Assembly: GCA_017409025.1 (NCBI GenBank)
Contig: JAFQTN010000015.1
Span: forward strand, 1-44,042
Origin: Bacilli bacterium
Lineage (GTDB): Bacteria; Bacillota_I; Bacilli_A; RF39; UBA660
Direction: 5' to 3'
DNA length: 44,042 nt
The notes under the pieces are model-generated. The model saw only the letters and a list, made by a program, of their open reading frames with translations, ran no database searches and was not told the origin of the DNA. A program made the position numbers and the translations under genes. Of this stretch, positions 1 to 44,042 are shown one piece after another; position 1 is the stretch's first letter; every line of letters begins with the position of its first letter.

Positions 1-98
1 ATTCTGATATTATATTTAGTGGATAAATAACTAAATGTTTTTCCGTTTTTTCTTTCATTATAAATTTCTATTTTATCTTCATAACTTAATTTTGACAT
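1..98 (-). CDS. Transposase N-terminal part (OrfA/helix-turn-helix), partial
   Basis: The reading frame starts at ATG 98-96 after a GAGG ribosome-binding site eight bases upstream and runs off the window edge after 32 codons. It begins MSKLSYEDKIEIYNERKNGK and continues with a short TFSYLSTKYNIR segment. This pattern, 'YEDKIEIY..R..G.....L...Y.I', is the helix-turn-helix start of IS3-family (IS150 group) transposases, which bind the element's terminal repeats. It is too short for the ORF list. It may be OrfA of a frameshift pair or a full transposase; the catalytic DDE part is not in view. Confidence 0.65.
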   Translation of the reverse strand, partial: MSKLSYEDKIEIYNERKNGKTFSYLSTKYNIR

Positions 99-141
99 AT
101 AAAAACCTCGTTTCTATGTCCAAGAAACGGGGTTCATATCA
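1..141 (-). mobile_element. IS3-family insertion sequence, left end (cut by window edge)
   Basis: The stretch holds the start of a transposase gene preceded by a terminal sequence that begins, on the minus strand, TGATATGAACCCCGTTTCTT and continues with GGACA. This TG...ACCCC...TGGACA layout is typical of IS150-like IS3 elements. Part of the terminus (GAAACGGGG, 123-131) can pair with CCTCGTTTC (106-114), making a hairpin just before the transposase ribosome-binding site. The proposed tip at 141 lies only 17 bases beyond the stop codon of the virD4-like gene. The other end is outside the window, so neither the second inverted repeat nor a target duplication can be seen. Confidence 0.6.
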
Positions 142-158
142 CTTGAAGTTCTATTTTT

Positions 159-2372
159 TTATTCATCTGAGAAGAAGTCATCGAAGAACTTATCATCATC
201 TGGTTCTTCATGAATCTTTGCAGTTGTTGGTTCAGATATTGTATCTAAATTAACTGCAGTATTATTGTTTTGTATAGGTTGGGTTTCTGTATATACCGGT
301 TCGTTAATCTTTGGTACTTCAGTTGTTGGTTCTACATCAATTGGTTGTGTCACAGTAACTGATGTTTGTGATACGTTTGGTGTAGATGTATCAACAGAAA
401 TTGTTGATGTATTTCTTTTTTCCTGTTCTTCTTTTTCTTTTCTTTCTTCTTCTTCTAATTCAGCAATTTTAGCATCTATTCTTTTAACTAAATCATCAAC
501 ATTAAATCCACCATTAGAACTACCACTTGAATTTGTAACTGGTGGCATTCCAAATGGATTTACTCCACCAATTGGATTTGATCCGAATAAAGGATTTGAT
601 CCAAACATAGGATTATCCATAGGTTTATTTTCTCCACCATTTTGACCCATCATTTCAGACATTTTTTTCTTTTTTTGTTCTTTTACAAATTCTCTTATAT
701 CAAACAATTGAACTTCTCTTTTTTCTTTTGTAGGATATGTTGCTTTTTCATAGGTTCTACCCCAATCCATTTTCCAGTTAGGAACTAGTTTTGTTTTAAA
801 TGGCATTGTTCTTAATCTTAGAGAAATAGTTTCATATTGTTGTAATCTTTGTAAATCGCTTACTGTTACTAATGGTCTGGTTTCTTCTTTTTTATCTTTT
901 CCTACTTTTATTATTTTATCTCCACATAGTTTACTTAATTCTTCAAGAGCAGATAATTCACTACTTATTAAATATGTAATGTTACAGTTACCTTTTATTG
1001 TTTCTGCATTTTCTTTACCATAAACTTGCGTTAATTGCGCATAGTTTTGAATGATAAACGTAAATCTTATTAATCTTGAACGTGCTGCTGTTACCATTGT
1101 TGTTACGTCTTTTAATGGTGGCATGTTAGCAAACTCATCTAGAATAAAGTTTGTTCTATATGGTAATTTTCCACCCGATGCTTGAGCAACATCAATTAGT
1201 GTTTCATAACATTGTTTGATGAATATTGTAGCTAGTGGATGTAATGTTTTCTTTTCATCTTGTACAATCATGAAAACAGCTGTTTTTTGTCTTCCAATTT
1301 CTTTCATCTCAAAGTCACTATAACTTAGCATTGATGATAAGTTATCACGTGAGGAAAATAATTTTACTTTTTGTTTAAACGTTGATAAAACACCTTGTTT
1401 AGTATCTTCAGCACTAAATACTGTTCCTGATGCATTTACATATGCTGGTCTTGAAGGATCTTTGGCATTAAAATATTCTTTTATATAATTATTATTCGGT
1501 CCGCCAAATCTTTCTTCACCTAAACTTGACATTAAGTTCATACTATTTAAGTTTATTTGTTCTTCTGTTGCATCTTCAAATAAACCTAGTGCTAATCCTG
1601 TAAAATAGTCAGCAGCCGATTTTTCCCAGAAAGGGTCTGCATTTCCATTTTTTTCTTCATATAGGATATTTAAAGCTAAGTCTTCCAATAATTCGATTGC
1701 TTTGTCAGTATTTCCTTCTTTATATAATTTATAAGGTAGTGACATTGGGTTCCATGCGTTACCATTTTGTGGACTACGGAAATTTAATAGTACAATATTA
1801 TACCCACGTTCTCTTAGCATTGTAGCTGTTTGTTCATAAATTTCACCCTTAGGGTCGGTGATAATCATTGATTCACCTTTTTTAGCTAAACTTTGTACTA
1901 ATGGAAATACTACTGCTTGTGTTTTACCACTACCTGTAGCACCTATTACGATGTTGTGAGCCTCTCCGTTATCTACCCATAATTTTTTACCATTATTTAT
2001 TACTACTAAACCTGCGGCATCTGCTGTATAAGCTTTAGGGTCTACTTGTTTTAATTGTCTTTTTACTTCTCCTTTACGTGCCCATCTTGCATAACCATTT
2101 TCATTTGTTCCGATACCGAAACCAAAACCTGATTCTCTTTCAAATATGTAAGAGTTTACTGCTGCAAATATTCCTAATAGTGCTAAAACGAATAATACTA
2201 AAGTTGTTCCTATATATTTACCTGTGAAAGCTTCGAATGGTAATAGTCCATAAAACCTTCCTTCTGTTGCTAGATATGATGCATTTAATACGCCTATGCA
2301 ACATATATATAATAGAAATATACAGAAAATTCCTAATATTATTAAATCTTTGGGTTCTGCTCTAAATTTCAT
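159..2372 (-). CDS. virD4: VirD4/TraG-type type IV secretion coupling ATPase
   Basis: A 737-residue coupling protein that would recruit DNA or protein substrates to the T4SS channel at the membrane. Two N-terminal membrane segments (about residues 10-35 and 55-77) precede the motor domain. Walker A is GATGSGKT at about 144-151, Walker B is FILDEFANMP at about 409-418, and a conserved IIQNYAQL motif follows at about 441. The last 150 residues are a Gly/Asn- then Glu/Thr/Pro-rich tail ending in DDDKFFDDFFSDE, probably disordered. The ATG at 2372 is preferred over the GTG at 2384, because that GTG lies inside the GAGAGGTG ribosome-binding site. The gene has its own promoter and is last in the T4SS cluster; an IS lies just beyond its stop. 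Confidence 0.93.
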   Translation of the reverse strand: MKFRAEPKDLIILGIFCIFLLYICCIGVLNASYLATEGRFYGLLPFEAFTGKYIGTTLVLFVLALLGIFAAVNSYIFERESGFGFGIGTNENGYARWARKGEVKRQLKQVDPKAYTADAAGLVVINNGKKLWVDNGEAHNIVIGATGSGKTQAVVFPLVQSLAKKGESMIITDPKGEIYEQTATMLRERGYNIVLLNFRSPQNGNAWNPMSLPYKLYKEGNTDKAIELLEDLALNILYEEKNGNADPFWEKSAADYFTGLALGLFEDATEEQINLNSMNLMSSLGEERFGGPNNNYIKEYFNAKDPSRPAYVNASGTVFSAEDTKQGVLSTFKQKVKLFSSRDNLSSMLSYSDFEMKEIGRQKTAVFMIVQDEKKTLHPLATIFIKQCYETLIDVAQASGGKLPYRTNFILDEFANMPPLKDVTTMVTAARSRLIRFTFIIQNYAQLTQVYGKENAETIKGNCNITYLISSELSALEELSKLCGDKIIKVGKDKKEETRPLVTVSDLQRLQQYETISLRLRTMPFKTKLVPNWKMDWGRTYEKATYPTKEKREVQLFDIREFVKEQKKKKMSEMMGQNGGENKPMDNPMFGSNPLFGSNPIGGVNPFGMPPVTNSSGSSNGGFNVDDLVKRIDAKIAELEEEERKEKEEQEKRNTSTISVDTSTPNVSQTSVTVTQPIDVEPTTEVPKINEPVYTETQPIQNNNTAVNLDTISEPTTAKIHEEPDDDKFFDDFFSDE

Positions 2373-2401
2373 ATAAATATACACCTCTCATCTCATTTAA
2401 A

Positions 2402-2430
2402 ATTATAGCACATACAATTAAAAGTATCAA
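2402..2430 (-). promoter_or_regulatory. SigA-type promoter of virD4-like gene
   Basis: On the minus strand TTGATA (2430-2425), a 17-base spacer and TATAAT (2407-2402), with an extended -10 TG. It lies between the terminator of the lipoprotein gene and the virD4 start, so the coupling protein can be transcribed separately from the channel genes. Confidence 0.7.
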
Positions 2431-2454
2431 GAAAAAAGATGATAATTAATCATC
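2431..2454 (-). terminator. Rho-independent terminator after T4SS lipoprotein gene
   Basis: GATGAT / ATCATC stem (2438-2443 with 2449-2454, five-base loop), followed on the minus strand by six T. The stem overlaps the last codons and stop of the lipoprotein gene. Confidence 0.7.
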
Positions 2455-3222
2455 TATAGAATTAGTGTTTTTGTTTTTAATTTTTTTAAACAATATATAT
2501 ACAACTAATATTATTAATATTAATATTCCACAAAATATATGTAACGCATATTTTGATATAATACTTTCTTCATTATTTTCATTTTTCTTGTTTGGATTTA
2601 GTATATCATTGTCATTATCTATTATTTTATTTAGTGTTAAAATAATTTCTCCATCTGAACAATTGTTTCGATTTAAAATCCATGTATATGTATTATTATT
2701 TATACTTGAAGTATTAGTATAATTTAACTCATATATTTCTGGATCGATTGTTATATTAATTTTGGCGGAATCAAAATATTCATAACTACATAGAAAATTT
2801 TCTTTACTTGTTCTTATTACTAGTTTATCAATTTCTTCATGAACAGTGGTTTCTGGAAAAATACTAGCCAATACATATGAATCATAATATTCATCTTTTG
2901 AATATGTATATTTATATGTATAATTATATCCGTTACTAAATTCTTTAATAGTTTTATCGTGATATTTTATACCATCTACTTTTTCAGTAAAATCTTCAAT
3001 TTCAATACTTTCTCCTTCTTCAATAAAATTTACAAAAGTAGGATACCACATATTATAGTGATTTAATATATCTGATTTTGTTCTGTTTGATGTTATGTAA
3101 TCTGTGACATTTATTACTTCTTCTATATTGTTTTTTGTAATATTTATATTATATTCTACACTACATCCTGTACAAGTTATAAGAACCAAAATTACCCAAA
3201 ATAGAATTTTTACTTTTTTCAT
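2446..3222 (-). CDS. T4SS-associated lipoprotein with C-terminal membrane anchor
   Basis: 258 residues. The N-terminus is a lipoprotein signal, with hydrophobic residues 5-17 and the lipobox TCTGC giving a lipidated Cys20. The extracellular part is rich in Asn, Tyr and Ile, with no domain I recognise. A second membrane segment lies near residues 225-246, followed by a Lys/Asn tail, so the protein would be held at both ends. It starts 12 bases after the SpoIID-LytM hydrolase gene with an AAAGGTG ribosome-binding site, and a terminator follows, so it is the last gene of the main T4SS operon. A role as a surface or channel-stabilising component is inference from position only. Confidence 0.7.
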   Translation of the reverse strand: MKKVKILFWVILVLITCTGCSVEYNINITKNNIEEVINVTDYITSNRTKSDILNHYNMWYPTFVNFIEEGESIEIEDFTEKVDGIKYHDKTIKEFSNGYNYTYKYTYSKDEYYDSYVLASIFPETTVHEEIDKLVIRTSKENFLCSYEYFDSAKINITIDPEIYELNYTNTSSINNNTYTWILNRNNCSDGEIILTLNKIIDNDNDILNPNKKNENNEESIISKYALHIFCGILILIILVVYILFKKIKNKNTNSIDD

Positions 3223-3234
3223 AGTTTCACCTTT

Positions 3235-4758
3235 TTATCTTTTACAAGTTCCGCTTGCTCCAGTTAAATCTAAGTAATCTGCTGGATCAACATTTGAACC
3301 GTTTACCATAACCTCGTAGTGTAAGTGATTTCCGGTTGAACATCCAGTTGATCCGACTTGACCAATTTGTTCCCCTTGAGAAACATTGGCTCCTACAACA
3401 ATAGAGTCAGGTATCGTTCCATATTTTATGTGTGCATAACGTGTTGATGTTCCATCTCCATGGTCTATTGTGATATAATTTCCGTATCCATAATCACAAT
3501 CGTTGATAGCAGTTATATTTTTTCTTACATAAGTTATCGTACCATCTTTAGCTGCGTATATTGGTTCTCCACCTGAAATACCAATATCTAGTCCACTATG
3601 GAATTTTCTTATTTGTTTTTTTGGATGAATTCTATAACCATATGCACTGGTGCATCTAAGCCGTCTTGTAGGATTAATGAAACCTTCTGCACCAATATGT
3701 TGCATTTCATTTTTCTTTATTTCTGCACCATAATAGTACTCTAATACCTCATCATAACTATAGTTTTCGCCTGTTATTAAATAAAGTGCTCCTAATTGGC
3801 TCATTCCATAATCGTGGTTGCTTGGACATTTTTTATTTTCATAATCAGTGTCATTTTGATCTACTTTTGAATACCATGACTTTAAATATCCACTATACGC
3901 ATGTGATGAATCAGAGTCCCATTCTTTTGGTATTTTTTGAAAATTTGCTTTTCCTAAACTGCTTGTTCCATATCTTACATAATAGTAATTTTCATCTGCA
4001 TTTACTACACAAGCTGAAGCATAATTTGTTTTAGACAATTTTTCATTCTTAATTAAAACTAAGCCTTTTGTTTCTTCTACTGCTTGTCTTATCAATGCGG
4101 CATTACTACTGTCATCGACATCCTTATATGATTGGGCGGTTGTATTTCCTTCGATTGTGCAGCTATCACTTGTGTGGGATAGAAAATAGGTTCTAGCTGT
4201 TATGGCAGCTACTTTATAGTATTCTAGATTATTTGCTCCACCTACTTCGGCTGCTACTACTCCTGCAACATACTCTTCTAATTCTACCTCTCCGTCATAT
4301 TTGTTTGTACAATTTTTTGCATTACTATCACATCCACTATCGGTTACTGTCACAGTTGTACATGTTTTTCCGTATGCAAATGAACCTCCAATTCCATTTC
4401 CGCTGTCATCTTCATCATATGCCAATACCACAAAAAACATTAGAAATATTAGTGGAATAAACGCTAAAATTGGCAGAAATAGCCGTAAAGGAAACGGCAT
4501 TTTGATAATACCTTTTCCTGTTGCTTGATCTAATAATTTTTCATCATTTGCTATTTTTTTCGCTGTTTCCTTAGGTACTCCAATAGACCGCATCGCTGCT
4601 TCTGCTGCAGTCTTTTTTATTACATTTGAAGAATTTTTTTTCTCAACTGTGTTAGAGGATGAATTTTGAGTAAAATTATTAATATGGTGGTTTGCATGGT
4701 TGTTATTCTTTGTATTTCCATTATTTATTGGTTTATTTAAATCTACTTTCTTTCCCAT
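3235..4758 (-). CDS. T4SS cell-wall hydrolase: SpoIID-like domain plus M23 (LytM) peptidase
   Basis: A 507-residue bifunctional wall enzyme, probably opening peptidoglycan for the T4SS as VirB1-like proteins do. An Asn-rich cytoplasmic stretch (1-85) is followed by a membrane segment at about 92-115. Next comes a SpoIID/LytB-type domain (about 160-350: LEEYVAGVVAAEVG, then AAITARTYFLSH, later HDYGMSQLGA), a family that includes lytic transglycosylases. The C-terminal domain is a zinc-dependent LytM endopeptidase with HSGLD (about 387-391), a middle YAH and HLHYE near 478; all metal and catalytic positions look intact. The ATG at 4758 is used, as the upstream GTG is part of the AAGGTGG site. 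It follows the VirB4 gene by 22 bases. Confidence 0.88.
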   Translation of the reverse strand: MGKKVDLNKPINNGNTKNNNHANHHINNFTQNSSSNTVEKKNSSNVIKKTAAEAAMRSIGVPKETAKKIANDEKLLDQATGKGIIKMPFPLRLFLPILAFIPLIFLMFFVVLAYDEDDSGNGIGGSFAYGKTCTTVTVTDSGCDSNAKNCTNKYDGEVELEEYVAGVVAAEVGGANNLEYYKVAAITARTYFLSHTSDSCTIEGNTTAQSYKDVDDSSNAALIRQAVEETKGLVLIKNEKLSKTNYASACVVNADENYYYVRYGTSSLGKANFQKIPKEWDSDSSHAYSGYLKSWYSKVDQNDTDYENKKCPSNHDYGMSQLGALYLITGENYSYDEVLEYYYGAEIKKNEMQHIGAEGFINPTRRLRCTSAYGYRIHPKKQIRKFHSGLDIGISGGEPIYAAKDGTITYVRKNITAINDCDYGYGNYITIDHGDGTSTRYAHIKYGTIPDSIVVGANVSQGEQIGQVGSTGCSTGNHLHYEVMVNGSNVDPADYLDLTGASGTCKR

Positions 4759-4780
4759 TTTTACCACCTTCTAAATATTT

Positions 4781-6568
4781 TTATAGTCCTCCGCCTGTTC
4801 CAAATGAATCCAATTCATTCTCTGTTAAGGTTACATCTATTTGCATTCTTCTATTACCACAAACAAATAGTGCTTCTCCTTGATTATATCTTTTTATACT
4901 TTCCTTCTCATTATCATTTAAATCTATTAGCATTGATAAATCCTCTGCCGCTTGTTTACGTAGTCCCATTACTAGGTAATATGAAGCATTATCAAATATG
5001 GCCTTTCCATGCATTATCATATTACTTGCAACAAAGTCTGATGGTTGCTGAGTTATGATAATCGTTCCTGTATTGTATTTTCTCGCCCTTCTTTGGACTT
5101 GGGCTAAAAATTCTGCCCCAAGTTCATTTTGAGAACCTAATAATACGTGGGCTTCATCTACAGATAAAACAGTATTTACTGCTGGATTTAAACATAAACT
5201 CCATGCGTATTTTAACACATTAAATAATAATGCATTTCTTACATTAGCATCAGAATTCATTATTTCCTTAATATTGAAAACTAAATAATCATTACTTGTA
5301 TCAATAGTTGTTTTACCGTTAAAATAGTATTGTAGTTCTTTTACTAATGGTCTTATTTTTAATTCTAGTCTCTCTAAAACATCTCTTTCGTGAGTCTTTT
5401 CAGTCATCGATGTTAGTTTACTAGTTATTGTTACATATACATCCTGCATAATTGGAAAATCTTTAGATGTATAATGAGCAAAATTTGTATTGTATGCAAT
5501 TCCGAATCGAGCATATGTTTCTAAAACTATTTCTCCAAATAAAGTTAGAACATCTTCTTCTATATTTGGTGCATAATATTTCATAAAAGCTTTTAGCGTT
5601 TGCAATGTTTTGGTCAAAACTGTATACCCGGCGCCATTATTTGCTGCTTCTTCTGAATCTATATCCATTACTATTTCTAATGGATTTATCATTCCATAAT
5701 CTCCGCCCTTACCTAAATCAATGACTTCACCACCTAAGTTATTTGTCATTTCTGTAAGTTCTCCTTCAGGGTCTACACATACTAATTGATAGCCATTTCT
5801 AATATGACTTCTTAACATCAATTTTGCTGCTGTCGATTTACCTGAACCTGATGCACCAAGAATTATCATGTTGGCATTATTTCTATTGTTTTCTTTCTTA
5901 ATTTGATATAGGAATTGGTTAAATAATACAACACCACCTGAAAATTCAACACCTAGTAATGTGCTCAATCCTTCATCTTTAATGCTGTCAAAGATAAATG
6001 GGTACATTGCAGCCATTGTAGGAGATGGCATAATTGTTCCTATTCTATCTTCTATAGGTTGTTTATCAAAAATTGGTATTATCGATTTTAATACTCTTTC
6101 TTGTTCAAACTTTAATGGTACTGCAATTATTTCCATGGAATCTAAATAAGTTTTTAAATTTACTCTTTTATTTTCTAACTCTTCTTGTGTATCTGCTGTT
6201 ATCATTAAATGCAGTTGAAAGTCAAATGTTCTAGATTGAGATGCTGTAAATTGTTGAATAAAACTTTCTAATGAATCCATATCTTGTCTTATTCTTTCTA
6301 GGATAGTATTATCTCTTTCATGTTGATATCTAGCTCTTAAATCAGCTAATTCCTTGTTTAACATTTTCGTTAGAATTGAAAATGGTACTGGTATATGTTT
6401 AATAACTAATTTTACTCCGGATATGTTCGTGATGTTTGATAAATATCCTGGCCCAATATACCTTGGGTACGATATAACTGTTAATATCGTTGCATACTTA
6501 TCACTAATACGAAAATTTGATGTATTAAACTGCAGTCCTTTAGGAGCAATTTGCGATTTAAAACTCAC
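4781..6568 (-). CDS. virB4: VirB4/TraE-type conjugation ATPase
   Basis: A 595-residue ATPase that powers T4SS assembly or substrate transfer at the inner face of the membrane. Walker A is GASGSGKS at 238-245, Walker B is VLSVDEAH at 467-474, and TIIITQQP follows at about 502. These are the HerA/VirB4 motifs in the expected order and spacing. Translation starts at a GTG overlapping the last 11 bases of the upstream TraC-like gene, with AAGGTGG nine bases before it; an in-frame TGA a few codons upstream fixes this start. The length is on the short side for VirB4, and the 200-residue protein encoded just upstream may supply part of the N-terminal function. Confidence 0.93.
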   Translation of the reverse strand: MSFKSQIAPKGLQFNTSNFRISDKYATILTVISYPRYIGPGYLSNITNISGVKLVIKHIPVPFSILTKMLNKELADLRARYQHERDNTILERIRQDMDSLESFIQQFTASQSRTFDFQLHLMITADTQEELENKRVNLKTYLDSMEIIAVPLKFEQERVLKSIIPIFDKQPIEDRIGTIMPSPTMAAMYPFIFDSIKDEGLSTLLGVEFSGGVVLFNQFLYQIKKENNRNNANMIILGASGSGKSTAAKLMLRSHIRNGYQLVCVDPEGELTEMTNNLGGEVIDLGKGGDYGMINPLEIVMDIDSEEAANNGAGYTVLTKTLQTLKAFMKYYAPNIEEDVLTLFGEIVLETYARFGIAYNTNFAHYTSKDFPIMQDVYVTITSKLTSMTEKTHERDVLERLELKIRPLVKELQYYFNGKTTIDTSNDYLVFNIKEIMNSDANVRNALLFNVLKYAWSLCLNPAVNTVLSVDEAHVLLGSQNELGAEFLAQVQRRARKYNTGTIIITQQPSDFVASNMIMHGKAIFDNASYYLVMGLRKQAAEDLSMLIDLNDNEKESIKRYNQGEALFVCGNRRMQIDVTLTENELDSFGTGGGL

Positions 6569-7118
6569 TTGGCATCACCACCTTATTTTCTGTAGTCATT
6601 CCACCATTTAAGAAATTATCTAATATAATTCTTAAGTCTGCATTTGAAACTTGCACTGAATCTAATCCACAATTTGATAGTCCTAATATAACACTTCTAA
6701 TTCTTTTTTGAAGCATATCAACGTTCTTATCTTTGAATAGTATATAGTATTCTGTATCCGTTACGTTATCTCTCATAAACATATTTGCTTTCTCAATATC
6801 TTGATTTATTAATTTTATTATCCTAGCATCTGTTGTTTGATTATATAAAACTTGTAGGTTTGCAAGATATCCAGAAATATCAACTGGTCTATCTGCAGAT
6901 ATTAACCAAAACTCAAAATCAATTGTATCATAAAATGTTTTCAATGCGGCGATAACATTATCTTGAGTTAGTTGATCTAGGATAAAGATATTCCTAGGTC
7001 TTATCTTTACTCCAGTTACTTTAAATTTATTATCTAGTTCAATCATTCCATTAGAAATATTTTTTACTGGAACCCAGTCTTCAGTATATTTTGAACTACT
7101 TACTGTCTTTGAACTCAT
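6558..7118 (-). CDS. TraC-like conjugation protein preceding VirB4
   Basis: About 186 residues with no membrane segment. The sequence around DWVPVKNISNGMIELDNKF, followed by 'VKIRPRN', matches what I recall of the TraC-like domain found directly before VirB4-type ATPases in Firmicutes conjugative elements. The middle (FEFWLISADRPVDI) resembles the N-terminal domain of VirB4/TraC proteins. The start is uncertain: GTG 7124 or ATG 7118 sit after GGAAGGG/GGTG, while the upstream ATG at 7160 would overlap the previous gene by 65 bases. Its 3' end overlaps virB4, suggesting coupled translation and a shared complex. Family assignment is from memory. Confidence 0.65.
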   Translation of the reverse strand: MSSKTVSSSKYTEDWVPVKNISNGMIELDNKFKVTGVKIRPRNIFILDQLTQDNVIAALKTFYDTIDFEFWLISADRPVDISGYLANLQVLYNQTTDARIIKLINQDIEKANMFMRDNVTDTEYYILFKDKNVDMLQKRIRSVILGLSNCGLDSVQVSNADLRIILDNFLNGGMTTENKVVMPSEF

Positions 7119-7416
7119 CGTATACACACCAACCCTTCCAAATATAGTTTCTTCTTTCATTATAATACCTTAAAACACTTTGTATTACCACCAATGTATT
7201 ATGATAATTGGGGATTGGTAATACAAGTATTAATGCAAGTATCATTGGTATACATGATACTAATAACAATAGTGTTCCTGCATCACTAAATATAAATAAT
7301 AATCCAACTGATATTAAGATTCCACCACCTAGTATGAAAGCGTCTATCGGTCTTAACATTCCAAATATTAAGATGGATTTTTTTGTATTAGCAGGTATTA
7401 GATATCCATTATACAC
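7096..7416 (-). CDS. PrgI-family (VirB3-like) T4SS membrane protein
   Basis: 106 residues with two adjacent membrane segments (about 25-45 and 50-68), followed by a basic/aromatic segment PNYHNTLVVIQSVLRYYNER and then YIWKGW. A short two-TM hairpin ending in a 'Y.WKGW' motif next to the VirB4 gene is characteristic of PrgI-type proteins, thought to correspond to VirB3 and to dock the ATPase to the membrane. Translation starts at GTG 7416 after AAAGGAAG. It lies between the VirB6-like gene (26 bases away) and the TraC-like gene (overlapping). Confidence 0.8.
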   Translation of the reverse strand: MYNGYLIPANTKKSILIFGMLRPIDAFILGGGILISVGLLFIFSDAGTLLLLVSCIPMILALILVLPIPNYHNTLVVIQSVLRYYNERRNYIWKGWCVYDEFKDSK

Positions 7417-7442
7417 TAAATATCACACTTCCTTTATTCTTT

Positions 7443-9707
7443 CTATTTTTTACCTTCATTAATTCCGCTACCTTCAGTTTCTCTTTTAATAGCATCTTGT
7501 TTTTGCGTAATTGTTGTAAGTTTATTTTGATTTTCATCAATTTTATTATTGATTCCTGATTCAGTGTAATCAATAACAATAGTATTGCCATTTTCGTCTT
7601 TTCTTTCTTTTCTTTGTCCTTTGATTAATGCATCAAACAATTCTCCATCTTTCATTGCGGCTCTAATTGTTGTTTCATCAACTTGGTGATGAGCATTATT
7701 TTTGTTGTATTCTGTAATTTCTGTATCTAACACACTTCTGATGCTTTGAATTTTAGCATTTTGACCGCTATATTCTGTACCATTCCATTCACCATTTGTG
7801 ATAAAGTCAAATACAGCCTTATCTTTAGCACTTTTAACTGCTTTTTGTGCTGCTGCTAATTGACTAGCAATTTTTGTATCAGTCATAGTTTCTAAGATGC
7901 TTTCTGCTTCTGCACGTATTTGTTCAGCAGTTTTAGCTTTACCATTTTCGTCTATCTTACTTATTTTTGAGACTGCTTCAGTATATTCTTGGCTTGTCTT
8001 TATTGTAGTTTTTGTATCTTCACGTAAAGTTTGACTTTCATTTAAGTTTTGTAATCTTTTTTCAGCTGCTGCTAATTCACCAGAATATCTTCCTTTTCCT
8101 TTTTTAACCTGGCTTTCTGCTTCTGCTGTCATATCATTATTAGCTTTTCTTACTTTTTCATATACATCTTGTTGTCTTTTTATAGGCGCTTTGCTATCCT
8201 CTAAAACTTCTACTCTACTTCTAGCACCAAAAGAACTTTTTAATTTATCTCCGATTTGGTCACCTAAGCCATAACCATTTTCTGCTCTATTTCCGTATTT
8301 TTTGTTTGATTCCACTTGATTTTTATATCCAGTTCCTATATTTTTTAACATATTCCCTTTTTTACTTCCTTGATATATTCCTCTTGTTGCTCCACCTACA
8401 ACTCCTCTAAGTGCACCCCAAGTTGCTCCTAGAGTTCCAGCTAAAGCTTTGCCACCTTTTGTTTGAGCAGAGTGTCTCTTTCTTAACCCTTGACCAATAC
8501 CAGTTGCTAAACCCGCACCAGCTCCAATTGCTGCTCCGCCTACTGCTCCAGCCACTCTTCCAAATACACGACCTGCCTTTTGTAAGTCTTTTAATCCTAC
8601 ACCTCTGTCGGAAGCTTTTAAGCCAAAGTTTCCTGATGCTGCACCCATTTTTGGGAATAATTCCTTTAATAATTCTGGTGCTTTTTTAGCAAACATCATA
8701 ACACCTAACACTAATACTATATACATAAATATTCCCATCGTACTACTCGGATCTACTCCTATATCTGATAAGAAACCACCATTTAGTGGATTTGCACGTG
8801 CTTCTAACAACATGCTACAAATCAATAATATAAAATATATAATTGCGATTCTAATAAACAAATCTAAATAGGTTGTAAAGCATTGTTTAGTCCATTTTTG
8901 AAATATTCCGTCTTTTTTAGGTGATAAATATCCAATAATTGGAATTGGAGCAACAATTTGTAAAAATACTAATTGTGCCCATCTCACACCTACATCTATG
9001 CAGTACATTGCTAAAATGTAAGCAATAAATCCACCAACAATTACAGCAAGAAAACCATTAAAATTTATCAATGGCATTTCAGCCGTTTCACCGTCAACTT
9101 GCGTATCTGTTGGAATTACTTCTTCTAATCCTTTTGTCAAATATGTTAATTCTCCATAATTGGCTAAACTACCTGTATTCATTGAAACTAATGTTCCACA
9201 CTTAATACCATCACAATCTTTTTCTTTGTATTCTTCATCTACACTATAAAACATTCCAAATACATTAGCAGAAAATGTTTTTCCAAATTTAGATGGGTCT
9301 GTTTCCGTATTACCAATTATTATTTTTCCTATTATCCCTTGTTTTACTATTGCATTTTGTAAATCAAATGCCGCAGTAAATATTGTTGGAACAAAAGCAA
9401 TAAGTACCACCACTAGGATCATTTTGTAGACTATATTACCTACACCTTTTTCTTTATCTGTGATTCCTTCAGGTTGTACAACAAATTTTACAAACTCAAA
9501 TGTTACATAAAATACCATAACAATAGTCAATATCAAAGTTACTCTTTGATATATTGGTCTGACTTCTTCTGAACTTAAAATATTAAGTTTAGATATGTTT
9601 ATAAACAAATCATATAACCAGCCAATAAGTGGATATAATAATTGACATATCATAGCCATTAATCCTCTGATGGCTTTTTCCCAAAATGACATTTTTAATA
9701 ATAGCAT
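7443..9707 (-). CDS. VirB6/TrbL-like polytopic T4SS channel protein
   Basis: 754 residues, starting at ATG 9707 after a consensus GGAGG. The N-terminal half carries several membrane segments (about 13-33, 53-72, 90-110, 218-240, 250-270, 280-300, 330-350) with a loop of around 100 residues between the third and fourth (about residues 110-215), the arrangement of Gram-positive VirB6/TrbL proteins that form the inner-membrane channel. A Gly/Ala-rich stretch (about 385-415) leads into a long charged tail of about 300 residues with heptad-like Lys/Glu/Ala patterns and no membrane segment, probably a coiled coil in the cytoplasm. It is central in the T4SS operon. Confidence 0.85.
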   Translation of the reverse strand: MLLLKMSFWEKAIRGLMAMICQLLYPLIGWLYDLFINISKLNILSSEEVRPIYQRVTLILTIVMVFYVTFEFVKFVVQPEGITDKEKGVGNIVYKMILVVVLIAFVPTIFTAAFDLQNAIVKQGIIGKIIIGNTETDPSKFGKTFSANVFGMFYSVDEEYKEKDCDGIKCGTLVSMNTGSLANYGELTYLTKGLEEVIPTDTQVDGETAEMPLINFNGFLAVIVGGFIAYILAMYCIDVGVRWAQLVFLQIVAPIPIIGYLSPKKDGIFQKWTKQCFTTYLDLFIRIAIIYFILLICSMLLEARANPLNGGFLSDIGVDPSSTMGIFMYIVLVLGVMMFAKKAPELLKELFPKMGAASGNFGLKASDRGVGLKDLQKAGRVFGRVAGAVGGAAIGAGAGLATGIGQGLRKRHSAQTKGGKALAGTLGATWGALRGVVGGATRGIYQGSKKGNMLKNIGTGYKNQVESNKKYGNRAENGYGLGDQIGDKLKSSFGARSRVEVLEDSKAPIKRQQDVYEKVRKANNDMTAEAESQVKKGKGRYSGELAAAEKRLQNLNESQTLREDTKTTIKTSQEYTEAVSKISKIDENGKAKTAEQIRAEAESILETMTDTKIASQLAAAQKAVKSAKDKAVFDFITNGEWNGTEYSGQNAKIQSIRSVLDTEITEYNKNNAHHQVDETTIRAAMKDGELFDALIKGQRKERKDENGNTIVIDYTESGINNKIDENQNKLTTITQKQDAIKRETEGSGINEGKK

Positions 9708-9731
9708 TTTTTTACCTCCTTTGTTTTAGGA

Positions 9732-10646
9732 TTATAAACCGCAATGGTGGAAATCTTTACCTTCCCACACATATTCTGCAAGTTCCATTACAACATCTAC
9801 TAATAGTGGCACAAAAAATATTGCAACACCTATTAAAACTCTTTTTATAAAATCTGTTTGAGCTTTTTTCATATTATCTTCTTTACCAGCTATTACTGCT
9901 TTAGCAAAATCAATTGTTCCCATTAAGATTACCAATATAGGGACAATTATTCTTACATATTGCAATGCTGTATTTATCATATATCTAACACTTGCACTCT
10001 TATTTCCATCTGGATCATATTTTTCGCCATCGTCTTTAGGATCTCCAAACATACTTTCGTAATCTGCACATGTTACCCCTTTATTAGGATCAAATTCTAC
10101 TATACCTTCAGCTACAAATTCTGCATAGTATTCCTCGGAAGTTAGTGTCCCACCTGATGCATTTTGATTCGAAGCATAAAACCCAGTACAATCGTGATTT
10201 TTAATTTCTTTAACTGCTTTTTCAGCAATAGATTTACTATCTGTAGCCCACACTGCATACATAGAACAATGTTGAAAGACTACGTATTTAGGACAAGCTC
10301 CATTATTAAATTTATTTGCTTCAGATGAATTATTATAATAATCATCAAAGCAAACGTTGCCACCTTTTACACATTTACTTCTCCAATTTGACCACCAATT
10401 TAAAATTGATTCATTGTTGGCCATGTAATTTTTTTCACCAAGTTTATCAATTGATACTTTAGTAAAATCATTAAGTCCATGCCACCCTGGAGAATCATAA
10501 CCCCATTGTATTTTTAATGAAACTTTATAATTTCCATCTGATGACATATAGTAACAATATTTTTTTTCTTCAGCATTAACATTGTTTATTCCAATTAATA
10601 AAATTAATATCGTAATTATTAAATAACTATATTTTTTACACTTCAT
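9732..10646 (-). CDS. Secreted/membrane protein with C-terminal VirB2-like two-TM module
   Basis: 304 residues. ATG 10646 is chosen because AAGGAGAG lies seven bases before it; the longer frame begins at a TTG with no site. A signal peptide (MKCKKYSYLIITILILLIG, cut near 'NVNA') is followed by an extracellular Cys- and Tyr-rich domain of about 190 residues, with about ten Cys that could form disulfides. Two membrane segments follow, around 'VRIIVPILVILMGTIDFAKA' and 'RVLIGVAIFFVPLLVDVV'. This C-terminal part is clearly similar to the separate 107-residue protein encoded just upstream, so the protein looks like a secreted domain fused to a VirB2-like module. The function of the secreted domain is unknown. 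Confidence 0.75.
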   Translation of the reverse strand: MKCKKYSYLIITILILLIGINNVNAEEKKYCYYMSSDGNYKVSLKIQWGYDSPGWHGLNDFTKVSIDKLGEKNYMANNESILNWWSNWRSKCVKGGNVCFDDYYNNSSEANKFNNGACPKYVVFQHCSMYAVWATDSKSIAEKAVKEIKNHDCTGFYASNQNASGGTLTSEEYYAEFVAEGIVEFDPNKGVTCADYESMFGDPKDDGEKYDPDGNKSASVRYMINTALQYVRIIVPILVILMGTIDFAKAVIAGKEDNMKKAQTDFIKRVLIGVAIFFVPLLVDVVMELAEYVWEGKDFHHCGL

Positions 10647-10684
10647 AATATCTCTCCTTAAAATAAGTCGCAATTCACGAGTGT

Positions 10685-10693
10685 ATTATATCA
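10685..10693 (-). promoter_or_regulatory. Extended -10 promoter for the main T4SS operon
   Basis: TGATATAAT on the minus strand directly after the terminator of the VirB2-like gene and about 40 bases before the fusion gene start. No good -35 is visible, but the extended -10 TG can compensate. Confidence 0.5.
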
Positions 10694-10728
10694 TAAAAAA
10701 ACAGAAAAAGATATACTTTTTCTGTTTT
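10694..10728 (-). terminator. Strong terminator after VirB2-like gene
   Basis: 13-bp perfect stem (10698-10710 with 10716-10728, loop ATATA) followed on the minus strand by seven T. It separates the first T4SS gene from the rest of the cluster, so the small VirB2-like protein should be made in excess. Confidence 0.85.
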
Positions 10729-10734
10729 ATTTTA

Positions 10735-11058
10735 TTATTTTTTATAGTTCCAGCAATCCATCCAATTGTTTCCTTGATCTCCGTAATCATCTCCAGCACT
10801 ACTTAATAATCCAAATACTAATTGAACTATTAATACTACAAAGAAGATTGCAACGGCATAGATGGCTCTTTTAATCAACATTTTTTGTGCATTTTTGATT
10901 TCATCTTCTTTTGATGCAACAACAGCCTTGCCTAAATCTAACATTCCTAATACTATTAAGATAATTGGAATACCTACTTGGATTAATGGAATAATTCCAT
11001 TTTTAATAAGACTTATTAATGGCCATAAACTTCCACAATCAACTGCTAAAAAATTCAT
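10735..11058 (-). CDS. VirB2/TrbC-like small two-TM T4SS protein
   Basis: 107 residues beginning MNFLAVDCGSLWPL, with two membrane segments (about 24-44 and 67-88) separated by a charged cytoplasmic loop VVASKEDEIKNAQKMLIKRA. This hairpin topology and its place at the head of the T4SS cluster fit a VirB2/TrbC-type pilin or channel subunit, though no cleavable signal is evident. The core 'GMLDLGKAVVASKEDEIKNA' is matched in the C-terminus of the next gene ('GTIDFAKAVIAGKEDNMKKA'). It has a consensus GGAGG, its own promoter and a strong terminator, consistent with high expression. Cys8 and a C-terminal Cys flank the membrane part. Confidence 0.72.
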   Translation of the reverse strand: MNFLAVDCGSLWPLISLIKNGIIPLIQVGIPIILIVLGMLDLGKAVVASKEDEIKNAQKMLIKRAIYAVAIFFVVLIVQLVFGLLSSAGDDYGDQGNNWMDCWNYKK

Positions 11059-11086
11059 AATGTTTCCTCCTTTTTTATATAATTTT

Positions 11087-11115
11087 ATGATATAACAAAA
11101 ATTTATTTATGTCAA
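11087..11115 (-). promoter_or_regulatory. SigA-type promoter at the head of the T4SS cluster
   Basis: TTGACA (11115-11110), a 17-base spacer and TATCAT (11092-11087) on the minus strand, 30 bases before the VirB2-like start. It lies just after the obg stop, so the T4SS is transcribed independently of obg. Confidence 0.75.
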
Positions 11116-11131
11116 TAATTTACAGTTCATT

Positions 11132-12400
11132 TTACTTAGTGTATTCAAATTCGTAGTCTAAAATCCTGATAATATCTCCTTCTTTGACTCCCATTTTTTC
11201 TAATTCTTCATCTACGCCCATATTTCTTAGTTTTTTAGCAAATCTAGAAATTGCTTCTTCGGTGTTAAAGTTAATCATTTTAAATATTTTTTCAACTGGT
11301 TCTCCCTTAATTATAAAAGTATTACCTTCTTTAATAATTGTAAATGGTTTTTCTTTCTTGAATTTGTACAAGACATGTTTTTCTTGAACTGATTCATCGT
11401 ATAGAATTTCTTCTTTAGTATTTTTTACTAATTCTGATAACGATGATATTAATGAATCCAAATTCTGATTATTAATTGCTGATATCTCATATATATCTTT
11501 ATCTATTTTCTTTTTAAATTCATTTAAATTTTCAACTGATGTAGATATATCCATTTTATTAGCAATAATTATTTCTGGTTTATTTAATAATTTGGGGCTA
11601 AATGTTTCTAATTCTCTTCTGATTATTAGATAGTCTTCATACGGGTCTCTACCCTCAGATGCAGACATATCAATTACATGAGCAATTATTTTTGTTCTTT
11701 CTATATGTTTTAAAAATTTATGTCCTAATCCACTACCTTCAGATGCTCCTTCAATTAATCCTGGCAAGTCAGCTATAACAAAGTTATTATCTTTAGTAGA
11801 TACTACACCTAAGTTTGGAGATAGTGTAGTAAAATGATAAGCTGCTATTTTAGGATTTGCATTAGTAACCATAGATAATAGTGTTGATTTACCTACACTT
11901 GGCATTCCTACTAGACCAACATCTGCTAACATTCTTAGTTCTACTTTGATTTTTCTAACTTCTCCAGGTTCTCCTCGTTCAGCAAATGATGGGCATGGAT
12001 TACTTCTAGTAGCGAGAGTAACATTACCTCTTCCACCTTTTCCTCCGTATGCAACAATTACTTCTTCATTATGTTTAGTTAAATCTGCTATAACTAGATT
12101 AGTATCAAAATCTTTAATAGTTGTACCTACAGGAACTTTGATTGTTTTATTTTCGGCATAACTACCATTTTTATTTTTACCTTCTCCGTTTTGACCAGAT
12201 GCTCCTTTAATATTTTTCATATATCTTAAATCTATTAAAGTTTTTAATCCTTCATCAGCTTTAAAGATAATATCTGCTCCTTTACCACCGTTACCTCCGT
12301 TAGGTCCACCCATAGGAACAAATTTTTCTCTTAAGAAAGCCATACATCCGTCTCCACCACGTCCAGCTTCAACTTCCATTACTACTTCATCTATAAACAT
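11132..12400 (-). CDS. obg: GTPase Obg/CgtA
   Basis: A 422-residue essential GTPase linked to 50S ribosome maturation and stress control. The N-terminal Obg fold is Gly-rich (residues 1-155, with GGPNGGNGGKG). The G domain has G1 GMPSVGKST, the threonine of G2 in FTTLSPN, G3 DLPGLIEGA, G4 NKMD and G5 SAI. A C-terminal OCT-type domain ends the protein. ATG 12400 is preferred; the GTG at 12409 lies in the AGGTG ribosome-binding site. It follows the UDG-like gene almost without a gap and is followed by the T4SS promoter. In Bacillus it belongs to the same rplU-rpmA neighbourhood found further along this window. Confidence 0.97.
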   Translation of the reverse strand: MFIDEVVMEVEAGRGGDGCMAFLREKFVPMGGPNGGNGGKGADIIFKADEGLKTLIDLRYMKNIKGASGQNGEGKNKNGSYAENKTIKVPVGTTIKDFDTNLVIADLTKHNEEVIVAYGGKGGRGNVTLATRSNPCPSFAERGEPGEVRKIKVELRMLADVGLVGMPSVGKSTLLSMVTNANPKIAAYHFTTLSPNLGVVSTKDNNFVIADLPGLIEGASEGSGLGHKFLKHIERTKIIAHVIDMSASEGRDPYEDYLIIRRELETFSPKLLNKPEIIIANKMDISTSVENLNEFKKKIDKDIYEISAINNQNLDSLISSLSELVKNTKEEILYDESVQEKHVLYKFKKEKPFTIIKEGNTFIIKGEPVEKIFKMINFNTEEAISRFAKKLRNMGVDEELEKMGVKEGDIIRILDYEFEYTK

Positions 12401-12401
12401 A

Positions 12402-13076
12402 TTAAACACCTACTTTCTTTATATTTTCATTTTCTATTATCCATTTAATATCTTCAATAGATTTATCTATATTAAATCTTCCATTACCTACTGGATAATA
12501 TACTGAATAAAATTTATATTCTTCTTTATTTATTTTCTTTTTATATAGTTTCTTTCTTGATGTAGATACCATTATTTTTTGTTTTAGGACTATACTACTG
12601 ACTTGATTACCAAATAAAATTATTACTTTTGGTTTTATAATAGTTATTTCTTTATATAATAATTTTAAATATTTTTGATAAACACTATCTGGTAATGGTC
12701 TGGCATCTATCTGTGTACACTTACCTAAGTTAGTAATAAAGCATTTATGTTTTTTTACATTATCATATACTTTGTTAGCAAATTCTTCAGTCCACTCTTT
12801 TGACTTTTTATTTTTTATTTCTTGATATATAGTTTCATCTAATAAATTTACTTCATAGAATAAATCCCATATATTTTTAGTTCCTAACCATGGAGATTTT
12901 AATCCATGCCAAGCTTTAGATGCTGCAATATTTTTAGCTGTTGGATTCATAAAGACGAAACAGATATCCGGATTATTAATACATCCACCATTATATATTG
13001 AATCTAAATTAGGATCTCCATATACTTTTTGTAATTTATCATACTTTTTATTTAAATCTTCTAACATTTTTTGCAC
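12402..13076 (-). CDS. Uracil-DNA glycosylase-superfamily protein
   Basis: 224 residues. FVFMNPTA near residues 36-43 corresponds to the active-site loop of UDG-fold proteins, VIILFGNQVS near 152-161 to the central strand, and a late YYPVGNGRFN segment to the 'HPS'-type loop. The canonical catalytic Asp/His residues are not obvious, so activity on uracil in DNA is not assured. Transcription seems to start within a base or two of the GTG at 13076; the ATG at 13067 is the alternative start, with only GGTG as a weak ribosome-binding site. The stop abuts the obg start, so the two are co-transcribed. Confidence 0.62.
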   Translation of the reverse strand: MQKMLEDLNKKYDKLQKVYGDPNLDSIYNGGCINNPDICFVFMNPTAKNIAASKAWHGLKSPWLGTKNIWDLFYEVNLLDETIYQEIKNKKSKEWTEEFANKVYDNVKKHKCFITNLGKCTQIDARPLPDSVYQKYLKLLYKEITIIKPKVIILFGNQVSSIVLKQKIMVSTSRKKLYKKKINKEEYKFYSVYYPVGNGRFNIDKSIEDIKWIIENENIKKVGV

Positions 13077-13083
13077 CAGTGAA

Positions 13084-13092
13084 ATTATATCA
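13084..13092 (-). promoter_or_regulatory. Extended -10 promoter for UDG-like gene and obg
   Basis: TGATATAAT on the minus strand; the predicted start point about seven bases downstream falls at the GTG codon at 13076. No convincing -35. Confidence 0.5.
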
Positions 13093-13102
13093 TAAAAACT
13101 AT

Positions 13103-13123
13103 AAAAAAACTAGCAAATGCTAG
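13103..13123 (-). terminator. Terminator after DUF1653 gene
   Basis: CTAGC / GCTAG stem (13110-13114 with 13119-13123, four-base loop), followed by seven T on the minus strand. Confidence 0.7.
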
Positions 13124-13133
13124 AATTTTATCA

Positions 13134-13376
13134 TTAATCGATCTCTTCAAATCTATATTTTTGTTCTACATCAGGGTATTTTTTGTGATCTACTTCTGAA
13201 TTAAACATATCATATGGTCTTGCCCATTTTAAATTATCTCCATATAGAGCTTGATATACTACTACTTTCTTATATTCATCATCATTATTTGATTCTGAAT
13301 CATAAACTATATCTATTACTTTATAGTCCTTTCCTTTAAAGTGTCTATATTTCTTTCCTATTACTATTTCTCTCAT
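13134..13376 (-). CDS. DUF1653 family protein
   Basis: 80 residues starting after a consensus AGGAGG. The signature GKKYRHFKGKDYKVID, then VVYQALYGD, WARPYDMF and a final RFE is that of the DUF1653 family, small single-domain proteins of unknown function common in bacteria. It is monocistronic, with its own terminator. Confidence 0.85.
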   Translation of the reverse strand: MREIVIGKKYRHFKGKDYKVIDIVYDSESNNDDEYKKVVVYQALYGDNLKWARPYDMFNSEVDHKKYPDVEQKYRFEEID

Positions 13377-13427
13377 TTGATACCTCCTATGGTTATTATA
13401 TCATAAATTATTCGCTTTATATAATGT

Positions 13428-14428
13428 TTATTCATAAGTATCTATATGTAGATTTAATTCTTCTTCTGTTGGTAAAGATTCTAAAATTTCTTTAGGGATG
13501 AATTTAGATATTTCATACGAACTAACTCCTATTGGTTTATTAATATCTTTTAGAGTATAATCTACTGAAAATCTATCTTTTTCTTTACACAATATTAGTC
13601 CTATAGATGGATTATCTTCTTTACTTTTTATTAAATCATCCACTGCTGATAAATAAAAATTCATTTTACCTATGTATTCGGGAATAAATTTACTAGCTTT
13701 TAATTCTACTACTATATAGCATTTTAACTTTAAATGATAAAACAACAAATCAATGAAGTAATCAGTATTCCCTACTTCAATCTTATACTGATTACCAACA
13801 AAACTGAAACCATTTCCAAGTTCTAGTAAAACATCTCTTATTCTTATAATCATTAAATTTTCTAATTCTTTTTCTTTATAATTTTCTTTTAGAGTAATAA
13901 AATCAAATATATATGGATCTTTTATAGTATTATTTACTAAATCACTACTATAGTTTGGTAGGACATCATTAAAATTATTAGTACTATTACCAATTCTTAA
14001 GTGATAATTATTTTCTATTTGAATAGCTAAAACATTTCTACTCCAACCATTTTCAATAGTTGCTTCAGCATATATTTTTCTAATATTTTTATCTTTAATT
14101 TTTTCTATTAGAAGTAAATTGTGTCCCCATGGTAATTTGGCAACAAGCTGTTGCCAAATTTCATTATCTTTATATTCTTCATAGAATAGTTTCATACTTC
14201 TTAAATTTCTTTCAGGAATCCTTTTATATTCGGAAATTCTAATTTTAATTCTGTTGATACAGTTTTAATAAAATTATTTCCATATTTTTTATTTTCATAA
14301 ATTATTTTCCCTAACCTAAAATATAGCATTATTAAATTTTTATTAACTTCAAGCATAGTTTTTACTTGTGTAGTTTTTATTTCTTCTTTAATGTTTAGAA
14401 TGATATTTTTAAAATTTTTATCTACCAT
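13428..14428 (-). pseudogene. YhcG/DUF1016 PDDEXK nuclease-family gene, split by a one-base frameshift
   Basis: Two adjacent frames together give one YhcG-like protein of about 330 residues. The first (14428-14201, ATG after AAGGAGG) ends FPNIKGFLKEI and stops. The second (from 14195) begins MKLFYEEYKDNEIWQQLVAK, normally mid-protein in this family. Inserting one T near 14214-14217 restores FSERNLRSMK, the family's usual junction. The C-terminal nuclease fold is otherwise intact, with IDLLFYH and VVELKA supplying the PDDEXK acidic residues and lysine. YhcG proteins often accompany restriction-modification loci, but no other such gene is near. The break may be a real mutation or a sequencing error; it is not in a homopolymer. 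Confidence 0.85.
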
Positions 14429-14473
14429 CAATAACCTCCTTATTTTTTAATTTAGAATATATTTATTTTTTTA

Positions 14474-14482
14474 TGGCATAAT
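14474..14482 (+). promoter_or_regulatory. Extended -10 promoter, possibly giving a leaderless mRNA
   Basis: TGGCATAAT; the expected start point seven to eight bases downstream coincides with the ATG at 14490. No -35 of note and no ribosome-binding site. Confidence 0.45.
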
Positions 14483-14489
14483 ATTTAAT

Positions 14490-15011
14490 ATGAAGAGGAT
14501 AAAAATAATTGGTATATTTATAATATTTGTATTGGCATTTATAAGTCATTTTATATACGAATGGATGCCAAACAGTATTTTTAGTATATTATTTCCTGTT
14601 AATGAAAGTATATGGGAACATATGAAATTAATGGCTACTCCAGTATTGATTTTTAGTTTATTTGAATATATTCTTTATAGAAAGAAAAACATATCTTTTA
14701 ATAATTTATTACTATCTTATGCTATTTCTATAGTTTTAGGAATTATTATTTATTTAATGATATATTTACCTATAGATTATATATTTGGTCATAGTGCTAT
14801 TGTAGCTATAATATTATTATTTATTGTTTTCATAATTATGGAAATAATTAGTTACTATATAATGAATTATAGGGAAATTAAATATTCAAATATTATAGGG
14901 ATTGGGATTATAATACTGTTATATATTATTTTTGGATATTTGACTTATAATCCATTAGAGATAAAATTATTTTATGATACTGAAAAGAAAATTTATGGTA
15001 TACCTAAGTAA
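14490..15011 (+). CDS. Small polytopic membrane protein (DUF6512-like)
   Basis: 173 residues with five to six hydrophobic segments (about 5-22, 47-63, 75-95, 100-125, 135-155). The stretch HFIYEWMPNSIFSILFPVNE followed by SIWEHMK is distinctive and matches what I recall of the DUF6512 membrane family; the function is unknown. It is one of only three plus-strand genes here, divergent from the YhcG pseudogene. No Shine-Dalgarno precedes the ATG, so translation from a leaderless transcript is likely. A strong terminator follows. Confidence 0.7.
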   Translation: MKRIKIIGIFIIFVLAFISHFIYEWMPNSIFSILFPVNESIWEHMKLMATPVLIFSLFEYILYRKKNISFNNLLLSYAISIVLGIIIYLMIYLPIDYIFGHSAIVAIILLFIVFIIMEIISYYIMNYREIKYSNIIGIGIIILLYIIFGYLTYNPLEIKLFYDTEKKIYGIPK

Positions 15012-15043
15012 AGAATATAAATTAATTTTATATTCTTTTTTAT
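15010..15043 (+). terminator. Terminator of the DUF6512-like gene
   Basis: 12-bp perfect stem (15010-15021 with 15027-15038, loop TTAAT) followed by T-rich sequence. It overlaps the stop codon. Confidence 0.8.
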
Positions 15044-15109
15044 TTCCTCCTCAATAGTATTATTCGTAAAATCTTTTTAAATTACTTTTTTTATTTAACA
15101 ATTTACAAG

Positions 15110-15147
15110 AAAAAAGACTATTTACAAATAAATTTTGTAAATAGTCT
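15110..15147 (-). terminator. Terminator of the MazG-like gene
   Basis: 14-bp perfect stem (15115-15128 with 15134-15147, five-base loop) followed on the minus strand by six T. Confidence 0.88.
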
Positions 15148-15158
15148 AGTTAAATATT

Positions 15159-15467
15159 TTAATCTTCTCTTTCTAAGAAAAGTTTCTTGTCAAATGCTCC
15201 TCTTTTAGAAGATTTATCTTTTCTTATTTTTTCAATATCATCTCTTGATAGTCCTTTAGTTTTTAAAATAGCTAAAATGACTTCCTCAATATCTGCAATT
15301 TCTTCTGGTTCTTCACTTTCTAAATATTCGTTTACTTCTTCCAATAATTTTTTATTTAGTTCTTTTAAATATTCTTCATCAGATAATATTCTAGTAACAG
15401 GTTTTAATCCTTTACCTAACATAATATCTTCAATATTATCTCTTACTAATTTATTGTATACTTTCAT
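15159..15467 (-). CDS. MazG-like nucleotide pyrophosphohydrolase
   Basis: 102 residues from ATG 15467 (the upstream GTG is inside the GAGGTG site). The start MKVYNKLVRDNI is typical of small phosphoribosyl-ATP-pyrophosphatase/MazG-like proteins, and the helices carrying ELNKKLLEEVNEYLES and EEIADIEEVI hold the EExxE...ExxD metal-binding pattern. Such proteins hydrolyse nucleoside triphosphates to monophosphates. An extended -10 (TGATATAAT, 15490-15498) lies just upstream. With the NUDIX and RdgB genes close by, this forms a group of nucleotide-cleaning functions. Confidence 0.82.
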   Translation of the reverse strand: MKVYNKLVRDNIEDIMLGKGLKPVTRILSDEEYLKELNKKLLEEVNEYLESEEPEEIADIEEVILAILKTKGLSRDDIEKIRKDKSSKRGAFDKKLFLERED

Positions 15468-15532
15468 ATTAGTCACCTCTATTTAATTATATCATATCTT
15501 TTATTTTTTTCTTAGCTATTTATAATCAGTCA

Positions 15533-15985
15533 TTAATATAATTTATATCCTAGTTTTTCTAATTCAAGAATTGCAATATTAGATAGCATGTCTTTAGTTA
15601 AATTTTTTATATCATAGAATTCTGCTCCTAAGGAATCATCATTTTGAGAATCAATTTTTATATCTTTTCTAATTTCATTAGTAAATTCTTTTATAATATA
15701 AAATATTCCTATATGATGTGTTCTAGTTGGAATACCTTGATAAGCCCATTCAACAGTTACTGAATCGGCATCATAAATCTCATAGTCTTTAATTTCTATT
15801 CCAACTTCTTCCATTAATTCTCTTTTTAATGTGTCTTCTGGTTTTTCACAATACTCTATTGTTCCACCAGGCAAATCTAATTTTCCATCATATGGACCAG
15901 TTACTTTTTTTATTAAAAGAATTTTATTATCTTTAATTATTAATCCGTATACTCCTAAATGTTTATGTTCTTTGTATTCAGCCAT
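15533..15985 (-). CDS. NUDIX hydrolase
   Basis: 150 residues. The Nudix box is complete: GGTIEYCEKPEDTLKRELME followed by EVGI matches Gx5Ex7REUxEExGU, so the Mg2+-binding glutamates are present. Substrate cannot be told from sequence; relatives hydrolyse nucleoside diphosphate-linked compounds, including oxidised nucleotides. AAGGAAGG precedes the ATG. It follows the gluzincin-like gene by 20 bases, so the two are probably co-transcribed. Confidence 0.9.
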   Translation of the reverse strand: MAEYKEHKHLGVYGLIIKDNKILLIKKVTGPYDGKLDLPGGTIEYCEKPEDTLKRELMEEVGIEIKDYEIYDADSVTVEWAYQGIPTRTHHIGIFYIIKEFTNEIRKDIKIDSQNDDSLGAEFYDIKNLTKDMLSNIAILELEKLGYKLY

Positions 15986-16005
15986 CTTACATACCTTCCT
16001 TTATT

Positions 16006-16692
16006 TCAAATTTTACGATTTGAACTACTGCTCTTATCCGCCAAGTATTCTTGGGAATATAATTTAGCTTCTTCAAATATTTTTTTTGCTTGTTCTTCTA
16101 ATATTTTTTCATCTTTACACATAGATAAAATTAGATTATGTGGATAATTCTCAAGTAAATATTTGCCTATCGTGTAAGATATATCATAGCGATTATCAAC
16201 TGAATTATAATCTTGTTTTAATTCATCCAAAGTACAGCTAATTGGTATTACATCATAATATTCATTTGATAAATTTGTAGCTAATGCCTCGTGGAACCAT
16301 GCATTTTCTGTTTTATTATCTCCTTTTACTAATTGATGAAACTTATGAACAAATTCATGAATTATTATATCTATATATTCTTTTTTATTCATATCCTTAT
16401 GACTATTTGTTTGTCTGCAATTGTCTAGAGATAAAATATTAATGTTCCCATCATGAGTAGAAGCTATCATCCAATCGTAGTATTTTCCATCATATAAAAA
16501 AGGGATTAAATATTTTTGAAATTCTTCCTGTGAATAATATATTTTAATTTTAATTTTATCTTTTATTTGAGTAATGCCAAAAAAATTAGCAATTTCTATT
16601 ATTCTATCGTTAATTGTTTTTATTATTTCTTTTATATTAGAATCTTTTTTATTATACATTAATATTAAAAAGTTATTTTCATATATTTCCAT
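16006..16692 (-). CDS. Gluzincin-like metallopeptidase (HEXXH...E)
   Basis: 228 residues, no signal peptide. IHEFVHKFH near residues 111-119 gives the zinc-binding HEXXH, and WFHEALATNLS about 20 residues later supplies the third ligand glutamate in an 'EA.A' setting typical of gluzincins (peptidase MA superfamily). The Trp/Tyr-rich part before it (YDGKYYDWMIASTHDGNINI) resembles the substrate-edge strand of such enzymes. It is probably a cytosolic peptidase with unknown substrate. GAGG lies eight bases before the ATG, and an extended -10 promoter (TGATATAAT) is visible upstream. Confidence 0.7.
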   Translation of the reverse strand: MEIYENNFLILMYNKKDSNIKEIIKTINDRIIEIANFFGITQIKDKIKIKIYYSQEEFQKYLIPFLYDGKYYDWMIASTHDGNINILSLDNCRQTNSHKDMNKKEYIDIIIHEFVHKFHQLVKGDNKTENAWFHEALATNLSNEYYDVIPISCTLDELKQDYNSVDNRYDISYTIGKYLLENYPHNLILSMCKDEKILEEQAKKIFEEAKLYSQEYLADKSSSSNRKI

Positions 16693-16759
16693 ATAATACC
16701 TCTTTTCTTTATAAATTATATCATATCATATTATAATATCATTTTTTGATTTTACTATT

Positions 16760-16792
16760 TAAAAATACCGAGAAACTTAACGATTAGCTCGG
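16760..16792 (-). terminator. Terminator after rdgB
   Basis: Short CCGAG / CTCGG stem (16768-16772 with 16788-16792), then TATTTTT on the minus strand. The 15-base loop and 5-bp stem make it weak. Confidence 0.5.
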
Positions 16793-16801
16793 CACCTTTT
16801 A

Positions 16802-17434
16802 TTAATCCTTTTTCTTTGTATTCAATCTTGTTAATACTTTTTTATTTGCTCTAAATCTGTATGTTTCTTTTAATTCTGGAACTGATAAATCACTAAATGC
16901 TTTATTGTAGCCATCTAATATAAATATAGAATAAAAATAGGGTTTTTTTAATTCTCCAATTATATCTTCTGCTATTGTTCCAGCACTTTCACCTATTTCT
17001 TGAAAATATGATCCATCGGGAAACATACATGTTACTGCACATCTATATGTTGCTTTTCTATTAACTATTCCCTTCATATCGTTTAATAATTTAATTACAC
17101 ATTGATATTTAGGAAGTTCTGGATTTTCTTTTATTTCTTCATCTGCATATCTACCTGTAAATATTCCTGGTTTCCCATTTAGTGATTCGCAAAATAGTCC
17201 GGCATCATCTGTTATGATTGGATATTCTATATTATTTTCTAAACAAAAATTGCGAATAGCATTAGCTTTAATTAGTGAATTTTCCTCAATTGTTGTACCT
17301 GTTTCTTCTATTTCACCTAAATCCCATCCTATATCATTCATTCCTATAATTTCTAAATCTATTCCTAAACTCATACTTTGATTTCTTAAGTCTTCAACTT
17401 TTCTTTCATTAGTAGTTCCAAATATTACTTTCAT
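16802..17434 (-). CDS. rdgB: XTP/dITP pyrophosphatase (RdgB/HAM1 family)
   Basis: 210 residues. The N-terminal FGTTNERKVEDLR is the family's 'T.N..K..E' nucleotide-binding start; IITDDAGLFCESLNGKPGIF contains the catalytic DDAG/SGL-like loop followed by SGRYA-like TGRYAD. It removes non-canonical purine triphosphates (ITP, XTP) from the pool. Near the C-terminus the usual 'S.R..A' region is replaced by YRFRANKKVLTRL, which is acceptable for the family. A good GGAGAG site precedes the ATG, and a weak -35/-10 pair lies upstream. Confidence 0.9.
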   Translation of the reverse strand: MKVIFGTTNERKVEDLRNQSMSLGIDLEIIGMNDIGWDLGEIEETGTTIEENSLIKANAIRNFCLENNIEYPIITDDAGLFCESLNGKPGIFTGRYADEEIKENPELPKYQCVIKLLNDMKGIVNRKATYRCAVTCMFPDGSYFQEIGESAGTIAEDIIGELKKPYFYSIFILDGYNKAFSDLSVPELKETYRFRANKKVLTRLNTKKKD

Positions 17435-17457
17435 ATTTACTCTCCTTAATCAATTTA

Positions 17458-17486
17458 ATTATATATTATTATCGCAATTTAGTAAA
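17458..17486 (-). promoter_or_regulatory. Promoter of rdgB
   Basis: TTTACT (17486-17481), a 17-base spacer and TATAAT (17463-17458) on the minus strand. About 100 bases between here and the tRNA terminator show nothing else. Confidence 0.55.
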
Positions 17487-17588
17487 TGATCGTTAATAGT
17501 TATTATATGGATATTTTGTATTGGACCCTTTCTATATTTTATGATGATTATAGTTTTATGTAAGATACTTATTTTACCGGGTGGCAAC

Positions 17589-17609
17589 AAAAAAAGACCA
17601 TATTTGGTC
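17589..17609 (-). terminator. Terminator of the tRNA operon
   Basis: GACCA / TGGTC stem (17596-17600 with 17605-17609, four-base loop) followed by seven T on the minus strand, 14 bases after the tRNA-Leu CCA end. Confidence 0.75.
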
Positions 17610-17622
17610 CTACATTTAAATA

Positions 17623-17706
17623 TGGTGCGGGTGAAGGGACTTGAACCCCCACGGATATACCACTAGATCCTAAGTCTAGCGCGTCTGCCAATTCCGCCAC
17701 ACCCGC
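17623..17706 (-). tRNA. tRNA-Leu (anticodon TAG)
   Basis: 84 nt including an encoded CCA. Acceptor arms GCGGGTG / CACCCGC pair fully; the anticodon loop CTTAGGA lies in a CTAGA/TCTAG stem and reads TAG. The long variable arm (TGGTATATCCGT) is that of a class II leucine tRNA. The T arm GGGGGTTCAAGTCCC is intact. Confidence 0.95.
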
Positions 17707-17715
17707 AAATTAAAA

Positions 17716-17792
17716 TGGTGGACCCTGTAGGACTCGAACCTACGACCGCCCGGTTATGAGCCGGATGCTCTAACCAACTGAGCTAAGGGTCC
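17716..17792 (-). tRNA. tRNA with CAT anticodon (elongator Met or Ile2)
   Basis: 77 nt with an encoded CCA. Acceptor GGACCCT pairs with AGGGTCC; the anticodon loop is CTCATAA in a CCGG-closed stem. It is not the initiator, since the first base pair is intact and the anticodon stem lacks the three G-C pairs. Elongator methionine and lysidine-modified isoleucine tRNAs share this loop. The body resembles the Firmicutes CAT tRNA I associate with Ile2, but I cannot decide. Confidence 0.9.
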
Positions 17793-17804
17793 ATCACAAA
17801 ATCA

Positions 17805-17833
17805 ATAATATCACATTTATATTCATTTTTCAA
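17805..17833 (-). promoter_or_regulatory. tRNA operon promoter
   Basis: TTGAAA (17833-17828), 17-base spacer, TATTAT (17810-17805) on the minus strand. The start point would fall just before the CAT tRNA. The region between rpmA and the tRNA also holds an imperfect inverted repeat (about 17799-17858) that may end rpmA transcription. Confidence 0.65.
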
Positions 17834-17862
17834 GACAAATATGATATTTTGATTTTAATTTT

Positions 17863-18153
17863 TTATTTTGTAGTATAAACGCTTACTTGTTTTTTGTCTC
17901 TTCCAACACGTTCATATTTTACATATCCTGAAATAGTAGCATATAGAGTATCATCTGTTCCTCTTCCTACGTTGTTTCCAGGATGAATTTTAGTTCCTCT
18001 TTGACGATAAATTATTGAACCTGCGTTAATTAATTCACCATCAGCAGCTTTTGCTCCTAATCTTCTACCAGCAGAATCTCTACCATTACTTGTTGAAGAT
18101 TGTCCTTTTTTATGAGCAAATAATTGTATATTAAATTCTAAGAACTTTAACAT
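17863..18153 (-). CDS. rpmA: 50S ribosomal protein L27
   Basis: 96 residues. The core from [15 protein letters not shown] through [18 protein letters not shown] is canonical L27. The N-terminal extension [12 protein letters not shown] before AHKKG is the Firmicutes type that must be removed by the Prp protease to free the L27 tail that reaches the peptidyl-transferase centre. The Prp gene is immediately upstream, three bases apart, which supports co-expression. Confidence 0.97.
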
Positions 18154-18156
18154 ATT

Positions 18157-18456
18157 TTATTCCTCCCTATCAATAATTTTAATATTCTTTGGATATTTCT
18201 TTTCTAGTTCTTTTAAACAAGTTAACATATTATCTATTAATTTTAATGTTATTTCATCTTGTTTATTTATTTTTATTTCTAATTTGTTTGTTTCTTCATT
18301 TATATCTATAGCATTTATATCAAATTTTGATATTGCTTCGACAGAACAAATAATAATACTGCTTGCTGATGCACATACTATATCTTTTCCATAATCATCA
18401 TAATTAGCATGACCTAGAATAGAAATATTTTCTTTTGTTACTTTTACTTTTATCAT
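18157..18456 (-). CDS. prp: Ribosomal-processing cysteine protease Prp
   Basis: 99 residues. GHANYDDYGKDIVCASAS contains the His and Cys of the Prp catalytic dyad in their usual spacing. Prp cleaves the N-terminal extension from L27, and the L27 encoded next door has that extension with an F/A junction. Position between rplU and rpmA is the standard Firmicutes arrangement. AAGGTG precedes the ATG. Confidence 0.95.
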   Translation of the reverse strand: MIKVKVTKENISILGHANYDDYGKDIVCASASSIIICSVEAISKFDINAIDINEETNKLEIKINKQDEITLKLIDNMLTCLKELEKKYPKNIKIIDREE

Positions 18457-18465
18457 AAAAGCACC

Positions 18466-18765
18466 TTACTTAATTTTTTTAATTTCAATCTTTGTATATG
18501 GTTGACGATGTCCTTGTTTCTTTCTAGTAGATTTCTTATTAGGAACGTAAGTAAAGATTGTAATTTTCTTACCTTTTCCTTGTTTTAGAACTTCTCCTTC
18601 AACTGTTGCTCCTTTTACATAAGGATTACCAGTTACGCCATTTGCCATTAAAACTTTATCGAAAACAACTTTCTTTCCTGCTTCAACATCTAATTTTTCA
18701 ACATAGATGATGTCACCTTCAGCTACATAATATTGTTTTCCGCCTGTTTCGATTATAGCTTTCAT
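18466..18765 (-). CDS. rplU: 50S ribosomal protein L21
   Basis: 99 residues, usual length. [18 protein letters not shown] at the start and [19 protein letters not shown] at the end are canonical L21. GGAGG lies close before the ATG. It leads the rplU-prp-rpmA operon and is preceded by a structured leader and a SigA-type promoter. Confidence 0.97.
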
Positions 18766-18775
18766 TTTTTTACCT

Positions 18776-18878
18776 CCTTATTTTATTGTTTAAGACTCGC
18801 CATTATGGTGGATTTTAATCACTTTTTACCTATTTCTGTGCGGTTGAGTAATCAACTCGAGGTCTTGTAAACAGTTAT
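18776..18878 (-). promoter_or_regulatory. L21 leader RNA (candidate autoregulatory 5' UTR)
   Basis: The transcript between promoter and rplU can fold: AAGA.CTCG near its 5' end pairs with CGAGTCTT near its 3' end, and GTTGA/TCAAC makes an inner hairpin. A conserved leader at this place is known for Firmicutes rplU operons; the match here is by position and pairing only. Confidence 0.6.
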
Positions 18879-18879
18879 A

Positions 18880-18908
18880 ATTTTAGCATAATATACTTGT
18901 TTAGTCAA
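18880..18908 (-). promoter_or_regulatory. Promoter of rplU-prp-rpmA
   Basis: TTGACT (18908-18903), 17-base spacer, TAAAAT (18885-18880) on the minus strand, starting eight bases beyond the spoIVFB stop. Confidence 0.75.
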
Positions 18909-18915
18909 ATATTTT

Positions 18916-19671
18916 TTATGTTTTTCTTCCAAATTTATGGGATAATGCTTGTTTTTCTGTTATATAAGTATTATTTTCTTTTATTATATGGTATTTATCT
19001 TTATACATATTCCCTATTTTATTTATTTTTTTTGTTTTATTATAGGTTATTTTATAAATATATCTTTCTAGTAAGAATTTATTGAAGATATATTTCATTT
19101 CTTTGTAGTATTTTATAGTGTTGTCTAGAATCACTCCAATTATTAATAGTGTTGTATAGTTGAAATTATAATAGTTTATATAAAGGACAATTATTAGAGT
19201 TATTATGGATATAATAATATTTAATTTATTTGCTTTATTATAGGGAATTACTTTTGATAATAATAGATTTAATATTTTTGATCCATCTAATGGATGAATC
19301 GGAAGAATATTAAAGATAAGAATAGAATTATTATACATAGTGAATAAATTAAAGATATAATCTCTTATGATTCCTTGATTATATAATAATACAATTATTG
19401 AATAATATATGGTTTGAAAGATAATACCCGATATTGCTACGAGTAATTCTTTATTGATACTTGTATTTATTAAATTGTTCATTTTTACTAATCCACCATA
19501 TGGATAGATAGTTATTTTTTCTACGTTTAATTTATTTAATTTAGCTATGGTATAATGCCCTACTTCATGGATAATAATTATGCTTGTAAAAATTATTAGA
19601 TTATGAAAATAGCCCGTCAGGATAAATCCTAAGGCTATTAATATATATGTGTAATGAAATTCTATTTTCAT
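18916..19671 (-). CDS. spoIVFB: SpoIVFB-like intramembrane M50 metalloprotease
   Basis: 251 residues with about five membrane segments. HEVGHY near residue 35 is the zinc-binding HExxH and HPLDGSKILN supplies the third ligand aspartate of the M50 site-2-protease family. In Bacillus SpoIVFB cuts pro-SigK in the mother-cell compartment. The pairing with a SpoIVFA-like gene (four-base overlap) and the position directly before rplU are exactly the Bacillus order, which makes the name much safer than sequence alone. The C-terminal cytoplasmic tail is short and Lys-rich. Confidence 0.85.
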   Translation of the reverse strand: MKIEFHYTYILIALGFILTGYFHNLIIFTSIIIIHEVGHYTIAKLNKLNVEKITIYPYGGLVKMNNLINTSINKELLVAISGIIFQTIYYSIIVLLYNQGIIRDYIFNLFTMYNNSILIFNILPIHPLDGSKILNLLLSKVIPYNKANKLNIIISIITLIIVLYINYYNFNYTTLLIIGVILDNTIKYYKEMKYIFNKFLLERYIYKITYNKTKKINKIGNMYKDKYHIIKENNTYITEKQALSHKFGRKT

Positions 19672-20234
19672 TTTAAATATTCTTTATAATCTAGAAATTT
19701 TCCTTCTTTTTCATATACTAAATATAGTGTATTATCCGTGATTTGTCCTAGATAATTACCTTTCTCTACATAATCATATAATTCTATAGTAGTTGTTTCC
19801 ATATTTCCATACCAGATATCTATTCCATCTATCCCTTCAATTATTACTACATTTCCATAATTTTCTTTCTCGCCTATATATACGACCATACCTTCTTCAA
19901 TAATTGGGACTAAATAATTAGATGTTACTTCTAGTCTTACTCCATCATGATATATAGATTCATTTGTATATTCTAATTCTTCATTAAATACTGGATTTAC
20001 ATTAGGAGTTACTTTATCTAAAGGAACAATTCCACCTAGATATTTAGTATATAGGTTTTTAAATGTTGTAAAAGATATGTGTTTTTCGTAGAGATTAGTT
20101 ACTATAGTATCTTTATATTGTTCACTACTTTTAGATAATATAGCTAAAATTAGAAATAATACTATTACTGTTAAACTTCTTAATATTAAACTTCGTAGGT
20201 ATTTTATTAATTTTTCTTCATTTATCTTTTTCAT
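19668..20234 (-). CDS. spoIVFA: SpoIVFA-like degenerate M23 protein
   Basis: 188 residues: cytoplasmic basic start, one membrane segment (about 16-30), then an external domain whose C-terminal 90 residues have the LytM/M23 fold pattern (VPIIEEGMVVYIGEKENYGN, then WYGNM). The zinc-binding His residues are absent and the final 'HLHYE' is LYLVYE, so it is not a peptidase, as in SpoIVFA, which holds SpoIVFB inactive until signalled. Its coupling to spoIVFB and place before rplU support the call. Confidence 0.78.
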   Translation of the reverse strand: MKKINEEKLIKYLRSLILRSLTVIVLFLILAILSKSSEQYKDTIVTNLYEKHISFTTFKNLYTKYLGGIVPLDKVTPNVNPVFNEELEYTNESIYHDGVRLEVTSNYLVPIIEEGMVVYIGEKENYGNVVIIEGIDGIDIWYGNMETTTIELYDYVEKGNYLGQITDNTLYLVYEKEGKFLDYKEYLK

Positions 20235-20273
20235 GGTAAATTATATGTATTAAATTTCAAAATATGAAAAAAG

Positions 20274-21236
20274 CTATTTAGTTAGATATTCAATAGCTTC
20301 TTTAAACGTTTTTACTTTTACTAATTCTATATCATAATTATTTTCTTTAATTACTTTTTTTGCTTCTTCATAGTTATATGGTGATACTAGAACTAGATCC
20401 ATTTTATCTTTGACTGCTCCGGCTATTTTATATTTAATACCATCAATTTGGCCAATATTACCCTCAATATCAATTGTACCTGTTCCCGCTATATTTCTTC
20501 CTTTTAAGATATCTGTATTAGTTATTTCACTATATATTCCTAGTGCAAGGACTAAGCCGCCTGACGAACCACCTTCACTACTTTTAAAATTAATATCTAA
20601 ATCATTTGGTAATTCATAATCATAGTTGGTAATAGTTGCAATTCCTATTATTTTATCTTCACTAATAGTTACATTAATATTTTTTTCTTTACTATTTCTT
20701 TCTATTAGTAAATTAATAGTATCTCCTACATTCTTTGCTGATACTAATTCTTTTAAGTCAGTGATACTTTCTATTTCTTTATTATCTGCGGAAATAATTA
20801 TATCTCCAATTTCAATACTATTTTCTTTAGTAGTAGCAATAACTATATTTTTCTTATTTTTAATATTAATTGGAATGTTAGCGTAATTATAAGCTACAAA
20901 AGTGGCATTTTGAATAGAATTATCTAACATTACTTTATTTCTTGTATGAATTTCAGTTTGAGTTTCATTTGATACTTGTTGATCACTTATTTTTTGAATA
21001 TCCCACGTGTCAAATACCCATCCTAATAGTAGTGTTACAACATTTCCCCTATAACCTGTTACATATAGCATATTTAAGCTGCCATCTTCTTTATTATAAT
21101 CTTCATTTATTCTTTGGGTTAGATTAATTGTTCCTCCAGGAGCTTCAATATAGTATGGTAATTCTATATTTACAACAATTATTAATAATAATATAATTAT
21201 TATTTGTTTTAAGTTTTCTTTTAAGAATTTTTTCAT
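20274..21236 (-). CDS. ylbL: SepM/YlbL-type membrane protease (PDZ + Lon-like S16)
   Basis: 320 residues. One N-terminal membrane segment (about 11-24) leads to an extracellular PDZ domain (about 120-200, with ENSIEIGDIIISADNKEIES) and a Lon-type peptidase domain. The catalytic serine is in SSEGGSSGGLVLAL and the lysine in GIKYKIAGAV. Relatives are YlbL of Bacillus and SepM of streptococci. The divergent neighbour is ylbJ; ylbJ-ylbK-ylbL are adjacent in Bacillus, so the pairing is conserved though the orientation is not. AGGTGATCAC ATG gives a clear start. Confidence 0.88.
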   Translation of the reverse strand: MKKFLKENLKQIIIILLLIIVVNIELPYYIEAPGGTINLTQRINEDYNKEDGSLNMLYVTGYRGNVVTLLLGWVFDTWDIQKISDQQVSNETQTEIHTRNKVMLDNSIQNATFVAYNYANIPINIKNKKNIVIATTKENSIEIGDIIISADNKEIESITDLKELVSAKNVGDTINLLIERNSKEKNINVTISEDKIIGIATITNYDYELPNDLDINFKSSEGGSSGGLVLALGIYSEITNTDILKGRNIAGTGTIDIEGNIGQIDGIKYKIAGAVKDKMDLVLVSPYNYEEAKKVIKENNYDIELVKVKTFKEAIEYLTK

Positions 21237-21279
21237 GTGATCACCTATTTATTTTATATAATTTTATTTCTAATTTATT

Positions 21280-21287
21280 CATATAGT
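21280..21287 (+). promoter_or_regulatory. Possible SigE-like -10 upstream of ylbJ
   Basis: CATATAGT fits the SigE -10 pattern CATAnnnT, and ylbJ is a SigE gene in Bacillus. The -35 is unclear. The expected start point is at or next to the ATG at 21293. Confidence 0.3.
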
Positions 21288-21292
21288 TTATT

Positions 21293-22225
21293 ATGAAAAG
21301 AAAAATATTTGATATTATTGTAATTGTTATCACTTTATTTATTTTATATCAGATTATGATAAAAAAAGTGTTAGTATATAACTCAGTTAGTTATGCTTTA
21401 AACCTTTGGGTTAAGAATTTAATTCCTACTTTATTTCCTTTTTTTATTATATCAGATATTTTAATAAATTATAACTTTACTTATTATATTCCCAAAACAT
21501 TTAAAAAAATATGTAAATATTTATTTAATATTACTGATAATATGATTACCATATTAATCCTTAGTATTATATCAGGATTTCCTAGTAATGCTAGAAATAC
21601 AAGAATTTTATATGATAAAGGTTTAATTACTTTAGATGAAGCTAATCATATTTTAATATTTTCTCATTTTGCTAATCCTTTATTTATTTTGACTACAGTT
21701 GGAACATTCTTTTTTAAAAATAAGAGAATAGGAATTATTTTGCTTATATCACATTATCTTAGTAATTTTATACTAGGAATTATGTTTAGAAAATATTTTT
21801 CTCATATGAATAGTATTACTGTTAGTGAGGATAACAAAATAAACTTTGGTAATATTTTTGTTAACGCTATTAAGAAATCTATTGATACGATACTTTTAAT
21901 ATGTGGGATAGTTACAATATTTATGCTTTTATCTTCAATTATTAATAATACTTTTAATTTTAATATTTATAATTCGATGATTGTTAAAGGTCTTTTAGAA
22001 ATAACAATAGGAATTGAGGCACTTAGCAATATGAATTTATCTATCATATACAAAGCAGTTATTGCTAGTTGTTTTTTAGCTTTTGGTGGTTTCTCTGTTC
22101 ATATGCAGGTTATGGGACAAATTACTGGTACTAAAATCAAATATCGTTATTTTTTTGTTGGAAGAATATATCAAATAATTTTATCCGCCATTATTACTTT
22201 TATTATTTGTTTATTTTTGGTATGA
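21293..22225 (+). CDS. ylbJ: Sporulation integral membrane protein YlbJ
   Basis: 310 residues with around eight membrane segments. LFPFFIISDILI, LSIISGFPSNARNTRILYDK and ILIFSHFANPLFILTTVGTF match the YlbJ family of nucleoside-recognition (Gate)-domain transporters. YlbJ is required for spore cortex/heat resistance in Bacillus. It is divergent from the ylbL/sepM gene. No ribosome-binding site is seen before the ATG, so the mRNA may be leaderless. It ends with TGA, which shows the standard code. Confidence 0.88.
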   Translation: MKRKIFDIIVIVITLFILYQIMIKKVLVYNSVSYALNLWVKNLIPTLFPFFIISDILINYNFTYYIPKTFKKICKYLFNITDNMITILILSIISGFPSNARNTRILYDKGLITLDEANHILIFSHFANPLFILTTVGTFFFKNKRIGIILLISHYLSNFILGIMFRKYFSHMNSITVSEDNKINFGNIFVNAIKKSIDTILLICGIVTIFMLLSSIINNTFNFNIYNSMIVKGLLEITIGIEALSNMNLSIIYKAVIASCFLAFGGFSVHMQVMGQITGTKIKYRYFFVGRIYQIILSAIITFIICLFLV

Positions 22226-22252
22226 AAAAAGCAGTTAACTAACTGCTTTTTA
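22225..22252. terminator. Bidirectional terminator between ylbJ and the NlpC/P60 gene
   Basis: 10-bp perfect stem AAAAGCAGTT / AACTGCTTTT (22227-22236 with 22241-22250) with T runs on both sides. It serves both convergent genes and touches both stop codons. Confidence 0.85.
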
Positions 22253-24256
22253 AAAACCTGATGGATAGTTAGATGCATCAATTTTAGAATATGCCTTCAT
22301 CATAAGTTCACCTTTTTGAATTTTATAACCATTAGGTTTATTATAGTAATGAAGACTTATAACCATTCCTTCATTTTTACCTTTTGCTTCTGCTGTTATA
22401 AACGCTTTATCCGTTTTACCTACTATTAGTTTTATGTGATTACCACTATCTTTACTAATTGTAATAAAGTCTCCTACTTCGCCATTTTCTTTTTTAAATG
22501 CTAACGATTCAGATTTCCACCAACTCCAGAAATATGCTGGATATACACCACTTCCAATTTTGTATCCGGCATTTACATATGCCCAGGTTGTAAAACCTGA
22601 ACAGTCTAATCCATAATAGTAGTACGTTTTTCCATTACCATTTTTTAATTTTCTAGTACCCCAAGTACTGTTTGCTCCGATTTTCCATGATTTTCCACTC
22701 CACCAATAAGGAAGTTTTATTTTATATTTTTGTGCTAAAACTGTTTCTAAGGCTACAGCTGAGGTTGCAGCTGATTCTTTTGTATACAATCCTGCCGCTC
22801 TTACCGATCTAGCAATCAAATTATTTAACCCTTCAAGTGACCATCCTTTATTACTTAAATATGTAGATAAACTTGTTCCTTCTAGCAATTTATATCCATT
22901 TCCTGTTGTAGTAAATAATACATTATTGGTTAAAGTTATCTTTTTAGGGCCTTTAATATTTCCATATTGGTCTTCTACCCAAACGTAGGTTGTTCCGGGT
23001 AATCTTACAACATCAACACTTTCTTTCGATGTTGATATATATCCGCCAGTAGTTTTATTTGGTCTTTGGTTTGTATAACTAAAATAATATCCTGTAATAT
23101 TATTGTTTATTTTTGTAGATTTTACAGTAACAATTACCCCATCATTTGATATGTCGCTAATATATACACTTGAAGTAACTTTACAAGTAATTTCTTTTTT
23201 ATTGTCTGCCTTATCATATATAGTTATTCTTGCATTTTCTACGAATGATGCCAAAGATATTTTATTTGATGTATATTCTTTTCCATTATATATATATTTT
23301 TTTATGCCTGAGTTGTCTGAGGCACTTATAATTATAGTACTTCCTGTTCCATTTATATCAATTGCACATGTGCCATTAGGGGCTGTTCTATCAATATTTT
23401 TTACTTCAATACTCGCTTGTTTTTTTAATCCCTTCTTGTTATACGTGGTAAAAGTATATTTGCCATTTTCACTTACTGTATATGAATAAGTATTTGTTGT
23501 AACCTTAGTATTATCTGGAAGTATTATATAGTCAAAATAGTTATCTATAACTACAACATTTATTTTTACATTACCATTAGTATAAGAATTATTTGCTAAT
23601 GACAAGTTTATGTCAGTATCTATAACAATGACTGTCCTAGAAGCGGTTACCGTTACGTTGTTATCATCTGTTACTGAATATATTAATTTATAGTTTCCTT
23701 TTTTAGATGTATCAACACTACCTGTTATATTTACGTTACTATTTAAATTTTTACCTTCACTATTAAATACTTGATATCCAGGTTCATTGTATTTTTCGCC
23801 TACTTTTAAGTAAATATTTACATCATTGTTGACTGGTGTTAAATATATGTATGTATATTCTTGTTTTTTTGCTATTACGGTTACTTTCCTAGTTTTAGTG
23901 ACATCTCCTATACTATAGGTTATTTCATATTCGCCAACTTCATTAATATTTAATGTAGATTTAATATCAATTTCAGATGTCAAGTCTTCACCATTTGAAT
24001 TATACGCTTTGTAACCTTGTTCTATATAATCGGTCCCTTGATAAATTGTGATGTTTTCTTCTCCCAATATATCTATATATGTTATTAATTTTTTATTTGG
24101 GAAAAGAATAATTATTATTGATATAATAATTACTACTAATATTGCAATAATAATAAACTTATAATTATTTACTAATTGTATGATATTTGATAAAATTGTT
24201 TTTTCTTCAAACTCAGGATCAATATTAGTATTATTCTTTTCTTTGTTAAAATACAT
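22250..24256 (-). CDS. Ig-like-repeat NlpC/P60 cell-wall hydrolase
   Basis: 668 residues. A cytoplasmic start and one membrane segment (about 34-48) are followed by two DUF5011/Ig-like repeats (about 60-215, each with 'IYQGTDYIEQGY..N..GEDLTS' or 'LKVGEKYNEPGY..N..GKNLNS'), a long Thr/Asn-rich region, and a C-terminal NlpC/P60 papain-like domain. The catalytic Cys lies in YGLDCSGFTTWAY and the His in GNHIKLIVG. It probably cuts peptide stems in the cell wall. ATG 24256 follows GGGGTG; the ATG 12 bases upstream would leave no site. Confidence 0.85.
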   Translation of the reverse strand: MYFNKEKNNTNIDPEFEEKTILSNIIQLVNNYKFIIIAILVVIIISIIIILFPNKKLITYIDILGEENITIYQGTDYIEQGYKAYNSNGEDLTSEIDIKSTLNINEVGEYEITYSIGDVTKTRKVTVIAKKQEYTYIYLTPVNNDVNIYLKVGEKYNEPGYQVFNSEGKNLNSNVNITGSVDTSKKGNYKLIYSVTDDNNVTVTASRTVIVIDTDINLSLANNSYTNGNVKINVVVIDNYFDYIILPDNTKVTTNTYSYTVSENGKYTFTTYNKKGLKKQASIEVKNIDRTAPNGTCAIDINGTGSTIIISASDNSGIKKYIYNGKEYTSNKISLASFVENARITIYDKADNKKEITCKVTSSVYISDISNDGVIVTVKSTKINNNITGYYFSYTNQRPNKTTGGYISTSKESVDVVRLPGTTYVWVEDQYGNIKGPKKITLTNNVLFTTTGNGYKLLEGTSLSTYLSNKGWSLEGLNNLIARSVRAAGLYTKESAATSAVALETVLAQKYKIKLPYWWSGKSWKIGANSTWGTRKLKNGNGKTYYYYGLDCSGFTTWAYVNAGYKIGSGVYPAYFWSWWKSESLAFKKENGEVGDFITISKDSGNHIKLIVGKTDKAFITAEAKGKNEGMVISLHYYNKPNGYKIQKGELMMKAYSKIDASNYPSGF

Positions 24257-24283
24257 TCTACACCCCATTTGCTATTTTTTATT

Positions 24284-24312
24284 ATTATACATTAATTGAC
24301 GAAATTATACAA
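24284..24312 (-). promoter_or_regulatory. Promoter of the NlpC/P60 gene
   Basis: TTGTAT (24312-24307), 17-base spacer, TATAAT (24289-24284) on the minus strand. Confidence 0.6.
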
Positions 24313-24360
24313 TAAAAATAGCATAATATAATTATCTTAACAAATACTATATTATGCTAT
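24313..24360 (-). terminator. Terminator after hpf
   Basis: 13-bp perfect stem ATAGCATAATATA / TATATTATGCTAT (24318-24330 with 24348-24360, 17-base loop) followed by TTTTTATT on the minus strand. Confidence 0.75.
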
Positions 24361-24392
24361 ATTAATATATTTACATTAATTTCAAATAAATT

Positions 24393-24929
24393 TTAGTTTG
24401 TTTTTATTAAACCGTAGTTTCCGTCTTTTCTTTTATATAGAACACATACTTTATTGGTATGTATGTCTTTATAGACAAAGAATTCATGTCCTAATAAATT
24501 CATTTGTAAAATTGCTTCTTCTTCGTCCATTGGTTTCATTTCTATATTTTTTCTTTTAACGATTACTTCTTCTTCTGTTGTTTCTTCTTCAACTGGTATT
24601 TCATAGTCAAAATTAAATTCCTTAAATTTGTTATCATTATTTTGTTTGTTTAGTCTTGTTTTGTTTTTTCTAATTTGTCTTTCTAATTTATCAGTTACTA
24701 AATCAATCGCTGCATATAAATCTTTGTCTTCTTCTTCACTTCTTAGAATAAATTTGTCAGTTGGTATAGTAACTTCAATTATTTGACTTGTCCCCCTTAC
24801 TCTTAGCAAGACATTAGCAAGTATATCATCTTCTTTAAAATACTTATTAAGTCTATCAAGTTTAGATTCAACATAGTTGTTAATTGCGTCTGTAACTTCT
24901 AGTTTGTCACCACGTATATTGTATTTCAT
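24393..24929 (-). CDS. hpf: Long-form ribosome hibernation-promoting factor
   Basis: 178 residues. Residues 1-100 are the HPF/RaiA fold that occupies the tRNA/mRNA channel of the 30S (MKYNIRGDKLEVTDAINNYV start). A Glu-rich linker leads to the C-terminal dimerisation domain (EMKPMDEEEAILQMNLLGHE, then FFVYKD), which makes 100S ribosome dimers; this is the usual long form of Firmicutes. AAAGGA precedes the ATG and an extended -10 lies 25 bases further upstream. Confidence 0.96.
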   Translation of the reverse strand: MKYNIRGDKLEVTDAINNYVESKLDRLNKYFKEDDILANVLLRVRGTSQIIEVTIPTDKFILRSEEEDKDLYAAIDLVTDKLERQIRKNKTRLNKQNNDNKFKEFNFDYEIPVEEETTEEEVIVKRKNIEMKPMDEEEAILQMNLLGHEFFVYKDIHTNKVCVLYKRKDGNYGLIKTN

Positions 24930-24953
24930 TCACATCAAATCCTTTCTAATTAT

Positions 24954-24962
24954 ATTATATCA
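24954..24962 (-). promoter_or_regulatory. Extended -10 promoter of hpf
   Basis: TGATATAAT on the minus strand with a poor -35 (TTTAAA). Confidence 0.45.
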
Positions 24963-25031
24963 TATTTTTTTCTTTTTTAAATACTTTAATAATAGATAAC
25001 ATTATTTTACATAATTAACTTCAAGTTTTTC

Positions 25032-25060
25032 TTGACATGAAGTATCATAAAGTATATAAT
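25032..25060 (+). promoter_or_regulatory. Consensus SigA promoter of rpsD
   Basis: TTGACA (25032-25037), exactly 17 bases, TATAAT (25055-25060). Both hexamers are perfect; transcription should start near 25067. Confidence 0.9.
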
Positions 25061-25066
25061 ATTTAT

Positions 25067-25198
25067 GAATTTGGCAGCAATACCTATTTTTTATAATGTG
25101 TTATGTACTAGTAACTTATAGGCTGCATAAGCGAAAAGCGATAAAAACACCCTATAAATAGATAGGTATCTCCAAAAGAAAAAAGGAGGAAAATAAAA
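25067..25198 (+). promoter_or_regulatory. Structured S4 (rpsD) leader
   Basis: ATACCTAT (25080-25087) pairs with ATAGGTAT (25162-25169) and GCAGC (25074-25078) with GCTGC (25122-25126). The two helices interleave, giving a pseudoknot, and a small GTTA/TAAC hairpin (25100-25115) sits between them. S4 represses its own mRNA through leader pseudoknots in other bacteria, so this is a candidate autoregulatory site. A GGAGG site follows at 25184-25190. Confidence 0.65.
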
Positions 25199-25801
25199 AT
25201 GGCAAGATATACAGGCCCAAACAATAAACAAGCTAGAAGAGTTGGATTCTCAATACTTGAAAATGGTAAAGATTTAAAAAGACCTTATGGTCCAGGACAA
25301 CATGGAAAGGATAGAAAAAGAAAACCATCTAACTATGCAGTTCAATTAAATGAAAAGCAAAAAGTTAGATTTATGTATGGTATTTCTGAAAAACAATTTG
25401 CAAGATTAGTTAATGAATCTGGTAAGATGAAAGGTGTTCATGGTGAAAACTTATTAATCTTATTAGAAAGTAGATTAGATAATATTGTTTATAGAATTGG
25501 TTTTGGAAATACAAGAAGGGCTTCAAGACAACTTGTTAATCATGGACACATTACTGTAAATGGTAAAAAAGTTGATATTCCTTCATACAGAGTTAAACCT
25601 GGAGATGTTGTTGGTCTTTGTGAAAATTCTAACGACCATAAAGGAATTGAAATTGCTTTGGCTAATGTTAAGTCTAGAGTTGAATATGTTAACTATGATG
25701 ATAAGAAGAAACAAGCAACTTATGTTAGATATCCACAAAGAAGCGAACTTAATGCTGAAATTAATGAGTCATTAATAGTTGAATACTATAGTAGAGTTTA
25801 A
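25199..25801 (+). CDS. rpsD: 30S ribosomal protein S4
   Basis: 200 residues, usual Firmicutes length. MARYTGPNNKQARRVGFSI at the start, then RPYGPGQHG, YGISEKQF and the S4 RNA-binding domain RLDNIVYRIGFGNTRRASRQ followed by LVNHGHI. The N-terminal Cys zinc-site residues are absent, as in zinc-free S4 paralogues. It is monocistronic between a consensus promoter and a terminator, which suits autoregulation and high expression. Confidence 0.97.
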   Translation: MARYTGPNNKQARRVGFSILENGKDLKRPYGPGQHGKDRKRKPSNYAVQLNEKQKVRFMYGISEKQFARLVNESGKMKGVHGENLLILLESRLDNIVYRIGFGNTRRASRQLVNHGHITVNGKKVDIPSYRVKPGDVVGLCENSNDHKGIEIALANVKSRVEYVNYDDKKKQATYVRYPQRSELNAEINESLIVEYYSRV

Positions 25802-25821
25802 TTTTAAACTCTATTTTTTTT
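25793..25821 (+). terminator. Terminator of rpsD
   Basis: AGAGTTTA / TAAACTCT stem (25793-25800 with 25805-25812, loop ATTT) followed by ATTTTTTTT. Confidence 0.88.
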
Positions 25822-25822
25822 A

Positions 25823-25855
25823 TAAAAAAACTCTAGTCGTTTATTTATACTAGAG
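25823..25855 (-). terminator. Terminator of spo0A
   Basis: CTCTAGT / ACTAGAG stem (25831-25837 with 25849-25855) followed by seven T on the minus strand. Confidence 0.75.
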
Positions 25856-25865
25856 ATTCTTTTTA

Positions 25866-26630
25866 TTAAACAGGTTGTTTAGCTATTTCTAATCTTAATT
25901 TATCTGCGACAGTTACGATAAATTCACTATTTGTTGGTTTTGCTTTATCAATATCTACGCTATGTCCAAATATTTCTTCCATGTATTCCCAATTACCTCT
26001 ATTCCAACTTACTTCTATTGCGTGTCTTATGGCTCTTTCTACTCTTGATACTGTAGTATCAAATTTCATAGCTAGATCTGGATATAATTCTTTAGTTATT
26101 CCACCTATTATATTTGGGTTTTCATAAATCATACTAATACCTTCACGAATGTATTGGTAGCCCTTTATATGCGATGGCATACCTAACTCGTGCAACATTT
26201 TGGTTATTGATATTTGAATGTTACTATGATATAGATTTATTGTTTTATTATTTAAAGTATTAAATATATCCAATATTCTATTTTCTAAATCTGTTAAATC
26301 GAATGGTTTTAAAATATAATAATTTACACCATATTCACTTACTTTTCTAATTACTTTTGGTTCATTATAGGATGTTTGAACAATAATATTTTTTTCTATT
26401 CCCCTTTTGCTTAATTCTTCTAAAACGTACAAACCATCTTTATTTGGCATTACTAAATCTAATAATATAATATCATATTCAGAAGATTTATTTATTATTG
26501 TATTTAACCCAACTTCCCCGTCTTCACATGTAAGTGTTACTTCTATTTTGTTGTGATTAGCGAAATATTCTTTTACCATTTCTACTAAATTAGTATTATC
26601 ATCAATCATTAAAACTCTTATTTTTTCCAT
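25866..26630 (-). CDS. spo0A: Sporulation master regulator Spo0A
   Basis: 254 residues. The receiver domain has the acidic pair IDDN, the phospho-acceptor Asp in [13 protein letters not shown] (about D56), the switch Thr/Ser in VQTSY and Lys in ILKPF. The C-terminal Spo0A DNA-binding domain (about 145-254) has the recognition helix region [17 protein letters not shown] and the characteristic [11 protein letters not shown]. All functional residues look intact, so phosphorylation-dependent control of sporulation genes is likely. Upstream lies a 0A box. The gene is alone between terminators; in Bacillus it follows spoIVB, which is absent here. Confidence 0.97.
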
Positions 26631-26674
26631 TTTTATTCCTTCTTTCTTTGTAATTATATTATAGTACTACACAA

Positions 26675-26681
26675 TGTCGAA
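26675..26681 (+). promoter_or_regulatory. Spo0A box (TGTCGAA) in the spo0A promoter region
   Basis: A perfect TGTCGAA consensus, 45 bases before the spo0A start. It overlaps the likely -35 region (a TATAAT lies at 26656-26661 on the minus strand), the arrangement of SigA promoters activated by Spo0A. This suggests autoregulation. Confidence 0.6.
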
Positions 26682-26696
26682 TAATGTCCTTTTATA

Positions 26697-26726
26697 GAAA
26701 ACGAGAAGTATTTTTACTACTTCTCG
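26697..26726 (-). terminator. Terminator of pgk
   Basis: CGAGAAGTA / TACTTCTCG stem (26702-26710 with 26718-26726, seven-base loop) followed by TTTTC on the minus strand. Confidence 0.7.
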
Positions 26727-26750
26727 CTAATTCTTAATATTTTTATATAA

Positions 26751-27914
26751 TTATTTATCTTCAATGATATCTATTCCGGGTAGTGATTTTCCACTTAGAT
26801 ATTCTAATGTAGCTCCGCCACCTGTTGATATATGGAAGAATGCATCTTTATATCCTAGTAGATTTACAGATGCGGCTGAATCTCCACCGCCTACTAATGT
26901 TTTTATATTATTTTCTTTTATACATTTATATATTGCATCAGTACCTTTAGAGAAACCTTCTTTTTCAAAAACACCCATTGGCCCGTTAATAACCACTCTT
27001 TTAGCTTCTTTTAGAATTTTAGTAAATAATTCTATAGTTTTTGGTCCAATATCATATCCAACATCATTTTTTGAGATATTATTTATATTTTTTATTTCGT
27101 TATTACTGGTAACGATATCTACCGGTAATATTATTTTATCTTTATATTCATTTAATATTTTTTTACAAAATTCAATATTATCATCATCTACGATGGATGA
27201 CCCAATATTTATATCCATTGATTTTAAGAATGTAAAACACATTCCTCCACCTATTAAAATTTTATCACATTTATCTATTAAATTTTCTATTACTAATGTT
27301 TTATCGCTTATCTTTTTTCCACCCATTATTACGATAAACGGATGTGTATTTTCATTCATTATTTCATCCAATTTTGTCGTTTCTTTTTCCATAAGGAAGC
27401 CAATTCCATTTGGTAATAATTTAGAAATTCCAACATTTGAAGCATGAGATCTATGAGATGTACCATAGGCATCATTTATATAAACATCCCCAAGGGATGC
27501 CCAATATGTACTAAGAGTTTCATCACAACTGCTTTCTTTTTTACCTTCAATATCTTCATATCTAGTATTTTCTATTATCAGAACTTCTCCTTCTTTTAAA
27601 TTAGATATTTTATCTTCTAGTGATTTACCACTTGTTTCTTCACTAAAATATACATTTGTATCTAGTATTTTTTTTAATTCTAAGTATACTGGATACAAAG
27701 TATTATCTTTTTTATCTTCTTCTGTTTTTATTTTTCCTAAATGGGATAAAATTATCACTTTAGCATTATTATCAATTAAATAATTTATTGTTTCTAAACT
27801 TTCTTTTATTCTTGTATTATCTGTTATTATACCATTTTCTATTGGGACATTTAAATCACATCTTAAGATTACTCTTTTTCCTTGATATTCATAATCTTTT
27901 ATAGTTTTTTTCAC
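26751..27914 (-). CDS. pgk: Phosphoglycerate kinase
   Basis: 387 residues from GTG 27914, which sits six bases after AGGTG; the longer frame lacks a site and adds a hydrophobic stretch foreign to the family. Family motifs are in order: VILRCDLNVPI, IILSHLGK, NDAYGTSHRSHAS, VIMGGKKISDK, NGPMGVFEKEGF, GGGDSAASV and STGGGATLEYLSG. It makes ATP and 3-phosphoglycerate in glycolysis. The gene stands alone here, apart from gap/tpi/gpm/eno. It has its own consensus promoter and terminator. Confidence 0.96.
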   Translation of the reverse strand: MKKTIKDYEYQGKRVILRCDLNVPIENGIITDNTRIKESLETINYLIDNNAKVIILSHLGKIKTEEDKKDNTLYPVYLELKKILDTNVYFSEETSGKSLEDKISNLKEGEVLIIENTRYEDIEGKKESSCDETLSTYWASLGDVYINDAYGTSHRSHASNVGISKLLPNGIGFLMEKETTKLDEIMNENTHPFIVIMGGKKISDKTLVIENLIDKCDKILIGGGMCFTFLKSMDINIGSSIVDDDNIEFCKKILNEYKDKIILPVDIVTSNNEIKNINNISKNDVGYDIGPKTIELFTKILKEAKRVVINGPMGVFEKEGFSKGTDAIYKCIKENNIKTLVGGGDSAASVNLLGYKDAFFHISTGGGATLEYLSGKSLPGIDIIEDK

Positions 27915-27930
27915 TCTATCACCTAAACTA

Positions 27931-27959
27931 ATTATATATAAAAATAAAATAAGTGTCAA
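27931..27959 (-). promoter_or_regulatory. Consensus SigA promoter of pgk
   Basis: TTGACA (27959-27954), exactly 17 bases, TATAAT (27936-27931) on the minus strand, giving a leader of about ten bases before the GTG. Confidence 0.9.
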
Positions 27960-27982
27960 TAAAGGTATTACTGCACTTATTT
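27947..27982. repeat. Inverted repeat overlapping the pgk -35
   Basis: AAATAAGTG (27947-27955) and CACTTATTT (27974-27982), 18 bases apart. The inner arm covers the spacer and the edge of the -35. It may be an operator or part of a second terminator for the RNA upstream. Confidence 0.5.
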
Positions 27983-27991
27983 GGTTTCATA

Positions 27992-28029
27992 GAAAACAAA
28001 AATCAATTGTTCTGATAAAACAATTTGAT
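27992..28029 (-). terminator. Terminator of the unidentified RNA
   Basis: ATCAAATTGTT / AACAATTGAT stem with one bulged A (28019-28029 with 28002-28011), followed by TTTTTGTTTTC on the minus strand. Confidence 0.72.
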
Positions 28030-28460
28030 CCGAGTTTTATGAATGACTTCATCGTTATAACTCTTTTTTATATATAAATCATATGCTATGATAATTAAAG
28101 ATTACTTAAAATCTTCGGCAGAATTAACAAATAATTCTAACTCAGCGATTAATAATTATCTAGTAATACAAGATACATATCATCAAAAGAATTTAACATT
28201 TTTGGCTAAACATTATCAGTGTTTAGTTGAGTCTCTTATCTTTTGAGTTTTCTTTCTCAATAACAATTGTATATACTTAGTGCAGATAAGACTCCTACTT
28301 TTTAGGAGAATTCATGCTAGAATATCTAACTTATATCAATTATATTATCATAATATAGCTTCTTTAATAAGTATTAAAAAATATTAAACCAAGCTATAAC
28401 TATGACGTATGTTTTTGCATACACATATAATTAATATATTTAGATATCCTCTATCTAAGC
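27993..28460 (-). ncRNA. Candidate stand-alone structured RNA of about 470 nt, unidentified
   Basis: No convincing ORF lies here on either strand. A consensus-like promoter reads into it and a stem followed by a T run ends it, before the separate pgk promoter. Many helices can form: CTCCTA/TAGGAG (28292-28308), CTAAACA/TGTTTAG (28206-28226), GAGTCTTATC with GATAAG.ACTC (28230-28294, two-base bulge), TATAGCTT/AAGCTATA (28354-28398), and TCATAGTTATA with TATAACGATGA (28395-28405 with 28049-28059) that would join 5' and 3' parts, competing with the previous helix for four bases. I looked for RNase P, tmRNA and SRP signatures and found none. Ornate RNAs such as ROOL, GOLLD or raiA cannot be excluded. 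Confidence 0.6.
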
Positions 28461-28466
28461 AATTAT

Positions 28467-28495
28467 ATTGTATAATATTTTTTTTCTTATGTCAA
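28467..28495 (-). promoter_or_regulatory. Promoter of the unidentified RNA
   Basis: TTGACA (28495-28490), 17-base spacer, TACAAT (28472-28467) on the minus strand; the start point would be near 28460. It is 50 bases after the terminator of the upstream operon. Confidence 0.75.
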
Positions 28496-28545
28496 TATGT
28501 TTTTTACATTTTTTGTATTTTTTGATAAAATCTATACATTATACT

Positions 28546-28570
28546 AAAAAAAGAGTATTATTTATACTCT
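28546..28570 (-). terminator. Terminator of the fmt downstream genes
   Basis: AGAGTAT / ATACTCT stem (28553-28559 with 28564-28570, loop TTTT) followed by seven T on the minus strand; it overlaps the stop of the 43-residue gene. Confidence 0.85.
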
Positions 28571-28700
28571 ATTTTGTAAACATTCCAAATATTTCGTCTG
28601 GGAAAAATACACATCCAATTATTAGTGCCACTGCTATTAATCCACAAACTAGTAATGCTATTAATCCTACATTTGAATTTGTTTTCTTTTCCTTTGTCAT
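28569..28700 (-). CDS. 43-residue single-TM microprotein
   Basis: Starts at ATG 28700 after AAAGGAAA and stops at TAG 28571-28569. The basic start MTKEKKTNSN leads to one membrane segment (GLIALLVCGLIAVALIIGC) and a short end VFFPDEIFGMFTK. It follows the 215-residue membrane protein gene by 17 bases, and a strong terminator begins at its stop, so it is the last gene of the operon. It is shorter than usual gene-calling limits. Topology should be N-in. No function is suggested. Confidence 0.65.
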   Translation of the reverse strand: MTKEKKTNSNVGLIALLVCGLIAVALIIGCVFFPDEIFGMFTK

Positions 28701-28717
28701 ATTTATCTTTTTCCTTT

Positions 28718-29365
28718 CTATTCTATTTCTATATTTACTATATATCTTTCTGTATCATTATTAAAAAGTTTCATTAATGGGGTGTAATCAATATTAATTT
28801 TATTTTGATTATTAATATTATTTTCATTAATGGTGATAGTAATATATTCTTCACTATCATTACCAAGTATTATATCTTTTAGGTATACTATATGTTTATC
28901 ATTTTCTTTTATTGATCTGGATAAATACTCATTTATAGTATTTATTTCTATGTAATTATAGTTTATTGGTTCATAGACATCTTCTTTTTCTGTTATTATA
29001 TATACTTCATTTTCTTCTTTATAATAGTTATCTTTTTCATATATATAATTTGTTGTTATATCACCAAATGTTTTTATAATAGTTTCTTTTTCTTTTTGTT
29101 TATTTCCTTCATATTTATAATTATTATCATTTATTGTTACATTTATTGTATACTTATATTCTTCCGGTGTTTTTATGGATACTTCATCGTTTAAAGTTTC
29201 ATTATTATTTTGGTTATATTCATTCTCTAATTCTTCTTTTGGTGTATTAGAATTACTTGAAAAGGCTAAAACAGCTACGAATACTACAAATAAAGTATAT
29301 AACCCTAATTGTACTTTTGCTTTAAATTTAGAATCAGTTTTCCATTTTTCTACAAAATCTTTCAT
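28718..29365 (-). CDS. Uncharacterised single-TM protein
   Basis: 215 residues. A basic cytoplasmic start (MKDFVEKWKTDSKFKAKVQL), one membrane segment (about 20-36) and an external Asn/Glu/Tyr-rich domain with a strand-like pattern; no domain recognised. Its ATG overlaps the fmt stop (TAATG), so it is translationally coupled to fmt and co-transcribed with it. Confidence 0.65.
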   Translation of the reverse strand: MKDFVEKWKTDSKFKAKVQLGLYTLFVVFVAVLAFSSNSNTPKEELENEYNQNNNETLNDEVSIKTPEEYKYTINVTINDNNYKYEGNKQKEKETIIKTFGDITTNYIYEKDNYYKEENEVYIITEKEDVYEPINYNYIEINTINEYLSRSIKENDKHIVYLKDIILGNDSEEYITITINENNINNQNKINIDYTPLMKLFNNDTERYIVNIEIE

Positions 29366-30300
29366 TACCTCAATGCCTTTCCAAGATATTCTTCTATCTT
29401 TATACCATTGATAAAATCTTTAACTAAGCATCTTTTTTTACCTTCTAATTTTATATCTATTAATTTTATTATATAATCTTTCGTATTTACATATATACCT
29501 GTTTTATCTATTTTGATAATTGTTCCTGGATTTGATGAAGATAATTCTTTAGTCAATTCACTTTTATATATTTTTAATCTTTTATCCTCAAAAAGACAAT
29601 AAGCTCCTGGATTAGAACTTAAACCTCTAATATGGTTATGAATGTCTTTGCTGTTTTTTGTAAAATCTATTTTTTCTTCTTCTTTTGTAATATTATAACC
29701 AAATGTTACATCACTTTCTTGTTGCTTTATTCTTTGATTCGTTCCGTTTATAATACTTGGCAGTGTTTTAATTAATAAGCTTGCACCTAAATGAGACATT
29801 TTTTCATATACTGTATCTAAATTATCATTATCTAGTATTTCTAATTTTTCTTGACTGATAATATCTCCAGAATCCATTAATTTATCCATATACATAATAG
29901 TTATACCTGTTACTTTATCTCCATTAATAATTGCATGATGGATAGGTGCTCCTCCTCTTAGTTTGGGAAGAAGTGAACCATGTACATTAATACATCCATG
30001 TTTTGGTTGGTTAAGAATTACTTCTGGAATTATTTGGCCATAAGCGCATGTAATAATAATGTCTGGATTTAATTTAATTATTTTTTCATATTCTTCTTTT
30101 ATCTTTGTTGGTTGATATACTTCAATATTATTATCTAGTGCTAATTTTTTTGTTGGAGTTGGTAAAATATTTCCTTTTCTATCTTTTTCTCTATCTGGTT
30201 GTGAAACCACTAAAATGACGTTAGTTTCTTTAATTAATTTTTCTAGCACAGGAACAGAAAAAGTAGGTGTCCCCATGAAAACTACTTTTAAATTTTTCAT
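29365..30300 (-). CDS. fmt: Methionyl-tRNA formyltransferase
   Basis: 311 residues. FMGTPTFSVPVLEKLI at the start, ITCAYGQIIPEVILN, then the catalytic HGSLLPKLRGGAPIHHAII with the Asn/His/Asp set (NVHGSLLP, later MDSGDI), followed by a C-terminal OB-like domain. It formylates initiator Met-tRNA using 10-formyl-THF. It follows serS by seven bases; the def and priA partners common elsewhere are not adjacent. Confidence 0.96.
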   Translation of the reverse strand: MKNLKVVFMGTPTFSVPVLEKLIKETNVILVVSQPDREKDRKGNILPTPTKKLALDNNIEVYQPTKIKEEYEKIIKLNPDIIITCAYGQIIPEVILNQPKHGCINVHGSLLPKLRGGAPIHHAIINGDKVTGITIMYMDKLMDSGDIISQEKLEILDNDNLDTVYEKMSHLGASLLIKTLPSIINGTNQRIKQQESDVTFGYNITKEEEKIDFTKNSKDIHNHIRGLSSNPGAYCLFEDKRLKIYKSELTKELSSSNPGTIIKIDKTGIYVNTKDYIIKLIDIKLEGKKRCLVKDFINGIKIEEYLGKALR

Positions 30301-30307
30301 TATTCAC

Positions 30308-31597
30308 CTACCTTTTGTTTGGAATTATTTTTTCTTTTCCACCCATATATGGTCTTAATACTTCTGGAATATTAATACTTCCATCTTCATTATAATTATT
30401 TTCTATTAATGCAATTAGTGCTCTTGTATTGGCTAAAACAGTATTATTTAATGTATCTACGTAATATGTACCATTTTCGCCTTTAGTCCTTATACCTAAT
30501 CTTCTTGCTTGGGCATCCCCTAAAGTTGAACAAGATCCTACTTCAAAGTATTTTTGTTGTCTTGGTGACCATGCTTCGATATCACAAGATTTTACTTTTA
30601 AATCAGCTAAATCTCCAGAGCAGCATTCTAACGTTCTTACAGGAATATCCATACTTCTAAAAAGTTCTACTGTATATGACCACATTTTATTGTACCATTC
30701 CATTGCTTCTTCATGTTTACATATAACAATCATTTCTTGTTTTTCAAATTGGTGTACCCTATATATTCCTCTTTCTTCAATTCCGTGTGCTCCCACTTCT
30801 TTTCTAAAGCATGGTGAATATGAAGTCATTGTTATTGGTAAACTTGATTCTTTGATAATTTGATCTTTAAATTTACCTATCATTGAATGTTCACTAGTTC
30901 CGATTAAGAATAAATCTTCACCTTCTATTTTGTACATCATATTTTCCATTTCTGCAAAAGACATAACGCCGCTTACTACATTACTTCTTATCATAAATGG
31001 TGGGATGCAATAGGTGAATCCTTTATCTATCATAAAGTCTCTTGCATAGGATAACATCGCAGAACTTAATCTTGCAGCATCGCCCATTAAATAGTAAAAT
31101 CCATTACCTGATGTTCTTCCTGATGCATCCTTGTCTAATCCACTTATACTTTCTAAAATATCTGCATGATATGGAATTTCAAAGTTTGGAACAAGTGGTT
31201 CTCCGTATTTTTCTATTTCAACATTTTCTGTATCATCTTTACCAATAGGAACTGTATCATCAATTATTTGGGGAATTGTCATCATTAATTCTTTTAATTT
31301 TGCTGATAATTCTTCTTCTTGTTTTTCAATACTTATTAATTCTGTGTTAATTTCTCTAACTCTTTCTTTTTTCTCGTTAGCTTCTTCTGTTTTCTTTTCA
31401 CGATATAATAATCCTATTTCATCTGATGTTTTATTTCTTTCTTGTCTTAAATTATCTCCGTTAATTTTTAGTTCTCTTACTTGCTTGTCTAGTTCTAATA
31501 TTTCATCTAGTACGGGCAATTTATTTTCTTGATATTTATTCTTTAAATTTTTTTCTACTAATTCTCTATTTGTTCTTATTATATTGATATCTATCAT
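30308..31597 (-). CDS. serS: Seryl-tRNA synthetase
   Basis: 429 residues from ATG 31597 (the upstream GTG is in the AGAGGTG site). An N-terminal antiparallel coiled coil (about 30-100) binds the long arm of tRNA-Ser. The class II core follows, with motif 2 around FRKEVGAHGIEERGIYRVHQ and the motif 3 arginine in the C-terminal LNNTVLANTRALIALIENN. Residues and length are canonical. It heads the serS-fmt operon with a promoter directly upstream; no T-box leader is present. Confidence 0.97.
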   Translation of the reverse strand: MIDINIIRTNRELVEKNLKNKYQENKLPVLDEILELDKQVRELKINGDNLRQERNKTSDEIGLLYREKKTEEANEKKERVREINTELISIEKQEEELSAKLKELMMTIPQIIDDTVPIGKDDTENVEIEKYGEPLVPNFEIPYHADILESISGLDKDASGRTSGNGFYYLMGDAARLSSAMLSYARDFMIDKGFTYCIPPFMIRSNVVSGVMSFAEMENMMYKIEGEDLFLIGTSEHSMIGKFKDQIIKESSLPITMTSYSPCFRKEVGAHGIEERGIYRVHQFEKQEMIVICKHEEAMEWYNKMWSYTVELFRSMDIPVRTLECCSGDLADLKVKSCDIEAWSPRQQKYFEVGSCSTLGDAQARRLGIRTKGENGTYYVDTLNNTVLANTRALIALIENNYNEDGSINIPEVLRPYMGGKEKIIPNKR

Positions 31598-31616
31598 GTC
31601 TAACACCTCTAAGGAA

Positions 31617-31645
31617 ATTATACACTAATTATATATAAAATGCAA
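31617..31645 (-). promoter_or_regulatory. Promoter of serS-fmt operon
   Basis: TTGCAT (31645-31640), 17-base spacer, TATAAT (31622-31617) on the minus strand, directly after the preceding terminator. Confidence 0.65.
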
Positions 31646-31646
31646 T

Positions 31647-31670
31647 TGAAAAAAGAGGTTATCCCTCTTT
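31647..31670 (-). terminator. Terminator after the 352-residue membrane protein gene
   Basis: AAAGAGG / CCTCTTT stem (31652-31658 with 31664-31670, five-base loop) followed on the minus strand by T-rich sequence. Confidence 0.75.
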
Positions 31671-31710
31671 GTTTTTTGTTATATTTTTCAATAAAGTTAA
31701 AATTCATAAA

Positions 31711-32766
31711 CTATAAATCATTTCTGAATTGTTTTAGTTCTTTTATAAATTTATCATTTTCTTCTTCTTCGGTCAAATTATATAATTTAGAAACTTCTTC
31801 TCGTTCTTCTTTTTTATTATTTCTATTCATTAATTCTTCAATACTGATTATTGCATCTTCTTCATCAATCGTTTCAATGGTATCTTTTTTTGCCATTAAT
31901 TCTTTATAACTTATAATTGCATCTTCTTCTTGTTTTAACTCATAATTTGTTCTTTCTATCTCATCTGGTATTTCTGCTTCAGCTAATTTTCTAGATACTT
32001 CTTCTAAATATTGTTCACTTTTACTTTGAGTTTTATAATTATCAGTAATTTTTTCATTTTTTAATGTTTCATCGTCTACAGAAACTAGATTATTTAATTC
32101 TGGTTCTTTTATTGATAAATAGTAGTCTTCTGTAATATCTTGGTTATTTTGATTTAAATTGATTTCTGTTTTTCTAAGTGATACCATTTCCATATTATTT
32201 AATTTCTTTTTTATTTCATCATTTATTTGTTTTTCACTAATATTAATTTTTTCTTCAATTTCTTCCTTATTTAGGGATTCGTCTAAATCTTTTGCTATTT
32301 CCATTTTTTTATTATTACTACTTACATCTCTGTTAATTCCTATAGGAGAAGTTTGGCTTAATGACATTTCTCTTAAAACATTTTTTTGATATGGAGTTTT
32401 TGGAATTTCTATTTCTTTTGTTTCTTGGATTTCAATATTTTTATTATTGTTAGATTGCTCAAATAAATTTCTTCTATACTCAACGATATCATCTTGCATA
32501 TTTTTTTCTTCTTCGTTAATTGTTACTTCTTCAATTATATTTTCTTTTTCTTGAACATTATTTTCAATAGTTATTTCTTCTTGTTTTATAATAGGTAGTT
32601 CCTCTTCGTTATCATTTTGTTTTTCTACCATTTTTTTTAGTTTATTATTTTTATTTATTAGAATCATAGAAAATATAAGAAGTAAAATTATTACTATTAT
32701 AATTCCCCAAAAAATGATTAAATTAAGTGTATCTAATTCCTTGTAAAAATCTATTATAAATTCCAT
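31711..32766 (-). CDS. Membrane-anchored, highly acidic coiled-coil-like protein of unknown function
   Basis: 351 residues from ATG 32766, which follows GGGTGA; the longer frame starts without a site. One membrane segment (about 16-36) is followed by around 310 Glu/Asn/Lys-rich residues on the cytoplasmic side, with a helical, low-complexity look. Near the end two copies of a motif occur, EEDAIISYKELMAKK and EEDAIISIEELMNRN, separated by DTIETID. The arrangement resembles membrane-tethered scaffold proteins of division or secretion, but I do not recognise a family. It follows rsmE by four bases and so shares its transcript. Confidence 0.7.
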   Translation of the reverse strand: MEFIIDFYKELDTLNLIIFWGIIIVIILLLIFSMILINKNNKLKKMVEKQNDNEEELPIIKQEEITIENNVQEKENIIEEVTINEEEKNMQDDIVEYRRNLFEQSNNNKNIEIQETKEIEIPKTPYQKNVLREMSLSQTSPIGINRDVSSNNKKMEIAKDLDESLNKEEIEEKINISEKQINDEIKKKLNNMEMVSLRKTEINLNQNNQDITEDYYLSIKEPELNNLVSVDDETLKNEKITDNYKTQSKSEQYLEEVSRKLAEAEIPDEIERTNYELKQEEDAIISYKELMAKKDTIETIDEEDAIISIEELMNRNNKKEEREEVSKLYNLTEEEENDKFIKELKQFRNDL

Positions 32767-32770
32767 GTTA

Positions 32771-33478
32771 TCACCCTTTATATATGTAGTTAATAATGCT
32801 AGCAACATATATTGCTGCTGTTTCTACCCTTAAAACTCTTTTTCCTAATGTAGTGGATGAAAAACCATTTTGGATTAAAAAGTCTTCTTCATTTTTTGTA
32901 AATCCACCCTCTGGACCAATTACGAATAGAATGTCTTTAATTTCATTATTTAAATAACTTTCTAATGGTTTGGTATTATCATTTAATGAGCAAATCAAAT
33001 TTAATTCTTTCTTATCATCAATTAACTCTTTCATAGTTTTAATATTATGAATTTTAGGTATAGTTACTCTATGGGATTGTTCGCTTGCTTCTTTGCAGAT
33101 TGTTTCCCATCTTAACATTTTTTTATCTTCTTTTGTCTTATCTATTTTAACAATACTTCTTTCTGTTTTTAAGGGAATAATTGATGTTACTCCTAATTCT
33201 GTTAGTTTTTGAAGTATTAAATCAAATTTTTGTTCTTGAACTAAAGCTATGGCTATAGTTAAATTAATATCTAATTCTCTATCTTCTTCATAAGAATCAA
33301 CAATACTTAGTTTTAGTGAATCGATATCATCTATATTACATAAATACACTTTCTCTTCATAAACAATTTCTATTTTATCATTTTCTTTATAACGCATTAC
33401 CTTTTTTATATGATGAACATCATTATTACTTAATGTAAACTGATTATTATTTTTTTCTTTAACAAAGTATCTTTGCAT
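32771..33478 (-). CDS. rsmE: 16S rRNA (uracil(1498)-N3)-methyltransferase
   Basis: 235 residues. An N-terminal PUA-like part (MQRYFVKEK, HHIKKVMRYKENDKIEIV) is followed by the SPOUT methyltransferase domain with ELGVTSIIPLKTERSIV, CKEASEQSHR, the SAM-binding FVIGPEGGFT and LGKRVLRVETAA trefoil-knot motifs. It methylates U1498 in the 30S decoding region. It lies directly after dnaJ, as in Bacillus, except that prmA is missing between them. An AGGTGG site precedes the ATG. Confidence 0.96.
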   Translation of the reverse strand: MQRYFVKEKNNNQFTLSNNDVHHIKKVMRYKENDKIEIVYEEKVYLCNIDDIDSLKLSIVDSYEEDRELDINLTIAIALVQEQKFDLILQKLTELGVTSIIPLKTERSIVKIDKTKEDKKMLRWETICKEASEQSHRVTIPKIHNIKTMKELIDDKKELNLICSLNDNTKPLESYLNNEIKDILFVIGPEGGFTKNEEDFLIQNGFSSTTLGKRVLRVETAAIYVASIINYIYKG

Positions 33479-33509
33479 ACTACCACCTAAATCGACAATA
33501 TTTGATTAA

Positions 33510-33518
33510 ATTATACCA
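33510..33518 (-). promoter_or_regulatory. Extended -10 promoter of rsmE
   Basis: TGGTATAAT on the minus strand, just after the dnaJ terminator. Confidence 0.5.
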
Positions 33519-33526
33519 AAAGAAAA

Positions 33527-33549
33527 GAAAAAAAGCATCTATTTGATGC
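33527..33549 (-). terminator. Terminator of the heat-shock operon
   Basis: GCATC / GATGC stem (33535-33539 with 33545-33549, loop TATTT on the plus strand) followed by seven T on the minus strand. It overlaps the dnaJ stop. Confidence 0.8.
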
Positions 33550-34651
33550 AATTTTTATATATTTTAAACTCTTTGCTATTATCTAGTGATGTTTTACTTA
33601 ATTCTTCAAATAATTTCTTTTGTTCTCTTGTTAATTTTTCTGGAATAACAACTTTGGTGATAACATACATATCGCCTTTTCTTTTGCTATTTACGTTTTC
33701 AACACCTTTTCCACGAAGTCTCATTTTATCGCCACTTTGAGTTCCTGCTGGAATGGTTAAATCAACATTACCATATAATGTTGGAACTTCTTTTTTAGTT
33801 CCAAGAACAGCTTCAGTTATTGTTAATGGTAATTCTATATAAATATCATCTTCATCTCTTTCATATAATTCATGGTCACGGATTGTAAATTCTATATATA
33901 AATCCCCATTAGGTCCACCATTTGATCCTGTAGCACCTTTACCCGCTACTCTTAGACGATTTTCATTATCAATTCCAGCTGGGATAGTAATTGTAATTGT
34001 CTTTTTGTTATTTACTTTTCCTAATCCTCCGCAGTCAGAACATTTTTTCTCATATGTTATACCAGTTCCGTGACAATATGGACATGTTGTTTTTGTTAAG
34101 AAACTTCCAAACATTGTTCTTTGTTCTGATGTGACAGTTCCACTACCATGGCATTCTGAACAATTTTTAGAATTAAATCCTCCCTTTCCATCACATTCGG
34201 GACAATTTTCTTCAACATCTATTTTGATATCTTTCTTAGTACCATATACAGCTTCTTCAAAGTCAATGGTTAGGCGATATAAGATATCATTTCCTTTTCT
34301 TGGGGCATTAGCACTTCTTCCTCTACTTCTTCCTGTTGAAAATCCCATACCCCCGAATAAGTCTTCAAATATATCTGACATGCTTCCAAAATCAAATCCT
34401 TCAAAACCTGAAAAGCCACCACCACTTGTATTAAATGCATTATGACCAAATTGATCATATTTCTTTCTTTTTTCTGGATCTGATAGCACAGCATATGCTT
34501 CTTGAGCTTCTTTAAATAATTCTTCAGCATTTTCTTCTTTTGAAACGTCTGGGTGATACTTTTTAGCTAATTTTCTAAAAGCGCTTTTGATGTCTGATTC
34601 AGAGGCATTTTTATCAACACCAAGAACTTCATAATAATCTCTTTTATTCAT
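33539..34651 (-). CDS. dnaJ: Chaperone DnaJ
   Basis: 370 residues. J domain 1-70 with the HPD motif ([10 protein letters not shown]), Gly/Phe-rich region ([19 protein letters not shown]), and four zinc-finger repeats [24 protein letters not shown] and CSDCGGLG, then the two substrate-binding beta domains. All eight zinc cysteines are present. It stimulates the DnaK ATPase and delivers clients. It is the last gene of the operon, 53 bases after dnaK, with a strong GGAGAGG site. Confidence 0.98.
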
Positions 34652-34670
34652 TTTTACCTCTCCTTTAACA

Positions 34671-34702
34671 AGTAAGAAGTTCTAGGGATCTAGAACTTTA
34701 CT
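34671..34702 (-). other. Hairpin in the dnaK-dnaJ intergenic region
   Basis: AAGTTCTAG / CTAGAACTT nine-base stem (34677-34685 with 34690-34698), extended by AGT/ACT across a bulge. The T run on the minus-strand side is poor (CTTACTTGTT), so this may reduce read-through or mark an mRNA end rather than terminate fully. Confidence 0.5.
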
Positions 34703-34704
34703 TT

Positions 34705-36768
<2,064 letters not shown>

Positions 36769-36776
<8 letters not shown>

Positions 36777-37353
36777 TTACCTTCACCATTGCAAGTCTTA
36801 GTATTCTATCTTTATACATATATCCTTTTTGGAATACTTCAAGAACTACACCAGACTCTTTATTTTCATCTTTTTCTACGACTACTGCTTGGGATACTGC
36901 TGGATCAAATTCTTTTCCAAGACATTCAATTTCTTTAACTTCAAATTTTTCTAACAGGCTTCTTGTTTGGTTATATACCATACGAAAGCCTTCTAGAAAT
37001 TTTGATGTTTCATCTCCAAAGTTATTGTCATCCATGCTTATAGCTCTTTCAAAGTTGTCTAGAATTGGAAGGAAGCCTTCTAAAATTTCTGTTTCTGCAT
37101 ATTTTAAGATTCTAGATGTTTCTTCATCTTTTCTTTTTTTATAGTTTAATAATTCTGCTTGACTTCTTAATAGAGCATCTTCTAAATCTTTAATTCTTTG
37201 TAATTGTAATTCTTCTTTGTTATTACATTTACAATTTTCTTCACTACAAGTATTTTCTTCTTCGCTACAGCAACAATCAGACCCACAAGTGCACTCTTCA
37301 TGAATTTCTTTTTCTTTGTTTTCACAGTTACAGTGTTTATCTTTTTTACTCAT
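36769..37353 (-). CDS. grpE: Nucleotide exchange factor GrpE with a cysteine-rich N-terminus
   Basis: 194 residues. From about residue 50 it is ordinary GrpE: a long coiled coil (LEDALLRSQAELLNYKKRKD), then GFLPILDNFERAI and the C-terminal beta domain with GKEFDPAVSQAVV and VLEVFQKGYMYKDRILRLAMV. It releases ADP from DnaK. The first 45 residues are unusual: Cys at about 8, 10, 21, 23, 27, 28, 29, 36, 41 and 43, with two His and many Glu. Such a stretch could bind metal or respond to oxidation; GrpE normally has a Cys-free, acidic start. GAGG precedes the ATG and hrcA ends 15 bases upstream. Confidence 0.95.
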
Positions 37354-37368
37354 TTTTACCTCATTTCT

Positions 37369-38367
37369 TTAACTATCTTTTCCATCAATATTATCTTTTA
37401 TATAATTTAATAGATTAACTACTCTTTCATATTCCATTCTTTTTGGTCCAATTATAGCAATTGTTCCTTCTTCACCATTATAGTTATATTTAGTTTTAAT
37501 TACAGAAACATCTTCAGATAATTCTGAATCTTTACCAATATGAATTTTTATATCATTTTCTTCTTCATCCAAATCATTAATTGTTTCTATTTCATCAAAC
37601 TTATGTAAAATTTCTTTTACTTTTTCTATATTACTGAATTCTGGTTGTTTTAAGAAATTATTTTTTCCAGCAAAGTGAACATCACTAGCTTTATTTGTAA
37701 AATTAGAAAATGCATCGTAGAAAGCATTATACAATACTTCATGTTGTTTAACATATTGTCCTATTATTGGTTTTACATCGTATTCTAATTTTTCACTTAT
37801 TTCATTAATTGGAGTTCCTACGATCATTTTATTTATTAAGTTAACAGTTTTTGTAACTTCTTCAATATCTGTTTCTGGTAAATATAAATTTTTATATTCG
37901 ACATATCCTTGATCAGTAATTAACATTGTTAATATTTTATAGTTATCTAGTGGAATAACTTCAACTTTTTTTAACTTGTTAGTACTTGATGATTTACCTA
38001 GAACTACAGAAGTATAGTTTGTAATTTCTGCGATTAGTTCAATACTTTTTTCAATTACATCTCCAAGTTGTAATGATTGATTATGAAATATTGTTTGTAA
38101 TTTCAACATATCCTCACCAGTTAAATCTTTTGGTGTCATTAGGTTTTCTACATAATATTTATAACCTTCTTCACTTGGTTGACGTCCTGATGCAAAGTGA
38201 TTTTTTTCTAAATAACCTAAATCTTCAAGAACTACCATTTCATTTCTAACTGTAGCACTTGAACAATTTAAATGTTTACATATAACATTTGAACTTACCG
38301 GTTTTACGGTTTTTACATACTCTTCAACAATAAACTTTAATATTTCTTTTTGTCTATTTGTTATCAC
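37369..38367 (-). CDS. hrcA: Heat-inducible transcription repressor HrcA
   Basis: 332 residues from a GTG after AGGGAAGTG. The N-terminal winged helix (TNRQKEILKFIVEEYVKTVKPVSS and then CSSATVRNEMVVLEDLGYLE) is followed by the GAF-like and C-terminal HrcA domains (YNYNGEEGTIAIIGPKRMEYERVV split over two motifs). It represses this operon by binding CIRCE operators and needs GroEL to stay active. Two CIRCE-like sites lie just upstream. Confidence 0.97.
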   Translation of the reverse strand: MITNRQKEILKFIVEEYVKTVKPVSSNVICKHLNCSSATVRNEMVVLEDLGYLEKNHFASGRQPSEEGYKYYVENLMTPKDLTGEDMLKLQTIFHNQSLQLGDVIEKSIELIAEITNYTSVVLGKSSSTNKLKKVEVIPLDNYKILTMLITDQGYVEYKNLYLPETDIEEVTKTVNLINKMIVGTPINEISEKLEYDVKPIIGQYVKQHEVLYNAFYDAFSNFTNKASDVHFAGKNNFLKQPEFSNIEKVKEILHKFDEIETINDLDEEENDIKIHIGKDSELSEDVSVIKTKYNYNGEEGTIAIIGPKRMEYERVVNLLNYIKDNIDGKDS

Positions 38368-38379
38368 GGTATCACTTCC

Positions 38380-38406
38380 CTAGCAATGCTGCTTCCTAAT
38401 TGCTAA
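38380..38406 (-). promoter_or_regulatory. CIRCE-like operator 2 (near the start point)
   Basis: Minus strand TTAGCAATT-N9-CATTGCTAG, 27 bases and 9-9-9 like the canonical element, but AT-shifted (canonical arms are TTAGCACTC/GAGTGCTAA). It lies at the beginning of the hrcA 5' UTR. Confidence 0.75.
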
Positions 38407-38410
38407 ATTA

Positions 38411-38439
38411 ATTATATGATTATTTTTTAGCAATGTCAA
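38411..38439 (-). promoter_or_regulatory. Consensus SigA promoter of the hrcA operon
   Basis: TTGACA (38439-38434), exactly 17 bases, TATAAT (38416-38411) on the minus strand, lying between the centres of the two CIRCE-like sites. Confidence 0.9.
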
Positions 38440-38454
38440 TACTTAAATTGCTAA
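38427..38454 (-). promoter_or_regulatory. CIRCE-like operator 1 (over the -35)
   Basis: TTAGCAAT-N12-ATTGCTAA, 28 bases, covering the -35 hexamer. It is one base longer than the canonical 27. Confidence 0.7.
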
Positions 38455-38489
38455 ATTCATAAAATTTTATTCATATAAATTTAAAATAT

Positions 38490-38542
38490 GAAAAAAACTA
38501 TAGAATTTATGTAATATATTTTTACATATTTTACTATAGTTT
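38490..38542 (-). terminator. Terminator of the NfeD-SPFH operon
   Basis: AAACTATAG / CTATAGTTT outer stem (38495-38503 with 38534-38542) with a nested ATGTAA/TTACAT helix, followed by TTTTTTT on the minus strand. Confidence 0.8.
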
Positions 38543-38549
38543 GATTATT

Positions 38550-39446
38550 TTATTTTTTACTATCTTTCTTATCTAACATTTCGTTTAGAACTGTTCCAAA
38601 TGTAGCAATTCCTTCCATATTAGATGGGATAATAATTTTGGTAGCAGAACCTTCAGCTACTTTTGATAATGCTTCATAGCTTTTCAAAGTTAGAACTGAT
38701 GTATCCGCTTTAGCTTCTTTTAATAATTTGATACCTTCTGCTTCTGCTTGTTTTATTTTTAATAACGCTTCTGCTTCACCTTCAGCCATTCTTATTTTAG
38801 ATTCTCTATGAGCTTCTGCTCTTAAGATTGCTGATTCTTTTTCACCTTCAGCAATAAGAATACTAGATTTCTTTTCTCCTTCTGCTTGAAGGATTTTTTC
38901 ACGTCTTTCACGTTCTGCTCTCATTTGTTTTTCCATAGCTTCTTGAATATCTCTTGGTGGCAAAATATTTTTTACTTCCACTCTATTTACTTTAATTCCC
39001 CAAGGATCTGTTGCTTCGTCTAGGATAGCTCTCATTTTTGTATTTATAATATCTCTTGAAGTTAATGTTTGGTCTAATTCTAATTCACCAATTATATTTC
39101 TCAATGTCGTTGCTGTTAAATTTTCTATGGCACTTATTGGATTTTCAACACCATATGTATATAGGTTAGGATTAGTTATTTGAAAATATACTACTGTATC
39201 AATTTGCATTGTTACGTTATCGGATGTAATCACTGGTTGTGGTGCAAAATCTTTTACGATTTCTTTCATTGAGGTAACATTTGCAATTCTATCTATAAAT
39301 GGGACTTTAAAGTGTAATCCATTTCCCCAAGTTTTATAATATGAACCTAATCTTTCTATAACATAACTTTTTGCTTGTGGTACTATTTTTATACTAGGAA
39401 TTACCACTACTAGTACGATAACAATAATAGCTAATAAAATATCCAT
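38550..39446 (-). CDS. SPFH/Band 7 membrane protein (stomatin/QmcA-like)
   Basis: 298 residues. One N-terminal membrane segment (about 3-18) and the SPFH domain (IVPQAKSYVIERLGSYYKTW at the start, LPPRDIQEAMEKQMRAERER leaving it) are followed by a long Ala/Glu-rich helix (about 180-260) of EAEG-type repeats that oligomerises such proteins. They build membrane microdomains and often chaperone membrane proteases. The NfeD-like gene is three bases upstream, the typical pairing. Confidence 0.92.
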   Translation of the reverse strand: MDILLAIIVIVLVVVIPSIKIVPQAKSYVIERLGSYYKTWGNGLHFKVPFIDRIANVTSMKEIVKDFAPQPVITSDNVTMQIDTVVYFQITNPNLYTYGVENPISAIENLTATTLRNIIGELELDQTLTSRDIINTKMRAILDEATDPWGIKVNRVEVKNILPPRDIQEAMEKQMRAERERREKILQAEGEKKSSILIAEGEKESAILRAEAHRESKIRMAEGEAEALLKIKQAEAEGIKLLKEAKADTSVLTLKSYEALSKVAEGSATKIIIPSNMEGIATFGTVLNEMLDKKDSKK

Positions 39447-39449
39447 AAA

Positions 39450-39866
39450 TTACTCCTCCATTCTTTTTACTTTCAATTTTGTGCTATTAATTTCTAATAT
39501 TTCAACTATTGAATCTTCAGGAATGTTTTCATCAGCAACTGCTGTCCAACGTTTTCCGTCAACTTTTACTTCACCAGGTTTCTTTTTTGTTATTTTCTCA
39601 GTAACAATTCCTTCCATTCCAATAATTCTGTCAATATTAGTTTTTGTCTTCTCTGGTAGTATTTTCTTTATGGCATCTTTTGTTAATATTAGTAATAATG
39701 TTCCAGCTAACACAAAGATTGCCACTTGAATGACTACATTATCTGTAAATAGTGATGTGAGCATTGCAATAATACTACTGATAATATACCATATGCTTAC
39801 TAGACTTACTGTAGACATTTCTAATATAGCTAAGATAATAGCTATTGCGAGCCATACATAAAACAC
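39450..39866 (-). CDS. NfeD-like protein
   Basis: 138 residues from GTG 39866 after AAGGAAG. Two to three membrane segments (about 1-20, 22-40, 46-66) and a C-terminal OB-fold domain (GMEGIVTEKITKKKPGEVKV, then GKRWTAVADENIPEDSIVEI) give the short NfeD form. It works with the SPFH partner encoded next. Own promoter. Confidence 0.9.
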   Translation of the reverse strand: MFYVWLAIAIILAILEMSTVSLVSIWYIISSIIAMLTSLFTDNVVIQVAIFVLAGTLLLILTKDAIKKILPEKTKTNIDRIIGMEGIVTEKITKKKPGEVKVDGKRWTAVADENIPEDSIVEILEINSTKLKVKRMEE

Positions 39867-39886
39867 ATCTTCACTTCCTTTATTTA

Positions 39887-39915
39887 ATTATACTATGGTG
39901 AATTTAAATTATCAA
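39887..39915 (-). promoter_or_regulatory. Promoter of the NfeD-SPFH operon
   Basis: TTGATA (39915-39910), 17-base spacer, TATAAT (39892-39887) on the minus strand. Confidence 0.7.
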
Positions 39916-39952
39916 TAATAATTGAATATTTGAAGTTATGTCTATTTCGATA

Positions 39953-40669
39953 CTATATTTTTCTTCTTAAATAATCTATTGGGTATTTATATCTAGTTAG
40001 TTTACGACAGATTTCCTTTGGTTCTTCTTGCTTATACCATTCTATGAATTCTGAATTGCACAATTCGGGATGATTTAATGCGGCTTTAGCTAATGCTTGG
40101 TATAATATATCCTGGGCTTCTTCTAAATTATAGTACCTAACTTCTTCTTTTTCTTCTTCTGAACTAACGGAATATTTGTCCGTATCTATAATAATAATCT
40201 TATCTTCCATAAATATAGTATTTTCTAAATTGGCATCATTTGTTCTAATTTTTTCATCAGCTAATCTAATAAACGAACTAAAAATAGAAGTAAAATTATC
40301 AGTTAAATAGTCAGAGAATTTTAATAATATATCTTCTGGGCTGGATTCATAGAAGGGCATCAAAATTGATCTGTAATTTCCTTCTTCATCAAAAAAATTT
40401 TTATCTACTTTATAATAATTTGGAAGATTCATGCTTTGAATCATTTTTTGAAGATATAGATCTGGAATACTTCCTCGTAATCTAAACTTCTTTAAACATT
40501 TATTATCAGCTGTTCTGTATACTTCATGTGAATTAAATGGAGTACTTATTTTTTCTGCCACATATATTTGTATAATTTTCCTATTTTCATCATAGTAATA
40601 TTGTTTATTATTTATAGTTTTGATTGGTGGTACTCTTACAAAATTAGAATTTTCATCATAATAAAACAT
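39953..40669 (-). CDS. Kinase-fold-like protein of unknown function
   Basis: 238 residues from ATG 40669 (GGAAGTG upstream). A start repeating 'YYDEN' twice (FYYDENSNFVRV and YYYDENRKIIQIYVAEKIST) leads to a region with KKFR (possible ATP-binding lysine) and NDANLENTIFMEDKIIIIDT followed by DKYS. The 'D..LEN...D...IID.D' pattern resembles the catalytic loop and DFG of protein-kinase-like phosphotransferases, with Asp-Thr-Asp for DFG. No glycine-rich loop is seen. Whether it is active is unclear. It is monocistronic, with a promoter upstream. Confidence 0.5.
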   Translation of the reverse strand: MFYYDENSNFVRVPPIKTINNKQYYYDENRKIIQIYVAEKISTPFNSHEVYRTADNKCLKKFRLRGSIPDLYLQKMIQSMNLPNYYKVDKNFFDEEGNYRSILMPFYESSPEDILLKFSDYLTDNFTSIFSSFIRLADEKIRTNDANLENTIFMEDKIIIIDTDKYSVSSEEEKEEVRYYNLEEAQDILYQALAKAALNHPELCNSEFIEWYKQEEPKEICRKLTRYKYPIDYLRRKI

Positions 40670-40720
40670 CGTAATCACTTCCATTAAATTAGTATTTAAA
40701 AAAGTTTTTATGTTACAAGT

Positions 40721-40749
40721 ATAATATACTAAATAGTTGTTTTTTTCAA
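40721..40749 (-). promoter_or_regulatory. Promoter of the kinase-like gene
   Basis: TTGAAA (40749-40744), 17-base spacer, TATTAT (40726-40721) on the minus strand. Confidence 0.65.
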
Positions 40750-40792
40750 GTGTTATGTTTTCTATGTTAGCAAGTAAAAAAATTCTTTTAGC

Positions 40793-40814
40793 AAAAAAAA
40801 GACCTAATGGTCTT
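40793..40814 (-). terminator. Terminator of the pilin-like gene
   Basis: AAGACC / GGTCTT stem (40799-40804 with 40809-40814, loop TAAT) followed by eight T on the minus strand; it overlaps the stop. Confidence 0.85.
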
Positions 40815-41034
40815 AATCTAACAACTTACTTTCTTCTCCTTCACAGTATCCTTCTCCTGCTGATTCTCCTTCTACATAGGATTTACCTGCTATTTCACAA
40901 CCTACTTCAGTTATTTTATCTTTTAAATAACCTCCTAGTATTTTTACGGCTGCTATTGCTACTACTGTTATAAGGGATATTATTAATACGTATTCTACCA
41001 ATGTTTGACCTTTATTATTTAATTTTAATCTCAT
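40813..41034 (-). CDS. Flp-like type IVb pilin
   Basis: 73 residues. The start MRLKLNNKGQTLVEYVLIIS is a class III prepilin signal: a short basic leader, Gly before the cleavage site, then QTLVE with Glu at +5 and a hydrophobic helix to about residue 34. The soluble end is short, with two Cys (GCEIAGKSY, GYCEGEES) and an acidic character. Flp pilins are exported by Tad-type machineries; no tad gene or prepilin peptidase is in the window. A consensus promoter and a strong terminator suggest abundant expression. Confidence 0.8.
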   Translation of the reverse strand: MRLKLNNKGQTLVEYVLIISLITVVAIAAVKILGGYLKDKITEVGCEIAGKSYVEGESAGEGYCEGEESKLLD

Positions 41035-41061
41035 AAGCCACCTACCTATTTGTCTAAGATA

Positions 41062-41090
41062 ATTATATTATAAGTGCTTAATTATGTCAA
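41062..41090 (-). promoter_or_regulatory. Consensus SigA promoter of the pilin gene
   Basis: TTGACA (41090-41085), exactly 17 bases, TATAAT (41067-41062) on the minus strand. The -35 shares bases with the divIB stop codon TGA. Confidence 0.85.
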
Positions 41091-41773
41091 CCTTTAATTT
41101 CTACGTAATCACCAGAATCTAGATATATGATTCCTTTTTTATTTTCTAATTTTTGAATAATAGAATTATATTTATTTATTTTATCTATTTTAGATAAGGT
41201 AATATATACATAATTAGAATCAACCATATATAGTAAGAATCTTTCTTTATCTACTTCATTTGGTGTATATTCTATATGTGATATTTTTAAAAGAATATCT
41301 TTATCAATTTGACTGAATTTTGTAATAAATTTATCAAATATATCATCAATATTGTTGATTACATATGGAATATAGTTAATATTATAGGTGTTATCAACAG
41401 ATTTTGTTGATGAAAGAACCAATTTATCTTTATATATACATATTGGATTATATTCTTCTATTTCAAGATATATTTTTCTTGATAAAGTTCTTTTTATATT
41501 TACATTTTTAATATAGTCATTTTTCAATAGTTTCTTTTTAATATTAGTAAAATATGTATTTATATATGGTGGATATCCTTCTAAATCTGCTAAAGATATT
41601 ATAGTTTTGTCGTCTAATATATTGTTCCCTTGAATATATATATTTTTAACTGGTAATTTAGCTATATCAATAATAGTTAATACCAATAGTGTTAAAATAA
41701 TTAAGGTAATAATTATATTTTTAGTTTTTAATCTTCTTTTTTTGACTTTTACTTTAACTTTTTTAGCAGACAT
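41087..41773 (-). CDS. divIB: Cell-division protein DivIB/FtsQ
   Basis: 228 residues from ATG 41773; the longer frame starts at TTG without a site. A Lys-rich cytoplasmic tail, one membrane segment (about 22-38) and an external POTRA domain (LPVKNIYIQGNNILDDKTII, later IKNVNIKRTLSRKIYLEIEE) are followed by the beta domain. It bridges early and late divisome proteins. Position after murB is the Bacillus order. Ends with TGA. Confidence 0.92.
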   Translation of the reverse strand: MSAKKVKVKVKKRRLKTKNIIITLIILTLLVLTIIDIAKLPVKNIYIQGNNILDDKTIISLADLEGYPPYINTYFTNIKKKLLKNDYIKNVNIKRTLSRKIYLEIEEYNPICIYKDKLVLSSTKSVDNTYNINYIPYVINNIDDIFDKFITKFSQIDKDILLKISHIEYTPNEVDKERFLLYMVDSNYVYITLSKIDKINKYNSIIQKLENKKGIIYLDSGDYVEIKG

Positions 41774-41783
41774 AAAATCACAC

Positions 41784-42674
41784 CTACCTAACAATAATTT
41801 GTTCTAATTTTAATTCTATATTGTATTTTTCTTTTATTTCTTTTTGTATTTTTTCTATTAATGATATAATATCTTTTCCTGTAGCGCCATTTTTGTTTAC
41901 AATAAAGTTTGCGTGTTTAGTTGATACTTCTGCACCATTTATATTATATCCTTTTAAATTAGCTTCTTCTATTAATGCTCCTGCATATCCACCTTCAGGA
42001 TTTCTGAATACACTTCCAGCATTTGGCATATCTAATGGTTGAGAAGCAATTCTTTTTTGTTTTCTTTCTTCAACCAATTCCTTCATTTCTTCTGAATTTC
42101 CTTTTTGCAATTCAAATGTTGCATCTAATACGATATATTTTTTGTTTCTTTTTAAGAATGAACTACGATATGCATACTCAAGTTCACTATTTTTCATAAT
42201 TTTTACTTCATTATCTGGTGTTAGTACTGTTACTTCTTTTAGGATTTCTGATATATCACTATTATATGCTCCGGCATTCATAGCAACAGAGGCACCTACG
42301 GCTCCAGGAATTCCAGCAGAAAACTCCATCCCAGAAAATCCTTTTTCTATAGTATCTAGAGATAATTTAATTAATGAGTATCCAGCACCGGCTGTAACTA
42401 AATTATCTTTATATATTACAGAATTAAAATTATCTAATTTAATCATTACGCCATCATAATAGTCCATTGATAATATAACATTAGATCCATTACCTAGTAT
42501 ATAATATTTGATATTATTTTCCCTTAAATAATCTAAAACTAATTTTAGTTCTTCAATTGTTTTGGGAAATACTAAAAACTTACAAATAGTATTTACTCTA
42601 TATGTATTATAATTTTTTAGAGATATATCTTCTTTGTATGAGACATTTAAACTATCAAAAAAATTTTTTATCAT
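41784..42674 (-). CDS. murB: UDP-N-acetylenolpyruvoylglucosamine reductase
   Basis: 296 residues, type II MurB. NYNTYRVNTICKFLVFPKTI and YILGNGSNVILSM bind FAD; the catalytic Ser lies in NAGSVFRNPEGGYAGALIEE and the AGIPGAVGASVAMNAGAYN loop is typical. It reduces the enolpyruvyl group to make UDP-MurNAc. It overlaps the murG end by 20 bases, so translation is coupled. Confidence 0.96.
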   Translation of the reverse strand: MIKNFFDSLNVSYKEDISLKNYNTYRVNTICKFLVFPKTIEELKLVLDYLRENNIKYYILGNGSNVILSMDYYDGVMIKLDNFNSVIYKDNLVTAGAGYSLIKLSLDTIEKGFSGMEFSAGIPGAVGASVAMNAGAYNSDISEILKEVTVLTPDNEVKIMKNSELEYAYRSSFLKRNKKYIVLDATFELQKGNSEEMKELVEERKQKRIASQPLDMPNAGSVFRNPEGGYAGALIEEANLKGYNINGAEVSTKHANFIVNKNGATGKDIISLIEKIQKEIKEKYNIELKLEQIIVR

Positions 42675-43749
42675 CCATTATCATTTCCTTTAGAACTTCA
42701 TAGATTCTTGAACTACTATCTTTAATACCAAGTTCTTTTAAATTCTTTTTGATATTATTATATTGTTCTTTGTTAGATAGTGTTTTATCTATTAGGTTTA
42801 TTAAATTATCTTTAGTTAAATCTTTTTCTTCTAGTATTAAACCAGCATTTTTGTTTACTAAGTCCATTGCATTTTTATATTGATGATTATTAGTTACGTA
42901 TGGACTAGGTATAAATATTGACGGAATATTTAATACTAAAATTTCACTCATCGTAGATGCTCCCGCTCTTGTAATAATTAAGTCAGTTACTTTCATTAAA
43001 GATGGTAATTCATATATAAATGGTTTTATTATTACATTTTCCGGTACTTTCATTTTTTTTACTTTTTCATAGTAGGAATTTCCTGTAACAAATAAAACTT
43101 GATAATCTTTATTTTTAAAGTTATTTAAAAAAGATACTATTTTATCATTTACAGTTTTACTGCCAAGACTTCCCATAACAATTAGTACAAGTTTTTTATT
43201 TTTATCTAAGCCATAATCTTCTTTATTAGCTTTTTTCATATTTAACGCTTTTTCACTACATGGATTTCCTGTTAGAACAACTTTTTCTTTAGGAAAAGCT
43301 GATAGTGTTGATGAAAACGATACGCCTATTTTATCAGCATATTTAGTTAAGTATTTATTAGACAAACCTACAACAGAATTTTGTTCATGAATAAATGTCT
43401 TTTTACCTAATTTTTTTGCTGCCCAAATAACTGGTCCTGTAACATATCCACCCGCACCAATTACAACATCGGGATTAAATTCTTTTATTATTTTTTTACA
43501 TTCAATTCTTGCTTTTAAGAATTGATATAAAACTTTAAAATTTTCAAGAGTTAGTTTTCTTTTTAAACCACTAACGTTTATTTCTTTATACTTAATACCT
43601 AATTCAGGTATTAGATCTTTTTCCATTCTATCAGATGTTCCTATATATAAAATATCACTCTTTGCTTCTTCTTCTTTAATTTTATTAATTATGGCAATTG
43701 CTGGATATATATGTCCGCCAGTGCCACCGGCACTAATTACAACTTTCAT
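42655..43749 (-). CDS. murG: MurG: lipid II-forming N-acetylglucosaminyltransferase
   Basis: 364 residues, GT28 family. ISAGGTGGHIYPAIAI is the N-terminal glycine loop, GAGGYVTGPVIWAA the membrane-association/acceptor motif, and TRAGASTMSEILVLNIPSIF the UDP-GlcNAc-binding region. It adds GlcNAc to lipid I at the inner membrane face. It starts the murG-murB-divIB operon; GAGGTG precedes the ATG. Confidence 0.97.
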   Translation of the reverse strand: MKVVISAGGTGGHIYPAIAIINKIKEEEAKSDILYIGTSDRMEKDLIPELGIKYKEINVSGLKRKLTLENFKVLYQFLKARIECKKIIKEFNPDVVIGAGGYVTGPVIWAAKKLGKKTFIHEQNSVVGLSNKYLTKYADKIGVSFSSTLSAFPKEKVVLTGNPCSEKALNMKKANKEDYGLDKNKKLVLIVMGSLGSKTVNDKIVSFLNNFKNKDYQVLFVTGNSYYEKVKKMKVPENVIIKPFIYELPSLMKVTDLIITRAGASTMSEILVLNIPSIFIPSPYVTNNHQYKNAMDLVNKNAGLILEEKDLTKDNLINLIDKTLSNKEQYNNIKKNLKELGIKDSSSRIYEVLKEMIMDDKKFF

Positions 43750-43765
43750 AATTCACCTCATTATC

Positions 43766-43774
43766 ATTATAACA
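43766..43774 (-). promoter_or_regulatory. Extended -10 promoter of murG operon
   Basis: TGTTATAAT on the minus strand about 20 bases before the murG ATG. No good -35. The rest of 43775-43855 is AT-rich with T runs that probably end the rRNA transcript. Confidence 0.5.
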
Positions 43775-43855
43775 TATATAAATCAATTTTTCTCTAATAT
43801 CTATTTAATTATACACTTTTCGTATTATTTTTATGTAAAAAAAAGCATAAAAAAA

Positions 43856-43962
43856 ATATTGGCAATTTCCTATTTTCGCTTTCACTATCGTCGGCGTTTA
43901 GGTGCTTAACTTCTGTGTTCGGTATGGGTACAGGTGAGCCACCTAGCTATTTTCACCAATAT
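43856..43962 (-). rRNA. rrf: 5S ribosomal RNA
   Basis: On the minus strand the segment has CACCTGTACCCATACCGAAC followed by ACAGAAGTTAAG, the most conserved part of 5S, and closing arms ATATTGG / CCAATAT that form helix I. The length, about 107 nt, is slightly short as in Mollicutes. T-rich sequence follows. Ends are set by the helix I pairing and may be off by a few bases. Confidence 0.93.
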
Positions 43963-44042
43963 ATTTTTTCTTTATTATTTTTCCAAGTTCTCTGAAAACA
44001 AGATAATGCGATCATTCAAATTATTTGGGATTAAATCCTCAA
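43963..44042 (-). other. 23S-5S spacer of an rRNA operon
   Basis: The stretch before the 5S contains GCATTATCTTGTTTTCAGAG, resembling the 'TTATCTAGTTTTCAGAGAAC' spacer element common in Firmicutes rRNA operons. The 23S end itself is outside the window. Confidence 0.5.

Follow-up and report, generated by a model that had tools for sequence, protein, structure and literature searches.

Just upstream of pgk, on the minus strand of a genome from an uncultured gut bacterium, lies a gene without evident coding capacity. It raises the questions of what RNA it specifies, whether that RNA is new, and whether it has anything to do with pgk. The gene is complete in the window, by which we mean the whole stretch of DNA that was analysed (44,042 nucleotides).

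The transcription unit

Positions 28461-27997 of the minus strand make up a compact transcription unit that is non-coding and has both a promoter and an intrinsic terminator of its own, in agreement with a first-pass annotation that had described a complete stand-alone structured RNA of about 470 nt. The promoter, TTGACA-N17-TACAAT, had been called near-consensus; it matches the consensus at 11 of 12 positions, and a near-consensus promoter is found at the corresponding place in the RNA loci of relatives. The expected terminator is present at 28030-27997 as an A+T-rich hairpin with a T tail, which is kept in relatives but was missed by an automated terminator scan because of its A+T-rich stem. 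Neither strand contains a convincing open reading frame, as had also been noted: the longest stop-free stretch in the standard code is 32 codons in the sense and 61 codons in the antisense direction, and an antisense frame of 99 amino acids appears only when UGA is taken to encode Trp. The 478-nt strand has a minimum free energy of -113.8 kcal/mol versus -82.0 ± 5.2 kcal/mol for shuffled sequences (z -6.2; 0 of 100 shuffles as low), in a single-sequence fold that misses the pseudoknotted helix P1, the kissing loop and the palindrome pairing described below. The features of the unit and of its neighbour are as follows.

28467-28495, minus strand: RNA promoter (-35 TTGACA at 28495-28490, 17-nt spacer, -10 TACAAT at 28472-28467)
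28455-28461, minus strand: P1 5' strand, UGCUUAG, at or adjoining the inferred transcript start near 28460
28310-28454, minus strand: variable 5' domain from alignment and fold, with hairpins that differ by lineage
28206-28297, minus strand: conserved core, PGK RNA (RF03040; 96.2 bits, model positions 1-92)
28285-28290, minus strand: P2 5' strand, CUUAUC (Rfam structure line; covariation by permutation)
28274-28280, minus strand: P1 3' strand, CUAAGUA, inside P2 and giving a putative P1/P2 pseudoknot; unpaired in the Rfam model
28263-28270, minus strand: self-complementary ACAAUUGU, where homodimers are predicted to form; left unpaired by the Rfam model
28243-28260, minus strand: P3 hairpin, UUGAG-AAAGAAAA-CUCAA, the most conserved element
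28235-28240, minus strand: P2 3' strand, GAUAAG (Rfam alignment; covariation by permutation)
28206-28226, minus strand: P4 hairpin, CUAAACA-CUGAUAA-UGUUUAG, with loop 28219-28213 predicted to kiss the terminator loop
28038-28205, minus strand: variable linker, long in the window's genome (L001) compared with L002 and g18
28031-28037, minus strand: AAACUCG, a conserved AAACUMG motif directly 5' of the terminator hairpin, also in relatives
27997-28030, minus strand: intrinsic terminator hairpin GATCAAATTGTTTTATCAGAACAATTGATTTTTG, with a loop, UUAUCAG (28018-28012), that complements the P4 loop
27931-27959, minus strand: separate pgk promoter, TTGACA-N17-TATAAT (12 of 12)
26751-27914, minus strand: neighbouring gene pgk, GTG start (Pfam PGK match on the L140 orthologue)

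Elsewhere in the window, a ribosomal protein L21 leader (RF00559) occupies 18783-18855 of the minus strand.

Family assignment

An Rfam scan of the window identified RF03040 (PGK RNA) at 28297-28206 with 96.2 bits (E = 3e-12; gathering cut-off 50.8 bits). The match spans all 92 model positions, and P2, P3 and P4 agree with the Rfam structure line. It is the sole Rfam match above threshold in the RNA region and the only RF03040 copy in the genome; OLE, GOLLD and ROOL gave no match in the region in the same scan. The low-scoring matches there to mir-982 and snoZ103 are due to chance. The locus had been put forward as an unassigned RNA and a possible new class, with an Rfam covariance search set beforehand as the refuting test; the significant match over the central 92 nt means that the core is already known and that the new-class claim is not upheld. 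By sequence homology, the RNA is a member of a catalogued, uncharacterised family. The open literature searched yielded no description of RF03040 or PGK RNA as an Rfam family; the source paper of the family is reportedly that of Weinberg et al. from 2017. The earlier statement that the RNA is neither RNase P nor tmRNA holds and extends to 6S RNA: the same genome carries clear, separate genes for all three (277, 159 and 70 bits, respectively), and the Rfam scan finds no match to any of them in the RNA region.

In a sample of 385 genomes from the order, RF03040 matched 73 at a threshold of 0.001, and a custom model (R1) matched 90 at the looser threshold of 0.01. In a class-wide sample, no RF03040 match was found outside the window's family. 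A pattern scan of genome contigs contributed further loci, and 10 chance matches in phyla unrelated to the window's (Omnitrophota, Prochlorococcus and others) among the matches listed were removed by eye. In all, 118 related loci were collected, with the window as L001. Most genomes with a PGK RNA have a single copy. The full RNA is about 270-470 nt long across relatives, with about 465 nt in the window and about 275 nt in the g18 relatives, so that the 92-nt Rfam model represents about one fifth of the window RNA.

Genomic neighbourhood

Downstream sequence of at least 1 kb was available for 106 loci. A tblastn search with the window's Pgk located pgk downstream in three of these (L001, L002 and L140) and in no other of the 118 loci. 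All three come from the window's own lineage, and in each the RNA closely precedes pgk in the same orientation. The other loci adjoin genes for EF-P, MurG, a sigma factor, SpoIVA, a PPIase, tgt, a sulfatase, rplL (L7/L12), FtsK/SpoIIIE or Fic, and the flanking genes vary by genus. The downstream gene is antisense to the RNA in 17 of 111 loci. Promoters and terminators accompany the RNA across these differing loci, and in the window the RNA ends at its own terminator, before a separate promoter for pgk at 27959-27931 that is perfect (12 of 12), as had been annotated. Because 103 of the 106 loci lack pgk, 17 of 111 face an antisense neighbour and pgk has its own promoter, the cis-regulatory type given to the family is unsupported. 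The comparative data thus appear to contradict the Rfam label Cis-reg, despite the pgk arrangement in the window, and they support the earlier view of a stand-alone RNA that is not a pgk leader.

The pgk promoter has a feature of its own. An inverted repeat, AAGTG...CACTT (27978-27951), overlaps its -35 element, and the relative L140 carries a perfect one, TAAGTGCAGTA-CAAA-TATTGCACTTA. This repeat is a possible repressor operator of pgk.

Core helices and a predicted pseudoknot

P1 joins the nucleotides that immediately follow the promoter to a CUAAG-type sequence inside P2. The mean best-helix score for 31 non-redundant RNAs is 7.56, compared with 5.16 ± 0.22 when the 5' ends are permuted, and none of 20,000 permutations scored as high (p < 5e-5). 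Examples of the paired strands are UUGCUUAG/CUAAGCAA in L013, UUGUCUAG/CUAGACAA in L014 and L024, UAUCUUAG/CUAAGAUA in L015 and CAUCUUGG/CCAAGAUG in L111. As P1 crosses P2, the two would form a pseudoknot. Among the helices of the first-pass annotation, the one that joins the 5' end to the interior is therefore real (P1), whereas the local helices make up only a portion of the fold.

P2 was misaligned in the MAFFT alignment of the core, so that RNAalifold recovered P3 and P4 alone; a permutation test applied to P2 gave a score of 6.10 versus 5.39 ± 0.17 (p about 1e-4). Double-sided changes are seen in 10 of the 11 predicted pairs of P3 and P4, and the A-rich loop of P3 is invariant. The window RNA has the same core as RF03040 at all 92 positions and the same P2, P3 and P4, but the Rfam entry covers the core only. 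The full RNA adds P1, a terminator hairpin predicted to kiss P4 and a self-complementary element, and covariation supports all three of these features outside the Rfam structure.

Predicted contact between P4 and the terminator

In 89 of 91 PGK-type RNAs, a T-tailed hairpin carries in its loop 6-7 nt that are exactly complementary to the 7-nt loop of P4, whereas control 7-mers of similar composition are found in 1-3 of 91. Both loops have changed together in L058 (CUGACAA/UUGUCAG), L063 (CUGACA/UGUCAG), L067 (CUAGUAA/UUACUAG) and L068 (CUGGUAA/UUACCAG). These comparisons support a kissing interaction of 7 bp that joins the loop of P4 to that of the terminator and would tie the 3' end to the core. 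The two RNAs without the complement, L062 and L070, are diverged, paralogue-like copies with the palindrome UAUGAUCAUA and a terminator loop (CUUGUCA) that is not matched to the loop of P4. The genome of L070 (G056) also has a normal copy, L036.

A self-complementary element

In a test anchored on the P3 loop, 81 of 90 RNAs have a self-complementary stretch of at least 8 nt (8-16 nt) at a fixed distance from P3, compared with 22.6% of control intervals. The element is situated between P1 and P3, and in nearly all RNAs its centre falls 10-12 nt on the 5' side of the P3 loop. Thirteen different self-complementary versions occur at this one place, ten of them Watson-Crick and three containing G-U pairs. 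The central hexamers include CAAUUG, CACGUG, UGAUCA, CGAUCG, CGCGCG, GAAUUC, UACGUA, CAUAUG, UGUACA and UGCGCA, and G-U pairs are needed for full-length self-complementarity in L119 (AAUGGUAUAUCGUU), L037 (GUGAUAUAUUGC) and L015/L026 (UAUAAUUGUA). L022 and L061 were mis-anchored in the test yet contain ACAATTGT. In L035/L039, the element has a C-A mismatch, and the PGK-type RNAs L067 and L068 have no clean self-complement. In the window RNA, the palindrome ACAAUUGU is short and A+U-rich.

A poorly resolved tree, from which the palindrome columns had been left out, requires at least 16 changes of the element, most of them into another self-complementary sequence. Replacement is also seen among close relatives (L024 within one genus, L048 and L057). 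Within a single chain, neighbouring bases at the centre could not pair with each other; the covariation therefore points to pairing between two molecules, and the G-U versions speak for a symmetry of RNA rather than of DNA. The same covariation argument for homo-oligomers has been accepted for the L9.3 bridge of OLE and the L21a bridge of GOLLD (PMC12286853). Dimers of the isolated segments are predicted at -8.8 to -21.1 kcal/mol, compared with 0 to -3.0 kcal/mol for the monomers. The element therefore predicts homodimerisation of the RNA.

Divergent relatives and unusual copies

Twenty-seven loci, mostly from the pattern scan (among the matches listed), are divergent, with a GAGAAAG...CUGAUAAU core and covariation in P1. 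Most fall below the Rfam cut-off, and several adjoin rplJ/rplL. The palindrome is present in one of the 27; an evident kissing terminator was found in none, and the terminator loops differ. Dimerisation would for these reasons not be universal, and both the P4-terminator kiss and the palindrome seem to belong to the PGK group in the strict sense.

Some loci contain more than one copy. Two genomes of one genus have tandem PGK RNAs about 315 nt apart (L041 and L047). On an uncultured Tenericutes contig, an 8-kb stretch holds an OLE RNA (221 bits) together with two PGK RNAs that are separated by 1.2 kb (L119, 2443-7927).

Discussion

Judged from comparative sequence, the window RNA is probably a full-length PGK RNA, free-standing and constitutive, with a P1/P2 pseudoknot, a kissing contact to its terminator and a homodimeric structural role. 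The near-consensus promoter would drive high-level constitutive transcription of an RNA of about 465 nt. Its 5' end would fold back and pair inside the core to form P1, crossing P2, and the P4 loop would kiss the terminator loop of the same RNA, which may hold or protect the 3' end. The self-complementary stretch would then pair two RNA molecules, giving a stable homodimeric particle or scaffold, either of RNA only or in an RNA-protein complex as for OLE. A constitutive, dimeric structural RNA is the cellular role that we favour.

A free-standing gene, present as a single copy in most genomes and with an invariant, A-rich P3 loop, could also encode a trans-acting regulator that pairs with mRNAs or titrates a protein through the single-stranded P3 loop or the variable domains, dimerisation being incidental. 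We regard this as a minority possibility, given that internal pairing and self-complementarity are what is most strongly constrained and that the variable domains are not kept as seed regions. Control of pgk in cis, in which the P4-terminator kiss would switch termination and hence read-through into pgk, accords with the Rfam type and with the position of the RNA in the window, L002 and L140. It is very unlikely and is contradicted as a general role by the 103 loci without a downstream pgk, the 17 that face an antisense gene and the perfect pgk promoter that follows the terminator.

Palindromic hexamers are typical of DNA-binding sites, and the element might accordingly be a dyad in the DNA, such as a protein or restriction site. 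This is less probable still, because 13 different sequences occupy the same position in the RNA and the versions in L119, L037 and L015/L026 need G-U pairs, which DNA dyads do not use. A diverged RNase P, tmRNA or 6S RNA, which the size and the strong promoter might have suggested, is refuted by the separate strong matches to these RNAs in the genome and by RF03040 as the only Rfam match above threshold here.

The homodimeric structural RNA that we prefer resembles OLE (RF01071), GOLLD and ROOL in being a free-standing, ornate bacterial RNA, and its self-complementary covariation predicts a homo-oligomer as in OLE L9.3 and GOLLD L21a (PMC12286853), the multimer here being a prediction from sequence. 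PGK RNA differs from these families in having no sequence match to them, a smaller size and another fold, and OLE is a separate gene in one relative (L119). The dimerisation site of HIV-1 (DIS) and other palindromic sites likewise have a self-complement of at least 6 nt as the predicted dimer contact (PMC7357161). In contrast to HIV-1, PGK RNA is a cellular non-coding RNA with its element in a junction; as the element is often 12-14 nt long, two copies may pair directly as a duplex instead of through kissing loops.

What is new, as far as the literature searched tells, is the architecture of the full-length RNA, its independence of pgk and the prediction of a homodimer. For the family, we lean towards a free-standing, pseudoknotted RNA of gut Bacilli that does not regulate pgk, forms homodimers through an evolving palindrome and has its terminator locked by a kissing contact; it would add a further class of natural RNA-only dimers, of which Rfam holds only the core. 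Natural homodimeric RNAs are rare, and here comparative sequence gives a predicted dimer contact in more than ten versions. A contact between an RNA core and its own terminator is unusual. The full-length boundaries are now available for structural work. The analysis also corrects the filing of the family as a regulator of a metabolic gene, so that looking for the ligand of a pgk riboswitch would be the wrong course.
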